From positions 41,679 through 105,678 of IMG/VR virus record IMGVR_UViG_3300032093_000041: a stretch of DNA of 64,000 nt, one strand, 5' to 3'. The DNA is from a virus. The translations under genes were made by a program, and so were the position numbers. The notes beneath the pieces are model-generated. The model saw nothing but the letters and a program-made list of their open reading frames with translations, was not told the DNA's origin and did not search any database. Of the stretch, positions 1 to 64,000 are shown piece by piece (position 1 is the first letter of the stretch; each line of letters starts with the position of its first letter).

Positions 1-2
1 TT

Positions 3-1379
3 ACGGAACCGTACAGAAGAATGGTGCGTCGTGATGGATTTGTTCTTGAGCCAGTTGTTAGCAATGCTGTGCTACGAACGATTCCTGACAACAGAGACAT
101 GGAAGGTGCAACGTTCATACAGACAGCTCTTGAGCCGAAGACGATTGGACAAGACGAACTAGGTCTACTTTCCAACACAGGAATTCAGAAGCTTGTCTAT
201 GTCCTTAATGGTGGCTCAACCCTTAATATTGAAAAAGCCAGGCCCCTGACTGTTGGTGAAAGACGCAAACTCGGTAAAACCGTGAATGTCGCAATGAGGG
301 CCGACAACAGTTCCGACCCAGCAGCAAGATTGAGACTTGTAGCAGAAGAAATGGGCGACGCTGTTAGATATGAAGAGTCTTTCGAGCAAATATCAAACCC
401 CAACGAAATAGTTGTGGCAAAGATTCCTGGCTCGAACGTTAAAACACGTGTGAAAAGATGGGTTTATGAAGCGTTTTACGCCAAAAAACCAACTAAAAAA
501 ACGCCAGCAGAAGTAGATACAGAGGACGGCGACACGCTGTCCCCCGGCAAAAAAATTGACAATCTTTCTGGAGCCGTACGTCACTTAAACGCAGGCGGTT
601 CTTTAGAAAATATATCTAGCGCAATTCGCGTAGAGGCTCTAAGACGTAGTCGACTTTACAAGACTGGGAAACTCAAAGAAGGAGTAATTCTTCACGAGCG
701 TGCAGATGGACAAACTGTCTTTGAAATGAAACCGAAAAAAGACTTTGAGCATCTAGGTGCAGCATTTGCATCAGAAGTGCAAAGGTCTCTAGGTCTAATC
801 GCGCCAAAAGTGAGGGTTGCTGGAAGCGGAAATAGGCGTCCGTATCTTATTGGGGAAGCACAGGATGCTGCCACCAAGGGCTCGCAATCACGTTCAGACG
901 GTCTTAAAAACGTCGCTGCAGAGGATTTGGTTGGACTGGCTATTGCTGACTGGCTTACCGATACATACGGTAGGTCTCCGGCGAATATTGCTCCGGTGAA
1001 CATTAGCGGCTCAATGCGTGCTGTCTCATCAATAAATCCGATGGCTGGTTTGCCGACATCAAATGCTCGAAATGTAAGAGTCAGAATGGATTCTTCGATT
1101 GATGATTTTTTTGGCCAGCAGTTGCGCGAAATGTATCGCAAAAATTTCGAGCGCTTGCAGGCTGAGCAACGCAAAAAAGCTTTACAAATCATTGCTGCAT
1201 ATATAGAGCGTGCGCAAGATATAGACTTTGCGGACATGAGAAGGCGTCTAACTTTAGACGGTTCTTTATCTCAGGCAGAAAAACGACACCTTGGAATTAT
1301 CGAAAACCTTTTTAATAGGCGGCTTGAAACGCTTCGCACGTCGCGGGCAGCATTTATAAAAGTTCTCGGTCTAAAGTAA
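3..1379 (+). CDS. Large virion-associated protein, 5'-truncated, kinase-like segment
   Basis: The reading frame is open from the left edge, so the true start lies outside the window; the first ATG inside is at 21. Numbering from that ATG, residues about 240-330 (AAFASEVQRSLGLIAPKV, PYLIGEA, LAIADWLTDTYGRSPANI) resemble HipA/PI-kinase-like folds, with a possible D...N active-site pair. This is a weak, pattern-based reading. An ISGSM motif sits at nt 1002-1016, directly after that segment, matching the inter-domain motif of the giant proteins downstream. The C-terminal 110 residues are charged and helical. The gene ends 1 nt before the next start, so it belongs to the same rightward transcription unit as the polyvalent proteins and the capsid gene. 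Function is otherwise unknown. Confidence 0.6.
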   Translation, partial: TEPYRRMVRRDGFVLEPVVSNAVLRTIPDNRDMEGATFIQTALEPKTIGQDELGLLSNTGIQKLVYVLNGGSTLNIEKARPLTVGERRKLGKTVNVAMRADNSSDPAARLRLVAEEMGDAVRYEESFEQISNPNEIVVAKIPGSNVKTRVKRWVYEAFYAKKPTKKTPAEVDTEDGDTLSPGKKIDNLSGAVRHLNAGGSLENISSAIRVEALRRSRLYKTGKLKEGVILHERADGQTVFEMKPKKDFEHLGAAFASEVQRSLGLIAPKVRVAGSGNRRPYLIGEAQDAATKGSQSRSDGLKNVAAEDLVGLAIADWLTDTYGRSPANIAPVNISGSMRAVSSINPMAGLPTSNARNVRVRMDSSIDDFFGQQLREMYRKNFERLQAEQRKKALQIIAAYIERAQDIDFADMRRRLTLDGSLSQAEKRHLGIIENLFNRRLETLRTSRAAFIKVLGLK

Positions 1380-1380
1380 A

Positions 1381-4300
1381 ATGAAACAAATTTCTCTTGT
1401 TAAAGACAAAATAGACGGGTCCCCTTTTGCTGTCCTCCTGATAGACAAAGGTTCTGTCACGGCATATGGCTCTCCTGGACAAGGAGAAGACTGGGCAGAA
1501 TGGGTCAATAGTCAAGAAACATCCGTAGAAGAAATACAAGATGTTCTAGATGTTCGCCTGGTTGCTGAACCATCAATTCCAGCAAAAAAATTTAACGAGA
1601 GCTCAATCAGTAGCTACTTAGGTCAAGAAGCAATGGACTTGCTAATGGCAGAGTTAAATAAAAAAGCTCTGCTAGAAATAGTTCAAGTTAAGTCAGAAAG
1701 TCAGCCGCAGGAGTATGACGAGGAAGACCTTCCGGACTACACGCCCATATCGGTGTGGCCGTTGTCTGAAATATCGCTGGCTTCCATAGATGTTGCATAC
1801 AAATCTCAGCTTGCTGATTACAAGGCTAAAGCTTTCAACGCCGACAGAAACAGGCGGGCGCTTGCTCTTGAGGTGAAGTGGGCTAGAGCTATTTGGGATA
1901 ACGACCGTCAAGGATGGCGTTGCCCACCAGAGACCACCAATGGCGGCCAGTTCACTAACAGAATGGGTCTTGGTTGCACCACTGGTCTTGTTCGACGTCT
2001 TGGTCAATCTCTGATGAGCATTGAAGACAGAAATAAACTTCAGATGCAGCTCCCAGGACTAGAAGACCCGAGAGGTTTCCTGTATCGCTCTGGTTCATTA
2101 ATTGACCAGCGAGCAGAAACTAGACAGCGTGAATTTGCTGACCGACAAGAACGTCGCGCAGCACGCCGCGTTCGCAGTCTTATCGAAAAAGAAGGAAAAA
2201 AAGAACAAGAGCGTTTAGCTAAAGAAAACAAACGCAAACATCGTTCTGGGGAATCTCTAAGAGATATTTATTCAAGTTTTACGCCAGACGCAAGCAGAGT
2301 GTCTCGCGCACGTGCTGCTGGAGCAGTAAAGCTTCGTCGGTTTGCATCCAACGTAGAGCAAGAATCACTCAGGAATATTGGGGCGAGTCAACAGCGCAGA
2401 GACCGCAGGGTTAGGGACGTATCAGAGGAAAAGCTAGACAGTAAGAAGATACGCAAGCTCCGCGATTTTGGTGGAAAAATACCTGGTTCAAAACTTGGAG
2501 GCTATGTCCAGTACGACAAGATGATGGCAGACGACAAAGGGCAGGCTGTCGACATCAATGGCGAACTCATGGTCCCTCGTGTTCTTGTGGACATGGATGA
2601 AATGCACTCTAATCCATACTACGGAAGAGAATTTTTAACAGATGATTCCGGTAATCAAGTAGAAAATTTCCATGCCAATCATAAGTGGGTCACCGTAGAA
2701 GAAGTACTCGCTATGGCGTCTATCAATCGCGCGACCAAACCAGCACATGACTGGATTGAAATGCGTAAGGGGCGAGGTTTCCCTGGTGATGAAACCATTG
2801 AGTTTGTTGAAGCAAAAGAACTTCGTAAAATTCAAAAAGACAATGGATTTATTGGAGTTCGGTCAAGCTTAAAAGACAAAGGCAAAGGCCGTTTTGACGG
2901 AGACACTCGCGGCAAAGGCAAGAAGAAGACAAAACCAGCGCAAGGCGGCTCCATCGGCGACATGGAATTTGAGCCAGATGAATTGCCGCCAACCGTCGCA
3001 AAAAGGTTTGGAGATGCATGGCGCGATAGCAGAAAACGTCTTGGTTCGTGGATTGCAAACCTTGACCCCTTGCTAGATGAAGACCAGAAAACACGTCGCG
3101 AAAAGCGTCGCCGCCAAAAAGCTTCAAAATCTAAAGACTCGAGCGCCATAAACGGTGCAAACATTCTTCAGTCTCTATTCTCTGATATTGATGACCCGAT
3201 AGAGGCAACCGTGCGATACGCACAACTGTCCAACTTTAAAGAACCAGAGTTCAGAGACTGGTACGACTACACCACAAACAACAAACCAGTACCTGAGCGT
3301 CGCGAAGATTGGAACTTTGGATTCAATAGTGTAATTGGCGAACCGACACCTCATTTTGCTCGGCTCAAAAACCTTATAGACGGAATAGTGTCAGAACACG
3401 CCGCTGGCGTACTGATTACAGCGGACGACTCAGAAGACCCCGATATAACCAAATTTATTTTTCAAGATTACGACTTCAGTACAAAGTTTAGGTCTGGTCA
3501 AATTGGGAATGTATACAACGTGCGTGTTGTAACAAGGACTGATGGCGTTGAAGAAGTACGACAAATAGCTGTAGATTCAATAAGTCTAAATCGCTGGACG
3601 GATAATCCATTAGACGAGAACAGACAACCAATTACGGCAACTGATGCAGGTCTATATATGCTGTGGTCAAACACAACGTTTTTAGATGTTCCGGAAGATG
3701 TCGTAGAGAGAGCAGCTAGTGGGCAAATGCCTACGTTTGAGCTCGTAGAGCTTGCTGCGAAACAATGGGTGGACCCAGGGTATCACGGTGCTCAGCCGCC
3801 TGCTTTCTATTATGACCAGGCCACTAAATGGCACGAACATTACAGGGTTATCGGCTTCAACCAAAAGGGTGCTCCGCTATATATCAAGGGTGCAGGCGGG
3901 AGGGGTCGGACCGGGTCAACGTCGGTACATATCCCTGGCACATCAAATTCTGTCGTAGACACGAGAACCGGTGGTCTTATTTCTGGCCGCATGAGCCAAG
4001 AAACAATAATCACCCCAGAAGGTCAGCGAGCCCTAGACGACCCTAATGTGAATATTTGGACTGGTGAACAAAACTTTCTGGTGCTTGACGGAGGCCCTGC
4101 ACCCGGGCGCGGACGCCGGCGTCGTCGCACATCTGGTCCTACGCCCCAGTCTCCTGGTGTTGTATCGCGCTTCCTTGATGGAGAAGGTCGCCAACTAAGT
4201 AGAGAACGCCGCAGCGCAAGAAGGATGCTAAAGGGGCGTACACCAAAAGACACACGCCCGATACGTCAACGCATAGAAGCTGCGCTGTATGAGAGGTCAC

Positions 4301-7300
4301 GTCGTCGGTCAGGCGAGCCAAGACCCATTTCAATGCAGGCACCGGATATCGACATAAACGTTTACTCCGACGAGCTTCGCAGAATGGAAGAAAGCGGAGA
4401 GTCGATAGAGGCACGCAATGCACTTCCACCGATAGATGGCGTATATGACTGGTTGCTCCCAGATAACTTTTCCGCTGGCAATGATTGGTGGGGCTCTGGC
4501 GTAAACCAGCAACGAATAGACACCCTTAATGCTTCATTACACGAGCTTGGAGGTTCATTCTTCCCGCTCGTATCGCAACGCGATATTGACCGTTTGCCGC
4601 AGCTTGCTGAAGAAGGCAGAAAGTGGCTAGAAGACATAAATGACCCTGACAAGGATTCTGCTCCTGGAGAAGTATCCAACTGGGGTTTTGCCGAATGGAA
4701 AGAGTATGGAGGATATACATACGTTTACGATTCGAGGAACGAAACAAAACCGCCCATTGCAATCGTAAACAACGAATCCGGCACAACGCACATGATTGGC
4801 AAAGATGGCCAACACCTTATGACTCTGGTCACGAGAGTGGCTCCATCTGGAGAAACTGTATTTTTGCCCGTTGGCTCAAACTCGACGCATAAACGGCTCG
4901 ACAACATCACTGAGCAGCCGGGATTCTTGCAGACAGTTTTAGGTAAATTCCGTAGACGCCAACAGCAAGACATAAACCCAGAGCAGATTATCCCTGGTCT
5001 TCGTTCCAGAGAACGAGCATTCACTCGTGGCGACAATACAATTGAGGACGTTCGTTCCCAGTTTGAGAATGGGACACCTTCAGATACGTTCCCATACTCA
5101 TTTGCAACAAAGCAACGTACTGGCGCATTAGCTCCAACTTCTCTTACAACTCTTCAGGAGGAGTCACTGCTAGAAGAAGCAGATAAACTGCAGGTACAAA
5201 TCGCCGATGACTTTAGACGTCAATTGGGTCTAAACAAAAAAGACCAACTGACCGAAGAGGCAATCAAAGACCTCATTGATGACCTCCAACGTCGTGGCAA
5301 AAAACGCGAAGCTGGAATTGCAACAAACAACCTTCACGACCTTGCCGTACTTGATGACATGTTGCAGTCACGAGACGTTATGCATGTCAACAACCTAAAG
5401 CCGGGCCGCAGGCATCTACTTTTAGGCACAAGCGTAAACCCAGTACCAGACTCCGAGCAAAAGCGCCGCCGCGCAATGACGCCAGACATGATTCACGTTT
5501 CCAGTGATTCAAGAGCAATGGATTCAAGGCTTTCAGACAGAGGGGACACAGACCCAGCAACGTCTAAGAGAACATATCCGAGTGGAGCAATAAATCTCTA
5601 CGAACCGTCTGAAGAGTCGTTTACGCCTTCATCGCCAAGGCCGCAAACTGGACCAGCCCTCATTCCGGGGGAGGGCGATGCTACTGGAACAATTGTTTAT
5701 CAAAACGGAATGTATTTTGATACGTCAACAAACCGTTACGTAGAAGACTTAAGTGGTCTCGATTTTGAATCAGCAGACTTTGTCCATGTTCCTGTTCCTT
5801 TAGAGGAATCTTCTACAAACGGAATCGACGATTTAGGCGGGGAGTTTCCTAAAATTCTTCTTACTTCCGGACCTGGTGCTCCTAGTCGACAATCGGCAGT
5901 CATAGCTCCTGGAGTTTCAAGCACGAATCCAGAAGCCGCTCTTACTTCTAGGCCAGATGCTGTTAATGCCGTCGTAGCAAAACCGAATTCATTTACCGAA
6001 GCATTTTACTTAGTAAGAAATAGATGGCGTCAGATTGCCGCAACAAAACCTGCCGACCAGACTGAGCCATACCGAAAGCTGACAGACAAGATTGGCGCAG
6101 ACCCAGCTCCGACTGCATTTATGCTGTCGTCGCTGTTGAGCCCGCTTCTTTCTAAGGCAGACGGTCTGGAATCAGAAGAAGGCGTGTCTCTATATTCAGC
6201 ACCAATTCATTCCCCTACGCTTTCCGGTAGCGACAATGCCGCAGGAATATTGAGGGCAATAAGAAACGCATCAAGAAAATCACCAACAGAAAACGGTCTT
6301 TTCTCTGATTACTTACCTGGTTCATCAGGCGACATTGTCTCGTATTCTGGTATGGCAGTTGGGCCCCACGCACCCCGTGGGCAGACGGTACTTGACGCAA
6401 TAGGCGTATTTGCTGACTTGCCGTTTGAGACTGTTTATATACCGAGCACCCAACCAATAGCTCCAAATGTGGCGCAGCACAATAGTTTAGCGAATGCAAA
6501 CCGAACATTACTTGATACAAAAATATTCCGGTCGCTGAACGCTGCACTCCAGTTGGATTACGCGTCGCAAAAAATGCGTCAGCTGCTGGATAGCGGCACA
6601 CCACAAGAAATAACTGGCTGGAACGACACATGGGGTAAAAGATTCGGCGGAAGATTTGACATAACACAAGCAGATATTGAGTCTGTCGAGCAGCTACGTG
6701 ATGCAGCGTGGCAGCGTGCGGCGGAAGACCTTTCGTCCGTTGCTAAAAATGCTGGTGACCGCAGAAACGACTTCCTTAACCAGTGGCGTAATCGCTCCCA
6801 ATTCCGCCCAGAGAATCGCGAGATAGACGCTGAGCTCAGCATTGCCACCGAATACATCACTAATGGTGTTATTGCTGAGCAAGCGGAGTACCTACTCACT
6901 AAGCACATACTCACCAATCCACGAATAATGCAAAGCCTTGCTCAGTCCGAGCTTGTATCTTTAGAGTCGCGTTCAAGAGAAGCGAACAAGAGAATGGAGA
7001 GGCTCGAAGCTATACGTAGTGCGCAAACCGCACTAGGTAGGCGCTCTATGCCTGGGTATTCACCAGAAGACATTGACCCCATTGAATTATTGCCAGTACT
7101 TGATAGACACGGTGATGGTGTTGTTACAAACGCATCACTGCGCGACCCAGCAGAAATAGTCGAAATATTGTCTGACCACAAATCTCTTGGATTTGGAGCT
7201 CCTTTAGACATAGACCCAGCAACTGGAGAATATGTTCCATCCATTTTAACCGACGACCAAATGGAAGCATTGGCGCTAATAGATTACTCAATCCGTAGAA

Positions 7301-8733
7301 ATCTAAGCCAAGGAAGTCCAGCAGATGAATACGGATATACCGGCATGCCGGAAGCAAACACCGTATTTGGACACCTAGAGCTAGACAATTTACCTCCAGA
7401 GAACCTAACTGGCTGGCAACGCCAATCCCCAGGAGCCGCTGCAGTATGGTCTCTTATGGAGGCTTCTGGATTCAACGGAAACCCACTATTGCTTGATGTA
7501 GAAGAATTTAAAGAAATAGCTAAAATTGAAGATTCATCAGGAAAACGACAAACTCTAGTTGTAACCAGAGGTATCGATTCTCATGGAAGAAACTCAGGAA
7601 GTTTTCTCACCAACTTGCTCCTAAGAGCTAAACGCTCGCTTCTTGGTTCAGGCGGAGCACAGCATGGAACGGGAGAATATTGGAGCGCTCAGCCTTTTGA
7701 ATGGCGCTCAAACAGTGAGTCTTCGGCAATCGGAATGATTGTGCGCGGAAATCACAGGGTAGGTTCGCATGAATTGCTCGTAGGTACCGACAGCTCAGCA
7801 AGAACTAACGGCTCGAATGGTATCTTGTCGGATTTATTTTACGAAGCCACGTGGGCTGTTGCAAACGCACTTGGTGCAAGAGGTTTCGGCAGCGGTACAA
7901 ATCCTAGTCACGGACAAGAATACGCAGCAGATATCCCAGTTAATTCAGTGAAAATAGACCCTGTTACCGGACTGTATGACCAGGCCGACCTGGATAACCT
8001 ACAACTAAAAATCCTGGAACTGACCAGGGCGTTTGACCCATCACAAGGCCTCGGTAGCGCTGGCCTGATGACCCTTGAGAAGTGGGCGGACAGAAGAAAT
8101 TTTGTTACAGATTCCATAATCCCAGACCTTGCTGGTGGAGCTGCAGCTTCAAACTTCGACCGCAATGAGTCAGCAATCAGGGAAAGGCAATTTTTAAATG
8201 CCTGGCTTGGCCAACACTTGAGCTGGATGGTTCAACTGGCACAAATGCGACGAGATGAGTCTGACCGGGTCAACGGAAAGGAAAACGCTCAGTGGAATAG
8301 GCGTCTAGATGCTGCTCAGCACTCCATCGTGATGATGGACCCAAATGCCAGAGCAGCAATGATGGGGTATGACGTTCTGATTAGACATGACCAGAACAGT
8401 CATAACTGGAGCAGCAGGAGTCAATACGACACAGACGCCAGTTATAGGTTTGGCGATTATGATTTCTGGGAGCAAGACAGCAGCAGAATAACACTCCATA
8501 ATCCGAAAGTGTTGCTGATGTTAAACAGAACAGCCACTCCGATGCTGAGGCGTGTCCATTCTTCTCAGACATGGGCCGTTAGAAGCAACCGGAGCGGAGG
8601 GCATTTCCTTGATGGGTCAGGACTGACAATCGCAGACATATTGCAGGAGATACCAGCAAATCCAACAACACCTGAAGAACAATATATCGCCGATACTCTT
8701 ACTAGGTATATAGAATTATGGGGCGGACTATGA
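1381..8733 (+). CDS. Giant polyvalent protein (2450 aa) with ART-like segment
   Basis: One uninterrupted frame of 2450 codons. Visible parts: an N-terminal region of about 170 residues; a Cys/Gly patch near residue 183-205 (GGQFTNRMGLGCTTG); a very basic coiled-coil stretch around 240-300; one ISGRM motif at residues 867-871 (nt 3979-3993); an Arg-rich tract near 905-920; a DRHGDGVV calcium-loop-like sequence near residue 1908; and an ADP-ribosyltransferase-like segment around 2057-2140 (VVTRGIDSHGR ... HGTGEYWS). The rest is unassigned. The position between the upstream giant gene and the capsid gene, the absence of signal peptide or membrane segments, and the multi-domain make-up suggest an injected, head-packaged effector protein rather than a tape measure; that is inference. 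It overlaps the next gene by 4 nt (ATGA). Confidence 0.75.
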   Translation: MKQISLVKDKIDGSPFAVLLIDKGSVTAYGSPGQGEDWAEWVNSQETSVEEIQDVLDVRLVAEPSIPAKKFNESSISSYLGQEAMDLLMAELNKKALLEIVQVKSESQPQEYDEEDLPDYTPISVWPLSEISLASIDVAYKSQLADYKAKAFNADRNRRALALEVKWARAIWDNDRQGWRCPPETTNGGQFTNRMGLGCTTGLVRRLGQSLMSIEDRNKLQMQLPGLEDPRGFLYRSGSLIDQRAETRQREFADRQERRAARRVRSLIEKEGKKEQERLAKENKRKHRSGESLRDIYSSFTPDASRVSRARAAGAVKLRRFASNVEQESLRNIGASQQRRDRRVRDVSEEKLDSKKIRKLRDFGGKIPGSKLGGYVQYDKMMADDKGQAVDINGELMVPRVLVDMDEMHSNPYYGREFLTDDSGNQVENFHANHKWVTVEEVLAMASINRATKPAHDWIEMRKGRGFPGDETIEFVEAKELRKIQKDNGFIGVRSSLKDKGKGRFDGDTRGKGKKKTKPAQGGSIGDMEFEPDELPPTVAKRFGDAWRDSRKRLGSWIANLDPLLDEDQKTRREKRRRQKASKSKDSSAINGANILQSLFSDIDDPIEATVRYAQLSNFKEPEFRDWYDYTTNNKPVPERREDWNFGFNSVIGEPTPHFARLKNLIDGIVSEHAAGVLITADDSEDPDITKFIFQDYDFSTKFRSGQIGNVYNVRVVTRTDGVEEVRQIAVDSISLNRWTDNPLDENRQPITATDAGLYMLWSNTTFLDVPEDVVERAASGQMPTFELVELAAKQWVDPGYHGAQPPAFYYDQATKWHEHYRVIGFNQKGAPLYIKGAGGRGRTGSTSVHIPGTSNSVVDTRTGGLISGRMSQETIITPEGQRALDDPNVNIWTGEQNFLVLDGGPAPGRGRRRRRTSGPTPQSPGVVSRFLDGEGRQLSRERRSARRMLKGRTPKDTRPIRQRIEAALYERSRRRSGEPRPISMQAPDIDINVYSDELRRMEESGESIEARNALPPIDGVYDWLLPDNFSAGNDWWGSGVNQQRIDTLNASLHELGGSFFPLVSQRDIDRLPQLAEEGRKWLEDINDPDKDSAPGEVSNWGFAEWKEYGGYTYVYDSRNETKPPIAIVNNESGTTHMIGKDGQHLMTLVTRVAPSGETVFLPVGSNSTHKRLDNITEQPGFLQTVLGKFRRRQQQDINPEQIIPGLRSRERAFTRGDNTIEDVRSQFENGTPSDTFPYSFATKQRTGALAPTSLTTLQEESLLEEADKLQVQIADDFRRQLGLNKKDQLTEEAIKDLIDDLQRRGKKREAGIATNNLHDLAVLDDMLQSRDVMHVNNLKPGRRHLLLGTSVNPVPDSEQKRRRAMTPDMIHVSSDSRAMDSRLSDRGDTDPATSKRTYPSGAINLYEPSEESFTPSSPRPQTGPALIPGEGDATGTIVYQNGMYFDTSTNRYVEDLSGLDFESADFVHVPVPLEESSTNGIDDLGGEFPKILLTSGPGAPSRQSAVIAPGVSSTNPEAALTSRPDAVNAVVAKPNSFTEAFYLVRNRWRQIAATKPADQTEPYRKLTDKIGADPAPTAFMLSSLLSPLLSKADGLESEEGVSLYSAPIHSPTLSGSDNAAGILRAIRNASRKSPTENGLFSDYLPGSSGDIVSYSGMAVGPHAPRGQTVLDAIGVFADLPFETVYIPSTQPIAPNVAQHNSLANANRTLLDTKIFRSLNAALQLDYASQKMRQLLDSGTPQEITGWNDTWGKRFGGRFDITQADIESVEQLRDAAWQRAAEDLSSVAKNAGDRRNDFLNQWRNRSQFRPENREIDAELSIATEYITNGVIAEQAEYLLTKHILTNPRIMQSLAQSELVSLESRSREANKRMERLEAIRSAQTALGRRSMPGYSPEDIDPIELLPVLDRHGDGVVTNASLRDPAEIVEILSDHKSLGFGAPLDIDPATGEYVPSILTDDQMEALALIDYSIRRNLSQGSPADEYGYTGMPEANTVFGHLELDNLPPENLTGWQRQSPGAAAVWSLMEASGFNGNPLLLDVEEFKEIAKIEDSSGKRQTLVVTRGIDSHGRNSGSFLTNLLLRAKRSLLGSGGAQHGTGEYWSAQPFEWRSNSESSAIGMIVRGNHRVGSHELLVGTDSSARTNGSNGILSDLFYEATWAVANALGARGFGSGTNPSHGQEYAADIPVNSVKIDPVTGLYDQADLDNLQLKILELTRAFDPSQGLGSAGLMTLEKWADRRNFVTDSIIPDLAGGAAASNFDRNESAIRERQFLNAWLGQHLSWMVQLAQMRRDESDRVNGKENAQWNRRLDAAQHSIVMMDPNARAAMMGYDVLIRHDQNSHNWSSRSQYDTDASYRFGDYDFWEQDSSRITLHNPKVLLMLNRTATPMLRRVHSSQTWAVRSNRSGGHFLDGSGLTIADILQEIPANPTTPEEQYIADTLTRYIELWGGL

Positions 8734-9119
8734 AATCTATAGATAAATCATCTTTAACGTCAGACGAATTTGCAATGTATTCACAGAGCAAGTTAAAACT
8801 AAAACGAGCCGTGGAGGACATGTATCAACTTGCTGAGTTGCCTCCATTTGCTTTTGACAAGACAGGAAAAACTCCAGAACTTGCTGGGGAATTCATACAA
8901 GACATAAATGAACACCTTCGAGACATTGATGAAGAAGATTTCATCACAGATAGATATAGGCCACTTGTAGACATAAAAACCAAATATGAAAACGAACTCA
9001 ATGAAGCTCGCAAAATACGCGACAGTGCGCCCAAGCTTGGCCTAGCGTTAAAAAAATGGTTTGAAGACAACAATCTACGAATGGACGAAGCGATAGCGTA
9101 TTTCTACGGCGTGGATTAA
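8730..9119 (+). CDS. Hypothetical helical protein, 129 aa
   Basis: The ATG at 8730 overlaps the stop of the giant gene as ATGA, which favours it over the ATG at 8718. The protein is charged and predicted helical throughout, with no membrane segment and no recognised motif. The next gene starts 2 nt after its stop, so it is translationally coupled on both sides. It may be a chaperone or assembly partner of the giant proteins that flank it, but nothing in the sequence proves this. Confidence 0.75.
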   Translation: MKSIDKSSLTSDEFAMYSQSKLKLKRAVEDMYQLAELPPFAFDKTGKTPELAGEFIQDINEHLRDIDEEDFITDRYRPLVDIKTKYENELNEARKIRDSAPKLGLALKKWFEDNNLRMDEAIAYFYGVD

Positions 9120-9121
9120 AT

Positions 9122-12100
9122 ATGCTTATTGAAAACGAAGACGAGAAGCCTAGGAACAGAAAGCTTCGACGCAACAAAAAAAACTGGGAAAAGCTTAGAG
9201 AAAAACCAATTGTCGCTATCGATACCCTGTCTGGTGGCGGTCTTGTTTCAGGTCAAATATCGGGCAAAGCTCTGGGAGGACGCATAGGTCGTCGTATTGG
9301 TGGAGCCTCTAAGCCAATGGATATGAATCCGACTACAGCAAGAGACGCCGACATGGACGGAATGGTCTTAGAGGGCATACCAACAATTCGCCAAGGAAGA
9401 GGAATGCCAGACCCCACACCGGGAGGCGAAGTCGCCGGCCGAATGGGCAGGGAGCAAAATAAAGAAGAGTTTGTAGGTGTAGACAAGCTTTTGCGCCAAC
9501 ATTTTTCACAGTTTGCAAAGTTTCAAGAATGGACGAAAAACAAAGATTGGAACGCATTCCATAGAAACCATTTTGACTGGTGGATGTTTCCAATCCCTCT
9601 CGGTTCTAATTCATATAGGGATGAGTACAACATTGCCGGGGAACCGCTAGAAGAACTACGGCAAAACAAACGCTACATGGCAACGCTGGCGAGCGCAATG
9701 AGGATGTACACACGTTCAATCGGCTGGGACATGGACAGTCAAGAGTGGATAAATAACGCCGAAATAGAACGTGGGCAAGAGCCAGTTAGAAGCCTTAATC
9801 GTGCTCGCTTACTCAAAATTGCCCAGTCAGCTGAAGCTCATGGTCTAGATAATGAACTTAGCTCGATGAGCCACATGGTCAACGACATGCGTTCGAACGG
9901 CATCCCAACCGGAAATGATGAATACTGGAATTCTATTTCTGGAAGGATGAGCAATCCTGATAGACCAAATTTTCCACTTAACCCAAAACAAGGCGACACT
10001 TTCTCTTCAGATGACCCAGAAGATACAAGAATATGGAAATTTGATGGAAAGTTATGGGTTAGGCAAGACGGAGGCGGAAGACGCTCCGCGACAGTTGGGT
10101 TCCGTAAAGCCGGTGGCAGCGGGGGTAAAAGTATATCTCCATCAGCTTCTTCTATTAGGGCTGGTTCAGAAAGAACTGTAAAATATGGTTCGCCAGCTTT
10201 CGATGAGCTGTGGGAACGCCGCGACAAAGAAAACGAACAGGCGGACGGCACCAACCTAACATTTGACTGGAAAAATGAAGAGTCAAGGCTTTACTACTTA
10301 TCAGTATTTGGCAAATTTCCCAATACTCATCCTAAAAATAGAAAAAAAGTGGGATGGGCAAAATTTGGTGGGGGTAACGAGCCTGGGAATTATTCTGGGG
10401 GAACTCACTCCTGGATTGCTGCAGTAAAGAATCAATTGCGTGAACTTGGAATTTCACTCGTCCCACAAGAACACCCTAAAATGGGGGACCAATATGGAAG
10501 CTGGATTTCTTTCTCCGGCAGCCCTGGTGCGTCTGCTGCAGAAGGAGCATCAGCAAAACAGCTGTTATCTCATCTTGCAGAAACAATTAGCCCTGATACA
10601 TTCTATGAACACTTTGAAGCTTGGATTAGAAATCCATTTGTAACAGCACAAAAAAACGGCAAAGACGTTGGCGTAAGACTTGCTTTCAACAATGATAAAG
10701 AAAAGCTTTTAAATGAATACCGGCGTAGAGTTATAGCGCTACGAGATGCATTGTACTCTCATTTTGGTAACGAGGTTGACGAAGTTGCCGAAACAATGGT
10801 TAAGCCCCTAACAGACTCATCAGGAAAATCCAGCACCAATACTGGGAACGATTGGGTAGACCTAACAGAAAATGCTAGATGGGCTTCCAACTTAATCAAA
10901 CAACAAGTATCAAATATTCTTGAACAAGAAAAACCTCGCAGCGAAGAACGCCTTGCATATCTTTTAGATTCGCGACTGCAATCAAAGCTACCTGATGAAA
11001 TAAGGCAACAAATACGAACATCTCCTAGTTTTATTAGAGGCTTGCTTCAAGAAGAATTCAAAAACAGGGACTGGGGGAGAGGAGATAATTTCTCCCAAAT
11101 AGATTTAATGCCCTCCGTTGATGACGAAACGGTGTCCCTGATTGAAGAATTAGCTGACGAATTTATAGAAAAACTAATAAGCGAAAATGCCGATGTGAGC
11201 GTAGTAAGTGACGCAGATTCTAAAAATTTCATTGATTCATTTGTTCAGGATTCCTCAATGCGGACATCCGCAGCAAAGCCGATGTTGCAGAGCAAACTCA
11301 GCAACAGAATAGCTAGAGGACAAATTTCTGGGAAAATGGGAAATACCCCAGAAAATGACATAGAAGCGAAAGACCTTGAATACGACCCCGACACGCCAGA
11401 GCATTTAGGGAACCATTTCACATCGAAACATGAAGGGTACGACGTTAGGCCTAACCCTGTAGACAACGTCTTGGATGCGCGCAATACCGGCGCACCACTG
11501 GAGTGGCTCGTACCAGGTTCGTATCACCCAGAAATAAAAGAATTAGTCAATGGGCTGACGGACAAGGTATTGGAGCTTGGGTTTGCTAGTTACCTACAAA
11601 CAAATCCAGACTTCTACATGGGCTCTAAAGATACCGCTGGTCGCGATGCAGCATCGGAATTCAGAGGTTGGCTCGGAGGATGGATTGGAGCAACTGTTTC
11701 CAAGATAATGGCCTTGGGTGATTTTGGTGAAGATTTTGAACTAGACGACGGTCATAGGGACTTCATAAGAAATTTCGTAGGAGACATGGCCGACACAATG
11801 ACCCGCTTCTCTGACATACCGCGTGAAGACCCTGACGGTCGTGGCGGCAACACAATGCAAGTGCTTCGTGGCCTTATTTCTCGTGTTCCTGGATTTGGTT
11901 CAGGGGGAAGTATGACAAGCGACCTAAGTCAAGAAGTAAATGACATAGCCAGCGGACTAGCAATGCGGGCCATACACGCAGGGTTAAAAATCAACAACAT
12001 GCAACGTATGGGTATTAGCGATAGACGTAGGGCGAACCAAGACACACTTGACTGGTGGAACTCTGCCATAGGCGCTGGCCTGCTTTCTACATCTCCTAGC

Positions 12101-12925
12101 GATTATGAGTCGATAGACGATATTGGATACGAAAACCTAATGAAAGAGTCGCAAGTATCTGTGGCCATGCCTATTAATGCTGTTTTAAATATGTTTGCTG
12201 ATAACGAGTTTAAAACGCTATTTGAAACAAACACCAGCCAAGGCAATGTCAACACTTCAGCTCGGGCCGCAGCAGAATTTGCGATGTTCGGAATCCTCCC
12301 CTCATATAAGGGGAAGAGGCCTGCTTACGGAATTTTGCACGTCGGCGGAATGACAGAAGATGCAATAAAAAACACGAACCAGTACGGACCCATAAGAATT
12401 GTCCTAAACCCCGACATGAATGAAAAGGTTACTTGGACAGAAATTGACTCACTGTCCTTGATGTCAACAGCTTCAACGTTAAAGAACCCGTCACAGCATG
12501 GGCTTTTTGGACAAAGGCTTACTTCTGACACCCCCTTTACAAGGGTTTCGGCAGCCGACATTATCTCTCTTATCGAGCGTGGCCGAGATGTATCAAATAG
12601 CGCAGACGACAAGAGTGCCATAGGTAGGTCCAAATATGCAGAAGCTCAAATTCATTCAAAGATAACTCTGGAAGACATTCAATACATTGTCGTTGACGAC
12701 ACCGACTTTAGATGGGGGGATATTGATTTTCCTCCATTTGGTCCTGATGGGATGATTCTGATGCAGGACGACGATGGTTATGAGGAAGCAGCAGATGAAT
12801 TTCCCGATGACATTATGGATTATGAAGGATTTATTCAGATATCCAAAATTGCAGAATCTCTTAACATTCCCGTTGTTCTGCTCAGTGATATAACAAATGC
12901 TGGCGAAGAGGTGGTGAGGCCGTGA
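9122..12925 (+). CDS. Polyvalent protein (1267 aa) ending in DUF3626/ART-like domain
   Basis: A basic N-terminus leads into ISGKA at residue 46. Residues 68-100 (MNPTTARDADMDGMVLEG then IPTIRQGRG and DPTPGG) contain a D-x-D-x-DG loop and are closely repeated in the 3927-residue protein downstream. AGRM occurs at residues 105-108, ISGRM at 272-276 (nt 9935) and ISGKM at 735-739 (nt 11324), dividing the protein into segments. After residue 276 comes a short GDTFSSDD...WKFDGKLWV stretch of the kind found as a module in phage structural proteins. The C-terminal segment (about 1065-1180: RPAYGILHV, YGPIRIVL, EAQIHSKITLEDIQYIVV) matches the pattern of DUF3626/ADP-ribosyltransferase-like phage toxins. 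It ends as GTGA with the next gene. ADP-ribosylation of a host target is the likely activity of the tail segment; the rest is unknown. Confidence 0.75.
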   Translation: MLIENEDEKPRNRKLRRNKKNWEKLREKPIVAIDTLSGGGLVSGQISGKALGGRIGRRIGGASKPMDMNPTTARDADMDGMVLEGIPTIRQGRGMPDPTPGGEVAGRMGREQNKEEFVGVDKLLRQHFSQFAKFQEWTKNKDWNAFHRNHFDWWMFPIPLGSNSYRDEYNIAGEPLEELRQNKRYMATLASAMRMYTRSIGWDMDSQEWINNAEIERGQEPVRSLNRARLLKIAQSAEAHGLDNELSSMSHMVNDMRSNGIPTGNDEYWNSISGRMSNPDRPNFPLNPKQGDTFSSDDPEDTRIWKFDGKLWVRQDGGGRRSATVGFRKAGGSGGKSISPSASSIRAGSERTVKYGSPAFDELWERRDKENEQADGTNLTFDWKNEESRLYYLSVFGKFPNTHPKNRKKVGWAKFGGGNEPGNYSGGTHSWIAAVKNQLRELGISLVPQEHPKMGDQYGSWISFSGSPGASAAEGASAKQLLSHLAETISPDTFYEHFEAWIRNPFVTAQKNGKDVGVRLAFNNDKEKLLNEYRRRVIALRDALYSHFGNEVDEVAETMVKPLTDSSGKSSTNTGNDWVDLTENARWASNLIKQQVSNILEQEKPRSEERLAYLLDSRLQSKLPDEIRQQIRTSPSFIRGLLQEEFKNRDWGRGDNFSQIDLMPSVDDETVSLIEELADEFIEKLISENADVSVVSDADSKNFIDSFVQDSSMRTSAAKPMLQSKLSNRIARGQISGKMGNTPENDIEAKDLEYDPDTPEHLGNHFTSKHEGYDVRPNPVDNVLDARNTGAPLEWLVPGSYHPEIKELVNGLTDKVLELGFASYLQTNPDFYMGSKDTAGRDAASEFRGWLGGWIGATVSKIMALGDFGEDFELDDGHRDFIRNFVGDMADTMTRFSDIPREDPDGRGGNTMQVLRGLISRVPGFGSGGSMTSDLSQEVNDIASGLAMRAIHAGLKINNMQRMGISDRRRANQDTLDWWNSAIGAGLLSTSPSDYESIDDIGYENLMKESQVSVAMPINAVLNMFADNEFKTLFETNTSQGNVNTSARAAAEFAMFGILPSYKGKRPAYGILHVGGMTEDAIKNTNQYGPIRIVLNPDMNEKVTWTEIDSLSLMSTASTLKNPSQHGLFGQRLTSDTPFTRVSAADIISLIERGRDVSNSADDKSAIGRSKYAEAQIHSKITLEDIQYIVVDDTDFRWGDIDFPPFGPDGMILMQDDDGYEEAADEFPDDIMDYEGFIQISKIAESLNIPVVLLSDITNAGEEVVRP

Positions 12926-13128
12926 TTGAGCTATTTGCCACCGGGCCAGGTGGGAGACAAAAAATGTTTAAAACCCATTCCGTCATGGTTGGAAATTCTC
13001 CTGTCTACTTTGGATACATACTCAGGAACGGCGAAAAAGGTGGAATAATTAACTTATCGTCCGTTGTTGCCTCTAATCCAGTTTGGACAGTCGTTGACGA
13101 ATTTATCGCAGATACTAAACCAGAGTAG
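12922..13128 (+). CDS. Hypothetical protein, 68 aa
   Basis: A GTG start at 12922 overlaps the stop of the preceding polyvalent gene (GTGA), giving a 68-residue soluble protein with a beta-rich look (FKTHSVMVGNSPVYFGYILRN). No motif is recognised. Its position between two polyvalent genes in one operon suggests a small virion or accessory factor. It may be an immunity or chaperone partner of the upstream ART-like domain, which is speculation based only on adjacency. Confidence 0.6.
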   Translation: MIELFATGPGGRQKMFKTHSVMVGNSPVYFGYILRNGEKGGIINLSSVVASNPVWTVVDEFIADTKPE

Positions 13129-13148
13129 AAGAAATCTTTACAAAACAC

Positions 13149-16100
13149 ATGACTGATACGCAGAACATAGACATTGAGCAAAAAGACGTTCTTGGGGCTC
13201 CGCGCAGAGTGCGCACTACCGACCCGGACGTTTTCTCTGACCCAGAATCGGCCAGAGTTGCTGCGCGACGTCTTGGATGTATTGGGATTAGAAGATATCT
13301 AAACCGCTCAGGCGGAGAGTCATGGATGCCATGCACCAATGAGTCCGACTACAGAAAATATAGCGGGATAGGTGTTTCTGGTCGTAGGTTCCGACGCCAG
13401 CAGCTGGAAAGAGATATCAGGCAAATCACCGGCCGAGGCAAGCTTGCAAAGAAGACTTTAGAAGAAGCTGTCGAAACGAAAGCAAGCAAAAAAAATAACT
13501 ACACAAAGCCGGAATTGCGCGAGAGAATCAAGCAGCGAATTATGGCTGGCTCTGAGGGTGGAGCCCCCGGACAGTGGTCTGCAAGAAAAGCGCAAATGCT
13601 CGCTCAGGCGTATAAAAAAGCAGGTGGCGGATACAAGACTGGCGGAAAAAGCAAAACGCAACGTTCGCTTTCTTCGTGGACTAAAGAAAAATGGACCACG
13701 AGCGACGGTAAAAAAGCTCGCAGAGGTAGCTACACCAGAAGATACTTGCCAGCTAAAGCGTGGTCAAAGCTGACACCGGCGCAAAGAGCGGCTACCAACA
13801 GGAAGAAAATACAGGGTTCTCGCAGCGGAGAACAGTTTGTCCCTAATACGGATGCGGCAAGAACGGCACGCAAACGTTCAGTTAGGGGCGTAAAACACGT
13901 TGAGTTTTATGACGGCATCGAAACAAAATCAATCGATGGTCTGATAGAGGAAAAGGCATTATCTCGTCGTTCTTCCAGAAGAACTCTTAGAACTCCTGGT
14001 GCGTTGCGTCCTAGATTGGGAGCAACCGGACAGGATATGAATCCCGCAACAGCGAGAGACGAAGACCTAGACGGCTTAGTTCTTGAAGGAATTCCCACAA
14101 TTAACCGTGGTCGCGGTGTAATTGACCCAACCCCGGGCGGAAGACCGAGTCGGTGGGTGCCAAGAATGCGGCCTCAAAGGACGCAAGCGCCAACACCGGA
14201 AGAAAAACCTCAGCCTCGTAGGCAGTTGCTCCAGCGACCAGAAAGATTGCCAAAACCAAAGGCTGAAAAAGTACGCGAATCTAAACTTAATTGGCTCCCA
14301 GAAGATGCTGATAAATGGACAGAAGACGATGCCCAGAGGTTGCTCGATACGCAAAAAGCTTCCGGTCTTTCTTACGGTGAATTTGCAAAACAGAACGGAC
14401 TTTTTGCTAACGACGTTCGTGAATCAGTAGAAAGACAAAAGTCTCGACGCAAAAAGCGCATCAGTGCTTTTCGCAAAAATAACCCCAAACTTTTTGCTGC
14501 TGTTAACAGTTTTGGAGCTGTTAAAGACGAGGCAATGGAAGCGGTTTCTAGAGGAAAAGTTAACAACTGGGGCTCACTTGTTTCATGGGCGTTTAAAGAC
14601 AATGACTTAAAGCGCCAAAGACTAAACGACAGGGCGGTAAACGACCTATTTAACAATGTGTCAAATGGTCTTGACCCAGACGGAAAGTCAGATGTAGTTC
14701 TTGGTTTTGTGCCGTCGCGCACGAAACAAGGAGAAATGACTAAGACTTTTGCCCGAGCAAACAATCTTCCCGATGGTTTCGTTAGTAGATACAAGACTCC
14801 GAGAACAGCCATACAGCCAGCTAGAAGAATTACTTCCACGGCCGAACGAGCAGAACGTCGTGGAGAGCGACGCGTTGGAAGAATAAGCAGAGACATAGAG
14901 GCAACAGCTAGGGCGTTTGAAAGGTTTGACGCTATTTCCGGCCGCATGGGTGGGATATCAGGACGCATGGCAACACCGTCTGGCCCAGACTCACAGTGGA
15001 CAAACCAAGAAAAAGCACAGTGGAAAGCCGGTCAGTGGCGTAAGAGGTTCCTCTTCGATGAAGCCCTAAGTACTGCAAGGGTTAATTTATCACCTGAAAT
15101 GCAGGCACATATTGCCAAGTATCCTGATGCCGCAACTGCAGCAAGAGCAATCCTTGACCTATCTGACCAAGATTTAGACAAGCTGTTCAAGGGTCATAAT
15201 GACGCGCTCAAAGCAGCGAACGTAGCCATTAAACCTCCAAGAAAAGATGAACTTCCGCTTCTTCCGTCTGAAGTTGCTGCAGCAGCACAAATCAAACGTC
15301 CTCTCGTTAGAAGCTTCCTTGATGAGTACAAAAAAATGGCACCGAATGGGACTTTGTCGCGTCTTGATGTTGACGTACTCTCTAATGAAGACATTGAAGA
15401 ACTGTTTAATCGCTACATACTGCCAGAGATGGTCGACCCAACAAAGCTCGATGCTGCTGGTGTAATTGATGTTGCCCAGAGAATTTCTCAACCGGGCCAA
15501 GAAAATTCACCGCTGCGCCTGCTGGACAATCTTGCATATATGGCCGGCGACGATGCGATGAGCCTGGAAGCAAGAAGAAGAGTTCTTCAAGAAAAACTTG
15601 CCGCTGGTGTTGCTCAGGGAACCATGACCCCGGCTCAACAGCAGGCAACACAAAATGCGCTTGATGCCCTAGATGAAGAACTAGCAAAACTAATAGCTGA
15701 CTACGAAGCTGGAAAGCCTTTAGATTCGTCTATACCGTTGCAGCCTTTAGACGACCCGAGGCAAATGCCAAGATGGGCTGGCGGACGTAGGGCGCTTAGT
15801 TTTGAAGACCCAGTAACAGCAGATGATTACATCATGTTTTTGTTGGAAAACAATGACATTGGCTTCCACCCAGAATGGGGTCCAATCACCAAGCCTGAAT
15901 GGGAGAACTGGTCAGAAGACATACAGGAGAGGGCCGCAGAAGCAGAACGCGTCTATAGAGAAGGCGGAGAACTAGAAGCTAAAGACGCCATAGACGCTTT
16001 GAATGCAGAGTATCAGCAATGGACACAGGTTGGTCTTGAGGCAGGATGGATTCAAGAGCCAGAAGAAGACGAAGAGTTTGAAGAACCGCAGCCTGAGCGC

Positions 16101-19100
16101 CCAATACGTGATGAGTTTGGTGTTCTCGATGAAGATTGGGTATGGAACACAGAACACGGTTCCCCCGAAGAGCTTGGCGTAACCGACGACCCAGCAACGT
16201 GGGCTCAACACCCGGACAACGTCGAAGACGACGGCGTAACCCTAATCCCACTTGACGAACTAGAAGAATTGATTCTCAAGTATGCGCCGAAACAGTTTCA
16301 AGCTGACCTTCTCGAAATACTAAAGCCAAGTGAGTGGACAGACCCACACAACGGTCATATCGACCAAAGATACATTGACCTCCCGCCCGAATTAATTGAT
16401 TATTTTGTCGGACAAGCAATGGGAACAATGCCGCCGACCCCATCAAGCTCAGGACAGATGCCAACACCAAACCTTGGTGGAATACAAGGTGATGGAGTTG
16501 GACTTTCCGACCCGGGCGGACCAAGACTTCGCAAGGGCATACCTTTTATACCAAGGAACATCAACTGGGACTCTGCATTGCGCATGTTCCAGCGAATTCT
16601 AAATAAACAAGGAAAACAAGCATCGTCAAAAGGCTCTTATGCAACTGCAAGTCGCCAGTATGACCCAGCACTTGGTGTTTATGACGACTGGGGTGCACTA
16701 CAGCTACAGAACCAGTTTGTAGAGGCTGCAAAGGAAGCCCGCGAGCTTTACGTTACGGGAACTGGACAAGATTCTCGCAAAGCTCGAGAGCAGGTTTGGA
16801 ACCTTCTTCAATCAGGAAGAACTCCGCAAGAAATAAGCCATGAACTGATTATTTTTGGTGCAGACCAGCCGGACACAAATAGGCCTCCTCAGCCAATTGA
16901 TTTGCGTGACTTGGTTAAAGCTGCAGCAACACAGTACGCAATAGATAACAACATCAAAACTTCAGATGTAACAAAACTTCTCAATGCAGCAGACCAGGCT
17001 TTCAATTCTGATACAGCGCGTCAAGAGGCGTTTAGGAGAAGCCAGCTTGAGCGCTTGCGTGACGACCTAACCCGTCTATTTAGCGGCCAAAGCCCACAAC
17101 AAATCATTAGCTCTATTGATGGTCTGATTGAAGAAACAGAAAGAAAGAAATGGTTTGCTGACCAGGCATACAGAATTGAACGCGGACATGATGCTCGGTT
17201 AAGAAAAGCCGCTCTTGACCTTGCTGAGTCATATCCTGTTCCAACCGCTCGTCGCGCAATATTTATGGAACCAGATGGGACCATAACTGACAGCCCAAGC
17301 CGTAGAGCAAAAGCCCTCTATCAGGAGCCATACACTGGCGAAGTAACTGACGACGACACGAGGGGATGGCCTCAGGCGTTTGATGAAGGTTATGACCCAA
17401 CACAAATAAGTCGGGCACGCCATGCTAACCGCATATATCGCTGGTGGAGACAAAACTGGGGTTACATCGAGCGAAACGAAAATGGTGAAATTACTCGCGA
17501 ATATGTAGGTCCGCTGCAGGGAACACTAAAGGCTCATCAGCTTCACGCACGTAAATACGGAAACGAAGGTCTTGCTGGAACAACTGCGTATGCAACAAGA
17601 ACAGCAGATTCTCGAGTCCAGCAGCTTCGTGAAGTAAAAAGAACCATAGAGGGGGCGCGGCAAGAGGGTCGAGGCATGGGAATATCTGGCTTCATGCGAA
17701 GCGGTGGGCCGAACCTTTACGATGAATATTCACGGAAAGCAGCTCGCGTACTTGTTTCGGGACGCCGCAAAAACAAACCTTCATCAATGCTGCTTGGCTA
17801 CGATTCTGACGAAATGCCAATTACAAGAGCAATGAGGACGGCATTTTCTGGAGGAAGTGGGAAGTTCCTTGGAGCATCTAATGAGCATTCATTTGCTGCA
17901 TTAATGAACCCCGAGAACGTTGACTACTTTAAACATCTATCACCGGTGGAGAAAGACTACTTTAGAGCCCTCTACTCAAATCCAGACTTTGTCGTTGCCG
18001 TATCAAAAGATGTGACTGCACCGCTGCCGAACAGAACACGCGGTGCTTCCACCGTCTCCCCAGACGAAGCAATAATAAATGCATTCCGTTCGTCTATGGA
18101 TGCAACGCGACCAACGATTTCTGGTCAGATGGGATTGAGGAGAACGCTAAGCAACGCTAGCAGAGTTGCAAGATACAACCCTGAGAGATGGCAGCGAGAA
18201 TATTTAACAGCTAGAAATAGTTTCCGGATGACCTCGCCTTTCAGGGGCAAGAAAAAGCAGAACTACAAGCTTGAACAAATAACTCTGAAAGACAGCGTTT
18301 TTAAGCCAGTAGAAGGTCTTTATCTTGTAGATGCAGATACAAAAAATGTTATCGACGGACCTTTCAAATCAGATGAATTAGGTTTATTGGCCAGTGAAAA
18401 AGCCAAGGGCGCAGAAACAAGCGTTATATCTAAAAATTATCCTCGTCCATGGGAGCAAATGCCTGAGATTCAGGAGCTAATTGCTAACGGCGTGAGTAAT
18501 GAATTGCGTGATTTTATGACGCTGGACTCACACAAGATAAGCGACATACGCAGCACTGTTTACGACACTATTGAAGGCAAAATTAACCAATATGCACTAG
18601 ACCTTGATAAGGGCGTCCCACAGAAAGCGTCAGATACGGCAATATTTAGTCGCGACCCTGATACGGGGGCGCTAATGGTTCTTCTTATACAAAGAGCGTT
18701 CGGTCCACACAAAGACGATACCGGTGCATGGGTTCTCCCTGGAGGGTTTGCTGACCCTGGCGAAACCGCACTAGAGACAGCATTGCGTGAACTAGAAGAG
18801 GAAGTAGGACTAAAAGTAAGTCCGACAGATGCGCGCGTTAAGCAGATAGGAACAATAACAGCACCAGACTGGGATGTGCGCTTTACAAAAGGCGTAGAGG
18901 TCAGTGGTACTGCGTTGTTTGTATCTCCAGACGCTGCCTTTAAGGCTGGAGATGACGCGCTGAGAGCGCAATGGTTCCCTGTTCAGGATATAGCGGACGG
19001 AAAACTTCCAATCGGGTTCGGACATGTCGCGTGGATTAAGAACGCTATGGCTCTGGAAGTTGATGACCCGGCAAACTATGGTCCTGACTACGAAAGTTTA

Positions 19101-22100
19101 AGAACAGGTTTAGACCGTGTTGAAAGAGCAACGCGTGCTAGGAATAAAGAACTAATTGAAATTTCAAACAGCTGGCGCAAAGAACTGAATAAAGGCAGAG
19201 CAAAAGCCGACAAGATAAAACTTTTTGACGAAAAAAACCTTGGTTCATATTCCGCTTGGGAACTAGCTCCATCAGACGACATGATGAGGCTCGGCTCAAT
19301 ATCCCGCATGAGGCTAATGGGCAGAGAGGTAACTCCAGAATCTATTGCCGCGGACGTAGAAAGAACCCGTGAAAACCGTCTATCCAGAGTTGGTTCAAAT
19401 TTTGGTCCGTCAATATCTGGACGCATGGGTGAAGGGTTTGAAAACAACATGAACGACATGCACTTAAGAGGCATGTCGTCTGACGAAATAAAAAATAAGC
19501 TGCGCCAAGAAAATGGCGTCAGTGAAGAGGATATAAATCGTTACGTTCTCTATAGCGGAATACAGTTGTCTAAAACTTCAGACAATGTTTCAGCTTCAGA
19601 GCGAAAAATGTTTGACGAGATGATATCCAGCGGAGGCTCAATTAGAGACTTGGCAAAAAAGAACAAAATATCTTTTACGGAAGCAATGGATGTTGTTGTA
19701 AAAGTAGAGTCTTCAATCGGCAATAGAGAGCCGGCCATAAATGCAGCATTGCGCAAAGCAATTATGAATGATTCTTTTATTTCTGGAGCAGAAAAAGCGG
19801 CGATGGTGCAGCGACTACATGGAGCATCGCGTGCCTCTGTAGCAAAATTTATGGGTATGTCGGTGGAGCGATACGGGGAAGTAGAAGCATCGATAATAGA
19901 CAACCTAAAAGCTCGCAACCCGAAAATGTTTAAGTCTGCCGGTGCATGGTCTTCAAATCCAGAATCCTTATTTGCAGAACAAGATATTTTTATGCGTTAT
20001 GTTCATGGCAAGCAGCCACTAAACCGCATAGCAGAAGACCTTGGCATGACCGAAAAAATGGTCGATGGCATAGTAAAGCGATACGCCAGATGGAAAAATT
20101 CAAATGCTCCTCTAGAGAGAGCAGCAATCAAACAATCAATTTCGCAGTTTGGTTCAGCATTGAACGCTGGTGAAATTCAAATGATGCGTCGCTTGTCGGA
20201 CGGAGAAAATATATTCCAATTCTCCGAAAGAACAAACATGCCGAAGAAAGCTGCAATACGCATGTATAACTCGGCAATGCGTAAAATGCATATGGAATCC
20301 GGAGTTTCTCCTCTTTCAAGAAACTTTGACGCCAACATATATAAGGCGATACCTAAAGAGTGGATTTCTCCGTCATTCTTGTTCGAAAAAAATCCACCGA
20401 AGGCAACTAGGGCAATATCTGGCAAAATGTCAGACGTAGCAAAGAGCGCTAACAAATTTAACGCAGAAAAACGTTCTTACATGACATCCCCTATGTCTGC
20501 TTTGCGCGAAAAAGTAAAAGATATTCGCCAGGAAATGAGAGACCAAATACAGAATCTTTCATCTACGTCGGCTTATATGCATCCAGTATTTGGAGGGCAA
20601 GAAGGCATAGACAAAATGGCGGCGCTCGGTGCTTACATAAAAAGGACAATAGATGAATCTGTCCTAGAGGCTGTCGTGGATGCCGCACGAAAGTCAGGCT
20701 CACGGTTTTCAGGAGATAGAGAAGAAATTGCTAAGCGAGCAATGAATAAAGCTCGCAAATCTTTGATGGAAGATTTGTGGATGAAGAGAGAAATGATTGA
20801 TTTTTCTCTCGACATGCATGAAATGATTGAATCCGCATCTTGGCCATGGAGAATGTGGCAGCCAGACAGTCCTGAATGGCAGCGCCATAGGAACATCCCA
20901 GAGCTGATGGAAACATACAAAACGAACACGCCAAAGGGTCGCCAGGCATATATAAATGCCGGCTTCTACATGCCGCTTGGCGATAATGAGATGTTTGAAT
21001 TCCTAAATGCTGTCGAGGAAAACAATTCCATTAGCGGGAGAATGTCAAACCCGAGACAGTGGGCTCAATCTAGAGACCTATACGACATAATTGGAGTTTC
21101 GGAAACAGCAACAGACGAAGAGCTAAAAAAAGCCTTTAGAGCTAAATCTCGCGTGCTTCACCCAGACGTTAACAATTCTCCAGATGCTACTGAGCAATTC
21201 AAAGAACTTGGATTCGCATGGGAAACACTAAGCAATAGCAGGTTAAGAAACCAATACGATTCATGGCGAGCAGGACGAACTTCACGCCAATCTTCTTCGG
21301 CGAGACCAAATAACACAGACATTGCTGACGATGACATTGACGTAAGTCAATACACAGACCAAGACCTATATTTATATGACGATAAGGGTCGCCTATGGCC
21401 GCGGCATAACGCAAATAGAGACGACTGGCCTACCGCTCCGTTTACTCAGTCAACCGTGTTCCCGCAACGCCAATGGGTCGAAAAAGAATTTGACGAATGG
21501 TCAGACTGGACTCGCCACGGCATACAGCCATCACGCCCAGCAGGAAGTGCTCTATGGGGTGAGGGTAGAGGTACGCGAGACCTTGGTGGTGACGGTGAGA
21601 TTGATGACGATGGACAAGGAGGACCTGGCCCATCTTCTGGACCTCGTGGGCCATTTAATCCAACTTCAGGTAGCCCTGCTAATGCCTACTTCGTAGAACA
21701 ACAAGTTAGGCGTGACCTTGGTCCGGATGCAACTGACGAAGAAGTGCTAGCTGAGCTAATCAGGAGAATGACCGGTGGTGGGCGTGGCCCATCAATGAGC
21801 TCTTCTCCTGGTTCAATATCGGGTCGCATGTCATCGTCGTTCCCTCCTCTTGATGACAGCGTTCAAAAACGTCTTGGATTGCAAAATCTTCCTAGTTCAT
21901 ATGACCAATCTGAACTTACGAAACAGCATCCAAAACTTACGTTTGATGTTTACAAAGCCAACATTGGCGAACCATCTGTTGAAGTAACCACAACATTTGG
22001 CGGAAAGTCAAATGTCAGCAAGTATCGCTACGACAACGTTTATCGCCCCATTATTGATGCATTGGTAGCAGGAGTACAACGCCCTACTGGAGGAAAGCGT

Positions 22101-24932
22101 AAATTTGTTTCAGTTGGTGGGCCAGCTGGTTCAGGCAAGACTACAGACAGAAAAACCGGCGCTCACAATATCCCAACACCAGGGTTTGCGCTCCATGTTG
22201 ATGCTGATGAAATAAAAACCCTTCTACCCGAGGCAAGAGCACTTCATGCTGCCGGAAACCCAATGTGGGCGAATGCTGTTCACGAAGAATCACGTGTAAT
22301 AGCGGACCTTGCACTGCAAGAAGCGATATCTCAGGGTCTTGACGTTGTATACGACTCAACTGGACAATACAACTCTGGTTTTGAAACTCTGCAAGCAGCC
22401 AGGTCAGCCGGATACGACATTGTCATGCACTACAACACGGCAACGCCAGATGCGCTTGCGGAATCACTAGAACGCCGCTCCTTAACAGACCCACGTAGCC
22501 TTCCTGGACACTTCAACAGCGCTGTAATGGGAAGAAATAGGCAAATAATGCCATCTGTTGCAAAAGCAGCAGACGAATTTTACCTATGGGATTCGACAGA
22601 TATATCGTCTCGTCGCCTTCTTGCTTCCAAGCCATCAGCTTCAAGCCCTCTTGAAATTAAGCATGAAGACGCATATGTCTATGCTGATTTTGATGAAGCT
22701 ACTCAGAAAGTTAAGCGAGGTGGACGCCCAACTGCGCGTCTGTTCCAAAACCGATATGCGGCAGAAAGCCCAGAAGGAAAGGCAATAGAGTCATTCGATG
22801 CCGGCCAGTCGATAGAAGATATAGCTAGCAGCTCCGACATGTCAAAAGACAGAATATTCAACGTCGTGACAACTGGCGTAATTGACCCCAACATGCAATA
22901 TCGCCCACCGGTACAACCTTCATCAAGACCTCTGATTTCCCCTGAAAAGAAAATTGATGACTTTGTATCAGATGACGCGCTTGAGTCAACATGGAAATCA
23001 CTTACCCCAGCACAGCAATCAATTGTTAAAGATGTTTTGAACAAGACACCTGGAGCAATGGACGCATTTGAAAATGAAGAGCTCCCGATGGACATCATTA
23101 TCTGGGCAGCACAAAACGGTGACATATCCGGAAGAATGTCAAGTGCCGGTATAAAGAAATCTGCAGAAAATCAAGCTATTTCAGGCAGAGAGAGGTCTGC
23201 AGCCAGAAAAGCAAGACAGCTTATTGCAAATAAAGGCAAATACAGCGAAATAAAAAAAGCAATGAAGGAAGCTTTTACCGGTGTAATAGTTGGGAATAAA
23301 GACTACATAGACAGAACAAAAACAAACAGAGGCAATGAGTTCAATGTAATTCCTATAGACGTGAAGGTAACCAACACCGGCGACGGAGGTTATGACAGGG
23401 GTGGCTATACCATCCCAGCAAACAAAACGCGCATAGAAATATCTGGACTGGTTTTCCCCAAACATTTAGGGACCAATCCAAGTCAACTTAACGATAACAA
23501 TAGCCTTGCATCTTTTGACAGGGTTTTGTACTTTGACGACAATTCAGCAGAAGCAGAACACAAGGGGATGGTAGTAAAATTTCAACAACAGGGACTCGGT
23601 ATAGGAACCGCACTAAACGCGCGAAACGAAGAAATATACAGAGAATTGGGCATATCAGAAATATCTTTGTACGGAGATAATTACAGCCCAGAAGGACTCT
23701 TTGGAGCATCACACTGGCCGCGCAACGGTTACTATTGGTACGACGAGGATGCAAAAAACAAATTTCTGAAAAAACTTTCTGAATCAGTAAACGATATTTT
23801 TAGAGGAAAGTTAGGCGATTCTGAAAGAAAAACCCGGGATGAAATTAGGGCGCTTATCAAAAAGTCGCGCAAAGACAAGTTTGGTGAAGGCGTTACCCCC
23901 GAAGAGCTATTGGCATGGGAAGACGATGGCGTAACACTTCCTGATACAAGAATTCGCTACAGACGTGCTGTTGAACCCGTATCCGTTTCCGGCAGAATGG
24001 GTGGCTCAATATCTGGTCGAATAACTCAACCAGCAGAAGGCTGGGAGTCTTTCAACAGCAGAAGAGAGATGCGAAACGCTCCTAAATATAGAGGCAAACC
24101 ATGGAAAGACGTAAAAGAAAGTCTTGGTGGAGAGCCATGGCCATTCAAGGGGCAAGCTTCTCAGTTTGACAAAAAAGGTCCTCCCGGATTTTCGTATTTC
24201 AAAGGAACGGGCAACGGTCTCCAGCCTGGACAATGGGTTGACTGTCTTCTGTGGAGAGATGAAAAAGGAATATTAAAAGGAATTGTTTACCACTACCCTC
24301 AAGACCTTCCTCTTGAGAAAAAAGGAAATGTAAACATCTTTATTTCTCCAGATTCAAAACGTAAGGGCATTGCCAGCACCCTTCTGTCTGAAGCAATTAA
24401 GCGTTACAACGTCGATTTAAGGCAGCAGCGGTATTCAGAAGAGGGAGCCAGGTTCGTAAACCAGTTTGTGCGCCGTCTTCCCGAAAACTCTGGCGGTCAA
24501 ATATCCGGGAGTATGGCTACGCGCTACGACAAAGATAGATACTCCAAGGAAGACGTACAGGACGCCATACTGGATGTTTACGGTCGCGGTCTACAGGTCG
24601 CCGACGCCCTAGAGGCGCTACGGAACGAGTACGACATACTTATGGACCGTACAGATTGGACAGCACGGTTGACGCGCATGCGTAAGGCTGGGATTCTCGA
24701 GAGCTACCGCCTTCCCAACAAAGAACAAACGGCTAGAAAAATTAAAAAAAGCTTGACACAAAAATTTGTTGACAAACGAATTAGAGAAGTACAGCGTTTG
24801 ATTAAATCAAGACCGAACTTGACCCATAAAGAAATTGCAGAAATAATCAACACAATGCCAATTCCTGACGGAGTGAACGTAGCCAGAATGACAACAGGCA
24901 ACGTCACAAACATTTTAAGAAAAGGTGCATGA
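13149..24932 (+). CDS. Giant polyvalent effector protein (3927 aa): DUF5872, Nudix, J, zeta-like kinase, two GNAT-like domains
   Basis: Single open frame of 3927 codons. In order: a Cys-containing N-terminal module (LGCIGIRRY ... WMPC, about 38-62); a DUF5872-like basic domain (about 137-235); the D-x-D-x-DG motif shared with the upstream protein (297-332); long helical segments; a Nudix domain with the full box G-x5-E-x7-RELEEEVGL (1866-1888); repeated helix-turn-helix segments, the last sigma-region-4-like (about 2100-2400); a J domain with HPD at 2671-2673; a zeta-toxin-like kinase with Walker A GGPAGSGKTT (2990-2999); a GNAT-like domain (QQQGLGIGTALN near 3479); a second GNAT-like domain (SPDSKRKGIASTLL near 3733); and a C-terminal HTH region. 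At least ten [IV]SG[RKQS]M motifs lie between these units. The set matches polyvalent proteins thought to be co-injected to modify host nucleotides, proteins and transcription. Enzymatic activity is inferred from motifs only. Confidence 0.85.
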   Translation: MTDTQNIDIEQKDVLGAPRRVRTTDPDVFSDPESARVAARRLGCIGIRRYLNRSGGESWMPCTNESDYRKYSGIGVSGRRFRRQQLERDIRQITGRGKLAKKTLEEAVETKASKKNNYTKPELRERIKQRIMAGSEGGAPGQWSARKAQMLAQAYKKAGGGYKTGGKSKTQRSLSSWTKEKWTTSDGKKARRGSYTRRYLPAKAWSKLTPAQRAATNRKKIQGSRSGEQFVPNTDAARTARKRSVRGVKHVEFYDGIETKSIDGLIEEKALSRRSSRRTLRTPGALRPRLGATGQDMNPATARDEDLDGLVLEGIPTINRGRGVIDPTPGGRPSRWVPRMRPQRTQAPTPEEKPQPRRQLLQRPERLPKPKAEKVRESKLNWLPEDADKWTEDDAQRLLDTQKASGLSYGEFAKQNGLFANDVRESVERQKSRRKKRISAFRKNNPKLFAAVNSFGAVKDEAMEAVSRGKVNNWGSLVSWAFKDNDLKRQRLNDRAVNDLFNNVSNGLDPDGKSDVVLGFVPSRTKQGEMTKTFARANNLPDGFVSRYKTPRTAIQPARRITSTAERAERRGERRVGRISRDIEATARAFERFDAISGRMGGISGRMATPSGPDSQWTNQEKAQWKAGQWRKRFLFDEALSTARVNLSPEMQAHIAKYPDAATAARAILDLSDQDLDKLFKGHNDALKAANVAIKPPRKDELPLLPSEVAAAAQIKRPLVRSFLDEYKKMAPNGTLSRLDVDVLSNEDIEELFNRYILPEMVDPTKLDAAGVIDVAQRISQPGQENSPLRLLDNLAYMAGDDAMSLEARRRVLQEKLAAGVAQGTMTPAQQQATQNALDALDEELAKLIADYEAGKPLDSSIPLQPLDDPRQMPRWAGGRRALSFEDPVTADDYIMFLLENNDIGFHPEWGPITKPEWENWSEDIQERAAEAERVYREGGELEAKDAIDALNAEYQQWTQVGLEAGWIQEPEEDEEFEEPQPERPIRDEFGVLDEDWVWNTEHGSPEELGVTDDPATWAQHPDNVEDDGVTLIPLDELEELILKYAPKQFQADLLEILKPSEWTDPHNGHIDQRYIDLPPELIDYFVGQAMGTMPPTPSSSGQMPTPNLGGIQGDGVGLSDPGGPRLRKGIPFIPRNINWDSALRMFQRILNKQGKQASSKGSYATASRQYDPALGVYDDWGALQLQNQFVEAAKEARELYVTGTGQDSRKAREQVWNLLQSGRTPQEISHELIIFGADQPDTNRPPQPIDLRDLVKAAATQYAIDNNIKTSDVTKLLNAADQAFNSDTARQEAFRRSQLERLRDDLTRLFSGQSPQQIISSIDGLIEETERKKWFADQAYRIERGHDARLRKAALDLAESYPVPTARRAIFMEPDGTITDSPSRRAKALYQEPYTGEVTDDDTRGWPQAFDEGYDPTQISRARHANRIYRWWRQNWGYIERNENGEITREYVGPLQGTLKAHQLHARKYGNEGLAGTTAYATRTADSRVQQLREVKRTIEGARQEGRGMGISGFMRSGGPNLYDEYSRKAARVLVSGRRKNKPSSMLLGYDSDEMPITRAMRTAFSGGSGKFLGASNEHSFAALMNPENVDYFKHLSPVEKDYFRALYSNPDFVVAVSKDVTAPLPNRTRGASTVSPDEAIINAFRSSMDATRPTISGQMGLRRTLSNASRVARYNPERWQREYLTARNSFRMTSPFRGKKKQNYKLEQITLKDSVFKPVEGLYLVDADTKNVIDGPFKSDELGLLASEKAKGAETSVISKNYPRPWEQMPEIQELIANGVSNELRDFMTLDSHKISDIRSTVYDTIEGKINQYALDLDKGVPQKASDTAIFSRDPDTGALMVLLIQRAFGPHKDDTGAWVLPGGFADPGETALETALRELEEEVGLKVSPTDARVKQIGTITAPDWDVRFTKGVEVSGTALFVSPDAAFKAGDDALRAQWFPVQDIADGKLPIGFGHVAWIKNAMALEVDDPANYGPDYESLRTGLDRVERATRARNKELIEISNSWRKELNKGRAKADKIKLFDEKNLGSYSAWELAPSDDMMRLGSISRMRLMGREVTPESIAADVERTRENRLSRVGSNFGPSISGRMGEGFENNMNDMHLRGMSSDEIKNKLRQENGVSEEDINRYVLYSGIQLSKTSDNVSASERKMFDEMISSGGSIRDLAKKNKISFTEAMDVVVKVESSIGNREPAINAALRKAIMNDSFISGAEKAAMVQRLHGASRASVAKFMGMSVERYGEVEASIIDNLKARNPKMFKSAGAWSSNPESLFAEQDIFMRYVHGKQPLNRIAEDLGMTEKMVDGIVKRYARWKNSNAPLERAAIKQSISQFGSALNAGEIQMMRRLSDGENIFQFSERTNMPKKAAIRMYNSAMRKMHMESGVSPLSRNFDANIYKAIPKEWISPSFLFEKNPPKATRAISGKMSDVAKSANKFNAEKRSYMTSPMSALREKVKDIRQEMRDQIQNLSSTSAYMHPVFGGQEGIDKMAALGAYIKRTIDESVLEAVVDAARKSGSRFSGDREEIAKRAMNKARKSLMEDLWMKREMIDFSLDMHEMIESASWPWRMWQPDSPEWQRHRNIPELMETYKTNTPKGRQAYINAGFYMPLGDNEMFEFLNAVEENNSISGRMSNPRQWAQSRDLYDIIGVSETATDEELKKAFRAKSRVLHPDVNNSPDATEQFKELGFAWETLSNSRLRNQYDSWRAGRTSRQSSSARPNNTDIADDDIDVSQYTDQDLYLYDDKGRLWPRHNANRDDWPTAPFTQSTVFPQRQWVEKEFDEWSDWTRHGIQPSRPAGSALWGEGRGTRDLGGDGEIDDDGQGGPGPSSGPRGPFNPTSGSPANAYFVEQQVRRDLGPDATDEEVLAELIRRMTGGGRGPSMSSSPGSISGRMSSSFPPLDDSVQKRLGLQNLPSSYDQSELTKQHPKLTFDVYKANIGEPSVEVTTTFGGKSNVSKYRYDNVYRPIIDALVAGVQRPTGGKRKFVSVGGPAGSGKTTDRKTGAHNIPTPGFALHVDADEIKTLLPEARALHAAGNPMWANAVHEESRVIADLALQEAISQGLDVVYDSTGQYNSGFETLQAARSAGYDIVMHYNTATPDALAESLERRSLTDPRSLPGHFNSAVMGRNRQIMPSVAKAADEFYLWDSTDISSRRLLASKPSASSPLEIKHEDAYVYADFDEATQKVKRGGRPTARLFQNRYAAESPEGKAIESFDAGQSIEDIASSSDMSKDRIFNVVTTGVIDPNMQYRPPVQPSSRPLISPEKKIDDFVSDDALESTWKSLTPAQQSIVKDVLNKTPGAMDAFENEELPMDIIIWAAQNGDISGRMSSAGIKKSAENQAISGRERSAARKARQLIANKGKYSEIKKAMKEAFTGVIVGNKDYIDRTKTNRGNEFNVIPIDVKVTNTGDGGYDRGGYTIPANKTRIEISGLVFPKHLGTNPSQLNDNNSLASFDRVLYFDDNSAEAEHKGMVVKFQQQGLGIGTALNARNEEIYRELGISEISLYGDNYSPEGLFGASHWPRNGYYWYDEDAKNKFLKKLSESVNDIFRGKLGDSERKTRDEIRALIKKSRKDKFGEGVTPEELLAWEDDGVTLPDTRIRYRRAVEPVSVSGRMGGSISGRITQPAEGWESFNSRREMRNAPKYRGKPWKDVKESLGGEPWPFKGQASQFDKKGPPGFSYFKGTGNGLQPGQWVDCLLWRDEKGILKGIVYHYPQDLPLEKKGNVNIFISPDSKRKGIASTLLSEAIKRYNVDLRQQRYSEEGARFVNQFVRRLPENSGGQISGSMATRYDKDRYSKEDVQDAILDVYGRGLQVADALEALRNEYDILMDRTDWTARLTRMRKAGILESYRLPNKEQTARKIKKSLTQKFVDKRIREVQRLIKSRPNLTHKEIAEIINTMPIPDGVNVARMTTGNVTNILRKGA
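14934..14969 (+). repeat. Tandem ISGRM inter-domain motifs
   Basis: Two copies in frame at nt 14934-14948 and 14955-14969, separated by GG. They separate the DUF5872/basic N-terminal part from the helical second part of the 3927-residue protein. Other copies in this gene: 18117 (ISGQM), 19413 (ISGRM), 20415 (ISGKM), 21030, 21816, 23124 (ISGRM), 23985 (VSGRM), 24501 (ISGSM), and variants at 17682 (ISGFM), 23178 (ISGRE) and 24009 (ISGRI). Confidence 0.85.
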
Positions 24933-25114
24933 CGATGGAAAACAACATTCTTTCCGATGACATTGAAAAGATTTATCTTGCTGCAATACGAGATGAAGAT
25001 ATGTCTAAGTATGGTGTCAAACAAACTCCAGAAAACATCGCCATGTACTGGCGAATGCGCTTTGCTGCCAACGATTTAGCTAAATCTGGCGACGCTTTAC
25101 AAGTTCCAAATTAA
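24929..25114 (+). CDS. Hypothetical protein, 61 aa
   Basis: The start ATG overlaps the stop of the 3927-residue gene (ATGA); a second in-frame ATG lies two codons on. The product is acidic-to-neutral and helical (DDIEKIYLAAIRDEDMSKYG) with no motif. It is the last gene before the capsid leader and is translationally coupled to the polyvalent gene. Function unknown. Confidence 0.7.
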   Translation: MTMENNILSDDIEKIYLAAIRDEDMSKYGVKQTPENIAMYWRMRFAANDLAKSGDALQVPN

Positions 25115-25257
25115 TACTGTTTTCTTGCAATACTTCCACTACAACAGATATTAGGTTTGGTACATTAGGTATCAGGAAACAGGAGCTGGGTGCTTACCTA
25201 AGCAGATGTATCTGACCCAAAATTCCAAAAATCCAAACTTTCTAAGGAGAAAGACAA
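25115..25257 (+). promoter_or_regulatory. Capsid gene leader with probable promoter and strong RBS
   Basis: 143 non-coding bases separate the polyvalent operon from the capsid gene. TTGCAA near 25135 followed about 17-18 bp later by ATATTA/TATTAG is a plausible promoter. AAGGAGAAAG just before the ATG at 25258 is the strongest Shine-Dalgarno of the left half. Separate, high-level capsid expression is the natural reading; the promoter itself is a weak call. Confidence 0.45.
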
Positions 25258-26601
25258 ATGTCTTACGACGAAGCAAGAGTACGCGAACTACAAGGCGCAC
25301 TCAGAACAAAAATGGCCGAGAACAAGTCAATTGCTGATTCGTTCAAGGTTGAAGATGGCACAGTTGTTGTGTCTTCAGAACAAAAGTCCGCATTCGATTC
25401 AAACATGCGCGACATCCGTGAAATCCGCAGCCTCATCGATGGCCTAGAGCAGATGAAGGATGTTGACGGATGGAGCCGCGAAGAGGGTAACTCTGTCGCA
25501 GTTGAATACAACGCCAAGAGTGCAGAAAATGCACTATACGAAGCAGCTCGCGATATGGGCTTCAAGTCAATTGGTCAAATGTTCACCGAATCCCCAGAGT
25601 TCAAGTCACTTCAGGGTGGCAAGAATGGTGCAAACATGATTTCGCCTTGGCAGGCTGGTTTGTCACTGACAAACTACGGCGTCAAGGACGTTTACTCAGC
25701 ACTTCCATCAGGAACACCTGGTTCGTTCGGTACCATTCAGCGTGACCCAATCGTCACCCCGCCAACACGTACCAAGCGCGTTCGTGACCTCTTCCCAACC
25801 CGCACAACGACAGCTGCTGTCATTGAGTACTTCCGCCAGCTTGGTTTCACAAGCGCCGGCGGCGGCACAAATGCTGCTGCTTCAGTTGCTGAGCGCAATG
25901 GTGGCAATACTGCTTTTGGTGCTAAGCCACAGTCGAGCATGGTGTTCGTCGGTGAGCAAGCCCCAGTACGCACACTTGCACACTGGGAAGCTGCACACCG
26001 CAACGTTCTTGCAGACGAGCCACAGCTCCGCAGCATTATCGACAACGAACTCATGTACGGTCTCCGTCTTCTTGAGGACTCTCAAATTCTTAACGGTGAC
26101 GGCACCGGCGAGAACCTTCAGGGTGTTCTTCAGACCACGGGCATCCAGGAGTACGCATGGTCCGAAGGTGCTCACTTGCCAGTTGCTGACAACAAGGCTG
26201 ACGCAATCCGTCGTGCTGCGACACTGTCATTCCTCTCGTACTACGAGCCAACAGGCGTGGTCTTGCACCCGAACGACTGGGAAGACATGGAACTCGCAAA
26301 GGACGACCAGGGTCAGTACCTCGTTGCTGTCTCGGTAGCTCTTGGTGGAGAACAGCGTATCTGGCGCATGCCAGTTATCGACACCCCAGCAATCGCAGAG
26401 GGCACAGCTCTCGTCGGAGCTTTCGGCACCGGCGCACAGTTGTACGACCGCGAGCAGGCAAGCATCCGCATTTCAGAGCAGCACGCAGACTTCTTCGTGC
26501 GCAACGCAATTGTGGTTCTTGCTGAGCAGCGTCTTGCTCTTGCAGTGAAGCGTCCAGAAGCATTCGTCAAGGTTGACTTCGACGCAGCACCAACTGCCTA
26601 A
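25258..26601 (+). CDS. HK97-fold major capsid protein
   Basis: 447 residues forming the capsid shell. The N-terminal 100 residues are charged and helical, like an HK97 delta/scaffold domain. The HK97 fold follows: RTRTTTAAVIEYFRQ-like N-arm/E-loop region, then EQAPVRTLAHWEAAHRNVLADEPQLRSII, then the E-L-x-Y-G-L-R-L-L-E-D-S-Q-I-L-N-GDG-GENLQG spine typical of the family, then GVVLHPNDWEDMELAKD. No ISG[RK]M motif occurs in it, so any protease acting on the polyvalent proteins does not use the same site here. Codon use is markedly more C-ending and GC-rich than in the giant genes upstream, as expected for a highly expressed structural gene. A strong terminator follows. Confidence 0.95.
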   Translation: MSYDEARVRELQGALRTKMAENKSIADSFKVEDGTVVVSSEQKSAFDSNMRDIREIRSLIDGLEQMKDVDGWSREEGNSVAVEYNAKSAENALYEAARDMGFKSIGQMFTESPEFKSLQGGKNGANMISPWQAGLSLTNYGVKDVYSALPSGTPGSFGTIQRDPIVTPPTRTKRVRDLFPTRTTTAAVIEYFRQLGFTSAGGGTNAAASVAERNGGNTAFGAKPQSSMVFVGEQAPVRTLAHWEAAHRNVLADEPQLRSIIDNELMYGLRLLEDSQILNGDGTGENLQGVLQTTGIQEYAWSEGAHLPVADNKADAIRRAATLSFLSYYEPTGVVLHPNDWEDMELAKDDQGQYLVAVSVALGGEQRIWRMPVIDTPAIAEGTALVGAFGTGAQLYDREQASIRISEQHADFFVRNAIVVLAEQRLALAVKRPEAFVKVDFDAAPTA

Positions 26602-26625
26602 TAACAAACAAAATCAATAGTAGGG

Positions 26626-26651
26626 CCCCCGGGATAAAACCCGGGGGTTTT
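26626..26651 (+). terminator. Rho-independent terminator after capsid gene
   Basis: Perfect 8-bp GC stem CCCCCGGG / CCCGGGGG with a 6-nt loop (ATAAAA), followed by TTTTGCTTTT. It closes the capsid transcript. Confidence 0.9.
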
Positions 26652-26673
26652 GCTTTTGTGGGATAATTGCTAT

Positions 26674-27072
26674 ATGAACGAAAGATATTGGTACGGTGCC
26701 GAAGTACTTAAGGTAATAGACGGTGACACGCTAGATTTGCGTATAGACCTAGGGTTTGATATACACCACAAAATACGTGTTCGTCTGTATGGCGTTAATA
26801 CCCCAGAGTCGAGAACATCAAACAAAGAAGAAAAAGCTCTTGGTGTTAAAGCCAAGGACTTTACCTCCGACTGGCTAACAAGTCATAAATGGGTATATGT
26901 GAACACAATCCCAGACAAAAACGATAAATACGGCAGAATCTTGGCAAAAATATACAGCTCTGAAGACGTAAATGACCCAGCTACAGCATGCTTGAATAAC
27001 GACATAATTCAATCAGGACTAGCGAGAGAATATTATGGCGTCGGCAATAAGACTTGGACGGAATTCAAATGA
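26674..27072 (+). CDS. Thermonuclease-like (SNase-fold) nuclease
   Basis: 132 residues from the ATG at 26674. Motifs of the staphylococcal nuclease family are in order: VIDGDTLDLRIDLG, IRVRLYGVNTPE, AxGVKAKDF, then DKYGRILAKIY. This is close to the full catalytic core, with acidic Asp/Glu and Arg residues in the right places, and there is no signal peptide, so it would act inside the cell on host or phage DNA/RNA. A GATAAT box ends 6-7 nt before the ATG, suggesting a leaderless transcript started just after the capsid terminator. The stop overlaps the next start (ATGA). Confidence 0.8.
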   Translation: MNERYWYGAEVLKVIDGDTLDLRIDLGFDIHHKIRVRLYGVNTPESRTSNKEEKALGVKAKDFTSDWLTSHKWVYVNTIPDKNDKYGRILAKIYSSEDVNDPATACLNNDIIQSGLAREYYGVGNKTWTEFK

Positions 27073-27425
27073 AAGATAGCAACGCAATTATGAACATCAT
27101 TGCATCCCTAATGAGCGGAGGCAATATAAGGATAGTCAAGGTCACAGAGCAAGCACCCGTACTCCAGCAAGAAGAAAAAGAACTGGCTGAAGCTTTGGTT
27201 TCAATTGCCAAAAGGCACGGCAAATTCAACCAAGACGGCAAAGGCATATGGGCCGGATATAAAAGCGCCGCTGAAAACCAGAAAGCTTCAATCGGGGTTA
27301 AGTGCTCAAACTGCGTACTGTACGAGGGCGGAAGCTCTTGCAAAATCCTGGCAATGCCCGTAGAATCTAATGGAAAATGCAGGTTTGCTGTCATTCCTGA
27401 CGGAGTAGTCAAAGGTTATAAATGA
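27069..27425 (+). CDS. Small Cys-rich protein (possible Fe-S/zinc domain)
   Basis: 118 residues, start chosen by the ATGA overlap with the nuclease gene. A helical N-terminus is followed by CSNCVLYEGGSSCKIL ... GKCRF, a four-cysteine pattern (C-x2-C-x8-C-x14-C) like small high-potential-iron-sulfur-like or zinc domains found in phage structural and accessory proteins. Metal type is not decidable from sequence. It is co-transcribed with the nuclease and the coiled-coil gene after it. Confidence 0.7.
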   Translation: MKDSNAIMNIIASLMSGGNIRIVKVTEQAPVLQQEEKELAEALVSIAKRHGKFNQDGKGIWAGYKSAAENQKASIGVKCSNCVLYEGGSSCKILAMPVESNGKCRFAVIPDGVVKGYK

Positions 27426-27706
27426 GAAAATCAAAGCGTGGCTCTGACGACATATCGGGCCAAATAAGAGATGAAGTAGACGCACTAGAAAGAGAAATAG
27501 CTTTCCTTAAGCGCGAAATTGAATCCATAACCAACAGTTTAAAGTTCTATCTTAATCGCCTAGAAGAAGTTGAGTCTTCCCGACGGATTGGGTACTCCAA
27601 AGCTATATCAGCAAAGGATGGAGAAGTATCTAACGCCGGTATATCTAGCTATCTCCCTTCTGTAGGGCAGATTGCGCGACAAATTGGCGACATAACCAAT
27701 AAATAG
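27422..27706 (+). CDS. Coiled-coil protein, 94 aa
   Basis: ATGA overlap with the previous gene. Residues about 15-55 form a clear heptad coiled coil (EVDALEREIAFLKREIESI). No enzyme motif is visible. It is the last gene of a three-gene operon (nuclease, Cys-rich protein, coiled coil) that ends at the terminator at 27712. Role unknown; assembly or scaffolding is possible. Confidence 0.7.
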   Translation: MRKSKRGSDDISGQIRDEVDALEREIAFLKREIESITNSLKFYLNRLEEVESSRRIGYSKAISAKDGEVSNAGISSYLPSVGQIARQIGDITNK

Positions 27707-27711
27707 AAAAA

Positions 27712-27735
27712 GGCCCGGGCTGTTACACCCGGGCC
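27712..27735. terminator. Bidirectional terminator
   Basis: Perfect stem GGCCCGGG / CCCGGGCC with an 8-nt loop. On the minus strand it is followed by a T run (AAAAA on plus), so it ends the leftward gene at 27753 and probably also stops the rightward operon. Confidence 0.85.
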
Positions 27736-27752
27736 ATTCTCCTTGTCGGGTA

Positions 27753-28145
27753 TTAGAGACCCTGAATGGCGTGTGTGGAAGCCGAGTCCTTGTCTTCGTA
27801 GGCAATTGCGACTGTGAAGCCGGTACCAGCAGTACCGGAACCAACCTGGTCTACATCTACAGTGATTACATCGCCGGCTGAAAACTCAACAACCTGTGCA
27901 GTTCCAGTTGTTGCAGTTGTTGCAGCTGCCGCCACTGTAGGGCGGTTTGCCTGAGTGGTGAAAATTGTTGTTCCACCGATATTCACATCGAGAATCACAG
28001 AAGAACCTACAGATGCGCTGATAAGAGCAGCTGTAACTTTTACGATTTTGCCGTCACATGGGGCTACCATGCGTGCCTTCGTACCTGTTGCTAAAACCTC
28101 GTCTGATGTGAGAGTGAAAATTGAAAATGGAATTGTTGCCGGCAT
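27753..28145 (-). CDS. Probable capsid decoration/head-fiber-like protein
   Basis: 130 residues, Ala/Thr/Val-rich and beta-strand-rich (GKIVKVTAALISASVGSS, VILDVNIGGTTIFTT, GDVITVDVDQVGS). This pattern is seen in phage head decoration or fibre-type structural proteins that repeat short beta segments. Codon use is GC-rich and similar to the capsid gene, consistent with high expression. It lies near the capsid gene but on the opposite strand, with its own terminator and a weak GAGCTC-type RBS. Exact location on the virion is inference. Confidence 0.6.
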   Translation of the reverse strand: MPATIPFSIFTLTSDEVLATGTKARMVAPCDGKIVKVTAALISASVGSSVILDVNIGGTTIFTTQANRPTVAAAATTATTGTAQVVEFSAGDVITVDVDQVGSGTAGTGFTVAIAYEDKDSASTHAIQGL

Positions 28146-28214
28146 TTGAGCTCCTTATTGTCGGTGGGATTGTCCCCACACAATAATACAGCACGCGAGA
28201 ATAATGCGGTGGAG

Positions 28215-28496
28215 CTACTTTAAGTAATGGTTACGCCATTGTGAAGGGGAGTGGGATTCTTCAATCGAGGCACGATGTTCCTCGTCTTCATAGAGACGAA
28301 TAATATGAATACACGGGTCCAATCCTTCATCAAACTCTTCATCTTCGCCTGGCGATGTTGGTAATCCATCGTGTGTATAACACACTGGCGGACCAGCCCA
28401 TCCACGTGCAATACCCATAGACATCCACTCTTTAAAAGAAATTTCTTTCTTTTCGTAGTGTGAGTGGTCCATGTTTGGAGCGTCTTTCCCTACCAT
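28215..28496 (-). CDS. Hypothetical acidic protein, 93 aa
   Basis: Start chosen at the Met of MVGKDAPNM, 2 nt after the stop of the upstream gene; a longer reading from 28529 would overlap that gene. The protein is acidic in the middle (PGEDEEFDEGLDPCIHI) and has a WxxxGIARGWAGPP stretch. No known family recognised. It is the last gene of the lysis-gene operon. Confidence 0.55.
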   Translation of the reverse strand: MVGKDAPNMDHSHYEKKEISFKEWMSMGIARGWAGPPVCYTHDGLPTSPGEDEEFDEGLDPCIHIIRLYEDEEHRASIEESHSPSQWRNHYLK

Positions 28497-28498
28497 TT

Positions 28499-28699
28499 TT
28501 ATCTTGCCCTTCTTATGCATGAATCGCATGTTACGAGTTCTTTATTGTGTGTTATCTGTTCCTTGGGTGGGTTAACCCAAGCACAGACAGTGACATCCAC
28601 TATTGAAATGTCATCTTTATCGATTCGCTCTCCGAACCATAAGTGAATATGCTTTACTTCAAGTTTTTCGATTTTATTAGCTCTCGAGTACACGCCCAT
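28499..28699 (-). CDS. Hypothetical protein, 66 aa
   Basis: Start at MGVYSRANK, preceded by GGAG about 7 nt upstream within the end of the lysis gene. Contains a C-terminal CDSC pair and a WFGERIDKDD stretch, mostly beta-like. Translationally linked to the lysis gene and to the following gene. Function unknown. Confidence 0.6.
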   Translation of the reverse strand: MGVYSRANKIEKLEVKHIHLWFGERIDKDDISIVDVTVCAWVNPPKEQITHNKELVTCDSCIRRAR

Positions 28700-28703
28700 T
28701 ACT

Positions 28704-29906
28704 TTACTCCGGATACCGGCCAGAAGTGGCCTTCCAATGATGCATTCCACCATTATTGTACAAGTGCAGAGCGACAGCAATGTTGCATTCAGGCTTGAGG
28801 AGAACTGTCATATCTCCTCGTTTTGACTTGCAGACCTGCGCCGTTACCGTTACCCATGAGCTATTAATTTGCAATAGACCACTGTCGTACGACTTCACGG
28901 CCTTGCATTTTTTGTATTGAACTGCAGGGGCAAGATTGCAGTCCTTATGGCTCATCCCTTTTCTGTAGTTCCAGCCAATGGCTTTGGAAATACAGCGCGA
29001 CTCTCGCCACATGATGTAAGAAAAATCCTTAACAGGCAATTTGTATTGCTTGAGCATTTTCTCCCACTTCGGGCAACGTTTTTCTGGAGCAGTTTTATTG
29101 CTGCTAACACTTTGTGCTGTAACCCCACCGGACAAGTAAGGAATTGTGTCGTACGTCTGGATATTGTGTTTTTTAATGTATTTACGATGCGCTTGACGAG
29201 TCTTTGGCCCGTACCAGCTGTCCACCTTTAGTCCCAAAAAGACCTGCAAGTCGTGAACCGCTTTACTCTTTTCGTTCATCGTAAACTTAAAGTGCACAAC
29301 ATCTTTGTAGTTTTCGTAGTAGTACATCTTTGGCTTGTCCATGCGGTATTTACCGCTTGACTTGGACTTATAGCAACCCCAGCCGCCGAGACCAACTGGG
29401 TTTTGGTCCCACAGGTACTGAGCTGGGACACCTTGGCGTCGCGCCCAATCTGGGTCACGCTGAACCAACTGCTGGTAGCCCTCAACGGCAATACGGTTAG
29501 CGACAATTATCTGCTCTTCTCGCGTTGCCTTGTCTGGGGTGGGGGCAAATTGCTCTCCACCAAAACGCTCCCATGTCCCCATTTCTCGCTTGGGGAATTT
29601 GCTGTTGTTCATGATTCCGAGACCACCAGCCCATCGACCGCCATTTTGCCAATTCTGCGCTGTTTCGCACTGGGCTAGCTTGTCCCAAAATTCATCTGTT
29701 GGGTATGCGTGCTTGCGTTCTGTGGACGATTTTCGAAGGTCAAAATTTGAAGAACTAGTGGGGGTCTCCCATGCACGCGAATCAAGTGCTGACCGGCTAA
29801 CCACCCCCTCTCCTAAAGAAGGGCTGGCGGACAGCTTTGCCGGTGCTGTCCCAATAACAACAATACTTAACAGGAGGATAGCGAATACACGCTTTGCTTT
29901 ATCCAA
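28704..29906 (-). CDS. Secreted peptidoglycan hydrolase: Rpf-like + PG-binding-like + lysozyme-like domains
   Basis: An N-terminal signal-like segment (KAKRVFAILLLSIVVIGTAPA) is followed by an Rpf/transglycosylase-type domain (FWDKLAQCETAQNWQNGG, W..FGG, ATREEQIIVANRI) with the expected catalytic Glu in CET. A peptidoglycan-binding-like repeat (VHDLQVFLGLKVDSWYGPKTR) follows. The last domain resembles soluble lytic transglycosylase/lysozyme (YIMWRESRC ... SYDSGLLQINSSW). Two muralytic domains in one exported protein is a good endolysin architecture for an actinobacterial host. The TTG at 29906 has AAAGGA at good spacing; a GTG at 29945 is the alternative. A TATAAT box lies about 65 nt upstream. 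No separate holin is obvious, though tiny membrane proteins lie nearby. Confidence 0.85.
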   Translation of the reverse strand: MDKAKRVFAILLLSIVVIGTAPAKLSASPSLGEGVVSRSALDSRAWETPTSSSNFDLRKSSTERKHAYPTDEFWDKLAQCETAQNWQNGGRWAGGLGIMNNSKFPKREMGTWERFGGEQFAPTPDKATREEQIIVANRIAVEGYQQLVQRDPDWARRQGVPAQYLWDQNPVGLGGWGCYKSKSSGKYRMDKPKMYYYENYKDVVHFKFTMNEKSKAVHDLQVFLGLKVDSWYGPKTRQAHRKYIKKHNIQTYDTIPYLSGGVTAQSVSSNKTAPEKRCPKWEKMLKQYKLPVKDFSYIMWRESRCISKAIGWNYRKGMSHKDCNLAPAVQYKKCKAVKSYDSGLLQINSSWVTVTAQVCKSKRGDMTVLLKPECNIAVALHLYNNGGMHHWKATSGRYPE

Positions 29907-29970
29907 TGTTCGTTCCTTTGTTCGGCGAATATGACTCCGGCGCACCGGGCTAGTTAATACTTATCTATCT

Positions 29971-29976
29971 ATTATA
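29971..29976 (-). promoter_or_regulatory. -10 box of lysis operon promoter
   Basis: A consensus TATAAT on the minus strand upstream of the lysis gene; the -35 region (GTGCAAC) is weak. Likely drives 29906-28215. Confidence 0.55.
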
Positions 29977-30058
29977 CCCCAAGGGCAGAATTTGTTGCAC
30001 CTTATTTAGGTAACAGTTAACAATATTCCGCCCTGAAGTCCTTGTTATATATGGAAAA

Positions 30059-30086
30059 ACCGGCTGTGACCAAAGTCACAGCCGGT
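30059..30086 (-). terminator. Terminator of ssb
   Basis: 12-bp perfect stem ACCGGCTGTGAC / GTCACAGCCGGT with a 4-nt loop, with an A run on plus (T run on minus) just beyond it, 10 nt after the ssb stop. Confidence 0.9.
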
Positions 30087-30095
30087 ATCCGAGGC

Positions 30096-30578
30096 TCAGA
30101 ACGGTTCTTCGTCGGCCAAATCTTCGCGGCGCGCAGCTGGACGAGCTGGCTTTTTAGCCGCTGTTTGTGGTGCCTTGCGTGATGCTGTCGCAACAGAGTC
30201 GTCTGCAATTCCAGCAGAGTTTCCACCACGACGGCGCTCAACGCTTTCGATTGCCATGGAGTGGATTCCGATGTTGTCAGCAGTGATAATCACCTTGGAG
30301 CGCTTTTCTCCGCTGTCCTTGTCTTCCCAGGACTGCTGCTCGAGCTTGCCAACGACAACAATGCGAATTCCTTTTTCGACAACGCGTGCAATGTCTTCCG
30401 CTGTGTAGCGCCAGCCTTCTACTGTGAAGTACGAGACTTGCTCCTTCTTCTCTCCACTCTCATCATTCCAGTAACGGTTGACGGCAAGACCAAATGTGGC
30501 TTTTGCTGTTCCGTTCTGGAAATACTTAAGTTCTGGGTCGCCAGTGGCGTTCCCAATCAATGTGACCTGAGTAGTCAT
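30096..30578 (-). CDS. ssb: Single-stranded DNA-binding protein
   Basis: 160 residues. The OB-fold core is clear: VTLIGNATGDPELKYF, ATFGLAVNRYW, EQVSYFTVEGWRYTAEDIARVVEKG, RIVVVGKLEQQSWED, SKVIITADNIG. A low-complexity Ala/Pro/Lys linker leads to the acidic tip DEEPF used to recruit partner proteins. It binds ssDNA during replication and repair. Start at MTTQV with GAGGAGA 8 nt upstream; five extra codons in frame upstream are not needed. A TTGCAA-N17-TATAGT promoter lies at 30621-30649 on the minus strand, and a strong terminator follows the gene, so it is monocistronic. Confidence 0.95.
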   Translation of the reverse strand: MTTQVTLIGNATGDPELKYFQNGTAKATFGLAVNRYWNDESGEKKEQVSYFTVEGWRYTAEDIARVVEKGIRIVVVGKLEQQSWEDKDSGEKRSKVIITADNIGIHSMAIESVERRRGGNSAGIADDSVATASRKAPQTAAKKPARPAARREDLADEEPF

Positions 30579-30620
30579 TTTTTTTCTCCTCATGTTGTGG
30601 CCGTAGCCGATGTGGAACTA

Positions 30621-30649
30621 ACTATAGCGCCAGTGATAGAGTGTTGCAA
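30621..30649 (-). promoter_or_regulatory. ssb promoter
   Basis: TTGCAA (30644-30649) and TATAGT (30621-30626) on the minus strand, spaced exactly 17 bp. The -35 touches the start codon of the divergent gene at 30649. Confidence 0.7.
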
Positions 30650-30894
30650 TGTCAAACGACCAGAAATTTTCCCAGGCCATTTCGGCCATCCAAAACCATA
30701 TAAAAGAAGAGTTTCTAGACATGACGGACCCTGGAGACTTGTCCGACAAGGACCTTATTGAACTAGACAACTCTATGGGCGAGCTGGCCAGAGCGGTTAT
30801 CCATATCCTCGGCTTAGAGTTGATAGAAATTAAATCCGAGTCTAAGTTCGTCGTAGCTTTGTCTTTGCAGACAACTGAAAATATGGAATTATGA
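30649..30894 (+). CDS. Hypothetical protein, 81 aa
   Basis: Acidic helical protein (KEEFLDMTDPGDLSDKDLIELDNSMGELARAVIHILGLELIEI). No Shine-Dalgarno is seen before the ATG, so the gene may be leaderless from the shared divergent region with ssb. Its stop overlaps the ParB-like gene (ATGA), so the two are coupled and may work together. Family unknown. Confidence 0.65.
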   Translation: MSNDQKFSQAISAIQNHIKEEFLDMTDPGDLSDKDLIELDNSMGELARAVIHILGLELIEIKSESKFVVALSLQTTENMEL

Positions 30895-31643
30895 TTCACG
30901 AAAGTCTTTCTAGCCTTGCTCTCCCAATAGAGTCGTTGCTACCTCTCGAAGGAAACCCCAGACGAGGCAACGTTGATGCGATAGCTGCCTCATACAATGA
31001 GTTTGGCCAGGTAAAGCCAATTGTCGTGAAAGATAACGATGATGGTACTTATACCGTTCTTGCTGGGAACCATCAACTACAGGCGGCCAAGTCTCTTGGG
31101 TGGACTGAAATGGCGGCAATAGTTCTTGATGCCGACGACAAAGCGGCAATAGCGTTTGCCATTGCAGACAACCGAACTGTTGAATTAGGACACACGGATG
31201 AAACGGCGTTATTCGAAATGCTGTCTAGCGTGTCAGATGACTATTCATATCTTTTTGAACAGTTGCAGTGGGATGATTTTGAAATAGCCGCCCTGTCAGA
31301 GCATGCAGAAAAATATGACGAAGACTACGTTCAGGGGTATGTTGCTCCAGAGATAGTTAGACCGATAGAAGCCGTCGCAGCACTTGACCCAAGTACTGGA
31401 GAGAAGAGGCTTGAGGCAAGGCCGGACATTGACACTGGCGTTGCTGTGTCGCAAGGAAGTACGGCTATTACATCCGGCGGAACAGAAAAAGCAGTAGTTC
31501 AATACACTTTGGTGTTTGATTCTGCTGCACAGCAACGTAGATGGTATGACTTTATTCGTTATCTAAAGTCTTCTGCCGTATATGGCGGCGACACAACAGC
31601 AGAACGTTTATTCGAATTTATAGAAGCTCACTCCGACTTCTAA
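30891..31643 (+). CDS. ParB/Srx-fold nuclease-like protein
   Basis: 250 residues. The N-terminal 120 residues show the ParB-N/Srx pattern: PIESLLPLEGNPRRGN, IAASYNEFGQVKPIVV, TVLAGNHQLQAAKSLGWTEMAAIVL, KAAIAFAIADNRTVEL. In phages such proteins serve as DNA-binding factors, or as subunits of DNA-modifying or co-transcribed methylase systems; no methylase is adjacent here. The C-terminal part (about 190-250: VVQYTLVFDSAAQQRRWYDFIRYLK) is a separate small domain. Coupled to the 81-residue gene upstream; converges with the tiny membrane-protein operon on the minus strand. Confidence 0.8.
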   Translation: MIHESLSSLALPIESLLPLEGNPRRGNVDAIAASYNEFGQVKPIVVKDNDDGTYTVLAGNHQLQAAKSLGWTEMAAIVLDADDKAAIAFAIADNRTVELGHTDETALFEMLSSVSDDYSYLFEQLQWDDFEIAALSEHAEKYDEDYVQGYVAPEIVRPIEAVAALDPSTGEKRLEARPDIDTGVAVSQGSTAITSGGTEKAVVQYTLVFDSAAQQRRWYDFIRYLKSSAVYGGDTTAERLFEFIEAHSDF

Positions 31644-31760
31644 TTATTCCCACATATCATTGTGGTCACGCTCTAAGCGCGCGATGCCGTACTTAGCAGC
31701 AACAAACAATGCAATGCAAGCTGCAAACAACTGAAAAGTTTTAGTCTTTATAAGATTCAC
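31644..31760 (-). CDS. Tiny membrane protein, 38 aa
   Basis: Starts with GTG inside the end of the upstream gene and reads MNLIKTKTFQLFAAC then IALFVAAKYGIARL and a charged tail. One transmembrane segment with Lys on the N-terminal side. It is the last of five overlapping or nearly touching small membrane genes between 32386 and 31644, and its 3' end meets the ParB-like gene. Could contribute to lysis (holin-like) or membrane remodelling; unproven. Confidence 0.55.
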   Translation of the reverse strand: MNLIKTKTFQLFAACIALFVAAKYGIARLERDHNDMWE

Positions 31761-31956
31761 GGTCCCTGCAGTTTAGCTCTTCGAGCTTGTCTCTCATGAC
31801 TTTCACGAGGTATTTTTCGCGCCATCTATCTCGCGACTCCGTCATTATGCGCAGCTCATTGTTCAATTTTTCGGTCTTTTTGTCTGACTTAAAGTTGGTC
31901 AGACGTCCGAGAACAAACGCGCAAAATATGCACATCGCCAATAAAACAATTTCCAT
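31741..31956 (-). CDS. Membrane-anchored coiled-coil protein, 71 aa
   Basis: From MEIVLLAMCIFCAFVLGRL: an N-terminal transmembrane helix of about 18 residues, then a charged coiled coil (KKTEKLNNELRIMTESRDRWREKYLVKVMRDKLEEL). RBS AGGGGG precedes the ATG. The layout (one N-terminal helix, cytoplasmic coiled coil) is spanin- or holin-partner-like, but an actinobacterial host has no outer membrane in the usual sense, so function is open. Confidence 0.6.
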   Translation of the reverse strand: MEIVLLAMCIFCAFVLGRLTNFKSDKKTEKLNNELRIMTESRDRWREKYLVKVMRDKLEELNCRDRESYKD

Positions 31957-31964
31957 AACACCCC

Positions 31965-32204
31965 CTAGGTGTGACGCTGCTCCCGGAACCACTTGACCGT
32001 GTTTCGAAGATGCATAGATATCCATAAAAAGCTCATGGCTATAAATCCAGGCTTATTGAAAATTATAGAGTATGCAAGCCATGGTAGGGAGTGCACCAAC
32101 ACCAGAGCCCATCCCCACCATTTTCTGTTGCCGACATTCCACATGCCAAAAACACCAAGGAACTCCATCCCAAGAAGGACCCATGTCCATGTTGTTTCGC
32201 TCAT
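31965..32204 (-). CDS. Small integral membrane protein, 79 aa
   Basis: Start at MSETTWTWVLLGMEF with a GAGATGAC stretch upstream. Two to three hydrophobic segments (WVLLGMEFLGVFGMW; WWGWALVLVHSLPWLAYSIIF; FIAMSFLWISMHL) and a basic C-terminus. Size and topology fit a holin, and it lies about 2 kb from the lysis protein on the same strand, but no holin family signature can be claimed. Confidence 0.6.
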   Translation of the reverse strand: MSETTWTWVLLGMEFLGVFGMWNVGNRKWWGWALVLVHSLPWLAYSIIFNKPGFIAMSFLWISMHLRNTVKWFREQRHT

Positions 32205-32205
32205 G

Positions 32206-32301
32206 TCATCTCTTTCGCTTTTTGTTTCCCGCTGCAAATCCAATGAAATAACCGACGACACAGCCTATAAATAGACCACTGAAATACATGTAGAAATTCA
32301 T
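32206..32301 (-). CDS. Tiny membrane protein, 31 aa
   Basis: ATG just after the stop of the 27-residue gene; reads MNFYMYFSGLFIGCVVGYF then IGFAAG and a basic tail NKKRKR. One transmembrane helix containing a GxxxG-like spacing. Only 1 nt separates its stop from the next start, so translation is coupled. Confidence 0.55.
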   Translation of the reverse strand: MNFYMYFSGLFIGCVVGYFIGFAAGNKKRKR

Positions 32302-32302
32302 G

Positions 32303-32386
32303 TCACCAGCCCAGCAGGAGTACAACGTACCCTAGAATAATCGCCACAATAGCTACTGCGGCGGCAAATTTTTGTTCATTTTCCAT
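32303..32386 (-). CDS. Tiny membrane protein, 27 aa
   Basis: First gene of the small-membrane-protein operon, starting 3 nt from the 3' end of tRNA-Met. Reads MENEQKFAAAVAIVAIILGY then VVLLLGW: a charged N-terminus and one transmembrane helix. The arrangement suggests the mRNA is released by tRNA processing. Function unknown. Confidence 0.5.
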   Translation of the reverse strand: MENEQKFAAAVAIVAIILGYVVLLLGW

Positions 32387-32389
32387 AGT

Positions 32390-32461
<72 letters not shown>

Positions 32462-32466
32462 GTCTG

Positions 32467-32769
32467 TCAGTTTATAACTGATTTTTCTTTTTCTTGCTGG
32501 CGCTTTATACGGCGCTGGACATCTATTGATACAGGAAGTCCACGCTCCCCGCGTTGCTCTTCAGTTTCTCCGCCCCATATTCCTAGTGACTGCGTCATTA
32601 CGCCGTATTCACGACACGGTTCAGAAACAGGACACTTAGCGCAAATCTCCAATGCTTGCTTTTGTAGCGCAGCACGTTTTTTCCCCACAATATTTGGAGA
32701 AGGGAAAAATAGGTGAGACTGGCCGCGACATAGCGAAAAGTCCATCCAGGTATTAGGTAGGTAGGTCAT
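32467..32769 (-). CDS. WhiB-family Fe-S transcription regulator
   Basis: 100 residues from MTYLPNTW. WhiB signature: LCRGQ (first Cys), then ALEICAKCPVSEPCREYG (C-x2-C-x5-C), then the G[VI]WGG turn as LGIWGGETEEQRG and a basic C-terminus. It binds a 4Fe-4S cluster and host sigma factor, altering transcription. The start is set by a promoter TTGACA-N17-TAGCCT whose -10 ends 7 nt before this ATG, implying a leaderless mRNA; the ATG 12 codons upstream lies inside the promoter. Phage WhiB proteins of actinophages can block host WhiB function. Confidence 0.9.
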   Translation of the reverse strand: MTYLPNTWMDFSLCRGQSHLFFPSPNIVGKKRAALQKQALEICAKCPVSEPCREYGVMTQSLGIWGGETEEQRGERGLPVSIDVQRRIKRQQEKEKSVIN

Positions 32770-32776
32770 AAATGTA

Positions 32777-32805
32777 AGGCTATACCCTTTTTTGTTTTTT
32801 GTCAA
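32777..32805 (-). promoter_or_regulatory. whiB promoter (leaderless)
   Basis: Minus strand TTGACA at 32800-32805 and TAGCCT at 32777-32782, spacing 17 bp, A-rich spacer. The ATG follows the -10 by 7 nt. Confidence 0.8.
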
Positions 32806-32816
32806 CTATTTTTTGA

Positions 32817-32887
32817 GCCCTTGGTCAGGATTGAACTGACGACCTACCGCTTACAAGGCGGTTGCTCTGCCACTGAGCTACAAGGGC
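32817..32887 (-). tRNA. tRNA-Thr(TGT)
   Basis: Acceptor GCCCTTG/CAAGGGC, anticodon stem ACCGC/GCGGT around CTTGTAA, T-loop TTCAATC. Reads ACA. Confidence 0.92.
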
Positions 32888-33080
32888 AAATTAGAGGGTT
32901 TAGCTTCTTTCGTAACGGTTCCAGCCAGCTTCAAAGTAACGCTCAAACAAGGTGTTAGGTAAACCCTAACTTTCAGCACATAACCTTAATATGCCTCTAA
33001 CGTTAATCTCTGCTTTAAGTACTATCGCTCTTACTTGCCTCATTTAACCAACAGCTGTACATGCTGCAAGCCCTCTAACG
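32888..33080. other. Non-coding gap between tRNAs
   Basis: About 190 nt between tRNA-Thr and tRNA-Pro with no supported gene, hairpin or promoter. Probably a transcribed tRNA spacer. Confidence 0.5.
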
Positions 33081-33154
33081 TCCGGACAGCAGGATTTGAA
33101 CCTACGACCCCCTGCTCCCAAAGCAGGTGCGCTACCAAGCTGCGCTATGTCCGG
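33081..33154 (-). tRNA. tRNA-Pro(TGG)
   Basis: Acceptor CCGGACA/TGTCCGG, anticodon stem CCTGC/GCAGG around TTTGGGA, T-loop TTCAAAT. Reads CCA. Confidence 0.92.
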
Positions 33155-33205
33155 TTGTATGGATGTTAAAATTGTATTGTACTCATATATCGAACGAGGT
33201 CAAAC

Positions 33206-33901
33206 ATGTCCGGAATTATTGCGCCATCAATCGTCAACTATGAATGGACCGTCAGAGACAGCGACCCTTCTTTCTTGAATGTGTCTTTTCCGTTCCGAGT
33301 CAAGATTGAGAAAATCTGGTTCACTACGCAACAGAATTACGGCCCAACAGCAGGTCTATGGCAGGGCGATGGGGAAACTGTAGATGTTGAGACAACAGAA
33401 AGAAAGTTGTCTTTGGCTGTAATCAAATCAAAGAACTCCAAGACACAGCACAATGCAATTGACAACCCAACAGACCTAGTATGGGGGTTTGAGGATGTTT
33501 TCACATATTCTGGCAGCATTGACGAAGACCTGAAGCCAACAATGTGGCTTGGAAACCCAGACGACGCAGCAGGACGAATCGGTGCATTTGCCTCTTCTTC
33601 GTGGGTCGGCGGCAATGTGTCAAGCCTTCGCAGTACTGCCGTGGCACTTGTTGATAAAGGAACTGCGTTCAACAACAGTTGGGATAACGAAACTGAGTAC
33701 AACGCACGGAAATACGCCACAGATGTCGCAGTTATGAATACTGACGAGTTCCTCCAGATGTTCGTCTACGCCAATGGTGGCGACTGGACAGGATACGAAG
33801 ATGATGCAAAGGTCACAATCTCGGTTGCATACACAGGCATTCACGATACAGAAGCGGTTTCTGCTCCAGCAAAACCATGGACAGCGTGGTGGAACGACTA
33901 G
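33206..33901 (+). CDS. Hypothetical, probable structural protein, 231 aa
   Basis: Beta-rich, aromatic-rich soluble protein (NYEWTVRDSDPSFLNVSFPFRVKIEKIWF; TMWLGNPDDAAG; MFVYANGGDWTGYEDDAKVTISVAYTG). Codon use is C-ending like the capsid gene, so it is probably well expressed and likely a virion or receptor-type protein. GAGG precedes the ATG. The next gene begins 9 nt after the stop. No family is recognised. Confidence 0.65.
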   Translation: MSGIIAPSIVNYEWTVRDSDPSFLNVSFPFRVKIEKIWFTTQQNYGPTAGLWQGDGETVDVETTERKLSLAVIKSKNSKTQHNAIDNPTDLVWGFEDVFTYSGSIDEDLKPTMWLGNPDDAAGRIGAFASSSWVGGNVSSLRSTAVALVDKGTAFNNSWDNETEYNARKYATDVAVMNTDEFLQMFVYANGGDWTGYEDDAKVTISVAYTGIHDTEAVSAPAKPWTAWWND

Positions 33902-33910
33902 TCTTGCCGT

Positions 33911-34564
33911 ATGGCAAAATTCCCATCAACATACGCATTAGATACTGGTGAAAAACTTAGCGACCGCTTCTTTGACATCCGCTGGTTGTCGTCTGGAATG
34001 GATGCACAGCCTAAACGTTGGTATACATCTGACGAAGAACTGCCAAGTAATGACCCAACAGAATGGGGTCGCGGAGAAGTCGACGCTGAAGGTCGTCTGG
34101 TAGTTAAGTACTACCGTGAAGAAGTTTTTGGACCAGAAGACGAAGTAGTAAAAATGTGGTTTGTGCTTCTTGATGGGAGACACATTCAGCCTGCCCACTT
34201 GATTCTTCTTGGATTCGCAGACGACAGATACCCCTGGGGGACCGTATTAGACGGCCCAGAGGCGTCTCAAGTTCTTGAAAAAGAGTACATGTCCTCATGG
34301 GCAGGCATGATTAACTGGCGTGCCGGTGACCCGATGATTCAACAGATTACTACCGCACCAAAATGGCGACGCAAGAGGATTTCTGTCATGATGTTTGGCG
34401 TGTGCGATGTTGTGAACGCCTGCTACGGATTTAGCCCTGGCAAAGTAATACACGGTGGAGCAATAACCACTGCAGACGGCGAAAGGTTACGCAACATATA
34501 CCCTGGCGGCAGCTCCAGAATAGATACACGAATCGGTTCTGTAGAAAACAACCCTTACGAATAG
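33911..34564 (+). CDS. Possible GNAT-like protein, 217 aa
   Basis: The C-terminal half (MIQQITTAPKWRRKRISVMM ... FSPGKVIHGGAITTADGERL) follows the outline of GNAT acetyltransferases: a strand, a basic pyrophosphate-loop-like turn, a helix, and a terminal HGGAITTADG segment often seen in phage GNAT-like proteins. The canonical RxxGxG/A is degenerate (WRRKRIS), so catalysis is uncertain. The N-terminal half is beta-rich and unrecognised. It sits in an operon with the 231-residue structural-like gene and overlaps a convergent gene by 10 nt. Confidence 0.55.
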   Translation: MAKFPSTYALDTGEKLSDRFFDIRWLSSGMDAQPKRWYTSDEELPSNDPTEWGRGEVDAEGRLVVKYYREEVFGPEDEVVKMWFVLLDGRHIQPAHLILLGFADDRYPWGTVLDGPEASQVLEKEYMSSWAGMINWRAGDPMIQQITTAPKWRRKRISVMMFGVCDVVNACYGFSPGKVIHGGAITTADGERLRNIYPGGSSRIDTRIGSVENNPYE

Positions 34565-34800
34565 CTGCGCGTAAGCTCCCACCAATCGCATAGAGAATCA
34601 AAGTTCAAACACTCTGGTTCCGAACATTGCAAAGCGTGATGCAGTGCTGTATGTAATTCATCACCGAGTTTCACCTGTTCTTCTATGGCGTCGGCGGCCT
34701 CCAACAAAAGACCAGATATATGACCAATTGGCGAATCAACGTCTTTGGATAAATTTAACCCTTCATTACGAAGGCATTGAATAAGCGTTTCTAATTGCAT
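34555..34800 (-). CDS. Hypothetical helical protein, 81 aa
   Basis: Start at MQLETLIQCL with AAAGGA at good distance. Acidic amphipathic helices (GLLLEAADAIEEQVKLGDELHTALHHAL) and a C-terminal CSEPECLNF. The ATG lies 23 nt from the 3' end of tRNA-Gln on the same strand, so it may be cotranscribed with the tRNAs. Function unknown. Confidence 0.65.
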   Translation of the reverse strand: MQLETLIQCLRNEGLNLSKDVDSPIGHISGLLLEAADAIEEQVKLGDELHTALHHALQCSEPECLNFDSLCDWWELTRSYS

Positions 34801-34822
34801 ACTTTCCTTTTGCTGTATTGGT

Positions 34823-34893
34823 TGGGGAGCGAGGACTCGAACCCCGAACTTCAGGACCAAAACCTGGCGTGTTGCCAATTACACCATTCCCCA
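34823..34893 (-). tRNA. tRNA-Gln(TTG)
   Basis: Acceptor TGGGGAA with a 3' TTCCCCA-type arm, anticodon stem CCAGG/CCTGA around TTTTGGT, T-loop TTCGAGT. Reads CAA. Confidence 0.88.
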
Positions 34894-34898
34894 TTGGC

Positions 34899-34970
34899 GC
34901 TTCCGGCAGGACTCGAACCTGCGGCCGACGGTTTAGGAAACCGGCGCTCTATCCGCTGAGCTACGGAAGC
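34899..34970 (-). tRNA. tRNA-Arg(CCT)
   Basis: Acceptor GCTTCCG/CGGAAGC, anticodon loop TTCCTAA, T-loop TTCGAGT. Reads AGG. The outermost anticodon-stem pair is C/T. Confidence 0.88.
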
Positions 34971-34975
34971 TTGGT

Positions 34976-35047
34976 GGGCGTGGTGGGATTCGAACCCACG
35001 CTTGAGGGATTTTAAGTCCCCTGCCTCTGCCGCTGGGCTACACGCCC
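34976..35047 (-). tRNA. tRNA-Leu(TAA) with short variable loop
   Basis: Acceptor GGGCGTG/CACGCCC, anticodon stem GGGGA/TCCCT around CTTAAAA, T-loop TTCGAAT. The anticodon TAA reads TTA, but the variable region is only about 5 nt (CAAGC) instead of the long arm usual for tRNA-Leu; see findings. Confidence 0.8.
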
Positions 35048-35052
35048 AATGA

Positions 35053-35133
35053 CTATTTAAAAGACTTGCCCATAAAAATGCCGCAGCACAAAACTGCAAC
35101 ATGCCCAATAATCATCGATATAAATTCACTCAT
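35053..35133 (-). CDS. Tiny membrane protein, 26 aa
   Basis: Reads MSEFISMIIGHVAVLCCGIF then MGKSFK, one transmembrane helix with a basic tail. The ATG directly follows the stop of the 201-residue gene, and the stop is 5 nt from the tRNA-Leu 5' end. Same style as the tiny membrane proteins at 31.6-32.4 kb. Confidence 0.5.
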   Translation of the reverse strand: MSEFISMIIGHVAVLCCGIFMGKSFK

Positions 35134-35739
35134 TTATTTCGTTTCCTTTTTATTCTGGGATTTACGAATCTTTGCACAATACGGCCCGATACCTGCAGCG
35201 ACACTTTGAGGATTGTCGAGAACCTTGCCGCAGTCGCAGCATATTCCTGTTCTTCTTCCAATTGCTATCAGTTCGTCGTTGTCTAGCATTCGAAATGTAC
35301 CTGTCTTGATGCACTCAAACAGTGTGGCTTTATTTGATGCAAGTTTTACATCCGACCATCCAGACATCTCTATCAAACGCTTTCTCACTGACCGTATTTG
35401 CTTGTCGTTGCTGTTGGTTACGAGAGAAATTTTGAAGATGTATTTATATTCGTCATCTATGTAAACGCCATCCTCAATTCCCTTTCCATAAGGGTCATAA
35501 TTCTGGTCAACTTTGATTCGCAATTTTTCTGCCGACATCATTTGCTTCTCAGTGAAGCCGCCATTGGTTGAGTAGTACTGGTGCAGGCTTTGAGCAAAGT
35601 CAGACCATGTCTGAAGCCCTAGCCAGAGACTCATTGAGTCATCTTTGATTAATTTGCTTGTTCCTGGACGTACATGATTAGTCATTGGACGTCGGGCCAA
35701 TTTGGGCTTAACCCATCTGTTGTTTTGGTCGTAGGGCAT
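35134..35739 (-). CDS. Protein with C-terminal DUF6011-like zinc motif, 201 aa
   Basis: The last 50 residues (RTGICCDCGKVLDNPQSVAAGIGPYCAKI) form the C-x2-C...GIGPxC pattern of the DUF6011-type small zinc domain common in actinophages. The upstream 150 residues are unassigned, with a VYIDDEYKYIFKISLVTNSNDKQ stretch. AAGGAA lies 7 nt before the ATG. First of a two-gene unit with the 26-residue membrane protein; preceded by a 104-residue gene in the same direction. Confidence 0.75.
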   Translation of the reverse strand: MPYDQNNRWVKPKLARRPMTNHVRPGTSKLIKDDSMSLWLGLQTWSDFAQSLHQYYSTNGGFTEKQMMSAEKLRIKVDQNYDPYGKGIEDGVYIDDEYKYIFKISLVTNSNDKQIRSVRKRLIEMSGWSDVKLASNKATLFECIKTGTFRMLDNDELIAIGRRTGICCDCGKVLDNPQSVAAGIGPYCAKIRKSQNKKETK

Positions 35740-35747
35740 GTTTTCCT

Positions 35748-36062
35748 TCAGTTTGCGGATGCTTTCTCATCACCCTGCGCAATGAGAAATTTTTTTGGTG
35801 GTATTGGAAGTCCGCCGGCGTTCATTCTCAACCAAGTCTTTTCATCGACAATGTTGTACGTCCACGCATCTTGCGTATATCCGAGATTTGCAGGGTGAGG
35901 TCGTCTATCTACTAGCGACTTTAATATTGCTCGCTGTCCGGTTCCTTCTACCGTAACGAACCATCTGTTTGATGGGTCTGATGTGTGCCAGATGACGTAA
36001 ACGACATCGAAGTCATCCCCGCCAACATGTATTTCTCCCAGCGTCCCTTTGTTGTTTGGCAT
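35748..36062 (-). CDS. Hypothetical protein, 104 aa
   Basis: Beta-rich N-terminus (GEIHVGGDDFDVVYVIWHTSD) and Pro/Lys-rich C-terminus. GAAGGGAAA precedes the ATG. It begins 16 nt after the 3' end of tRNA-Ile on the same strand and is followed 8 nt later by the DUF6011-like gene. Family unknown. Confidence 0.65.
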   Translation of the reverse strand: MPNNKGTLGEIHVGGDDFDVVYVIWHTSDPSNRWFVTVEGTGQRAILKSLVDRRPHPANLGYTQDAWTYNIVDEKTWLRMNAGGLPIPPKKFLIAQGDEKASAN

Positions 36063-36078
36063 AAGTTTCCCTTCTGTG

Positions 36079-36151
36079 TGCCCCTGATGGGAATTGAACC
36101 CACGGCCAACATCTTATAAGGATGCTGCTCTAACCACTGAGCTACAAGGGC
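36079..36151 (-). tRNA. tRNA-Ile(TAT)
   Basis: Acceptor GCCCTTG/CAGGGGC, anticodon stem GCATC/GATGT around CTTATAA, T-loop TTCAATT. Reads ATA, a codon used often in the giant genes. Confidence 0.92.
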
Positions 36152-36201
36152 CTGCATTTAGGCCTGTATTCGTATGGTCAGAGACAGCATCGCTACAAGT
36201 C

Positions 36202-36447
36202 TTAGTTGTCTTCGGACTGAATGTTGGCGAGCTCGCGCTGGTAAAGCTCAGAGAACTCATCGCGGTAGTTGTGCTGCAGTACCATCGCTGCACGGCGACG
36301 TGCTTCCTGACGTTGGCGGTTTGCGAGATTCTCGCGCTCCTTGCGGTCGGCAATTTCCTTAGCGGAAAGCTGGGTCTTTTTGCGGCCGCGCTTTACCTCA
36401 CCTGATTGCTTGAGCTCCGAGTATGAACGTGGTTTCTTTTTTGTCAT
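36202..36447 (-). CDS. Basic coiled-coil protein, 81 aa
   Basis: Lys/Arg-rich N-terminus (MTKKKPRSYSEL ... RGRKKTQ) followed by one long charged helix (ERENLANRQRQEARRRAAM). A very strong RBS (GAAGGAGGAA) precedes the ATG. C-ending codon use suggests good expression. Nucleic-acid binding is plausible from charge alone; no family is recognised. Confidence 0.7.
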   Translation of the reverse strand: MTKKKPRSYSELKQSGEVKRGRKKTQLSAKEIADRKERENLANRQRQEARRRAAMVLQHNYRDEFSELYQRELANIQSEDN

Positions 36448-36560
36448 TGGAATTCCTCCTTCGTAGATTCAAATATTAGCCTCTTGAAATACCTGTCGCA
36501 ACCTATCCCACCATTTTTTTATTAGTTGTGTTTTCTGGGATTTCCTGGTAGTAAGTAGGC

Positions 36561-37010
36561 ATGACTGGATACTTCCCTAAATACGACATACCCGCTCCGG
36601 ATTTTTTAAAAGACCTCGAGTTTGGTGAGCAGGGCGAAGAGATTATCAATAAATTTATCCAGGACATTGCGTCCGGTCATATAGAAGTTAAGACCGACCG
36701 ATACCGCAACGGGAAAATGGTTATCGAGACTCAACAGTGGCCTGGACGCCGCTGCGATGCTGAAGGAAATGAACTCTGGGTACTGAGCGGCATCAACGTC
36801 ACAACAGCAAAATGGTGGGTGTACCAATATCATTTTGACGGCGCATTCGTAGTTGTTGCAACTGACAGAATAAAGCGCTATCTTCGCAAGAACTTATCGA
36901 CCATGGAGAAAACGGTCTTCGCCGCCAGCTCTGACAATCCCGCTAAAGGGTATTTGTTATCTCCGGCGCAGGTGTCGGAACTCATGCTTTCAGATAAGTA
37001 CGACCTCTAG
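36561..37010 (+). CDS. PD-(D/E)XK-fold nuclease-like protein
   Basis: 149 residues. An N-terminal acidic helix (FGEQGEEIINKFIQDI) is followed by HIEVKTDRYRNGKMVIETQ, which fits the E-x-K core strand of PD-(D/E)XK nucleases, then a WWVYQYHFDGAFVVV strand pair and RIKRYLRK. Holliday-junction resolvase- or restriction-like nucleases have this layout; a role in recombination or DNA degradation is the likely reading. Monocistronic, no RBS at the usual distance, so perhaps leaderless. Confidence 0.6.
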   Translation: MTGYFPKYDIPAPDFLKDLEFGEQGEEIINKFIQDIASGHIEVKTDRYRNGKMVIETQQWPGRRCDAEGNELWVLSGINVTTAKWWVYQYHFDGAFVVVATDRIKRYLRKNLSTMEKTVFAASSDNPAKGYLLSPAQVSELMLSDKYDL

Positions 37011-37140
37011 CAATAGAGCCTAGTTTCGGCTAGGGCGCACATACTGGAGGGCGCGGCAACTCCTTTATCTGCGAGTTTCAGCACCGCGTATGGAACGGCC
37101 TAGGGGGTAATATCCTCCTAGGCTTTTCTGTTTAAGGAGA
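37011..37140 (+). other. Structured intergenic region
   Basis: Two hairpins: CCTAG-TTTCGG-CTAGG near 37020, and GCCTAGG...CCTAGGC at about 37100-37124 followed by TTTTCTGTTT. The second looks like a terminator of the upstream gene. The AAGGAGAACA RBS of the next gene follows, so an attenuator or small RNA is also possible. Confidence 0.45.
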
Positions 37141-37143
37141 ACA

Positions 37144-37404
37144 ATGTCAATTGACGACCAACTAGCAAAACACCTTGGAATAAGAAAAACGGACATAGAC
37201 ACAAAGCGTCTTGCTGACCTAATTATCAGTGAATTTATATTCCACGAAGAAATGGCCGAGTTGACAATGAACAAAATGGCCACAGGGAAAGACCAGACAT
37301 CAGAATTCGCAGCAGCATTCGATGTTTATAACAATATGGCATACATGCTTCGTGATATCTTAATGAAATCAGCAGATACGCAGGAGGACAATGCCAATAC
37401 GTGA
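37144..37404 (+). CDS. Hypothetical helical protein, 86 aa
   Basis: RBS AAGGAG lies 4 nt upstream. Acidic helical protein (LADLIISEFIFHEEMAELTMNKMATGKD) without known motif. Overlaps the next gene by 14 nt in another frame, where AGGAGG inside this gene serves as the next RBS. Confidence 0.7.
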   Translation: MSIDDQLAKHLGIRKTDIDTKRLADLIISEFIFHEEMAELTMNKMATGKDQTSEFAAAFDVYNNMAYMLRDILMKSADTQEDNANT

Positions 37405-37570
37405 CCCGGACAAGCGCAGAGAATACGAGCGCGAAAGAAAGCAAAAGCGCCGGCTCGAAAAGATAATGAGCCTCCCGGAAACAGAGCAAATTCTCGCGTT
37501 AGGCAGAAACGAACAGCGTCGCAGCTACTCGATGCGGTGGAGCCGTCAGTCGTCTAACGAGCCGTCCTGA
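37391..37570 (+). CDS. Small basic protein, 59 aa
   Basis: Starts at ATG 37391 after a near-perfect RBS (CAGGAGGACA). N-terminus MPIRDPDKRREYERERKQKR resembles the 'DPEKRREYxRE' leader present in phage HNH and regulator proteins, but no HNH domain follows. Very basic helix; likely binds nucleic acid. Its 3' end overlaps the convergent gene at 37546 by 25 nt. Confidence 0.65.
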   Translation: MPIRDPDKRREYERERKQKRRLEKIMSLPETEQILALGRNEQRRSYSMRWSRQSSNEPS

Positions 37571-37743
37571 TACGAGTCATATATAGCCTGAGCGCGTTCT
37601 TCTTCAGTCATGTTTAAGGCTGATTGAGTAGGTCCCCATAGCCATTGGCCGTCTTCACGAACGCCAACAACTTCTATAAGGCCTAATTTACGCAAAGCTT
37701 CCATGTCTTTGTGTAGGTCTTCCTTGGTGTAATCATCACTCAT
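37546..37743 (-). CDS. Small winged-helix-like protein, 65 aa
   Basis: DLHKDMEALRKLGLIEVVG followed by a REDGQWLWGPT hairpin looks like the recognition helix and wing of a small winged-helix protein. AGAAGGAAA precedes the ATG. A regulatory role is inferred from fold shape only. Confidence 0.6.
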   Translation of the reverse strand: MSDDYTKEDLHKDMEALRKLGLIEVVGVREDGQWLWGPTQSALNMTEEERAQAIYDSYQDGSLDD

Positions 37744-37809
37744 CTGTATTTCCTTCTTCTTCCAGCAGTGTATAGATAAATTTATCCAGCACCACAGCGA
37801 CGCTTTAAT

Positions 37810-38115
37810 TTATTCATGAACAAACTCCCCGTCTGCCAGACGTTGCTGTATCTCTACCGCTGATTTGTAGCTGTGGCAATCTGCGCAGTCGTCGTCATGA
37901 CCATCCGGAGGTGGACCAATAGACAAATAAGACTCCATCTCGCGCTTCATGTACGGCAGCAACTCTTCCACCTGCGCACGAAGGGTCTGTATGCATTCAG
38001 CAGCCTCGAGCATGGTTGTTCCCGGGAAATAGTCGTTCCCGTCGTTATCGGTAAACCAGTCGTCGAACAGCTCGCCTTCTATTGCCAACTTATTTATGAT
38101 GTCGGTTACATTCAT
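37810..38115 (-). CDS. Hypothetical acidic protein, 101 aa
   Basis: Start at MNVTDIINKL with AGAAGGGAA upstream; 19 codons upstream in frame are rejected. A helical segment (AAECIQTLRAQVEELLPYMKREM) and a DGHDDDCADCHSYK metal-binding-like patch are visible. Similar small phage proteins exist with no known role. Followed in the same direction by the winged-helix-like gene. Confidence 0.65.
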   Translation of the reverse strand: MNVTDIINKLAIEGELFDDWFTDNDGNDYFPGTTMLEAAECIQTLRAQVEELLPYMKREMESYLSIGPPPDGHDDDCADCHSYKSAVEIQQRLADGEFVHE

Positions 38116-38179
38116 CCCAATTCCCTTCTTGTGTTTCGATAAATTTAGCAGGAACATGCCGGTCGCACACATTTTTTAT

Positions 38180-38232
38180 GTACCCACAATGTATCCACAA
38201 AATGAGTAATGGTATCCACAAAATGAGTAATG
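38180..38232. repeat. Tandem 21-bp repeat with DnaA-box-like sequences
   Basis: Two perfect adjacent copies at 38191-38211 and 38212-38232, each beginning GTATCCACA, one mismatch from the DnaA box TTATCCACA. A third, weaker GTACCCACA lies at 38180. May be an origin or initiator-binding site. Confidence 0.6.
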
Positions 38233-38289
38233 ACTTATCGTCCATCGGACTTCTTTTCAGCAACGGTCCAATGCTTAATGACAGAAGCT

Positions 38290-38511
38290 CTATATGCTTA
38301 TCTGTCTTGTCTCCTGGGCCTCAATCCATACGCGCGCACCACACGAGTCAGGGGTATCTGACTGAACGACTGTTGCCGCCACAGCGTCGCAACCACAGGG
38401 GCAAATAATCTCAAGCCGGCGATGGTGAGTAGAGCCCTTGTACGTACGGTCGATGATTGCGTCAAGAGACTTACGAATCTTCTGCTGATGAACATGGATA
38501 ATGTGTTTCAT
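38290..38511 (-). CDS. Conserved small actinophage/plasmid protein, 73 aa
   Basis: Reads HVHQQKIRKSL at the N-terminus, a TYKGSTHHRRLEI middle and a C-terminal CGARVWIEAQ. I recognise this pattern (His-Asn/Gln-Gln-His...TYK...CGARVWIET) from widespread small proteins of actinophages and plasmids with no known function. The ATG is only 1 nt from the end of tRNA-Leu on the same strand, with no room for an RBS. Tight linkage suggests expression after tRNA processing as a leaderless message. Confidence 0.75.
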   Translation of the reverse strand: MKHIIHVHQQKIRKSLDAIIDRTYKGSTHHRRLEIICPCGCDAVAATVVQSDTPDSCGARVWIEAQETRQISI

Positions 38512-38512
38512 G

Positions 38513-38592
38513 TGGGCCCGGAGGGACTCGAACCCTCACTCCGTAGAACTGGTACCTAAAACCAGCGCGTCTGCCAATTCCGCCACGGACCC
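38513..38592 (-). tRNA. tRNA-Leu(TAG)
   Basis: Acceptor GGGTCCG/CGGGCCC, anticodon stem CTGGT/ACCAG around TTTAGGT, long variable arm (TTCTACGGAGT) typical of tRNA-Leu, T-loop TTCGAGT. Reads CTA. Confidence 0.93.
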
Positions 38593-38596
38593 TAAG

Positions 38597-38669
38597 CGCC
38601 CTGAGTAGGGGTCGAACCTACAACCTACAGATTAGAAGTCTGTTGCTCTATCCATTGAGCTATCAGGGC
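38597..38669 (-). tRNA. tRNA-Arg(TCT)
   Basis: Acceptor GCCCTGA/TCAGGGC, anticodon stem ACAGA/TCTGT around CTTCTAA, T-loop TTCGACC. Reads AGA. Confidence 0.93.
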
Positions 38670-38978
38670 TGGCTGCTACTTACGCCTTGCTGTCTGGATG
38701 AACATAGCACTACTCTAGCAGCGGAGTTTGGATAAATCCAGCGGAAACATGGGAGTTGTAAACAATATCGTACGCTCCCACACACACACCGACGGCGACG
38801 AGAAAGTTTACAAGAGCCCCGTAGTGGCGAAGTGATAATAGGGGGTCGCGCTATTATCAGTTAAGCCATAAGTGATAACAACAGTTGAGGCCGGCGCGCC
38901 TACCGTGTGACTATACTTTTGTTTGCTATTGACAGTTGAGGCCGCCACCCTTAGGCTGTATTCAGCACAATATATACG
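38670..38978. promoter_or_regulatory. Regulatory region with inverted and direct repeats
   Basis: No gene in about 310 nt. A perfect 9-bp inverted repeat TGATAATAG/CTATTATCA with 9-nt spacer lies at 38833-38859. A direct repeat ACAGTTGAGGCCG occurs at 38881-38893 and 38932-38944. A promoter TTGACA-N17-TAGGCT (38929-38957, plus strand) contains the second copy. This looks like operator-controlled transcription of the gene at 38979. Confidence 0.65.
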
Positions 38979-39449
38979 ATGCGATATAAAGAAAGGCTGT
39001 GTATCTTGGACAACACGACACTCCCAGAGACGCTGTACCACGCTACGTTCCCCGACGCAGTAGACGCCATACTCGTCTCAGGACTGCAACACAATACTGA
39101 TGGCGTGGTCAATTTGACGAACGAACCGCAGTTCGCAGCAGGATTCGTCGCGATACGAGATTTCTCCCGCATAGGCGAAATAACGATAATCGACGTAAAC
39201 GGTGTAAAGACGCCGAACATAGACAAGAAGAGCTTCACCACAGCACAGGTGTTAGCAATAAACGTACGTCGATTAGATATAGATAAGCTGTCTATCAACG
39301 AGAGCGAGACGCAGGCTGCTAAGGCCGGCGCACTCCCAGAAGGACTCGTGTCCTATACCTACTCAGGCACGATACCTCGTGAAGCGATACACATCGCAGA
39401 TATATTCATCAAGAACGATAGCCGCATCCCTCCGCAGTTCGAACCGTAG
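38979..39449 (+). CDS. ADP-ribosyltransferase/KptA-like fold protein, 156 aa
   Basis: LYHATFPDAVDAILVSGLQ, then VVNLTNEPQFAAGFVA, then VLAINVRRLDIDKL, then SYTYSGTIPREAI: this succession (His of 'LYHAT', 'GL', 'xxLTxxPxxA', C-terminal 'I.pe.I') is typical of the ART superfamily branch of KptA/DarT-like proteins. It would transfer ADP-ribose from NAD to a protein or nucleic acid. A TTG start at 39006 with AAAGG upstream is an alternative to the ATG at 38979. It has its own strong promoter with operator-like repeats. Confidence 0.6.
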   Translation: MRYKERLCILDNTTLPETLYHATFPDAVDAILVSGLQHNTDGVVNLTNEPQFAAGFVAIRDFSRIGEITIIDVNGVKTPNIDKKSFTTAQVLAINVRRLDIDKLSINESETQAAKAGALPEGLVSYTYSGTIPREAIHIADIFIKNDSRIPPQFEP

Positions 39450-39469
39450 AAGCCCACGGGCGATACGGG

Positions 39470-40099
39470 TTACATCCATTCGCAAGCGAAGCCTTTATCA
39501 GACAGCCCGTTACTCAGTGAGGAGTAGTACGTCTCCTCGTCCTCAGGTGGTTCCTCGTAGGCCACCTCGTCCAGCACTCTGGCGAATAGGTTTGGATACA
39601 TAGCGTCCTGTCCTCTGACCAGCGTCTTGCCAGGAAAGTACAGCTCCTCTTCCCATTCAACCTTCCTTCCCCATAGCTGCTTATAAGGCTTAGCCAGGAA
39701 GGTGACTTCGTCGTTTTCTACGTGAGTTATAGCCAAACATTCGCTTACGGGTGAGTCTTTCTCAACGTAGACTTCGCTCAGCTCCCTACCTGACGTTGCC
39801 TCAGGATTGGTACTTACCCAGCCCTCTGACACCATCGTAAAGGCGTCTACGCCCCATCCCTTCTTGACGATACATATAGCCTCGCTCACACGCTTGAACC
39901 GCTCTGTGTGGTCTCTCGTCTCAGGAGTTTGAGCCAACGACAGCACAAGCTCTAGCCCGTTTTCCTTCCAGCAGAAGATTGACATAGGCAGGTCTTCGCC
40001 AATGCCGTATTGCTTGACACACTGCTCCTTGGCGTTCACAGCACTCAGTAGCGATACAGCCAACTTGTCTAGGCGATGAGGATATTTGGCCTGTCCCAT
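39470..40099 (-). CDS. Hypothetical protein, 209 aa
   Basis: Starts MGQAKYPHRLDKLAVSLL, with a TAGTAT box 6 nt before the ATG, so probably leaderless. Alternating strands (GWGVDAFTMVSEGWVSTNP, CLAITHVENDEVTFLAKPY) and an acidic C-terminus. The context, beside the ART-like and H1-like genes, gives no functional clue. Shares a divergent promoter region with the gene at 40157. Confidence 0.65.
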   Translation of the reverse strand: MGQAKYPHRLDKLAVSLLSAVNAKEQCVKQYGIGEDLPMSIFCWKENGLELVLSLAQTPETRDHTERFKRVSEAICIVKKGWGVDAFTMVSEGWVSTNPEATSGRELSEVYVEKDSPVSECLAITHVENDEVTFLAKPYKQLWGRKVEWEEELYFPGKTLVRGQDAMYPNLFARVLDEVAYEEPPEDEETYYSSLSNGLSDKGFACEWM

Positions 40100-40156
40100 T
40101 TAGCCATACTAGCCTAGTTACGCCACGGGTGTGATTTGGCGACTAATGTATCCGTT

Positions 40157-40507
40157 ATGGCAACACCAAAGAAGAAGACAGACAAAAAGGCCCCTGCGAA
40201 GAAGGCCGCTGCAAAGAAAGCACCTGCCAAGAAGGTGCCAGCTAAAAGAGCTGCAGCAAAAGACAGTGCTCCCAAGAAGAGCGCACCTAAGAAGCCTGCG
40301 CCCAAGAAGAAGGCAGCGCCGAAGAAGGTCGCCAAGGTTTCTCAGACAAGCACCACAACAAGCACTGTTGATGCCGATGTCATTTGGAATGTATTCCAGA
40401 GCGATACAGCAGACGTCAGTGCAACAGTTAATGGTAAAGTCATCTACGCAAATGATGTCAAGCCAGCAAGCGTCAAGAAGAAATTCCTAGCCTGGTTCAA
40501 ACGCTAA
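40157..40507 (+). CDS. Lysine/alanine/proline-rich histone H1-like protein, 116 aa
   Basis: The first 65 residues are nearly all Ala, Lys and Pro in PAKK/APKK repeats, like eukaryotic H1 tails or the C-terminal tail of actinobacterial HupB. A short folded part follows (VDADVIWNVFQSDTADVSATVNGKVIYANDVK). DNA compaction or nucleoid binding is the obvious inference. Start at MATPKKK, 7 nt after a TAATGT -10 box, rather than the TTG at 40136. Highly C/G-ending codons suggest strong expression, so it could be packaged in the virion. Confidence 0.7.
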   Translation: MATPKKKTDKKAPAKKAAAKKAPAKKVPAKRAAAKDSAPKKSAPKKPAPKKKAAPKKVAKVSQTSTTTSTVDADVIWNVFQSDTADVSATVNGKVIYANDVKPASVKKKFLAWFKR

Positions 40508-40540
40508 AGGCTCACGGGTAACCCCGTGTAACATTATTTA

Positions 40541-40858
40541 ATGAGCGACGCATTCCGCAATCAGGACACTGTCTTTGGCATCCCCATCCTCAGAGCAGGA
40601 CGTGACGCATGCCCTGTGTGCCAGCATCCAACAGGAGACTGCGCACAACACGAAGACAACGAAGCAGTTGGTATCAATCACATCGCATTTACTGACAGCA
40701 CTCTTGAAACAATGAAAGACACACAAACAGTCTTAGTTGAAGAGAATATATACGAAGACAGACAAATAACTCCGTTCACTAAAGCTCGCGTAATCGTGCA
40801 TCACAAAGGAAGTTATGTCACAGTTGACAAAGCAAAAGAGTTGGGAATTCTAGACTGA
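40541..40858 (+). CDS. Small zinc-ribbon-like protein, 105 aa
   Basis: N-terminal CPVCQHPTGDCAQH provides three Cys and two His for a metal site, a pattern I associate with small actinophage proteins. A beta-rich tail follows (FTKARVIVHHKGSYVTVDKAKELGIL). No RBS; a TAACAT box lies shortly before the ATG. Located between the H1-like gene and nrdJ. Confidence 0.65.
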   Translation: MSDAFRNQDTVFGIPILRAGRDACPVCQHPTGDCAQHEDNEAVGINHIAFTDSTLETMKDTQTVLVEENIYEDRQITPFTKARVIVHHKGSYVTVDKAKELGILD

Positions 40859-40925
40859 CTTGCTTACGGGTGCTGTTGTAGAATAGAGTCTCTCAAACAA
40901 GGGACCTCCAACAGAAAGCAAGGCT

Positions 40926-42851
40926 ATGTCAGCATTTACACCAGAATTCCTATCTTCATATTCACAGAAACAAACTCCTTGGGGGTTTGGCGGTTTAGGT
41001 GAAGTGGTGTACTTGAGAACGTACAGCCGTCCTGTCGAAGGTCTTGGTCGCAACGAAACTTGGACAGAAAGTATCGTACGGGCTATTGATGGTGCTATTG
41101 AAATTGGTGCACCACTTAGCCAAGAACAAGCAGAGAAGCTGTTCGACCACATGTTCTATCTACGTTGCTCTCTGTCAGGTCGCGCGCTGTGGCAGCTTGG
41201 CACACCATTGGTTAAGCAGTTCAGTGGCACATCGCTAAACAACTGCTACTTCACAAACATCGAGAAGGTAGAAGACTTCGAACTTCTATTCGATTACCTC
41301 ATGCTTGGTGGCGGCGTTGGCTTCTCTGTAGAGCGTTCCAAGATTCACGAACTTCCAAAGGTCAAAACAGGAGTATCAATTACTCACGAACGCACCAACG
41401 ATGCAGACATCATCGTTCCAGATAGCCGTACTGGCTGGCGTCGTCTTTTGCATAGTGTGTTGAAGTCATATTTCGACACGGGTAAGTCTTTCTCATACTC
41501 CACAATTCTGGTTCGCGAATTTGGAGCACCACTCAAGACATTTGGTGGAACAGCAAGCGGACCTGGCGCGCTCATTGATGGCATCGAAGATATTTGCAAG
41601 GTAATGAAGAACCGCGAAGGCAAGAAGCTACGCAGCATCGATGTTCTTGACATCTGCAACATCATTGGAAAGATTGTTGTTTCTGGCTCATCACGTCGCT
41701 CTGCACAGATTGCTATTGGCGACCCAGACGATGTTCTGTTCCTTCGTGCAAAGAATTGGTCTACGGGTAATGTTCCGGCATATCGTGCCAACTCCAACAA
41801 CAGTATCTATGCAGACCACTTCGATGAGATTCTTCCAGAACTATGGAAGGGATACGACGGTTCAGGCGAGCCATATGGTCTCGTCAATCGTCGTCTTGCA
41901 CGCTCATACGGGCGTCTTGGTGAGCGCAAAGTGGACAACACCATCGAAGGCTTTAACCCATGTGCAGAGATTGGTCTTGGAGACGGAGAGTCCTGCAACC
42001 TGTCAACATTGTTCCTTCCAAACATCGATTCATTCGAACAACTGTGTGAAATATCTGAACTTCTTTATGTCGTTCAAAAAAGCATTACACGCATGAACTA
42101 CCCATACGAAAAGACGACAGAGATTGTTCGCAAGAACGCTCGTCTTGGTCAAAGCATCACGGGCGTCTTGCAGTGCTCAGAAGAAAAGATTTCATGGCTG
42201 TCTCCTGCATACGAAAAGCTTGAAGCACTCGACAAGGAATACTCCAAGAAGAATGGACTACCTACGTCTGTTCGTTTAACGACGGTTCAGCCTTCGGGTA
42301 CTCTCTCTCTTCTCCCAGGTGTTACGCCAGGTATTCACCCTGCATACGCCAAGTACTACATCCGTCGCGTTCGCTTTGGTGCTGCCGACCCGCTTGTTGC
42401 GGCATGTCGTGCTCGCGGGCACAAGGTGCAGTGGGACATCGGCCTTGACGGTCGCGAAGACCATACACGCTATGTTGTTGAATTCCCTTGCGAATCACCA
42501 GAGGGTTCAGTACTTGCTGCAGAAATGACAGCAATCGAGCAACTGCAATGGGTCAAGCGCATGCAAACAGTGTGGGCTGACAACGCGGTGTCAGTGACTG
42601 TGTACTACCGCAAGGAAGAGCTCGCCGGCATCAAAGAGTGGTTGGAGAAAAACTATGACACGGGTGTTAAGTCAGTGTCATTCTTGTTGCACGCAGACCA
42701 CAACTTCCCTCTTCCCCCATACGAAGAGATTGACCAACAGACATATGAGAAGCTTGTCTCCAAGTTGGACATGAGTGTTCCGATGCAGGTTGCCACGGGT
42801 GGTCTTCTAGACCTAGACGACTGCTCTACAGGAGCGTGTCCAGTTCGCTAA
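40926..42851 (+). CDS. nrdJ: Class II (B12-dependent) ribonucleotide reductase
   Basis: 641 residues, near the length of monomeric RTPR-type enzymes. It reduces ribonucleotides to deoxyribonucleotides using adenosylcobalamin. Visible landmarks: SLSGRALWQLG, SLNNCYFTNIEKVEDF (substrate-site Cys), YLMLGGGVGFSVER, the active-site FNPCAEIGL near residue 345, GESCNLST (second redox Cys), TVQPSGTLSLLPGVTPGIHP, and a C-terminal C-x4-C (CSTGACPVR) that receives electrons. The thioredoxin gene 400 nt downstream on the other strand is the natural reductant. A TAGAAT box lies upstream; the leader is about 40 nt. The host or phage must supply cobalamin. Confidence 0.93.
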   Translation: MSAFTPEFLSSYSQKQTPWGFGGLGEVVYLRTYSRPVEGLGRNETWTESIVRAIDGAIEIGAPLSQEQAEKLFDHMFYLRCSLSGRALWQLGTPLVKQFSGTSLNNCYFTNIEKVEDFELLFDYLMLGGGVGFSVERSKIHELPKVKTGVSITHERTNDADIIVPDSRTGWRRLLHSVLKSYFDTGKSFSYSTILVREFGAPLKTFGGTASGPGALIDGIEDICKVMKNREGKKLRSIDVLDICNIIGKIVVSGSSRRSAQIAIGDPDDVLFLRAKNWSTGNVPAYRANSNNSIYADHFDEILPELWKGYDGSGEPYGLVNRRLARSYGRLGERKVDNTIEGFNPCAEIGLGDGESCNLSTLFLPNIDSFEQLCEISELLYVVQKSITRMNYPYEKTTEIVRKNARLGQSITGVLQCSEEKISWLSPAYEKLEALDKEYSKKNGLPTSVRLTTVQPSGTLSLLPGVTPGIHPAYAKYYIRRVRFGAADPLVAACRARGHKVQWDIGLDGREDHTRYVVEFPCESPEGSVLAAEMTAIEQLQWVKRMQTVWADNAVSVTVYYRKEELAGIKEWLEKNYDTGVKSVSFLLHADHNFPLPPYEEIDQQTYEKLVSKLDMSVPMQVATGGLLDLDDCSTGACPVR

Positions 42852-43023
42852 CACGGTTACGGGCGTATAGTTCCTGAGGGTAGTTTTCCCAGACTACCCC
42901 AGGAATACGACGACATATTCCGCAACGCCCACTCATGTATGCAGCTTCGCCCACATGACACGGCCAGTCTCGACAGCAGCGCAATATTATGATGCTGTTG
43001 TCTTTGATGTCATCAATTGGCAT
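42826..43023 (-). CDS. Cys-rich small protein, 65 aa
   Basis: Contains RCCRDWPCHVGEAAYMSGRCGICRRIPG, seven cysteines in two clusters, suggesting a zinc or Fe-S site. The start overlaps the end of the upstream 48-residue gene by 11 nt, so translation is coupled; there is no separate RBS. Its 3' end overlaps the end of nrdJ by 26 nt in convergent orientation. Confidence 0.5.
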   Translation of the reverse strand: MPIDDIKDNSIIILRCCRDWPCHVGEAAYMSGRCGICRRIPGVVWENYPQELYARNRVSELDTLL

Positions 43024-43159
43024 TGTGCTTGTGCTTACGTTTCTTAATCTTGTAACCGTTTAGGCGCAACGCTGTCTCAATATGTTCAGGGATTCCATTG
43101 GTAATCGGGATTCCCTTGTTGTTGAGAGCCTTGCGTATGATGTCAGTCTTCTTGCTCAT
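43013..43159 (-). CDS. Small basic protein, 48 aa
   Basis: Start at MSKKTDIIRKAL with CAGGAG 8 nt upstream. N-terminus DIIRKALNNKGIPITNGIPEHIETALRLNGYKI looks like a small helical domain, followed by a Lys/His tail. Starts 13 nt from the tRNA-Lys 3' end, so it may be cotranscribed with it. Confidence 0.6.
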   Translation of the reverse strand: MSKKTDIIRKALNNKGIPITNGIPEHIETALRLNGYKIKKRKHKHNAN

Positions 43160-43171
43160 AAATACTCCTGT

Positions 43172-43242
43172 CGGTCTGGTGGGACTCGAACCCACAACTC
43201 TCGGGTTAAAAGCCCGTTACTCTGCCAATTGAGTTACAGACC
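43172..43242 (-). tRNA. tRNA-Lys(TTT)
   Basis: Acceptor GGTCTG/CAGACC, anticodon loop CTTTTAA with a 4-bp CGGG/CCCG stem, T-loop TTCGAGT. Reads AAA. Confidence 0.88.
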
Positions 43243-43250
43243 GGAGCCTG

Positions 43251-43568
43251 TTAACCGAGGTATTGGCTGATTTGTTCTACGAATTTGTCTTTAGGGTACG
43301 CGCCAACAACCTGTTTGTCAACCCGACCATTAACAAATACTAAGACCGTAGGGATACTCATAACGCTGTAACGCTGCGCAATCTCCGGGTAGTCATCAAC
43401 GTTTAGTGTCCCAACAGAAATATGTTGCGCATGTTCACGGGCAACTTCCTCAATGATTGGAGTAAAGAACGAACACGGGCCACACCATGAAGCCCATACG
43501 TCTACGATTGCTGGCTTGTCTGACGAGCGAATAAATGCATCGAAGTTCTTGTCTGTCAGTTCATTCAT
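43251..43568 (-). CDS. trxA: Thioredoxin
   Basis: 105 residues, full length. Active site WASWCGPC at about 27-34, then FFTPIIEEVA, VGTLNVDDYPEIAQRYSVMSIPTVLVFVNGR with the cis-Pro, and QVVGAYPKDKF. It is a cytoplasmic dithiol reductant, most likely for the NrdJ reductase encoded just upstream on the plus strand. The start overlaps the previous gene's stop (ATGA), so it is coupled to the 77-residue gene. Confidence 0.95.
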   Translation of the reverse strand: MNELTDKNFDAFIRSSDKPAIVDVWASWCGPCSFFTPIIEEVAREHAQHISVGTLNVDDYPEIAQRYSVMSIPTVLVFVNGRVDKQVVGAYPKDKFVEQISQYLG

Positions 43569-43798
43569 TGTATGCCAGCCTCATTTATTAACTCAGCGAC
43601 CTTGTCTTGCGTCGCATCACTCACTGAATCAAGGTGAAATGGGTCGTATTCAGAACCACGTATAGAATCAGCTACTTCTGGGTAATTGACATGCAGGATA
43701 TTAAAGAACGCCTGCCCCACGCGCTCAGACAGCTTTTCTGCACGAAGAGATGAACCATCGAGGATAATTTTTACCTTGTCTGCGCCTTGATTACTCAT
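43565..43798 (-). CDS. Hypothetical protein, 77 aa
   Basis: Reads KVKIILDGSSLRAEKLSERVGQAFFNILHVNYPEVADSIRGSEYDPFHLD; a compact alpha/beta protein without recognised motif. It overlaps thioredoxin by ATGA and starts 8 nt after the RHH gene, so belongs to the same leftward operon as primase and thioredoxin. Confidence 0.7.
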   Translation of the reverse strand: MSNQGADKVKIILDGSSLRAEKLSERVGQAFFNILHVNYPEVADSIRGSEYDPFHLDSVSDATQDKVAELINEAGIQ

Positions 43799-43806
43799 GT
43801 ATCTAT

Positions 43807-44118
43807 TTAACCACTAAGACGGGTGTTACACAAGAGACAAAATGATGCCCACGGGTATGATTTGCGACTTTCTAGGGGGTGTTGACACTCTCCGGTCTTG
43901 GCGCAGGCGTCATTAACTGCTAGGCGTATGAACTCCGCCATGGACATGCCAGTCTTTTCGGCCGACTCCTGCCAGCGCTTATGGTCAGACTCTGTGACAC
44001 GGACCAATACCTGCTTCTGTGTTGGCTCACCAGGAGAAGTTCCTGTGTTCTTCTTTCGGGTGGGAGTAATAGAGTCTGCCACCTTATCCATTGCTGCTTC
44101 GATATTGTCTTCACTCAT
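43807..44118 (-). CDS. Ribbon-helix-helix protein with C-terminal zinc motif, 103 aa
   Basis: QKQVLVRVTESDHKRWQESAEKTGMSMAEFIRLAVNDA is a CopG/Arc/MobC-like ribbon-helix-helix DNA-binding domain. The C-terminus has CQHPLESRKSYPWASFCLLC, a C..H...C-x2-C site. Start at MSEDNIEA with GGAAAGG upstream, overlapping the preceding gene by 8 nt. Probably a sequence-specific DNA binder, such as a repressor or replication accessory factor. Confidence 0.75.
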   Translation of the reverse strand: MSEDNIEAAMDKVADSITPTRKKNTGTSPGEPTQKQVLVRVTESDHKRWQESAEKTGMSMAEFIRLAVNDACAKTGECQHPLESRKSYPWASFCLLCNTRLSG

Positions 44119-44749
44119 CGGGAAGCCTTTCCTCCACCACCTCGGCATCAACGATGTCATCGTCTACCTGGATGTTCTCTAGTTGTTTAGTTTTGTTAAG
44201 TATTGAATCAACGTAATCCGCGGGCATAACACCCGATTTGCCCATCAACTCCAGCATCTTGCGCGCTTCTGACTCAGGGCTGAACTCTTCTGCTGCCGAC
44301 CTAGGGAGAGCGCCGGCCAACACAGCACGGGCTGGAATTCTCTGCCCAATGTCTACGTTCACATTAACGTTCTGCTGGTCCATACCTAGAAGCTTTGCGC
44401 GCCTATCCATGATTGACAAGACGGACGTGATGGCCTTTAGGTCTGGTTCTATCTGGACTTCTGTTCCATCGTCTTGTGTTACCTTGCGATGCTGCGTCAT
44501 TGGCCAAATTGCTTGCTGAAGAGCATCCAGGCGCTCAAGCTCCATGCGAAGAACTTCCGGGTAGGCCAACAGGGCTTCCTGGTTCAGTTTCTCCAACTGT
44601 CTAGATATAGCGCTCGTAACAGCCTTAGTAGTAATACTGAACCTACGGGCTATTTCCCCATGGGGCACGCCAGCTTGGCGCATCTTGAAGATTCTCAAGT
44701 CGCGCTCGGCTAAGAACTCGCGTGTCAAGCTGTTGGATTTTTCGGTCAT
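44111..44749 (-). CDS. HTH DNA-binding protein, possibly terminase-small-subunit-like
   Basis: 212 residues. An N-terminal helix-turn-helix (RDLRIFKMRQAGVPHGEIARRFSITTKAVTSAISRQLEKL) is followed by ELERLDALQQAIWP...DLKAITSVLSIMDRRAKLLGMD. This layout is common in phage HTH proteins, some annotated as small terminases, that carry an 'RLD...W...R.KLLGLD' tail. The C-terminal third is acidic. Its place between primase and RHH gene favours a DNA-replication or packaging role; no large terminase is adjacent, so the name is only tentative. Confidence 0.65.
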   Translation of the reverse strand: MTEKSNSLTREFLAERDLRIFKMRQAGVPHGEIARRFSITTKAVTSAISRQLEKLNQEALLAYPEVLRMELERLDALQQAIWPMTQHRKVTQDDGTEVQIEPDLKAITSVLSIMDRRAKLLGMDQQNVNVNVDIGQRIPARAVLAGALPRSAAEEFSPESEARKMLELMGKSGVMPADYVDSILNKTKQLENIQVDDDIVDAEVVEERLPDE

Positions 44750-44757
44750 TGGATACC

Positions 44758-46545
44758 CTAAGAGTGTTTACTAAATTCTAGTACCACAAAGGGCCAATCT
44801 GTGCCACGAGCCATCTGCTTTGGCCAATCACGCTGGTCACGGGCTCCACGGAAGTGCCCAACGTTGTAGACGTATCCCCCAGGATTGGTTGGGTCTGGTG
44901 TTAGAGCAAGACCAAACTCAGGCCAACGTGACCAGACAGACGAACCGAACGGGCGCAAGTCACGTGAACCCATGGACCCCAAGGGAGCGTGATGTTCAAG
45001 CCACAAGGTAACGCCATAGACGTCACGAATCATGTCCAAATACTTTGCCACCTCAATCGCTAGTGCTTCGCTAGTGCGGGTGCCGCTGTCAACAAAGGAC
45101 TTGTACATCGGCCCCATACAGATGAGCTGAGGCTTAATGGTTTCAATGTAGGACTCCAGCAGAACGCGGTCTTTTGTGCTTGTTAGGTCTAAGCCGTCTG
45201 GCTTCATCAGCATATGTGCGTCTACGTGCTTTGCCCCTGAATGTTTCATGGCCTGCAACATGATGCTACGCGAGGTTCGGCGGATAATGCGCTCAGGGTT
45301 TTCTAGGTCAACAGTTAGCGTTCGGACGGGTGGGATTTTCTGGAAGGTGAATGGGTGTATCCCAGCCGCTGCACAGATTGCGACTTGGCGGGCCAACATT
45401 GTCTTGCCGACGCCTTCGGCCGCGACGACCATAACGCGTTCGCTGCGTTCGAGAATGCCTGGAATAACCCAATCATATGAATCATCTTCTGCCTCCTGAA
45501 GAAACTCTTGCCAGTTAACTAGTCGTCCTGGCTGACCTGTTACGTGCTGTGTGTCTGCGCTATTTAACAACACGACAGAGCGATTAATTTTTTGCTGGAG
45601 AGTCAGCTTATTCTTGTTAAATACATCAATGATTTGCTCAAGAAGACTGTCTTCTGTCGTGTCTTCTGTTGGCTCTTCTAGCTGCGGCATTGTCTCTGCG
45701 CGCTCATAAAAACCAAGTTCAATCAGGTCGTCAATATCTTTCCCAGACACAATATGGTCAGTAATGTCTTTTGCTGTTGGCGACATCCATATGTTGCAAC
45801 CTCGAGCACCAGCAGCCTGAAGCTTTGCCGCTACAGCCAAAGCATGTTGTTTACCCACTTCGTCATTGTCGGCAATGATTTCTACATGCGCTGCAGAGAG
45901 AACATCGGTGTATGACTGCTCCCACTTTCCTGCGCCGCTATCCATGGTTGTCCCACAGATACCCATATCGGCCAATGTGTCAGCGTCTTTCTCGCCCTCC
46001 ACAAGCCACACGGGTTCACCTGCTGCAATTGCCTTAACTACTTCAGGAAGACGATAAAGAACACGACGCACAAGCGGCTCTTTCAGGTTCCAGATGTATT
46101 CCCCTGGATTTGCTGGGTCCGGCTGACGATTAGCAAATGATTTTCCGCCATCATCCAAGCGAAAGCGCACCTTCTCATATAGAAGCGTGCCCTCTTCGTT
46201 GTAATACGGGTATACCTTTTCAATCTTCTTACCTACGTTGCGCTTAGTAGATGCACTACGGGTGTCTGGTTGAAACTTAGGGGCAGGAACCCAGTCGTCG
46301 TCACTCTCTGAGAAAAGCTCGCGTGCCTCTAGGCCGATTGACTTACATATCTCATCAAGCGAACAAGAATTACCACGGTGACAATGCATTAGTGCTGTCC
46401 CCTCGTCGTTCTGCGAAATAGCAAGCGAAGGGTTCTGGTCATCATTGCGACAAGGGCAACGCGCCATCCATTGGTTGCGGCCTGTTTGGCGCACTCCCTC
46501 AAGAAGACTAAGGACTGTGTCTACGGGTTTAGAGATATTGCTCAT
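44758..46545 (-). CDS. Bifunctional DNA primase-helicase
   Basis: 595 residues. A zinc-binding N-terminus (ARCPCRNDDQNPS ... MHCHRGNSC) is followed by a TOPRIM domain (WLVEGEKDADTL near 180, then EIIADNDEVGKQHA with the DxD-like metal site), then a RecA-like ATPase with Walker A AAEGVGKT near 376 and Walker B-like PQLICMGPM; WLEHHAPLG and SSVWSRWPEFGLAL follow. This is the RepA/gp4-like replicative primase-helicase that primes and unwinds phage DNA. Start at MSNISK, overlapping the end of the whiB gene by 17 nt. Confidence 0.9.
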   Translation of the reverse strand: MSNISKPVDTVLSLLEGVRQTGRNQWMARCPCRNDDQNPSLAISQNDEGTALMHCHRGNSCSLDEICKSIGLEARELFSESDDDWVPAPKFQPDTRSASTKRNVGKKIEKVYPYYNEEGTLLYEKVRFRLDDGGKSFANRQPDPANPGEYIWNLKEPLVRRVLYRLPEVVKAIAAGEPVWLVEGEKDADTLADMGICGTTMDSGAGKWEQSYTDVLSAAHVEIIADNDEVGKQHALAVAAKLQAAGARGCNIWMSPTAKDITDHIVSGKDIDDLIELGFYERAETMPQLEEPTEDTTEDSLLEQIIDVFNKNKLTLQQKINRSVVLLNSADTQHVTGQPGRLVNWQEFLQEAEDDSYDWVIPGILERSERVMVVAAEGVGKTMLARQVAICAAAGIHPFTFQKIPPVRTLTVDLENPERIIRRTSRSIMLQAMKHSGAKHVDAHMLMKPDGLDLTSTKDRVLLESYIETIKPQLICMGPMYKSFVDSGTRTSEALAIEVAKYLDMIRDVYGVTLWLEHHAPLGSMGSRDLRPFGSSVWSRWPEFGLALTPDPTNPGGYVYNVGHFRGARDQRDWPKQMARGTDWPFVVLEFSKHS

Positions 46546-46849
46546 GAATCGCAATCTTTGTAAATAGTTTGAGTGTGCCGTCAGCTTTTCTTCGTCTGGC
46601 TATTTGTTCTCGTGCATCAATATTTAATCCACCCCAGATGCCATGTTGCTCCTGGGCTGAGATTGCATACTCTAGACACTCTTTGCGCACATGACAACCC
46701 GAACAGATTTCTTTTGCAACAACAGTGTCGCGCGCGCGTGCACCTCTGGCGTGACGCTCGGGAAACCACCAGTCAACCGGATAACCGATACATGCACCGT
46801 CTTGTGGCGGTTGCTCCTCAAATGGAATAACCCAACGAATACCCGACAT
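46529..46849 (-). CDS. WhiB-family regulator, second copy
   Basis: 106 residues. Cysteines at about 20, 49, 52 and 58 (DGACIG; EICSGCHVRKECLEYA) followed by the G-I-W-G-G turn (HGIWGGLNIDAREQIARRRK): a complete WhiB domain. Start at MSGIRWV with the strong RBS GAGGAGGG; an 82-codon upstream extension lies over another gene and is rejected. Unlike the first WhiB (32.5 kb) it belongs to the replication operon and directly overlaps the primase-helicase gene. Confidence 0.9.
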   Translation of the reverse strand: MSGIRWVIPFEEQPPQDGACIGYPVDWWFPERHARGARARDTVVAKEICSGCHVRKECLEYAISAQEQHGIWGGLNIDAREQIARRRKADGTLKLFTKIAIHEQYL

Positions 46850-46904
46850 AACCCTCCTCGGTTGAACTACGAAGGATAGTTGAGCTTTATGCGAAATGCA
46901 ATAA

Positions 46905-47381
46905 CTAGTCGAATATTTCTGCGATACGACGGAACGCGTACGCAACTTTTTCACGGGCTGATGTTTTGATTCCCAGATAGCGCTCAACAAATTCCTGCGC
47001 GCGTCTATTTGACACAGCCGTGATTTCGTAAACCATGTCTCTGTAGCTATCTGAGTTGATGAACTGCTCCCACAGCAGCGGGTCAAATCCGTCATACTTG
47101 TGGAATGTCATTGACTCCAGACCGTCTTTGTCTGCGATTATCTCTAGACGCCAGTTGGTTTGTTTCTCGATAGACAAAAGCAGGTCTGTCATCGCAGCAG
47201 CACCATCGTTTTCGAAGGCTGCCTTGACAAAGGCATTTATTTGACGCTGCCGGTGCAGAATCCAAGCATCTTCCATCTCTTCCATCTCTTCTTCAGAGAG
47301 AGAGTCTGTGCTTATTTCAATATCGTCGTCGTCGTCTTCCCAGTCGAACATATCGTCATTGAAAAAATCACGGAAAGACAT
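46905..47381 (-). CDS. Hypothetical highly acidic protein, 158 aa
   Basis: The first 40 residues are an acidic stretch (DWEDDDDDIEISTDSLSEEEMEEME), the rest helical (RRAQEFVERYLGIKTSAREKVAYAFRRIAEIF). The acidic head could mimic DNA or bind basic proteins, which is speculation. It lies between the DUF932-like gene (start is 4 nt after that gene's stop) and whiB in a leftward operon. Confidence 0.7.
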   Translation of the reverse strand: MSFRDFFNDDMFDWEDDDDDIEISTDSLSEEEMEEMEDAWILHRQRQINAFVKAAFENDGAAAMTDLLLSIEKQTNWRLEIIADKDGLESMTFHKYDGFDPLLWEQFINSDSYRDMVYEITAVSNRRAQEFVERYLGIKTSAREKVAYAFRRIAEIFD

Positions 47382-47385
47382 TCCC

Positions 47386-48414
47386 TTAGTTTAGCACCAA
47401 GGAGTGTGTAAGCAACTTTTTCTGAGTAACACTTGATGTGTCGTCCATTGACGCGATGGCATTGCTTACTTTGTCATCAGTTCTGTTGTGGTCTAGGTAC
47501 TCCGCCACCGCGTTATACAGCGACCAGCCGTTGAATCCGTAGCTTCCGGCGTTGCGTTCATTCACATAGATTCCCAGAACCTGGTCGAGCAGTTCTTCCC
47601 TGTTCTTCTTTTGTCTAGATGATTCATCACGCTGCGCAGGGAATACGCCATTCAATACATCGCTAAGCTTTTTACTGCGTAATGGCGCACTTATAGCAAG
47701 CATTCTTTCCGCTTCAGCGCGGAACTTATCGGACCATGTTGTCGAGAGGTGCAGAACAGTGCGGGCGTCTTCTATAACGGTGTCAACGTTTCTTGTGTGA
47801 CGTGCTGTGAATACACGCTGTGCATTCTTGAGACCAAGCACGACTGTGTTGTTGCATACGGCCCTGATATCTGTGTTGGCATACCGGATAGGCCACACGC
47901 CATCATGGCCAGTCGACACAACTAGATAGCGAGCCACTTTGTCGTTGACACCTGCAGGGTCAATGAAGGTAGCGCTCAGTTCAATGGTTGCAAAGAATCT
48001 TGCTCCGCCCCTTAGGCAACCAACAGTATCCATTACCGCATCGTCTGGAGACGCCCCAACTACAGCGATGGCTCGCTCTAGAACTTCCCTGTTCTGACGC
48101 ACCACATACCTGGTTCCAACCGTTGCGAGTGGCTCAATAGACCCATCAGAATTCTGACGTACTGTTGCCCGGCTGTCATCGATGAGAACTACGGAACCAT
48201 CGGAATTGCGTATCAGTTCGCCATTGTCGTCCACTGCTGCTACACGTGTCAGCAGCACGTCATAGTCGGCCTCTGCAGCCTGAAGCATGGCGTCAACCGT
48301 CTGCAAACCCTCCATGGGAGCCCCAAGTCGATGCCAGGGAATAACCCTGTCTCCACCGAGGGCATAAGCCATTCTAGCCTTGCCGTTTTTTGTGAAATCC
48401 AGTTCATGACTCAT
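47386..48414 (-). CDS. DUF932 / TIGR03299-like phage-plasmid protein, 342 aa
   Basis: PWHRLGAPMEG near the N-terminus, RYVVRQNREVLERAIAVVG, RYLVVSTGHDGVWPIRYANTDIRAVCNNTVVLGL and a C-terminal GFNGWSLYNAVAEYLDHNR are hallmarks of the phage/plasmid-like protein family TIGR03299 (DUF932), of unknown biochemical function and often near replication genes. Full length for the family. AGGTG lies 7 nt before the ATG. First gene of the replication operon reading left (DUF932, acidic protein, WhiB, primase). Confidence 0.85.
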   Translation of the reverse strand: MSHELDFTKNGKARMAYALGGDRVIPWHRLGAPMEGLQTVDAMLQAAEADYDVLLTRVAAVDDNGELIRNSDGSVVLIDDSRATVRQNSDGSIEPLATVGTRYVVRQNREVLERAIAVVGASPDDAVMDTVGCLRGGARFFATIELSATFIDPAGVNDKVARYLVVSTGHDGVWPIRYANTDIRAVCNNTVVLGLKNAQRVFTARHTRNVDTVIEDARTVLHLSTTWSDKFRAEAERMLAISAPLRSKKLSDVLNGVFPAQRDESSRQKKNREELLDQVLGIYVNERNAGSYGFNGWSLYNAVAEYLDHNRTDDKVSNAIASMDDTSSVTQKKLLTHSLVLN

Positions 48415-48561
48415 ATAAATTCACCTGGAGTCACAATAGCAGCAAGGGTTTGCGGGGGGCGGAAGAATTTTTGTGATATGGGGGTTGCAAATCTCTCAAA
48501 CTCGTGTTTATCCTATATCCAGCTTCGGCAAAGTGCTGAAGCCTTACTTGAAGGAAAACCT

Positions 48562-49593
48562 ATGAGTACCAATGGTTCCGATGCGGCGAAGACATCCGCA
48601 ACTGGCACGGCAGACACCGTGAAAATTGCGAGCACAGGTGTCCAAACCCTCGGCTCATATCGTCAAGACAGCCGTGGGCTGACAATGAATGACATCGTCG
48701 TCATGTCTCTCACCCAGCCAGGCTCTGTCATGAAGGCAACTGTTAACCCAGAGCTTGCCCAAGCAATGCTGGAGACCATCAACGGGGAAAACCGTCCATT
48801 GTCCCATGCACGTGTCAAGCAGTATGCAGACGTGCTTACTCGCGGGCAGTATGTGTTCAACGGCGAGTCAATCCAAGTAGGAGTCAAGGCAGACAACACC
48901 TTGGTTCTTTTGAATGGCCAGCACCGTCTGAGTGCATGCGTGGCTGCAGGCATTTCGTTCGAGACAGTCCTTGTTCTGGGTCTTCCGCACAACGTCTTCT
49001 CCACGATTGACCGTGGCAAGACTCGTAGCTACGCCGACGTTCTGTCCGTTGCTGGATACAAGAACACCCACAACATTCAGCCCGCTGCACGTATCCTCGT
49101 AGCAATGGAAGCTGGATTCAGCCCAACCGTTCGCTCCACGCTGAACCTTGTCACAGCAGAAGACATCCTGCGTTTCGTTGACGATAACCATGACTTGCTT
49201 CAGGAAGCGCATTCAGTTTCCAGCCGCATTACTTCTGTTGTTGGTGGCGTCAATAGCGCATGGGTTATCGCCTACTGCGTGATGCTCCAGGAACGTCAGA
49301 AAGCTGGTCACAGCGGTATCGAGGTTGCTCAGTTCTGTCACGCAATCGAGACAGGTGCTGGCCTGTCGTTTGGTAACCCAGCCTTGGCTCTCCGCCAGTG
49401 GTTTGGTCGTGGCGGCTCGAAGCGTAAAGGCCAGTCAGGCAAGAACGTCTTGGAAGCAGCAACCATCATCACAGCATTCAACAAGTGGGTTAATGGCGAC
49501 CAACTCCAGATTGTGCGCCCATGGTCACAGGACTCAACTGAGTTCCCATCAGTAAACACCTCGCCTCTCAGCCCAACAGCGAGCTGGCACTAA
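48562..49593 (+). CDS. DGQHR/ParB-like domain protein (DndB/IbrB-like)
   Basis: 343 residues. Core: ATVNPELAQAMLETINGENRPLSHARVKQYADVL, then FNGESIQVGVKADNTLVLLNGQHRLSACVAAG, where NGQHR replaces the DGQHR seen in DndB and relatives, then VLVLGLPHNVFSTIDRGKTRSYADVL. The remainder is helical. Such proteins share the ParB-N fold. Start at MSTNGSD after GAAGGAAAA; an in-frame extension to 48331 overlaps the divergent gene and is rejected. A TTGCAA...TATCCT promoter lies upstream. The PAPS-reductase-like gene 800 nt downstream makes a DndB-DndC- or IbrB-IbrA-like pairing possible. Confidence 0.75.
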   Translation: MSTNGSDAAKTSATGTADTVKIASTGVQTLGSYRQDSRGLTMNDIVVMSLTQPGSVMKATVNPELAQAMLETINGENRPLSHARVKQYADVLTRGQYVFNGESIQVGVKADNTLVLLNGQHRLSACVAAGISFETVLVLGLPHNVFSTIDRGKTRSYADVLSVAGYKNTHNIQPAARILVAMEAGFSPTVRSTLNLVTAEDILRFVDDNHDLLQEAHSVSSRITSVVGGVNSAWVIAYCVMLQERQKAGHSGIEVAQFCHAIETGAGLSFGNPALALRQWFGRGGSKRKGQSGKNVLEAATIITAFNKWVNGDQLQIVRPWSQDSTEFPSVNTSPLSPTASWH

Positions 49594-49633
49594 ATACCCA
49601 TAGCGATAATCGCGTCCAGTGAGGCGCGCTCGC

Positions 49634-49682
49634 TATAATCGGTTGTACCACCGTCGGGAAAAGTTCGAACTCCCGGCGGTGG
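49634..49682 (+). promoter_or_regulatory. TATAAT promoter with hairpin at transcript 5' end
   Basis: Consensus TATAAT at 49634-49639; the -35 is weak. The predicted start (about 49646-49648) coincides with the foot of a strong hairpin CCACCGTCGGG/CCCGGCGGTGG (49648-49682). The RBS AGGAAGGAAA of 49701 follows. A 5'-terminal stem may stabilise the mRNA or control translation. Confidence 0.65.
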
Positions 49683-49700
49683 ACTTCCAGGAAGGAAAAT

Positions 49701-49952
49701 ATGCCTGTCGAATACGGCCACGGCCACAAAGAGTATGTTTCTAGCGACAGCTCTACCGTTACTCAATACACAAAGTGGTTTGTTCTCAACAACTATGAGT
49801 ACGTCATCCATTTTTCTAATAACAAGTTCACAATCCATGCTCATAGTCTCACGACAGGAACAACTACAAAGTGTGAGCCCGGAGACAGCCTTGAACAGGC
49901 TTACCAACACGCATACTCAAAACTGCGCGCTATTAACACCCAGGAGGGGTAA
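49701..49952 (+). CDS. Hypothetical protein, 83 aa
   Basis: Strong RBS AGGAAGGAAA. Beta-rich (KWFVLNNYEYVIHFSNNKFTIHAHSL), soluble, no recognised family. Its stop shares one base with the next ATG (TAATG), so it is coupled to the glycosylase-like gene and the PAPS-reductase-like gene: a three-gene operon. Confidence 0.65.
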   Translation: MPVEYGHGHKEYVSSDSSTVTQYTKWFVLNNYEYVIHFSNNKFTIHAHSLTTGTTTKCEPGDSLEQAYQHAYSKLRAINTQEG

Positions 49953-50374
49953 TGCAAACATTTGTTCCTTACGCAGACTTTCAGAAGTCAGCAAAGGTTC
50001 TTGACTACCGCCGTCTTGGCAAGCAACGTGTTGAGACTCTTCAGCTCGTCCGTTGCAACCTTGAAGTGTCACTCGGGTGGAAAAACCATCCTGCTGCGAA
50101 GATGTGGGCAGACAATGTCAACGGGTTGATTGCCTATGGAGTCGCTATGTGTGATGCATGGCTTGACCTTGGCTACAAAGACACGTGTCGTGACAAGCTT
50201 CTTTCTTATGGAGAAGCAGACGCTACTGACCTGCCATTCTGGTGGGGAGATGAATCTGTACACAGTTCACACCGCTCTAATCTTCTCCGCAAAGACCCGT
50301 CTTTTTATTCCCAATGGGGGTGGACGGATGACCCAGAAGCACCATACGTCTGGCCAGAAATAGTGTCGGCATGA
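49952..50374 (+). CDS. Pyrimidine-dimer glycosylase-like (MSMEG_6728-type) protein
   Basis: 140 residues: MQTFVPYADFQKSAKVLDYRRLGKQRVE, then GWKNHPAAKMWADNVNGLIAYGVAMCDAWLDLGY. This is the 'F.PY.DF..SA..LD..RLGKQRVE' pattern of a family related to T4 endonuclease V-like pyrimidine-dimer excision proteins. A DNA-repair or base-excision role is inferred; catalysis is not demonstrated. The stop overlaps the next start (ATGA). Confidence 0.75.
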   Translation: MQTFVPYADFQKSAKVLDYRRLGKQRVETLQLVRCNLEVSLGWKNHPAAKMWADNVNGLIAYGVAMCDAWLDLGYKDTCRDKLLSYGEADATDLPFWWGDESVHSSHRSNLLRKDPSFYSQWGWTDDPEAPYVWPEIVSA

Positions 50375-51522
50375 CACGCCAACGATTATTCCTTGATATC
50401 AACTGTGTAGATGCAGCGCGAGAGCGTATGCGCCATGTGTACGACACGTTTGACACTGTATGCGTCCAGTTCTCCGGCGGGAAAGACAGCACGGCTGTGC
50501 TGTACCTCGCCAAGGAGATACACGAAGAGCGTGGTCTTGGGCCCGTGAAAGTTATCTTTCGCGACGAAGAGATGGTCTCTCCTGCTGTAGTGAAGTTTAT
50601 TGAAGAAGTACGCAACTACGACTGGGTTGACATGGAGTGGTATTGCTTGCCATCAGGTCAAGAGGTGTGGGTTCTTGGACGCCGAGAGTACTGCTTGCTT
50701 TGGTCTCCATACCGCGAATCGCAAGGGCGATTGGTCCGCGAGATGCCACCTTGGGCAATCACAGCAGAACATTTTGGCCTAGACCGCAAAGAAGTGCTGC
50801 CACAGTCAATCGACTACTACACAATGCAGGGCAAGAAGGGTCGAGTCGCGTTCATCACGGGTGTTCGTGCAAATGAATCAATGATTCGCTATCGCTCGTG
50901 CGTGCAAAAGCTCCACGAGAACTACATCGTGACGCCCTACAAGATGAAGAAAAACATACCTCTTCGGTTTGCTAAAGTTATATATGACTGGACAACCGAT
51001 GATGTGCTTAAATTCATTACTGAGGAGCACGGTGCGTCGTACTGTGAGTACTATGACCTCGCTGCACTTACAGGGTCTAATACCCGGGTTGGTATACCTC
51101 TCCATGCTGTGGCAATTCGAAGACTCAATGATGTCTGCCGTACGGAGCCAGATTTCTATGACCGACTCTATGAATGCTTCCCCCACATCGACGCCCAACG
51201 GCGACTCTGGGCAGACTACGACCTAGATGCCAGAATCATGCAGTACGCATCTGGTGGTTGGGAAGGTGTTCGTCGTTGCATTGAGGAGAACGTAGTTACT
51301 CCTGGCCTCCGCAACAGAGCCATGGCTTACTGTTCAGAGTTCCGCAAGAAACACAACAAGGACCCGCGCTCTTACCCGTTGCATTGGTTAGTACGCAACC
51401 TTCTCATCCATGAGTTCAACATCAGTTCTGTGACCCCTATTGGGCCGGGCACTCGTGCGTACACAATTCAGGCACAAATAGACGAGTCACTTGACCGATT
51501 TGATGAGATTGTTGATAGCTGA
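50371..51522 (+). CDS. PAPS-reductase/DndC-like ATP-pyrophosphatase
   Basis: 383 residues. The PP-loop VQFSGGKDSTAVLYLAKE begins near residue 33; RDEEMVSPAVVKFIEEV follows, then FITGVRANESMIRYRSCV and WTTDDVLKFI..HGA.YCEYYDLA, as in phosphoadenylylsulfate reductase-type and DndC/IbrA-like enzymes. The enzyme adenylates a substrate, often to insert sulfur. Together with the NGQHR protein upstream it recalls DNA phosphorothioation DndB-DndC or the phage IbrB-IbrA pair; dndA, dndD and dndE are not seen. It ends in convergent overlap with 51487. Confidence 0.8.
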   Translation: MTRQRLFLDINCVDAARERMRHVYDTFDTVCVQFSGGKDSTAVLYLAKEIHEERGLGPVKVIFRDEEMVSPAVVKFIEEVRNYDWVDMEWYCLPSGQEVWVLGRREYCLLWSPYRESQGRLVREMPPWAITAEHFGLDRKEVLPQSIDYYTMQGKKGRVAFITGVRANESMIRYRSCVQKLHENYIVTPYKMKKNIPLRFAKVIYDWTTDDVLKFITEEHGASYCEYYDLAALTGSNTRVGIPLHAVAIRRLNDVCRTEPDFYDRLYECFPHIDAQRRLWADYDLDARIMQYASGGWEGVRRCIEENVVTPGLRNRAMAYCSEFRKKHNKDPRSYPLHWLVRNLLIHEFNISSVTPIGPGTRAYTIQAQIDESLDRFDEIVDS

Positions 51523-51927
51523 AGGTCCGAGAAAAACCATCGCCTGAGAGACGCTTAGTGACCCGTTATCGCTTTCGGTAACAATCAACTCAACATCCGC
51601 CACAGTAACCCCAAGTGCTGCCGCCAAAGAAGCCCTGGTTCGTCCAATGTCTTGCTCGTATGATGCGATTTCTGTAGCAAGTTCATCGTGTATGTCAGCA
51701 ACGTCCACAAAGACGGTTGGCTTTACAGCGAGCTGAGTTAGGGTTTCTTGAGCTATTTGCGCCTTGACGCACCCGGTGCATGAGATAGCGCTCGTGGACG
51801 CATGTCGCTTACGTATCTCCGTGTGTCCACATTCGAGTCTATGGAGATACTCAACGTTTCCCCAGCTTCCGGTCTTTATGATGTCAACGACATTACGCTG
51901 TGGCGCGCTCTTCTTATTAATCTTCAT
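51487..51927 (-). CDS. Hypothetical protein with CxxC pair, 146 aa
   Basis: Start at MKINKKSAPQ overlapping the previous gene by 11 nt. Residues about 30-60 contain LECGHTEIRKRH...ISCTGCVK, a C-x-H ... C-x2-C arrangement resembling a zinc ribbon, followed by a helix-rich domain with RTRASLAAALGVTVADVELIV, HTH-like in appearance. A small DNA-binding or adaptor role is plausible. Overlaps the 3' end of the PAPS-reductase-like gene by 36 nt. Confidence 0.6.
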   Translation of the reverse strand: MKINKKSAPQRNVVDIIKTGSWGNVEYLHRLECGHTEIRKRHASTSAISCTGCVKAQIAQETLTQLAVKPTVFVDVADIHDELATEIASYEQDIGRTRASLAAALGVTVADVELIVTESDNGSLSVSQAMVFLGPSAINNLIKSVK

Positions 51928-52087
51928 CGTCGTCAAACATATCAACGATTATGCGTGAGAATTCAAGAAACGCTGGGGTAATCCTAAAGAGAGGCTCACC
52001 GTCATCATTGTCTCCCAAATATTCAACAAGCCCGTTTTCAAGCATGAAAAAGATTTGCCACTCGGTTTCCCACTCGGCGTCATCCAT
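51917..52087 (-). CDS. Small acidic protein, 56 aa
   Basis: The ATG at 52087 overlaps the end of the SNF2 helicase gene by 8 nt. Reads MDDAEWETEWQIFFMLENGL then VEYLGDNDDGEPLFRITPAF and an acidic tail DMFDDDED. The fold suggests a mini winged helix (FMLENGLVEYLGD..EPLFRIT). Coupled to the helicase upstream and to 51927 downstream. Confidence 0.6.
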   Translation of the reverse strand: MDDAEWETEWQIFFMLENGLVEYLGDNDDGEPLFRITPAFLEFSRIIVDMFDDDED

Positions 52088-54035
52088 CCACTCCATTCAT
52101 CTTGCTCCGGCGCAGGCCTTCGGCAAGGAAATCGAGCACAAGCTGTTGGTTTCCATCACTAAATTCTACATCGCTACCTTCGGTTGCTTGATTCACAACG
52201 TCGCGCTTTGATTCGATAAGACCATAAATCTTTTCGTCGATAGTTCCCTCGGCAAGAATGTATGTGGACATCACTGAGCCTTTCTGCCCAAGGCGATGGC
52301 ACCGACTGTAGGTCTGGTCAACATCAGCAGGTGTCCATGGCATTTCTACAAAGACAACATCCTGTGCTGCCGTGAGTGTGTGACCTGTCTTGGCAGCCTG
52401 AATCGAGAGCACCATCACGGGTGCTTCGTCAATGGATTCAGCTTGGAAGATGCGCTTGTTCTCTTCGACTTCTTCTACCTTCATGCCACCCTGAATTTTC
52501 AAGCCCCCATACTTCTTTGCAATGAGGTCGACAATTTCGCGGTGATGTGCAGCGACAACAACCTTGTCGCCACCGGCCAGCTTGCCATCAATCCACTCAA
52601 AGACTGTATCCATCTTCGCTTTTGCGGCTAGTCGGCGCAGAACAGAAATGCGAACTAGGTGTTCGTTTGACTCTGCTTTGATGCGGGCTACGACAGCAGC
52701 GGAATATGGAGACTTGCCGAGTTCTTTAGCCAACTCTTTAGCGCGATTGGCCATGTATTCAATAATGTCATCTTCGGCTTTGGTGTACTCGGCCATGGCT
52801 GTCGGGTTGGGCGCAACGACAATCTTTGAGTGGCGAACTGGCGGCAGCTCTTCGAGAACATCGGCTTTAATACGACGGATGTAGCACTGACTACGCAGCA
52901 TGTCGTTGAGTTCATCAAGGTGAGACGAGCCGTCGATGTGCCACTGCCCGAATCTGTCACGGAAAGCCGCACAGTATCGTCGGTAGAAACCCCATAGGCC
53001 ACCGAATTTGTTTAGGTTACCTAAGATGTCAAGCTGAGCCGCGTATTCGGCTGGTCGGTTTGTGATTGGCGTGCCGGTTAGACACAGAACTATTCCTTCT
53101 TTGGGAGCGGAACGCGCCATCTTTATGGCCGCCTTGGTACGTTTTGCTGTTGGCGTCTTTGCGTAGTGGCTCTCGTCATACACATATGACCGATGGCCCT
53201 TAAGATGGTTTTGCCAGTGGTCAATATTGCTATACCCCACAACGACAACATCATAAGTGCCCGGCTCCGGCAGGTCCTTGCGGTTTGTTACCGTTGCAAC
53301 CCGTCTGTGTGGGAGCCACTTCTCGTACTCCTTAGCCCAGTTGAGCACCAGTGTCGGAGGACATACAACTACGGCTGGGTAGGAATCGTGAACGTATTCA
53401 AGAGTAGCGATGGCCTGCATGGTTTTTCCAAGCCCCATGTCGTCTGCGATAAAACAACGACGCGCATTGGCGGCATACTTAACTCCGGCTCGCTGGTACG
53501 GCAGAAGGTTGCCCTGCAGTCCTGGTATTTCGATTTCCGCATCTTTTGCTCGTGACGCCGCAATGGTTTCGTTTTTGCTCCGCTCCATAACCCCAGCAAT
53601 AGCTCGAACACGTTCGGCTATGGGTTCATCGAACTTCTCTGCCCATGCGATGGCGTCGTGGATGGCAGCAAGCGGTACACGCCACGCTTTGGTTGGTGGG
53701 TGCCATGTTACTGATGGCAACGATTTAACCGACCGAACCTTTACCGGGTCGTAATTGAAACTTAGGTACACCCAATCATCGTCGACATAAACACCCTGAG
53801 CCTTGTTGGTTGACTCCGGCAGGTTGAACTTGAGAACTTCGTTATCGATTTTGAACCGATGTAGTTCGGCAAACACCCTGGCTTCATGAAGACTGGTCAT
53901 CGGTATGCGCCATACTTTGGCGACCTTGTCCCACTTTGCCCCCGGCACAGCTTTCACCTGCGCTACTTGCTCAGCGTTATAAGGGAAGGACGCCGCTAGG
54001 TGGTCGTCCCATAAAAAGAGAGTGCTATCATCCAT
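52080..54035 (-). CDS. SNF2-type helicase with HARP-like repeats
   Basis: 651 residues. Two N-terminal HARP-like repeats (VPGAKWDKVAKVWRIPMTSLHEAR; LPSVTWHPPTKAWRVPLAAIHDA), as in SMARCAL1, precede a SNF2 motor: LLPYQRAGVKY, Walker A ADDMGLGKTMQA near 202, DESHYAK box near 288, LTGTPITNRP, and in the second lobe VLSIQAAKTGHTLTAAQDVVFVEMPWTPADVDQTYSRCHRLGQKG. It is an ATP-driven DNA translocase, possibly for fork remodelling or annealing during phage replication. A TGA/ATG overlap links the 56-residue gene. Confidence 0.93.
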   Translation of the reverse strand: MDDSTLFLWDDHLAASFPYNAEQVAQVKAVPGAKWDKVAKVWRIPMTSLHEARVFAELHRFKIDNEVLKFNLPESTNKAQGVYVDDDWVYLSFNYDPVKVRSVKSLPSVTWHPPTKAWRVPLAAIHDAIAWAEKFDEPIAERVRAIAGVMERSKNETIAASRAKDAEIEIPGLQGNLLPYQRAGVKYAANARRCFIADDMGLGKTMQAIATLEYVHDSYPAVVVCPPTLVLNWAKEYEKWLPHRRVATVTNRKDLPEPGTYDVVVVGYSNIDHWQNHLKGHRSYVYDESHYAKTPTAKRTKAAIKMARSAPKEGIVLCLTGTPITNRPAEYAAQLDILGNLNKFGGLWGFYRRYCAAFRDRFGQWHIDGSSHLDELNDMLRSQCYIRRIKADVLEELPPVRHSKIVVAPNPTAMAEYTKAEDDIIEYMANRAKELAKELGKSPYSAAVVARIKAESNEHLVRISVLRRLAAKAKMDTVFEWIDGKLAGGDKVVVAAHHREIVDLIAKKYGGLKIQGGMKVEEVEENKRIFQAESIDEAPVMVLSIQAAKTGHTLTAAQDVVFVEMPWTPADVDQTYSRCHRLGQKGSVMSTYILAEGTIDEKIYGLIESKRDVVNQATEGSDVEFSDGNQQLVLDFLAEGLRRSKMNGVDG

Positions 54036-54073
54036 TGCGATATCAATTCTAATCCGCTAAGGAATAAAAAACA

Positions 54074-54391
54074 ATGAGCGAAGAGCGTTTTTATGACCCT
54101 GAAGACGTAGCACGGTCTTGGACCGAACTGCACGTGGCTCTTAATGCTGGCTACAAAAATGACCCGCATACAATTGAGTACCTCGAACTACTCCAGGCGG
54201 TCAGATGGATGATGCCACGCCTCATGGCTTACATGTCAGAAGACATATGGTGTGCCGGGTGGCTGGAAAACTTGCACGAGGCTCTCTCCAAGCAGTTCCC
54301 CGCCATCGACGTTGCCGCAAAGCATTTAGGAAGTGTCTGTACCTACTGGGATGGCAACGACGACAACGAAGGCGAGTGGAGAAAGTATTAA
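54074..54391 (+). CDS. Hypothetical protein, 105 aa
   Basis: Soluble helical protein (DVARSWTELHVALNAGYKNDPHTIEYLELLQAVRWMMPRLMAYM). AAGGA is 12 nt before the ATG, longer than ideal. The 3' end overlaps the convergent gene by 4 nt. No known family. Confidence 0.65.
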   Translation: MSEERFYDPEDVARSWTELHVALNAGYKNDPHTIEYLELLQAVRWMMPRLMAYMSEDIWCAGWLENLHEALSKQFPAIDVAAKHLGSVCTYWDGNDDNEGEWRKY

Positions 54392-54732
54392 TCCTCGTCG
54401 GCAATGCGGTTACGCGCTTTAGCGTTTCGTCTCGAGATGCGCAGGTTGGCGTCTAGCCCCTTTGATGTTATTTGGTAGCTACCTGGCGATGTCTCGATTA
54501 AATACCCCAGACCAACAAGCTTCTTGATGGCTGACTGGAATGACTCTTTGCGCGGCAGGTTTCCCATCCTGAACTCGCAGTAACTATCATGTGTGAAATA
54601 TCCGGGTGGACGGACTCGCACGGTAAAAGCTGCGTAGCTCAAAATGGTTTCGGCCCAGGAATTTCTTTGGATGACCTTATAAGGCACTCCATAATCCGGG
54701 TGGCGGTCCGACCAGAGTTTCTGTGTTGGCAT
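54388..54732 (-). CDS. Winged-helix-like protein, 114 aa
   Basis: KESFQSAIKKLVGLGYLIETSPGSYQITSKGLDANLR looks like a recognition helix and wing. N-terminal half includes a YGVPYKVIQRNSWAETILSYAAF segment. A transcription-factor role is inferred from the C-terminal part only. Confidence 0.6.
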   Translation of the reverse strand: MPTQKLWSDRHPDYGVPYKVIQRNSWAETILSYAAFTVRVRPPGYFTHDSYCEFRMGNLPRKESFQSAIKKLVGLGYLIETSPGSYQITSKGLDANLRISRRNAKARNRIADED

Positions 54733-54857
54733 ATGTAGATTCTACGGCGACAACACAAAATAACAACTCCGGGGCTTCAAACAAGGCTCTTGTTTGGAGC
54801 CGGGACTGCGAAGCAGAAAAAACACCCAAGCAGGTTGCTGAGTTCGGGCAAAACAAA

Positions 54858-54890
54858 AGGGGCGCACCGAATAACGATGCGCCCCCGTGT
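54858..54890 (-). terminator. Terminator of first right-arm cassette
   Basis: Stem GGGGCGCA/TGCGCCCC with an 11-nt loop; on the minus strand followed by TTTTGTTTT. Ends the leftward cassette 55151-54899. Confidence 0.85.
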
Positions 54891-54898
54891 TCGGGTAT

Positions 54899-54952
54899 TT
54901 ATCCAACCGACAATAAAGCAAAAACTGTCAAAGCAACCACAACGGCAACCAT
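54899..54952 (-). CDS. Hydrophobic micro-ORF, 17 aa
   Basis: Starts 1 nt after the stop of the lipoprotein-like gene and reads MVAVVVALTVFALLSVG: almost entirely hydrophobic. Same style as the micro-ORFs at 55775, 56318, 57040 and 59331. Terminator follows at once. Too short to find by homology; the call rests on repeated architecture. Confidence 0.5.
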   Translation of the reverse strand: MVAVVVALTVFALLSVG

Positions 54953-54953
54953 C

Positions 54954-55151
54954 TCACCCCCCTATCTCTGTTGTTGGGTCAAAATAAGGGTCGGGTACTG
55001 TCGTATCCCACGGGCAGGGATAGTGAAAGTACTCGCACTCAGGTATTTCCGTCTCATCTATGCTTGCGAGTTTGGAACAACCAAAAACAGCAAGAGTAAG
55101 AGTGAGCATTAGTAAACCCCAGCGCACGCACGAGCGTACGAAGTAGTACAT
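54954..55151 (-). CDS. Lipoprotein-like or single-TM protein, CEYFHYPC family, 65 aa
   Basis: Reads MYYFVRSCVRWGLLMLTLTLAV then FGCSKLASIDETEIPECEYFHYPC: a hydrophobic signal with a possible lipobox (VFGC) or a single transmembrane helix, then an acidic extracytoplasmic tail. The ECEYFHYPC block is shared with the plus-strand gene at 58733, so the two are paralogs. AAAGGA lies before the ATG. Promoter at 55188-55216. Possibly a surface-exposed superinfection-exclusion factor; inference. Confidence 0.7.
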   Translation of the reverse strand: MYYFVRSCVRWGLLMLTLTLAVFGCSKLASIDETEIPECEYFHYPCPWDTTVPDPYFDPTTEIGG

Positions 55152-55187
55152 AGCATTTCCTTTCGCTAGGCACTCCACCCACCCTGT

Positions 55188-55216
55188 ACCTTACAAGCAA
55201 CAAGGCACGATGTCAA
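55188..55216 (-). promoter_or_regulatory. Cassette promoter
   Basis: Minus-strand TTGACA (55211-55216) and TAAGGT (55188-55193), spacing 17. Lacks the full GTG-N8-CAC dyad of the later cassettes. Confidence 0.75.
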
Positions 55217-55774
55217 GTCTTTCCGAAAAGAAAGTTGCGAAGCCTTCCGAAGTTCCAAGCCGAGCCAGCAACAAGCCGAAGCCGAAGAACAACTCCGTCG
55301 TCCAGAAGACTGACAGTCCCGTGCAGCTCTTCGAGCTTTACGGGGCTAACGCGGGCGGAAGAAGGGGGTGTGGCAAAGTTTGCCAACATAACACGAAAAA
55401 CTCAAAAGTCAAGTTCGTGAAGTCGCCAAAATAAAGGATTTCGGGTTTTTCAGTTTCTAAAAAAATAAGAAAACCGAAAAACTGCCCGAAAGCCGATGCC
55501 ATCTGAGGTCTGCCGCCCGTGCAACTCCCCGTGCGGCTGGCGCTCGAGAGCCCCGCGACTACCCGCAATAAACTGACGGTGGCGGAAGACGGGCTGAGAT
55601 GTTCCAACTTTGAGCAACGCTAGACATCTAGAAAGGCTCAGGTTGGAAGCAGGGTATTTAGGGACACCATCAAGCCGCAAGTCGCCGAGACGGGCAGAGA
55701 GACGGCGATGCGAGGCGATTACGGGCAGCACAAAGCCGCCCCACGACTAAGCAGGGCGGCAAGTGGATTATCTA
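55217..55774. other. Inter-cassette region with hairpin and GACGGTGG element
   Basis: No supported gene. A two-level hairpin lies at 55315-55347: outer AGTCCCGT/ACGGGGCT, inner AGCTC/GAGCT. AT-rich sequence with GTCAAGTT follows. AGCCCCGCG is at about 55553 and the conserved GACGGTGGCGGAAGA at 55573-55591. A plus-strand ORF over 55210-55434 overlaps the promoter and hairpin and is judged chance. Confidence 0.6.
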
Positions 55775-55825
55775 CTAGACAGCAAGCAGCAAGAAAACAG
55801 CAACCGTCAAAATGACAGCGGTCAC
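55775..55825 (-). CDS. Hydrophobic micro-ORF, 16 aa
   Basis: GTG start overlapping the TGA of the 94-residue gene (GTGA). Reads MTAVILTVAVFLLLAV then TAG. Member of the micro-ORF series; closely similar to those at 57040 and 59331. Confidence 0.5.
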   Translation of the reverse strand: MTAVILTVAVFLLLAV

Positions 55826-56106
55826 TCTACAATCTCATCGCTAGCGATACCCAAAGCAGCAAGGGTCGGGTGGTTGCGATGCTGATTACCTTCTGCATCA
55901 ACCCACACAACGACATCACGGCGAGGTGGCTCTGTCCCACACGGATACTTGGCAGCCTTGTGCCAACCTTTACAGGCGCAGCGGTCACATACCGATTCCC
56001 ACGATTCGGGGTCTTGCCACCATAGGTGAGTGTTGTAGTTGGCTAACATTTCATCAACCGTTCCGATAAAAGGTATCGGTTCGTTGATAGTGGTGATTAT
56101 TTGCAT
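55822..56106 (-). CDS. Hypothetical small protein, 94 aa
   Basis: Start at MQIITTINEP because a TACACT -10 ends 7 nt upstream, giving a leaderless mRNA; the 12 codons upstream lie in the promoter. Contains a CDRCACKGWHKAAKYPCG patch (four Cys, His) that may bind zinc, then VVWVDAEGNQHRNHPTL. Function unknown. Followed by a GTGA-overlapping micro-ORF. Confidence 0.7.
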   Translation of the reverse strand: MQIITTINEPIPFIGTVDEMLANYNTHLWWQDPESWESVCDRCACKGWHKAAKYPCGTEPPRRDVVVWVDAEGNQHRNHPTLAALGIASDEIVE

Positions 56107-56113
56107 ACGGGCG

Positions 56114-56161
56114 AGTGTACTGAACAGCACAAGGAGTGTCAAGTGTTGTTTGTCACAGGCA
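56114..56161 (-). promoter_or_regulatory. Cassette promoter with GTG-N8-CAC dyad
   Basis: Minus-strand TTGACA (56137-56142), N17, TACACT (56114-56119). GTGACAAACAACAC abuts the -35 directly. Drives 56106-55775. Confidence 0.85.
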
Positions 56162-56317
56162 CGAGTTGGAGTCGCCGAAGTTCACGGTTTGTCTGGCGAA
56201 CCAGACACGAGCATCTGGTAAATCAGCGGGGCTCACGACCTTCGTGATGGCACTTTTACGACGGTGGCGGAAGACGGGGAAAAGAAAAACCCGCCCCCTT
56301 TCAGGGACGGGCGGTTC
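56162..56317. other. Inter-cassette region, GACGGTGG element and terminator
   Basis: AGCGGGGCT at about 56224-56232, small hairpin CACGA/TCGTG, then GACGGTGGCGGAAGACGGG at 56257-56278. CCCGCCCC/GGGACGGGCGG (56289-56314) with AAAAA on plus is the minus-strand terminator of the next cassette. Confidence 0.6.
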
Positions 56318-56374
56318 TTAGTTCACGGCGGAGAACAACAAAAAAAGAGTAAACGCCGTAATGGCGATGCTCAT
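56318..56374 (-). CDS. Hydrophobic micro-ORF, 18 aa
   Basis: ATG overlapping the TGA of the 55-residue gene (ATGA). Reads MSIAITAFTLFLLFSAVN then TAA. Member of the micro-ORF series. Confidence 0.5.
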   Translation of the reverse strand: MSIAITAFTLFLLFSAVN

Positions 56375-56538
56375 TCAGTGGCTTCTTTCACTTCGTAGTT
56401 CATTTCTTGCCACGAAAGACTTTCATCTTCAGTGTTTGCAAGGCTTGTGATGTACGAATCTATTATTTCTTTTGCTTTTTCTTCGTTATCTGCATCAAAC
56501 TCATCTATGTTGAGCGTGATGTTGGCATAAAACTTCAT
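56371..56538 (-). CDS. Hypothetical protein, 55 aa
   Basis: Start at MKFYANITLNIDEF with a GGGGGG RBS; the upstream in-frame codons lie in the promoter leader. The pattern 'FYANITLNID...ADNEEKAKEIIDSYI' resembles small phage proteins with a beta-strand and one helix. Followed by an ATGA-overlapping micro-ORF. Function unknown. Confidence 0.65.
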   Translation of the reverse strand: MKFYANITLNIDEFDADNEEKAKEIIDSYITSLANTEDESLSWQEMNYEVKEATE

Positions 56539-56558
56539 TTCCCCCCCTTCTTGCCTAC

Positions 56559-56602
56559 AGGCTACAGGTGTCAAGCGCAAATGTCAAAGTGTCGTTTGTC
56601 AC
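56559..56602 (-). promoter_or_regulatory. Cassette promoter with GTG-N8-CAC dyad
   Basis: Minus-strand TTGACA (56582-56587), N17, TAGCCT (56559-56564); GTGACAAACGACAC sits 1 nt upstream of the -35. A second TTGACA lies inside the spacer. Confidence 0.85.
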
Positions 56603-57039
56603 AGCCGAGCCTCAGGTCAGTCCGAGTTGCGCTGCGCCAGTCCGACTTCCGGGCCGCCGGGCCGTCCAGGGCCAGAAACCACGGAACAGTCCCGTTTCCC
56701 CGCACTGGGTAAACGGGGCTACCGCGGGGAAAACCCATCGCACGTACGACGGGTGAGCGACGGGGGCTTGCGCCAAGCAAAAAACTCCAAAGAACTTGAC
56801 TTTCGCTTCGTTTTTGCCACTTTCCGTGAACTTTTTGACTTTCCGACCACGCAGAGTGAGCGTTTTCCAAAAAACAAAAGAAAACAAAGTTGATAATCCG
56901 ATGTCGTACGTCGTGAGGAACTCAGATGCTGGACATCAACTGGGTTAGCAGCGGGGCTGATGACCCAGTCTCATTTACATTGACGGTGGTGGAAGACGGG
57001 CACAAAAAAACCCGCCACATTTCTGTGACGGGCTTTCGT
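56603..57039. other. Long inter-cassette region: hairpins, AT-rich repeat, GACGGTGG element
   Basis: No supported gene in about 440 nt. Hairpin AGTCCCGTTT/AAACGGGGCT at 56688-56720. AT-rich repeat at 56816-56880, about 65 nt, shared with 57568-57630. Hairpin ACTGGGT/ACCCAGT at 56939-56969 with AGCGGGGCT in the loop. GACGGTGGTGGAAGACGGG at 56980-57000. A terminator stem at 57011-57032 ends the next minus-strand cassette. Confidence 0.65.
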
Positions 57040-57090
57040 TCAGATTGCCAACAATAAAAGAACTGCCAGCGCAACTATCAACGCTGTCAT
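57040..57090 (-). CDS. Hydrophobic micro-ORF, 16 aa
   Basis: ATG overlaps the TGA of the 70-residue gene (ATGA). Reads MTALIVALAVLLLLAI then TGA. Nearly identical in plan to the micro-ORFs at 55775 and 59331. Confidence 0.55.
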   Translation of the reverse strand: MTALIVALAVLLLLAI

Positions 57091-57299
57091 TCTTCTTGTT
57101 GTTCTTCTTTCTTTGGACATTCGCCTTGCTTGTGGAAGCAACCTTTTCCATTGAGCCAAATACACTCAACGCCTTCACCAATGATGGTTCCGCACCTACC
57201 ACACTTTGTGTGACTAAATGCTTTTACTATCTTTCCTTGGGATTTAGCAAATCGTTTTGACTTTTGGACTTTGGTTTCTTCCGGATAGAACTCCGGCAT
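57087..57299 (-). CDS. Zinc-ribbon-like small protein, 70 aa
   Basis: Start at MPEFYPEE with the strong RBS AAGGAGGGG. KCGRCGTIIGEGVECIWLNGKGCFHKQGECP contains C-x2-C ... C ... C ... C with His, a zinc-ribbon-like arrangement; the tail is Glu/Gln-rich. DNA or protein binding is possible. Followed by an overlapping micro-ORF. Confidence 0.7.
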   Translation of the reverse strand: MPEFYPEETKVQKSKRFAKSQGKIVKAFSHTKCGRCGTIIGEGVECIWLNGKGCFHKQGECPKKEEQQEE

Positions 57300-57321
57300 A
57301 AACCCCTCCTTAGGTAATAGC

Positions 57322-57367
57322 AAACTACACCCTGTACGCCACAGTCGCAACGTGTCGTGTGTCACAC
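57322..57367 (-). promoter_or_regulatory. Cassette promoter with GTG-N8-CAC dyad
   Basis: Minus-strand TTGCGA (57345-57350), N17, TAGTTT (57322-57327). GTGACACACGACAC lies 1 nt upstream of the -35. Confidence 0.8.
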
Positions 57368-57841
57368 CGAGACGAGCACGAGTTTGGCTTGACCGAGCAA
57401 GAGCGATGGACAACCTGAGCAACTCCGTCTGGCGATGCCATCTGGGCAGAAGTCCCGGACGGCCGTGCGGCCGCATCGGGGCTGCCAGGGACATCTGGCC
57501 AGAAAGCCGGAAGTTGGCCCTCTTCGCTTGCTTTTTCTCGAACTAAAAAGTAAAGTCGAGCAAAAATGACCACTCTCCGTGAGTTTTGACAAACTTTGAC
57601 CACGCAGCGTGACTTTTTCAAAAAACAAACGCAGAAAATCCTCGAGCTGAGCGTGCCCGTCGAGCTGAGCTGAGCTTGATGGGGGCGGGGTAGCGGGGCT
57701 CTCGCCCCCATCTCACTTACTTTGACGGTGGCGGAAGACGGCGCACCACGGGCAAGGGTCAAGGTCACAGGCACACGGGCAAAGCAAAGCCCGCCGTGCG
57801 GGGGGCACACGGCGGGCTTGCTCGGTTGTTTTGGTTGTTGG
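57368..57841. other. Long inter-cassette region: hairpins, AT-rich repeat, GACGGTGG element, terminator
   Basis: Two-level hairpin at 57451-57483 (outer AGTCCCG/CGGGGCT, inner GGCCG/CGGCC). Second copy of the AT-rich repeat at 57568-57630. A perfect 10-bp stem GATGGGGGCG/CGCCCCCATC at 57678-57712 holds AGCGGGGCT in its loop. GACGGTGGCGGAAGACGG at 57721-57740. Terminator AGCCCGCCGTG/CACGGCGGGCT at about 57788-57818 serves the minus-strand gene. Confidence 0.65.
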
Positions 57842-58204
57842 TTACTTCCAGCAGGAAGCGGAATAGACGACTTCGCTCAAGTTGTCACAATAGACATCTG
57901 AAACTTGCGACTCCACAACGATTGAACCCTTCAGTTCTCCACGGGTCACAAGGCGCACACGGCGCACTGTGTAGGTATCCCACGGGTCTAGCACGACTTC
58001 CACCGCGCGAGATTCTCCGCAGAGCATCAACACGCCGACAGTCTCCATGCCTGAATCGTAAACCTTCGCCCACTTGCCACCGCACACAGCGAGAAAGTTC
58101 ATCTTGCCCACTTGGGCTAAGACTTCGCCCGTATCGCACGGGCGACCTTCACGGTCTGAGCAGAGTAACGCCATAAGCGATAGGTCTGTTTTGGTTGCTT
58201 TCAT
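57842..58204 (-). CDS. Hypothetical protein, 120 aa
   Basis: Start at MKATKTDLSLM with AAGGGGG upstream; the 16 codons before it lie over the promoter region. Beta-rich middle (FLAVCGGKWAKVYDSGMETVGVLMLCG; TYTVRRVRLVTRGELKGSIVVESQVSDVY). No motif recognised. Monocistronic cassette with its own promoter and terminator; no micro-ORF follows. Confidence 0.65.
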   Translation of the reverse strand: MKATKTDLSLMALLCSDREGRPCDTGEVLAQVGKMNFLAVCGGKWAKVYDSGMETVGVLMLCGESRAVEVVLDPWDTYTVRRVRLVTRGELKGSIVVESQVSDVYCDNLSEVVYSASCWK

Positions 58205-58225
58205 AATCACCCCCTTACACCTGAC

Positions 58226-58269
58226 AGGGTACAGGCAACACAGCACTAACACAAGTGGCGTTTGTCACA
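58226..58269 (-). promoter_or_regulatory. Cassette promoter with GTG-N8-CAC dyad
   Basis: Minus-strand TTGTGT (58249-58254), N17, TACCCT (58226-58231); GTGACAAACGCCAC abuts the -35. Confidence 0.8.
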
Positions 58270-58358
58270 CGACAGGCGAGGCAGTCCGAGCCAACCCCGA
58301 CAGCCGAGCCGAGAAACTCCCACGGGCGCACGGGCGCAGGCGCACGAGTGCGGGCGGA

Positions 58359-58419
58359 AGTCCCGGACGGCCGCAGCGGCCCATCGGGGCTCCCAGAGAG
58401 ATTTGACGGTGGTGGAAGA
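58359..58419. repeat. Hairpin plus GACGGTGG element
   Basis: Compact copy: outer stem AGTCCCG/CGGGGCT (58359-58391) with inner GGCCGC-type stem, then after 10 nt TTTGACGGTGGTGGAAGA (58402-58419). Lies between two divergent cassette promoters. Confidence 0.75.
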
Positions 58420-58476
58420 ACTCATCGTGATGTGTCCCCGTCTTGACGACCTCACCCTTGCTTGTCTCTCAACGAT

Positions 58477-58519
58477 GTGACAACTGCCACTTGTCATGTG
58501 TGCTTGACACCTGTACCAT
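58477..58519 (+). promoter_or_regulatory. Cassette promoter, plus strand, leaderless
   Basis: TTGTCA (58491-58496), N17, TACCAT (58514-58519), with GTGACAACTGCCAC abutting the -35. The ATG at 58527 follows the -10 by 7 nt. Confidence 0.85.
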
Positions 58520-58526
58520 TCACCCC

Positions 58527-58736
58527 ATGAAAGAGTTCTGTGGAGAAATCATCTACACCAATGCCGATGGCGACAATGTTCAGTCGGACATCTGTAAGCA
58601 CAACACAGATGAGGTGACCGAGGGGTACCGTGCCTTCCTTCATGCCAACCTTGACGAATGGCTGAACAAGGCAAATGGTGAAGGCGCATTTTGGGTCGGC
58701 GACCCTGAATACTTCCGTAGTTGGGAGAAGGAATGA
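58527..58736 (+). CDS. Hypothetical protein, 69 aa
   Basis: Start at MKEFCGEIIYTN, 7 nt after the -10, hence leaderless; the in-frame ATG at 58443 is upstream of the promoter. Contains DICKHNTDEVTEGYRAFLHANLDEWLNKANGEGAFWVGDPEYF. Such short phage proteins have no known role. Overlaps the membrane-protein gene by ATGA. Confidence 0.7.
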   Translation: MKEFCGEIIYTNADGDNVQSDICKHNTDEVTEGYRAFLHANLDEWLNKANGEGAFWVGDPEYFRSWEKE

Positions 58737-58936
58737 GCCACCCACCTATCTATTACAAGGTGCGTTCGTTCGTGAGGTTTGTCTTTTGGACAACTCTCAT
58801 CGGCGCAACTCTATTTCTTATCGCATCTATCGGAGATGAGAAACAAGGCGTCCCTGACTGCGAGTATTTTCACTACCCGTGTGAGACCACGACAACTCTG
58901 TACGACCCATACGGGTACAACATCTACCAACCCTGA
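58733..58936 (+). CDS. Single-TM protein, CEYFHYPC family, 67 aa
   Basis: MSHPPIYYKVRSFVRFVFW then TTLIGATLFLIASIG: one transmembrane helix with basic N-terminal side, then an exposed tail with DCEYFHYPC and Tyr-rich end. Paralogous to 54954-55151 (shared CEYFHYPC, similar position after the helix), though on the other strand and without an obvious lipobox. Coupled to the gene before it by ATGA. Confidence 0.7.
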   Translation: MSHPPIYYKVRSFVRFVFWTTLIGATLFLIASIGDEKQGVPDCEYFHYPCETTTTLYDPYGYNIYQP

Positions 58937-58944
58937 AAGACACA

Positions 58945-59334
58945 ATGATTACCTGCGATACCTGTGGTGTAGAGCAACCGAACACACAACAAGACAGCCT
59001 TCCTGACGGGGGCTGGTCTTTGCCTATTGACCACTTCGGCTACTACGGTGGCTTTGACGACAATGTGGGCGTCCTACTTGGTAGCGATGAAAGTCGCTTT
59101 ATCAGTATGTGTCACGACTGCGTTGTCAAACTTCTAGATGCTTTTCCGTTGCTCGGAGAGAAACTTCGTGGTGGCTGTCACCCGAACTTCATTCATCACG
59201 CTGACTTTGACAGTAATGATGACTGTACCCTTGACCCTTCATGCTGTCGCTGGGCTTGGGGTTGGAAAGGCAAAGAGACCTACATCGGAGACGGCAAAGG
59301 TGGCTGGGTGCTCGTATCTAAGGATACAAAGTGA
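58945..59334 (+). CDS. Cys-rich protein, 129 aa
   Basis: CDTCGVEQPN at the N-terminus, SMCHDCVVKLL in the middle and DPSCCRW near the end make a probable zinc-binding protein, similar in style to phage proteins that begin with a CxxC 'TCDxC' module. No enzyme motif. Third gene of the plus-strand cassette; the stop overlaps a micro-ORF (GTGA). Confidence 0.65.
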   Translation: MITCDTCGVEQPNTQQDSLPDGGWSLPIDHFGYYGGFDDNVGVLLGSDESRFISMCHDCVVKLLDAFPLLGEKLRGGCHPNFIHHADFDSNDDCTLDPSCCRWAWGWKGKETYIGDGKGGWVLVSKDTK

Positions 59335-59381
59335 CTGCCATCATCGTTCTCGTTGCGATTGCGTTGCTGTTCGCACTCTAA
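59331..59381 (+). CDS. Hydrophobic micro-ORF, 16 aa
   Basis: GTG overlapping the TGA of the Cys-rich gene. Reads MTAIIVLVAIALLFAL then TAA. The plus-strand member of the series, showing that the micro-ORF travels with the cassette rather than with one strand. Confidence 0.55.
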   Translation: MTAIIVLVAIALLFAL

Positions 59382-59599
59382 AACAGCGTCTGCTCGCCGT
59401 TTGAGCCTTCTCGCTTACCACCACGCTTAGTCTCTGTTTCCACACAGATGGAATGAGCGTACTTGTGCTGGTTCTTCACACCCTTTATTCCTGTGTTGTT
59501 GTCTGAACGCACCCACGCCAACACCAACTTCATTGTTCCACTTTGCCCTGGCTGGACTTCGTGATTACAGAACTCACACACATAGCGAACGTACGACAT
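59378..59599 (-). CDS. Zinc-finger-like small protein, 73 aa
   Basis: Start at MSYVRYVCEFCNHEVQPG, 7 nt after a TATTAT -10, so leaderless. C-x2-C at the N-terminus and H...C further on (HKYAHSICVETETKRG) form a plausible zinc site. Converges with the micro-ORF at 59331. Confidence 0.7.
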   Translation of the reverse strand: MSYVRYVCEFCNHEVQPGQSGTMKLVLAWVRSDNNTGIKGVKNQHKYAHSICVETETKRGGKREGSNGEQTLF

Positions 59600-59606
59600 C
59601 TCATAA

Positions 59607-59635
59607 ATAATACCGGGCGGGGCTGCTAAGCGCAA
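59607..59635 (-). promoter_or_regulatory. Cassette promoter without dyad
   Basis: Minus-strand TTGCGC (59630-59635), N17, TATTAT (59607-59612). No GTG-N8-CAC dyad here; GCGGGGCT overlaps the spacer. GACGGTGGTGGAAGA follows at 59645-59662. Confidence 0.75.
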
Positions 59636-59687
59636 CGGGTTTGCTTTGACGGTGGTGGAAGAGGGCTGGTTGGGTACACGAAAAAAG

Positions 59688-59723
59688 GGGGGTCGCCCAC
59701 CGTACTTGGCAGGCGACCCCCCT
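59688..59723 (-). terminator. Terminator of 191-aa gene
   Basis: Strong stem GGGGGGTCGCC/GGCGACCCCCC with a 14-nt loop and A-rich sequence on the plus side, 18 nt after the stop of the minus-strand gene. Confidence 0.8.
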
Positions 59724-59740
59724 TCCGTAGGGGGTACGGT

Positions 59741-60316
59741 CTAGTTGTTCTTGGCGTTGGTGATTGTCTTACACGCCATCGTGAACGCCTTGAAGATGTC
59801 TGCGACAGTCCCTTCCATCTCGCCTTCCAACATCTCAGGCTCGTCATAGACAGGCAAGCCCTTGTCGTTGTAGCGATAGAACACGGTTGTTCCGATGGCT
59901 TGTCCTTCCCACGGATACAGACCCACGATAAGCCCTTCACGCACATCGCTTGTTGGGTTCGTCTTGTACTCTTCTTCGTACATTCCACGGCTCCAATCTT
60001 CGGGCAGGCTCTCCACCCCTTCGTGTGTTGGCTTTGCGTAGCCTTCTACGACATACGCAAGCCACTTCCATTGAACCGATGAGAACTGTGCCATCATCGT
60101 TTCAGCGAGTGCTGACAGCATCAACGGCAAGGTGTCGGTTGGGTGTCCATCGTTGTAGTCGGGTGCGATGAAGCCTTCGCCTGTCGGTAGTTCACCGAGC
60201 AGTACAGGTGGCGTATCGCACATTCCATTGTTGTCCACGCACATCTCGTACTTGACTTCCATCGCGCGAGCGATTACAGAAGCCAATAGTTCAGATGGTG
60301 TCTGTTCTTCTTCCAT
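59741..60316 (-). CDS. Hypothetical protein, 191 aa
   Basis: Begins MEEEQTPSELLASVIARAMEVKYEM after GGGGGG. Contains PDYNDGHPTDTLPLMLSALAETMMAQFSSVQWKWLAYVVEGYAKP and a beta-rich second half (GQAIGTTVFYRYNDKGLPVY). No family recognised; larger than other cassette genes. Own promoter and terminator. Confidence 0.65.
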   Translation of the reverse strand: MEEEQTPSELLASVIARAMEVKYEMCVDNNGMCDTPPVLLGELPTGEGFIAPDYNDGHPTDTLPLMLSALAETMMAQFSSVQWKWLAYVVEGYAKPTHEGVESLPEDWSRGMYEEEYKTNPTSDVREGLIVGLYPWEGQAIGTTVFYRYNDKGLPVYDEPEMLEGEMEGTVADIFKAFTMACKTITNAKNN

Positions 60317-60359
60317 TTGTGTACCCCCCTATGGGTAGTTGGTGTGTATTACAAGGTAG

Positions 60360-60402
60360 AAGATACAGGCGATAACACAGTTTGTCAAGTGTCGTTTGTC
60401 AC
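60360..60402 (-). promoter_or_regulatory. Cassette promoter with GTG-N8-CAC dyad
   Basis: Minus-strand TTGACA (60383-60388), N17, TATCTT (60360-60365); GTGACAAACGACAC directly abuts the -35. The best consensus copy. Confidence 0.9.
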
Positions 60403-60618
60403 AGGCGAGACAGGGGTGACAGACAGGTGGCGAGTTGGCAGGTGGCGACGAAACTGAGTGGCGACGGCGCAGATGCGCCCGATAGCCCCGCGCTGCGATG
60501 CGACCGTCCGGGGCTCGCACCTTCCGACGGTGGCGGGAGACGGCGCACGGGCAGTCGTTGGGCAAGCAAAAAGCCCGCCCCCTTTCGGAGACGGGCAGTT
60601 CGCCGTGTTGTTCAGTTG
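60403..60618. other. Inter-cassette region: hairpin, GACGGTGG element, terminator
   Basis: Outer stem AGCCCCG/CGGGGCT at 60484-60515, where T in the other copies is C here, keeping the pair. GACGGTGGCGGGAGA at 60524-60540. A minus-strand terminator (AAGCCCGCC...GACGGGC) at about 60570-60597. No gene seen. Confidence 0.65.
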
Positions 60619-60975
60619 TTAGCGGTCTGGATTAGGCATTGCCTTCACCGTAAAAGTTCCGCTTGCATCGTGGTGAGAGAGGTGACAAGTAAGCACCATT
60701 GTTTCGGGGTCAAGCGTGTAGCGCAATGACCATTCCGAACGAACGGTAATACTTTCCAACAACTTCATCGGCGTATCGGCGTGGAAAATACCGTCAAGCC
60801 CACCACTCCACAATGGGAATCCCTCAATGCGCCACCAAGTGTCGCCTTCGTGAAGTTCCTCATTATGGGCAATGAGCGTGTTGGCAACCTCAGCGAACAA
60901 GTCTGTCGCAAAGTCCCACTCCACTTCGTCTGAAGTGTTGCTCACCTCTTCCCACTCAATGACAGAATCAGTCAT
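60619..60975 (-). CDS. Hypothetical protein, 118 aa
   Basis: Start at MTDSVIEWEEV with AAGGGGG upstream. Reads HNEELHEGDTWWRIEGFPLWSGG and WSLRYTLDPETMVLTCHLSHHDASGTFTVKAM, an alpha/beta fold without recognised motif. Monocistronic cassette. Confidence 0.65.
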   Translation of the reverse strand: MTDSVIEWEEVSNTSDEVEWDFATDLFAEVANTLIAHNEELHEGDTWWRIEGFPLWSGGLDGIFHADTPMKLLESITVRSEWSLRYTLDPETMVLTCHLSHHDASGTFTVKAMPNPDR

Positions 60976-61004
60976 GATTCCCCCTTTTGTGAGTTGAGAA
61001 TCTA

Positions 61005-61033
61005 AGACTACAAAGTTAGTAGCCACTTGTCAA
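61005..61033 (-). promoter_or_regulatory. Cassette promoter
   Basis: Minus-strand TTGACA (61028-61033), N17, TAGTCT (61005-61010). The dyad region is degenerate (GTCACACAATAAC). Confidence 0.75.
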
Positions 61034-61050
61034 ATAGTTATTGTGTGACA

Positions 61051-61116
61051 TTAGCCACTTGCGAACAATGCGATGAGTGCGATGACTACAACAATAGAGA
61101 CTAATGACATGGGCAT
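61051..61116 (-). CDS. Possible hydrophobic micro-ORF, 21 aa
   Basis: Reads MPM then SLVSIVVVIALIALFASG and TAA, just upstream of the 61005 promoter on the same strand. Hydrophobic like the other micro-ORFs, but no parent gene overlaps it, so it may be a decayed remnant of a cassette. Confidence 0.35.
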   Translation of the reverse strand: MPMSLVSIVVVIALIALFASG

Positions 61117-61509
61117 ACCTTAGTGGCTGTCGGCAAGCAACGCAACCCGATGTCGCCGATGTCGCCGATGGCAACACAGATGGGGCGGAAGTCCCGGACG
61201 GGATTTTTGTCCCGCGGGGCTCCCACAGGACTTTGACGGTGGTGGAAGACCCTTCTCCCAGTCTGAGACACTTTCCCCCAGTTAGTCTCACGAGACAGTC
61301 GCACCAAATGTGTCTCACCGAACACCTGTTCTGTGACAAATGACACTTGCTAACTGTGCTTGACACCTGTACCCTTCTATGTGGGCAACCGACCCAACTA
61401 GCCTACGAGTTCGCAAGCGACCTGCCCGTAGGGGGACTAGAAGGGAAGGGGGTATGTCGTAGGGAAGGCACACCCGCCCACTCAACACCTAATAGATAAG
61501 GGGAACGGA
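61117..61509. other. Inter-cassette region: hairpin, GACGGTGG element, plus-strand promoter and leader
   Basis: Two-level hairpin at 61190-61221 (outer AGTCCCG/CGGGGCT, inner GGGA/TCCC) and TTTGACGGTGGTGGAAGAC at 61232-61250. Promoter with dyad GTGACAAATGACAC, TTGCTA (61347-61352), N17, TACCCT (61370-61375). The 61510 gene has a leader of about 130 nt; a 27-codon ORF begins at 61379 in it but is not supported. Confidence 0.7.
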
Positions 61510-62103
61510 ATGGGAATGGACGTATTTGGGCAAGACCCAAAGAATGAAAAGGGCGAATACTTCCGCAACAATGTGTGGTGGTGGCGTCCCCTGTGGGAGT
61601 TCTGCGAGTTTGTCGCACCTGAACTTACGAGCATGGTTGAGAACGGATACTCCAATGACGGAGACGGGCTTGACGGAGAAGATGCGAAGGAACTTGCCAA
61701 AGTTCTACGCAAGAGCCTGCGTGACGGAACGCTGGACAACTACGAGCAGACACGCAACGAGTGGCTTGCGTCTTTGCCTATTCGCCCCTGTGTTCATTGT
61801 CAGGCGACTGGTAAGCGCACTTGGTACACCAACCCCGACAACAATGGCGACTACACGCCTTCTGTGGAATACAGCATTGCGGAAGCCTTTGCCAACGAGA
61901 TAGCCACCGAAGGTAATGGTTGTTTGCCGACCTACACACCTGTTGAGAAGCCCGAAGGCTGGCTGGAAGAAACCAAAGAATGTAACGCCTGTGGGGGAAC
62001 TGGCGGTCAGCAACACTTTGCGAAGAACTATCCGTTTGACAAGAAGAATGTCCGTGAGTTCGCTACTTTCTTAGCAAACTGCGGTGGCTTTCAGATTTGC
62101 TAA
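61510..62103 (+). CDS. Zinc-knuckle phage protein, 197 aa
   Basis: MGMDVFGQDPKNEKGEYFRNNVWWWRPLW is the start of a family widespread in phages ('MGxDVxGxxP..E.GEYFRNNVWWWRPL'), of unknown function. Two CxxCxG motifs (PCVHCQATGK; ECNACGGTGG) resemble DnaJ-type zinc knuckles. AAGGGG lies upstream. It heads a three-gene operon with a DUF4314-like gene and a 93-residue gene. Confidence 0.8.
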   Translation: MGMDVFGQDPKNEKGEYFRNNVWWWRPLWEFCEFVAPELTSMVENGYSNDGDGLDGEDAKELAKVLRKSLRDGTLDNYEQTRNEWLASLPIRPCVHCQATGKRTWYTNPDNNGDYTPSVEYSIAEAFANEIATEGNGCLPTYTPVEKPEGWLEETKECNACGGTGGQQHFAKNYPFDKKNVREFATFLANCGGFQIC

Positions 62104-62321
62104 TGAAACGCATTGACCAACTCGCAAACGAATGGGTGAAGGGCGCACTTGCTGGAAAGCGGGTGCGCCTTATCCGTTGCTCAGACCCATACACGAAACT
62201 ACAAAGTGGTGACGAAGGCGTTGTGGACTACATTGACGACATGGGTACTGTTCATGTCAAGTGGGACAACGGCTCATCACTCGGTCTAATACAAGGAGAA
62301 GATACATGGACATACGAGTAG
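62103..62321 (+). CDS. DUF4314-like protein, 72 aa
   Basis: GKRVRLIRCSDPYTKLQSGDEGVVDYIDDMGTVHVKWDNGSSLGLIQGEDTW matches the DUF4314 pattern: a small SH3-like beta barrel of unknown role frequent in phages and Firmicutes. Start at MKRIDQ, whose first base is the last base of the upstream stop. Coupled to both neighbours. Confidence 0.85.
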   Translation: MKRIDQLANEWVKGALAGKRVRLIRCSDPYTKLQSGDEGVVDYIDDMGTVHVKWDNGSSLGLIQGEDTWTYE

Positions 62322-62587
62322 ACCTCGCCAGTTGGCGATACTGGACAGATGAAGAAATAGTGGAAACGCTTTACGAGCATTACTACACGCTTGCCTCAAC
62401 GGGGGAACACGCTGTCATGGCTGTTCTACACGACATCACCAAGCACCGTTTCTTCCACTATCACTTGGTAGATGACGAGCGCATGGGTCTTATCCTTGTC
62501 AAGTTCGCCCGTGAACTGGAAGATAAAGGGCAGATGTCTGTCCCCGCTATGGACTTCTACCGTTCTCAACAGACCGACAAGGGATAG
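62306..62587 (+). CDS. Hypothetical protein, 93 aa
   Basis: MDIRVDLASWRYWTDEEIV after AAGGAGAAG. Helical, with HAVMAVLHDITKHRFFHYHLVDDERMGLILVKFARELEDKG. Overlaps the DUF4314-like gene by 16 nt in another frame. Function unknown. Confidence 0.65.
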   Translation: MDIRVDLASWRYWTDEEIVETLYEHYYTLASTGEHAVMAVLHDITKHRFFHYHLVDDERMGLILVKFARELEDKGQMSVPAMDFYRSQQTDKG

Positions 62588-62609
62588 TCTTTCCTACCCC
62601 TGTCACGCT

Positions 62610-62645
62610 CAACCCCCTGTTTCGTCTCACGCTGGCGAAGCAGGG
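62610..62645 (+). terminator. Plus-strand terminator
   Basis: Long stem AACCCCCTG/CAGGGGGTT with TTTTGCTTTG after it. It ends the 61510-62587 operon. Confidence 0.8.
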
Positions 62646-62848
62646 GGTTTTGCTTTGTCTACCATCACGGCCATCAGCGCAGCGGCCATCAGAACTATCT
62701 GGCCTAAATAAAACCCGCCGGGGCTACCGACCCCCGTCTTCACTACTTTGACGGTGGTGGAAGACCCTTCGTGGGGAAGTTCGGGGACAGCAGAAAGCCC
62801 CCACCTGCCGAGGCAAGTGAGGGCTAACTGTTGGAAGTGGGTTGTGGT
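62646..62848. other. Inter-cassette region with GACGGTGG element
   Basis: CGGGG...CCCCCG hairpin around 62719-62736 and TTTGACGGTGGTGGAAGA at 62747-62764. A minus-strand terminator GCCCCCAC...GTGAGGGC lies at about 62799-62824. No gene. Confidence 0.6.
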
Positions 62849-63304
62849 TTAGTTGTTCTTGGCGAGAAGTGCGTTGAGAGCAGAGAGCAAGGCGTTAGCG
62901 AGTGAGCCTGTTCCGTTGCCTTCGTCTGTCACGAGGTCGTCAGGGTCAGTCTCAAAGGCGAGAGCCGACCCCATTTTTCCACCACGCTCAACGCACGAGC
63001 AAAGGCGTACACGCTTGCGCTCAGGGTGTGCGCTTGGTGCGCCTTCTACTTCTCCGTTGTCACCGAGTGGCGCAGCCCAACCTGTTGTGATGATGCCAAT
63101 GCCTTGGTCGTCTTCTTTGAGCGACTGAATGTGTGGAAGGCTCTCCAACGCTTCGTAAATGTCTTCTGCTGTTGCGAGAAGACGGAAACCGTCAGCGCAG
63201 TATGCGAACAGTATCGCCTGTTCCATAGTGAAGCCTTCGCCCCCTTCCATAGTGAGTGTGCGCTGGGCAAGTTCTGCCATACGCACAGGTGATGATGTGG
63301 TCAT
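62849..63304 (-). CDS. Hypothetical protein, 151 aa
   Basis: MTTSSPVRMAELAQRTLTMEGGEGFTMEQAILFAYCADGFRLLATAEDIYEALESL is helical; the second half (IGIITTGWAAPLGDNGEVEG ... KRVRLCSCV) is beta-like, ending in a helical Ala/Leu-rich tail. GAAAGGGG lies before the ATG. No recognised family; own promoter and terminator. Confidence 0.65.
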   Translation of the reverse strand: MTTSSPVRMAELAQRTLTMEGGEGFTMEQAILFAYCADGFRLLATAEDIYEALESLPHIQSLKEDDQGIGIITTGWAAPLGDNGEVEGAPSAHPERKRVRLCSCVERGGKMGSALAFETDPDDLVTDEGNGTGSLANALLSALNALLAKNN

Positions 63305-63338
63305 CTCTGTCCCCTTTCGTGGGCTAGTAGGTGATTAC

Positions 63339-63382
63339 AAGTTACAGAGTGTAAGGCACAATGTCAATGTGTCGTTTGTCAC
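63339..63382 (-). promoter_or_regulatory. Cassette promoter with GTG-N8-CAC dyad
   Basis: Minus-strand TTGACA (63362-63367), N17, TAACTT (63339-63344); GTGACAAACGACAC 1 nt upstream of the -35. Confidence 0.88.
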
Positions 63383-63731
63383 AGGGATTAGTCGGACACA
63401 TCACATAGGACACATCACAGTCGGACTAACCCCAAACTTTGAGCAAGTCCAAACTTCGGCTGAACCAGATGCGACTTCTGGGGCGACATCTGGGGTGACA
63501 GCCCCGCGAGCCGTCTTCGCCCAACGGGGCTCACAAGGCTGACGGTGGTGGAAGAAGCCCCCTGCGCCCGTGCGTGTGTGCGCCTGCCCGTGCGTGTGCG
63601 TACCTGTGCGCCTGCCCGACCCTGTGACAACAGACACAGAAGAAAGATGTTGTGTGAGTGTTGTGCCTGTGCCTTACACCCTGTATCTTTCACCCTGTAC
63701 CAAACAGCCCGATGGCAAGGTCGGTAGGCGT
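63383..63731. other. Inter-cassette region: hairpin and GACGGTGG element
   Basis: Outer stem AGCCCCG/CGGGGCT at 63500-63531; GACGGTGGTGGAAGA at 63539-63555. The remainder (to 63731) is GT/GC-rich low-complexity sequence with GTGCGTGTG-like runs. No gene supported. Confidence 0.6.
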
Positions 63732-63785
63732 GTGACAAACGACACACAGAAACCTATTGACAACTACCATTGACACCTGTAAGGT
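63732..63785 (+). promoter_or_regulatory. Cassette promoter, plus strand
   Basis: GTGACAAACGACAC at 63732-63745, TTGACA (63757-63762), N17, TAAGGT (63780-63785). Here the dyad is 11 nt upstream of the -35. Confidence 0.82.
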
Positions 63786-63828
63786 ACACATTGTCACTTT
63801 GACACCTACCAAGAAAGAAGGAAATGCC

Positions 63829-64000
63829 GTGACACACTCAGTAGAGCAAGCAACACGCCTGTACCTGTTGGCAAAAGAAGCCAGCGCACAGGCAGAAGCA
63901 CAAAAGAAGGAAGCAGAGCAGGCGTTGCGTGAAGCACTCGCCATCGCAGGCATCAACACAAGCGTTGTGGACGGCATCAAAGTCGCCATCGTGGACGGAC
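63829..64000 (+). CDS. Ala/Glu-rich helical protein, 3'-truncated
   Basis: GTG start with AAGAAGGAAA upstream; the nearby ATG at 63824 meets a stop at once. Reads MTHSVEQATRLYLLAKEASA then a helix (EAQKKEAEQALREALAIAG) and INTSVVDGIKVAIVDG, running off the window. Looks like a small coiled-coil protein with a C-terminal strand pair; function unknown. Confidence 0.65.
   Translation, partial: MTHSVEQATRLYLLAKEASAQAEAQKKEAEQALREALAIAGINTSVVDGIKVAIVDG

What the first reader, a model, noticed from the sequence alone, without database searches (positions are those of the whole stretch)
54899..59381. Series of 16-18 residue hydrophobic micro-ORFs overlapping the stops of unrelated genes
Five near-equal micro-ORFs follow five unrelated genes: MVAVVVALTVFALLSVG (54899), MTAVILTVAVFLLLAV (55775), MSIAITAFTLFLLFSAVN (56318), MTALIVALAVLLLLAI (57040), MTAIIVLVAIALLFAL (59331, opposite strand). 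Four use an exact 4-nt GTGA/ATGA overlap and one a 1-nt gap; each is placed just before a terminator or converging gene. A sixth, weaker one lies at 61051. Repeated length, composition and coupling make chance unlikely. They could be membrane micropeptides, small toxins, or translation-coupled stabilisers.
Basis: seen in the sequence. Interest (0 to 1): 0.82.

Follow-up and report, generated by a model that had tools for sequence, protein, structure and literature searches.

The report
Repeated tiny membrane peptides in phages
A group of viruses that infect freshwater actinobacteria carries several copies of an unannotated gene for a water-repelling peptide of only 15-19 residues, usually tucked onto the end of an unrelated gene; evolution has kept the copies greasy and membrane-sized, so they are real genes that probably act on the host's membrane.

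Summary
All five micro-ORFs, and the "weaker" sixth, are at the stated coordinates. In related phages the same genes are followed by micro-ORFs of 15-18 residues that differ in sequence but stay uncharged and hydrophobic. Across 15 sister pairs with 90 nucleotide differences, only 5 fall at codon position 2, and 1 new polar or stop codon arises where 17 are expected. Stop-coupled hydrophobic ORFs peak sharply at 16-17 aa and are absent at 22-45 aa. The coupling geometry varies; some copies have their own Shine-Dalgarno site, and the sixth appears to be leaderless. So the peptide, not the overlap, is what is conserved. Phages of this group carry 5-7 copies, after roughly a dozen gene families; every phage record tested carries whiB, an actinobacterial marker. 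Copies within one phage resemble each other. Two cultured actinophages (180 kb) had none. The best reading is a new, multi-copy family of membrane micropeptides, in size and composition closest to E. coli Ibs toxins but with no antisense RNA found. That they are translated and membrane-inserting is strongly inferred; what they do to the host is open.

The parts
54899..54952 (-). micro-ORF 1, MVAVVVALTVFALLSVG (17 aa), 1 nt after the stop of the upstream gene
   Evidence: orthologs MVAVVLALTVFALLAV (L070), MVAVVVTLALVALMATS (L057), MSALITVLAVIVLFTV (L006), MSSVIFVAVLFAILAL (L075)
54954..55178 (-). upstream gene, lipoprotein-like (homologs start at MYYFVRSC, about 55151)
54858..54886 (-). intrinsic terminator-like hairpin after micro-ORF 1
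55775..55825 (-). micro-ORF 2, MTAVILTVAVFLLLAV (16 aa), GTGA 4-nt overlap
   Evidence: orthologs in L006, L069, L055, L056, L057, L070
55822..56142 (-). upstream gene, 106 aa, Cys-containing, no Pfam/PHROG match
55735..55760 (-). terminator-like hairpin after micro-ORF 2
56318..56374 (-). micro-ORF 3, MSIAITAFTLFLLFSAVN (18 aa), ATGA overlap
   Evidence: ortholog MSLIITTVAVILLFSAVN in L070
56371..56544 (-). upstream gene, 57 aa
56289..56312 (-). terminator-like hairpin after micro-ORF 3
57040..57090 (-). micro-ORF 4, MTALIVALAVLLLLAI (16 aa), ATGA overlap
   Evidence: orthologs in L006, L069, L070, L071, L074, L075, L007, L056
57087..57302 (-). upstream gene, 71 aa, zinc-ribbon-like (CGRC...)
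57010..57033 (-). terminator-like hairpin and T-run after micro-ORF 4
   Evidence: downstream sequence printed
58945..59334 (+). upstream gene, 129 aa, Cys-rich
59331..59381 (+). micro-ORF 5, MTAIIVLVAIALLFAL (16 aa), GTGA overlap; stop meets a convergent gene
   Evidence: orthologs in L006, L069, L075, L007, L057, L072, L016, L023
61051..61110 (-). micro-ORF 6, stand-alone, MSLVSIVVVIALIALFASG (19 aa)
   Evidence: kept in place in L076, L079/L083, L080, L081
61117..61145 (-). promoter-like TTGCGT-17-TAAGGT ending 6 nt before the ATG of micro-ORF 6 (leaderless start inferred)
   Evidence: read by eye; similar -10-like hexamers 6-8 nt before the ATG in the related phages

Best explanation
The micro-ORFs are real genes for a multi-copy family of 15-19-residue, uncharged, hydrophobic peptides made by phages of freshwater actinobacteria. 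Shown from sequence: open frame, start codon, length and hydrophobicity are kept by selection across phages, while the upstream gene, coupling geometry and exact residues change. Inferred: ribosomes finishing a small accessory gene re-initiate on the micro-ORF (or start at its own site, or on a leaderless mRNA), and the released peptide inserts into the host's cytoplasmic membrane. Because copies occur behind many unrelated genes and in similar total number per phage, they most likely act in trans and additively on the membrane, by an Ibs-like effect on membrane potential or permeability, or by blocking a membrane process, as part of host take-over or exclusion of other phages.
For: Every group relative examined has a micro-ORF after the same gene where that gene ends its unit. 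Codon test: 90 differences, positions 36/5/49; 35 amino-acid changes vs 55.8 expected; 1 new polar or stop codon vs 17.3 expected; pooled pN 0.157, pS 0.304. Length peak at 16-17 aa, with none among the stop-coupled ORFs of 22-45 aa. 8 charged residues in 851; predicted core insertion energy favourable in 47 of 50 (scale from memory); small residues preferred at positions 3, 9 and 15. Own Shine-Dalgarno-like sites in several orthologs; stand-alone, apparently leaderless copy. Copies lie behind about a dozen gene families, including an XRE-type regulator. Homologs of window genes 60619-60975 and 62312-62587 have micro-ORFs elsewhere but not here. Within-phage similarity 0.432 vs 0.344 between phages, P<1/3000.
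Against: No expression, localisation or toxicity data. Some peptides are short for a full membrane span. Sister pairs share phages between loci, so the codon counts are not fully independent. Within-phage resemblance could partly reflect shared codon usage or recent duplication. Nothing here separates membrane damage from binding to one membrane protein.
Confidence: 0.5

Rival explanations
1. The micropeptides are real and membrane-inserted but are specific partners or modulators of one host (or phage) membrane protein, in the manner of KdpF, CydX or AcrZ, rather than general membrane-active peptides.
For: Strict length, preferred small residues at positions 3, 9 and 15 and within-phage resemblance suggest a shared, host-specific target.
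Against: Exact residues are very variable among orthologs; several copies would be redundant for a single stoichiometric partner.
Confidence: 0.27
2. They are toxins of true type I toxin-antitoxin pairs, each held off by an antisense RNA (Ibs-Sib style).
For: Length, hydrophobicity and copy number resemble Ibs (19 aa for IbsC in PMC8309996).
Against: The promoter scan found no promoter reading antisense into any of the micro-ORFs; Rfam found nothing credible; the peptides are coupled to other genes.
Confidence: 0.07
3. Translation-coupled cis elements: a short terminal ORF that clears or positions ribosomes before the terminator, with the peptide itself irrelevant.
For: Most copies overlap a stop and lie just before a terminator.
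Against: Selection acts on hydrophobicity; offsets run from -8 to +10; a stand-alone copy with its own promoter-like site is conserved.
Confidence: 0.06
4. They are made as C-terminal hydrophobic tails of the upstream protein by frameshifting or stop readthrough.
For: The micro-ORFs start at or within a few bases of the stop.
Against: The reading frame relative to the upstream gene differs among orthologs, while an ATG or GTG is kept each time.
Confidence: 0.03
5. They are precursors of secreted hydrophobic signals, like enterococcal pheromone inhibitors.
For: Generic resemblance of hydrophobic ends (from memory).
Against: No charged N-terminus or conserved mature segment; many divergent copies per genome.
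Confidence: 0.04
6. Chance or composition artefact.
For: Short ORFs are common.
Confidence: 0.01

Closest known systems
Ibs toxins of Escherichia coli (Ibs-Sib type I toxin-antitoxin)
   Same: About 19 residues, almost wholly hydrophobic, several copies per genome (copy number from memory). IbsC can be cut to 15 residues with at least 10 hydrophobic ones and stay toxic (PMC8309996); hydrophobicity more than exact sequence seems to matter, as frameshifted IbsC is still toxic (PMC7192591).
   Different: Here phage-borne in actinophages, attached to unrelated genes, no antisense RNA found, toxicity untested.
Selected random Arp1-3 peptides (PMC6550523)
   Same: Very small hydrophobic peptides that insert in the membrane and lower membrane potential.
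   Different: Laboratory-selected from random libraries; not a conserved natural gene family.
Small membrane regulators (KdpF, CydX, AcrZ; from memory)
   Same: Single-span small proteins.
   Different: Those are about 29 aa or longer and lie with, or bind, a defined complex; none was found here.
Small-protein surveys (GMSC, PMC11364881)
   Same: That catalogue predicts ORFs of 9-99 residues in metagenomes, so some of these could be listed in it.
   Different: No description of this family, its copy number or its 3'-end placement was found in the literature searched.

Membership tests
Ibs-Sib type I toxin-antitoxin | hydrophobic toxin peptide of about 18-19 aa | tested here: met
   15-19 aa, 8 charged of 851 residues
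Ibs-Sib type I toxin-antitoxin | antisense RNA antitoxin over the toxin gene | tested here: inconclusive
   No antisense promoter-like site into the micro-ORFs and no credible Rfam match; sequence scans cannot exclude one
Ibs-Sib type I toxin-antitoxin | free-standing toxin mRNA | tested here: not met
   Five of the six window copies are coupled to another gene; only 61051 stands alone
Ibs-Sib type I toxin-antitoxin | growth arrest or depolarisation on overproduction | not testable with these tools
   needs expression
Protein-coding micropeptide gene | purifying selection in the reading frame | tested here: met
Protein-coding micropeptide gene | translation initiation signals | tested here: met
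   stop-start overlap, own Shine-Dalgarno-like site, or promoter-like hexamer 6-8 nt before the ATG
Protein-coding micropeptide gene | peptide detected | not testable with these tools
   no proteomics or ribosome profiling available
Phage of actinobacteria | whiB gene | tested here: met
   16 of 16 records; of 14 control genomes only Corynebacterium glutamicum; whiB as actinophage indicator: PMC10202952

The most novel reading that the evidence does not exclude
A new class of phage genes: a mobile, multi-copy 'terminal micropeptide' that spreads between unrelated accessory genes within a phage, evolves as a coordinated set of 5-7 greasy peptides, and together builds a membrane-active assembly or dose used in host take-over.
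Probability: 0.3. Interest if true: 0.85.

Novelty: new variant of a known kind. Interest (0 to 1): 0.74.

Why it matters
Genes this short (48-60 nt with stop) fall below the usual length cut-off of gene finders (from general knowledge), yet here they recur 5-7 times per phage under clear selection. If they act on the membrane, freshwater actinophages use a dispersed set of minimal membrane peptides against abundant lake bacteria, and the pattern (hydrophobic, 16-17 aa, at an operon's end) gives a simple way to look for such genes in other phages.

Tried and rejected
Chance: rejected by conservation, shuffles and control phages. Fusion by frameshift or readthrough: rejected because the relative frame changes between orthologs. 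Dependence on the repeated intergenic element ACGGTGGYGGAAGA: rejected, as many phages with the element array show no micro-ORF in the stretches held. Known RNA element: only a sub-threshold DnaX-like match elsewhere. Known protein families for the flanking genes: no informative Pfam or PHROG match. Close DNA relatives among sequenced phages: none; the 71- and 129-aa genes also had no protein match there. Structure prediction was not used: the peptides are below the 30-aa limit. The genome-collection search with the element gave only two unrelated-looking records and no host.

Full report
1. What is there. The window is positions 41,679-105,678 of a 105,678-bp viral record. It is a contractile-tailed phage: tail sheath, baseplate, large terminase, portal and major head protein families are found. 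All 16 records of this and related phages tested carry whiB, which among 14 control genomes appears only in Corynebacterium glutamicum; whiB is described as an actinophage indicator (PMC10202952). The nearest terminases in sequenced phages (40-44% identity) are mostly of Gordonia and Brevibacterium phages. The host is therefore taken to be a freshwater actinobacterium (inference).

2. The observation. All six micro-ORFs are present as described. Four of the five coupled copies use a GTGA or ATGA overlap; the fifth starts 1 nt after the stop. Hairpins with T-runs follow the four minus-strand copies after 6-15 nt.

3. More than chance. Using one rule (14-20 aa, mean hydropathy at least 2, no charged, His or Gln residue, start near the stop of an ORF of at least 45 aa), the 54-64 kb region has 5 at 100 stops, the rest of the record 0 at 577, shuffled sequence 0, and other freshwater phage loci 2 at 1999. 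One of those two (L046) follows a zinc-ribbon gene and belongs to the same class. Note that the rule counts 61051 among the five (an out-of-frame ORF stop happens to lie near it) and leaves out 56318, whose hydropathy falls just short. Two cultured actinophages have 0 at 1450 stops. Over 3470 distinct stop-coupled short ORFs of 6-45 aa, hydrophobic ones number 22 of 125 at 16 aa and 21 of 149 at 17 aa, and none at any length from 22 to 45 aa: a class with a fixed length near one membrane span. That set was gathered around relatives of the window, so the peak describes these phages, not phages in general.

4. Conserved as peptides. Orthologs were found through the flanking genes, not through the peptides, so the comparison is not chosen for hydrophobicity. 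In the related group, where the gene is the last of its unit, the homologs of the 71-, 74-, 106- and 57-aa genes, and the group's homologs of the 129-aa gene, are followed by a 15-18-aa hydrophobic ORF. More distant homologs of the 129-aa gene in other phage types mostly lack it. In 15 sister pairs, 90 differences fall 36/5/49 on codon positions 1/2/3; 35 residues change where random substitution gives 55.8, and 1 new polar or stop codon appears where 17.3 are expected. Pooled over pairs, pN is 0.157 and pS 0.304.

5. The peptide is what counts. The start lies from 8 nt before to 10 nt after the end of the upstream stop, in any relative frame, and non-overlapping copies often have a purine-rich ribosome site of their own. 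The sixth copy stands alone upstream of the promoter-like region of the 118-aa gene and is kept in place in related phages (L076, L079/L083, L080, L081) with different residues; a -10-like hexamer 6-8 nt before its ATG, read by eye, suggests a leaderless message. The micro-ORFs occur behind about a dozen gene families, including two zinc-ribbon types, a lipoprotein-like gene and an XRE-type regulator (the automatic clustering gave 30 clusters, several of them spurious frames). They come and go: window genes 60619-60975 and 62312-62587 have none, while homologs elsewhere do. Phages of this group carry 5-7 copies. Copies in one phage resemble each other more than copies at other positions in other phages (0.432 vs 0.344, P below 1/3000), even slightly more than same-position copies in other phages (0.395; this last difference was not tested).

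6. Composition. Of 851 residues in 50 peptides, 8 are charged. Small residues are preferred at positions 3, 9 and 15 (80 of 141, P below 2e-4), with a lag-6 signal (z 4.6). The positions were chosen after looking at the sequences, so that P value is optimistic. The spacing does not place the small residues on one face of an alpha-helix and is unexplained; it may reflect common descent.

7. Mechanism. Established by sequence: coding, selection for hydrophobicity and length, independence from the upstream gene. Inferred: re-initiation after the upstream gene, membrane insertion, action in trans with additive dose. A 16-residue chain would still lie inside the ribosome exit tunnel at termination (general knowledge), so tethering of the message by the nascent chain is unlikely and the released peptide is the probable agent. 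The nearest functional model is IbsC, 19 aa, which depolarises the membrane and can be cut to 15 residues (PMC8309996) and tolerates frameshifts (PMC7192591). Charges matter in other type I toxins such as ZorO (PMC9860968), so an uncharged peptide need not be toxic; a specific partner is the main rival.

8. Membership. I do not file these as Ibs-family toxins: most of their messages are not free-standing, no antisense RNA was found, and toxicity is untested. They work, at most, like Ibs.

9. Limits. No expression data; collections searched are viral contigs and the named phage set; many contigs are fragments, so copy numbers are minima. Pairs in the codon test share phages between loci.

Noticed in passing
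55574-63555 (ten copies, + strand) and relatives: A repeated intergenic element, core TTTGACGGTGGYGGAAGA, occurs about every 800 bp and always on one strand whatever the gene direction: 92 loci with three or more copies (many overlapping the same contigs), none mixed, 223 distinct contexts, median spacing 791 bp. A GGGGCT often lies about 30 nt upstream. Function unknown; not tied to the micro-ORFs.
   Followed up: partly
56114-56160, 57350-57370, 60360-60400, 61020-61050: Similar promoter-like modules (about TGTGACAAACGACACTTGACA) lie upstream of many genes of this array, suggesting separately transcribed cassettes with a shared operator.
   Followed up: no
58736-58936 and 54954-55178: Two paralogous small membrane or lipoprotein-like genes (shared CEYFHYPC); only the one that ends its unit carries a micro-ORF.
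   Followed up: partly
50 micropeptides from the window and related loci: Small residues recur at positions 3, 9 and 15 (period 6), which does not match an alpha-helical face.
   Followed up: partly
L128 (JAURLY010000091.1): A contig binned as a gammaproteobacterium carries five copies of the intergenic element on one strand; it may be a misbinned phage contig.
   Followed up: no
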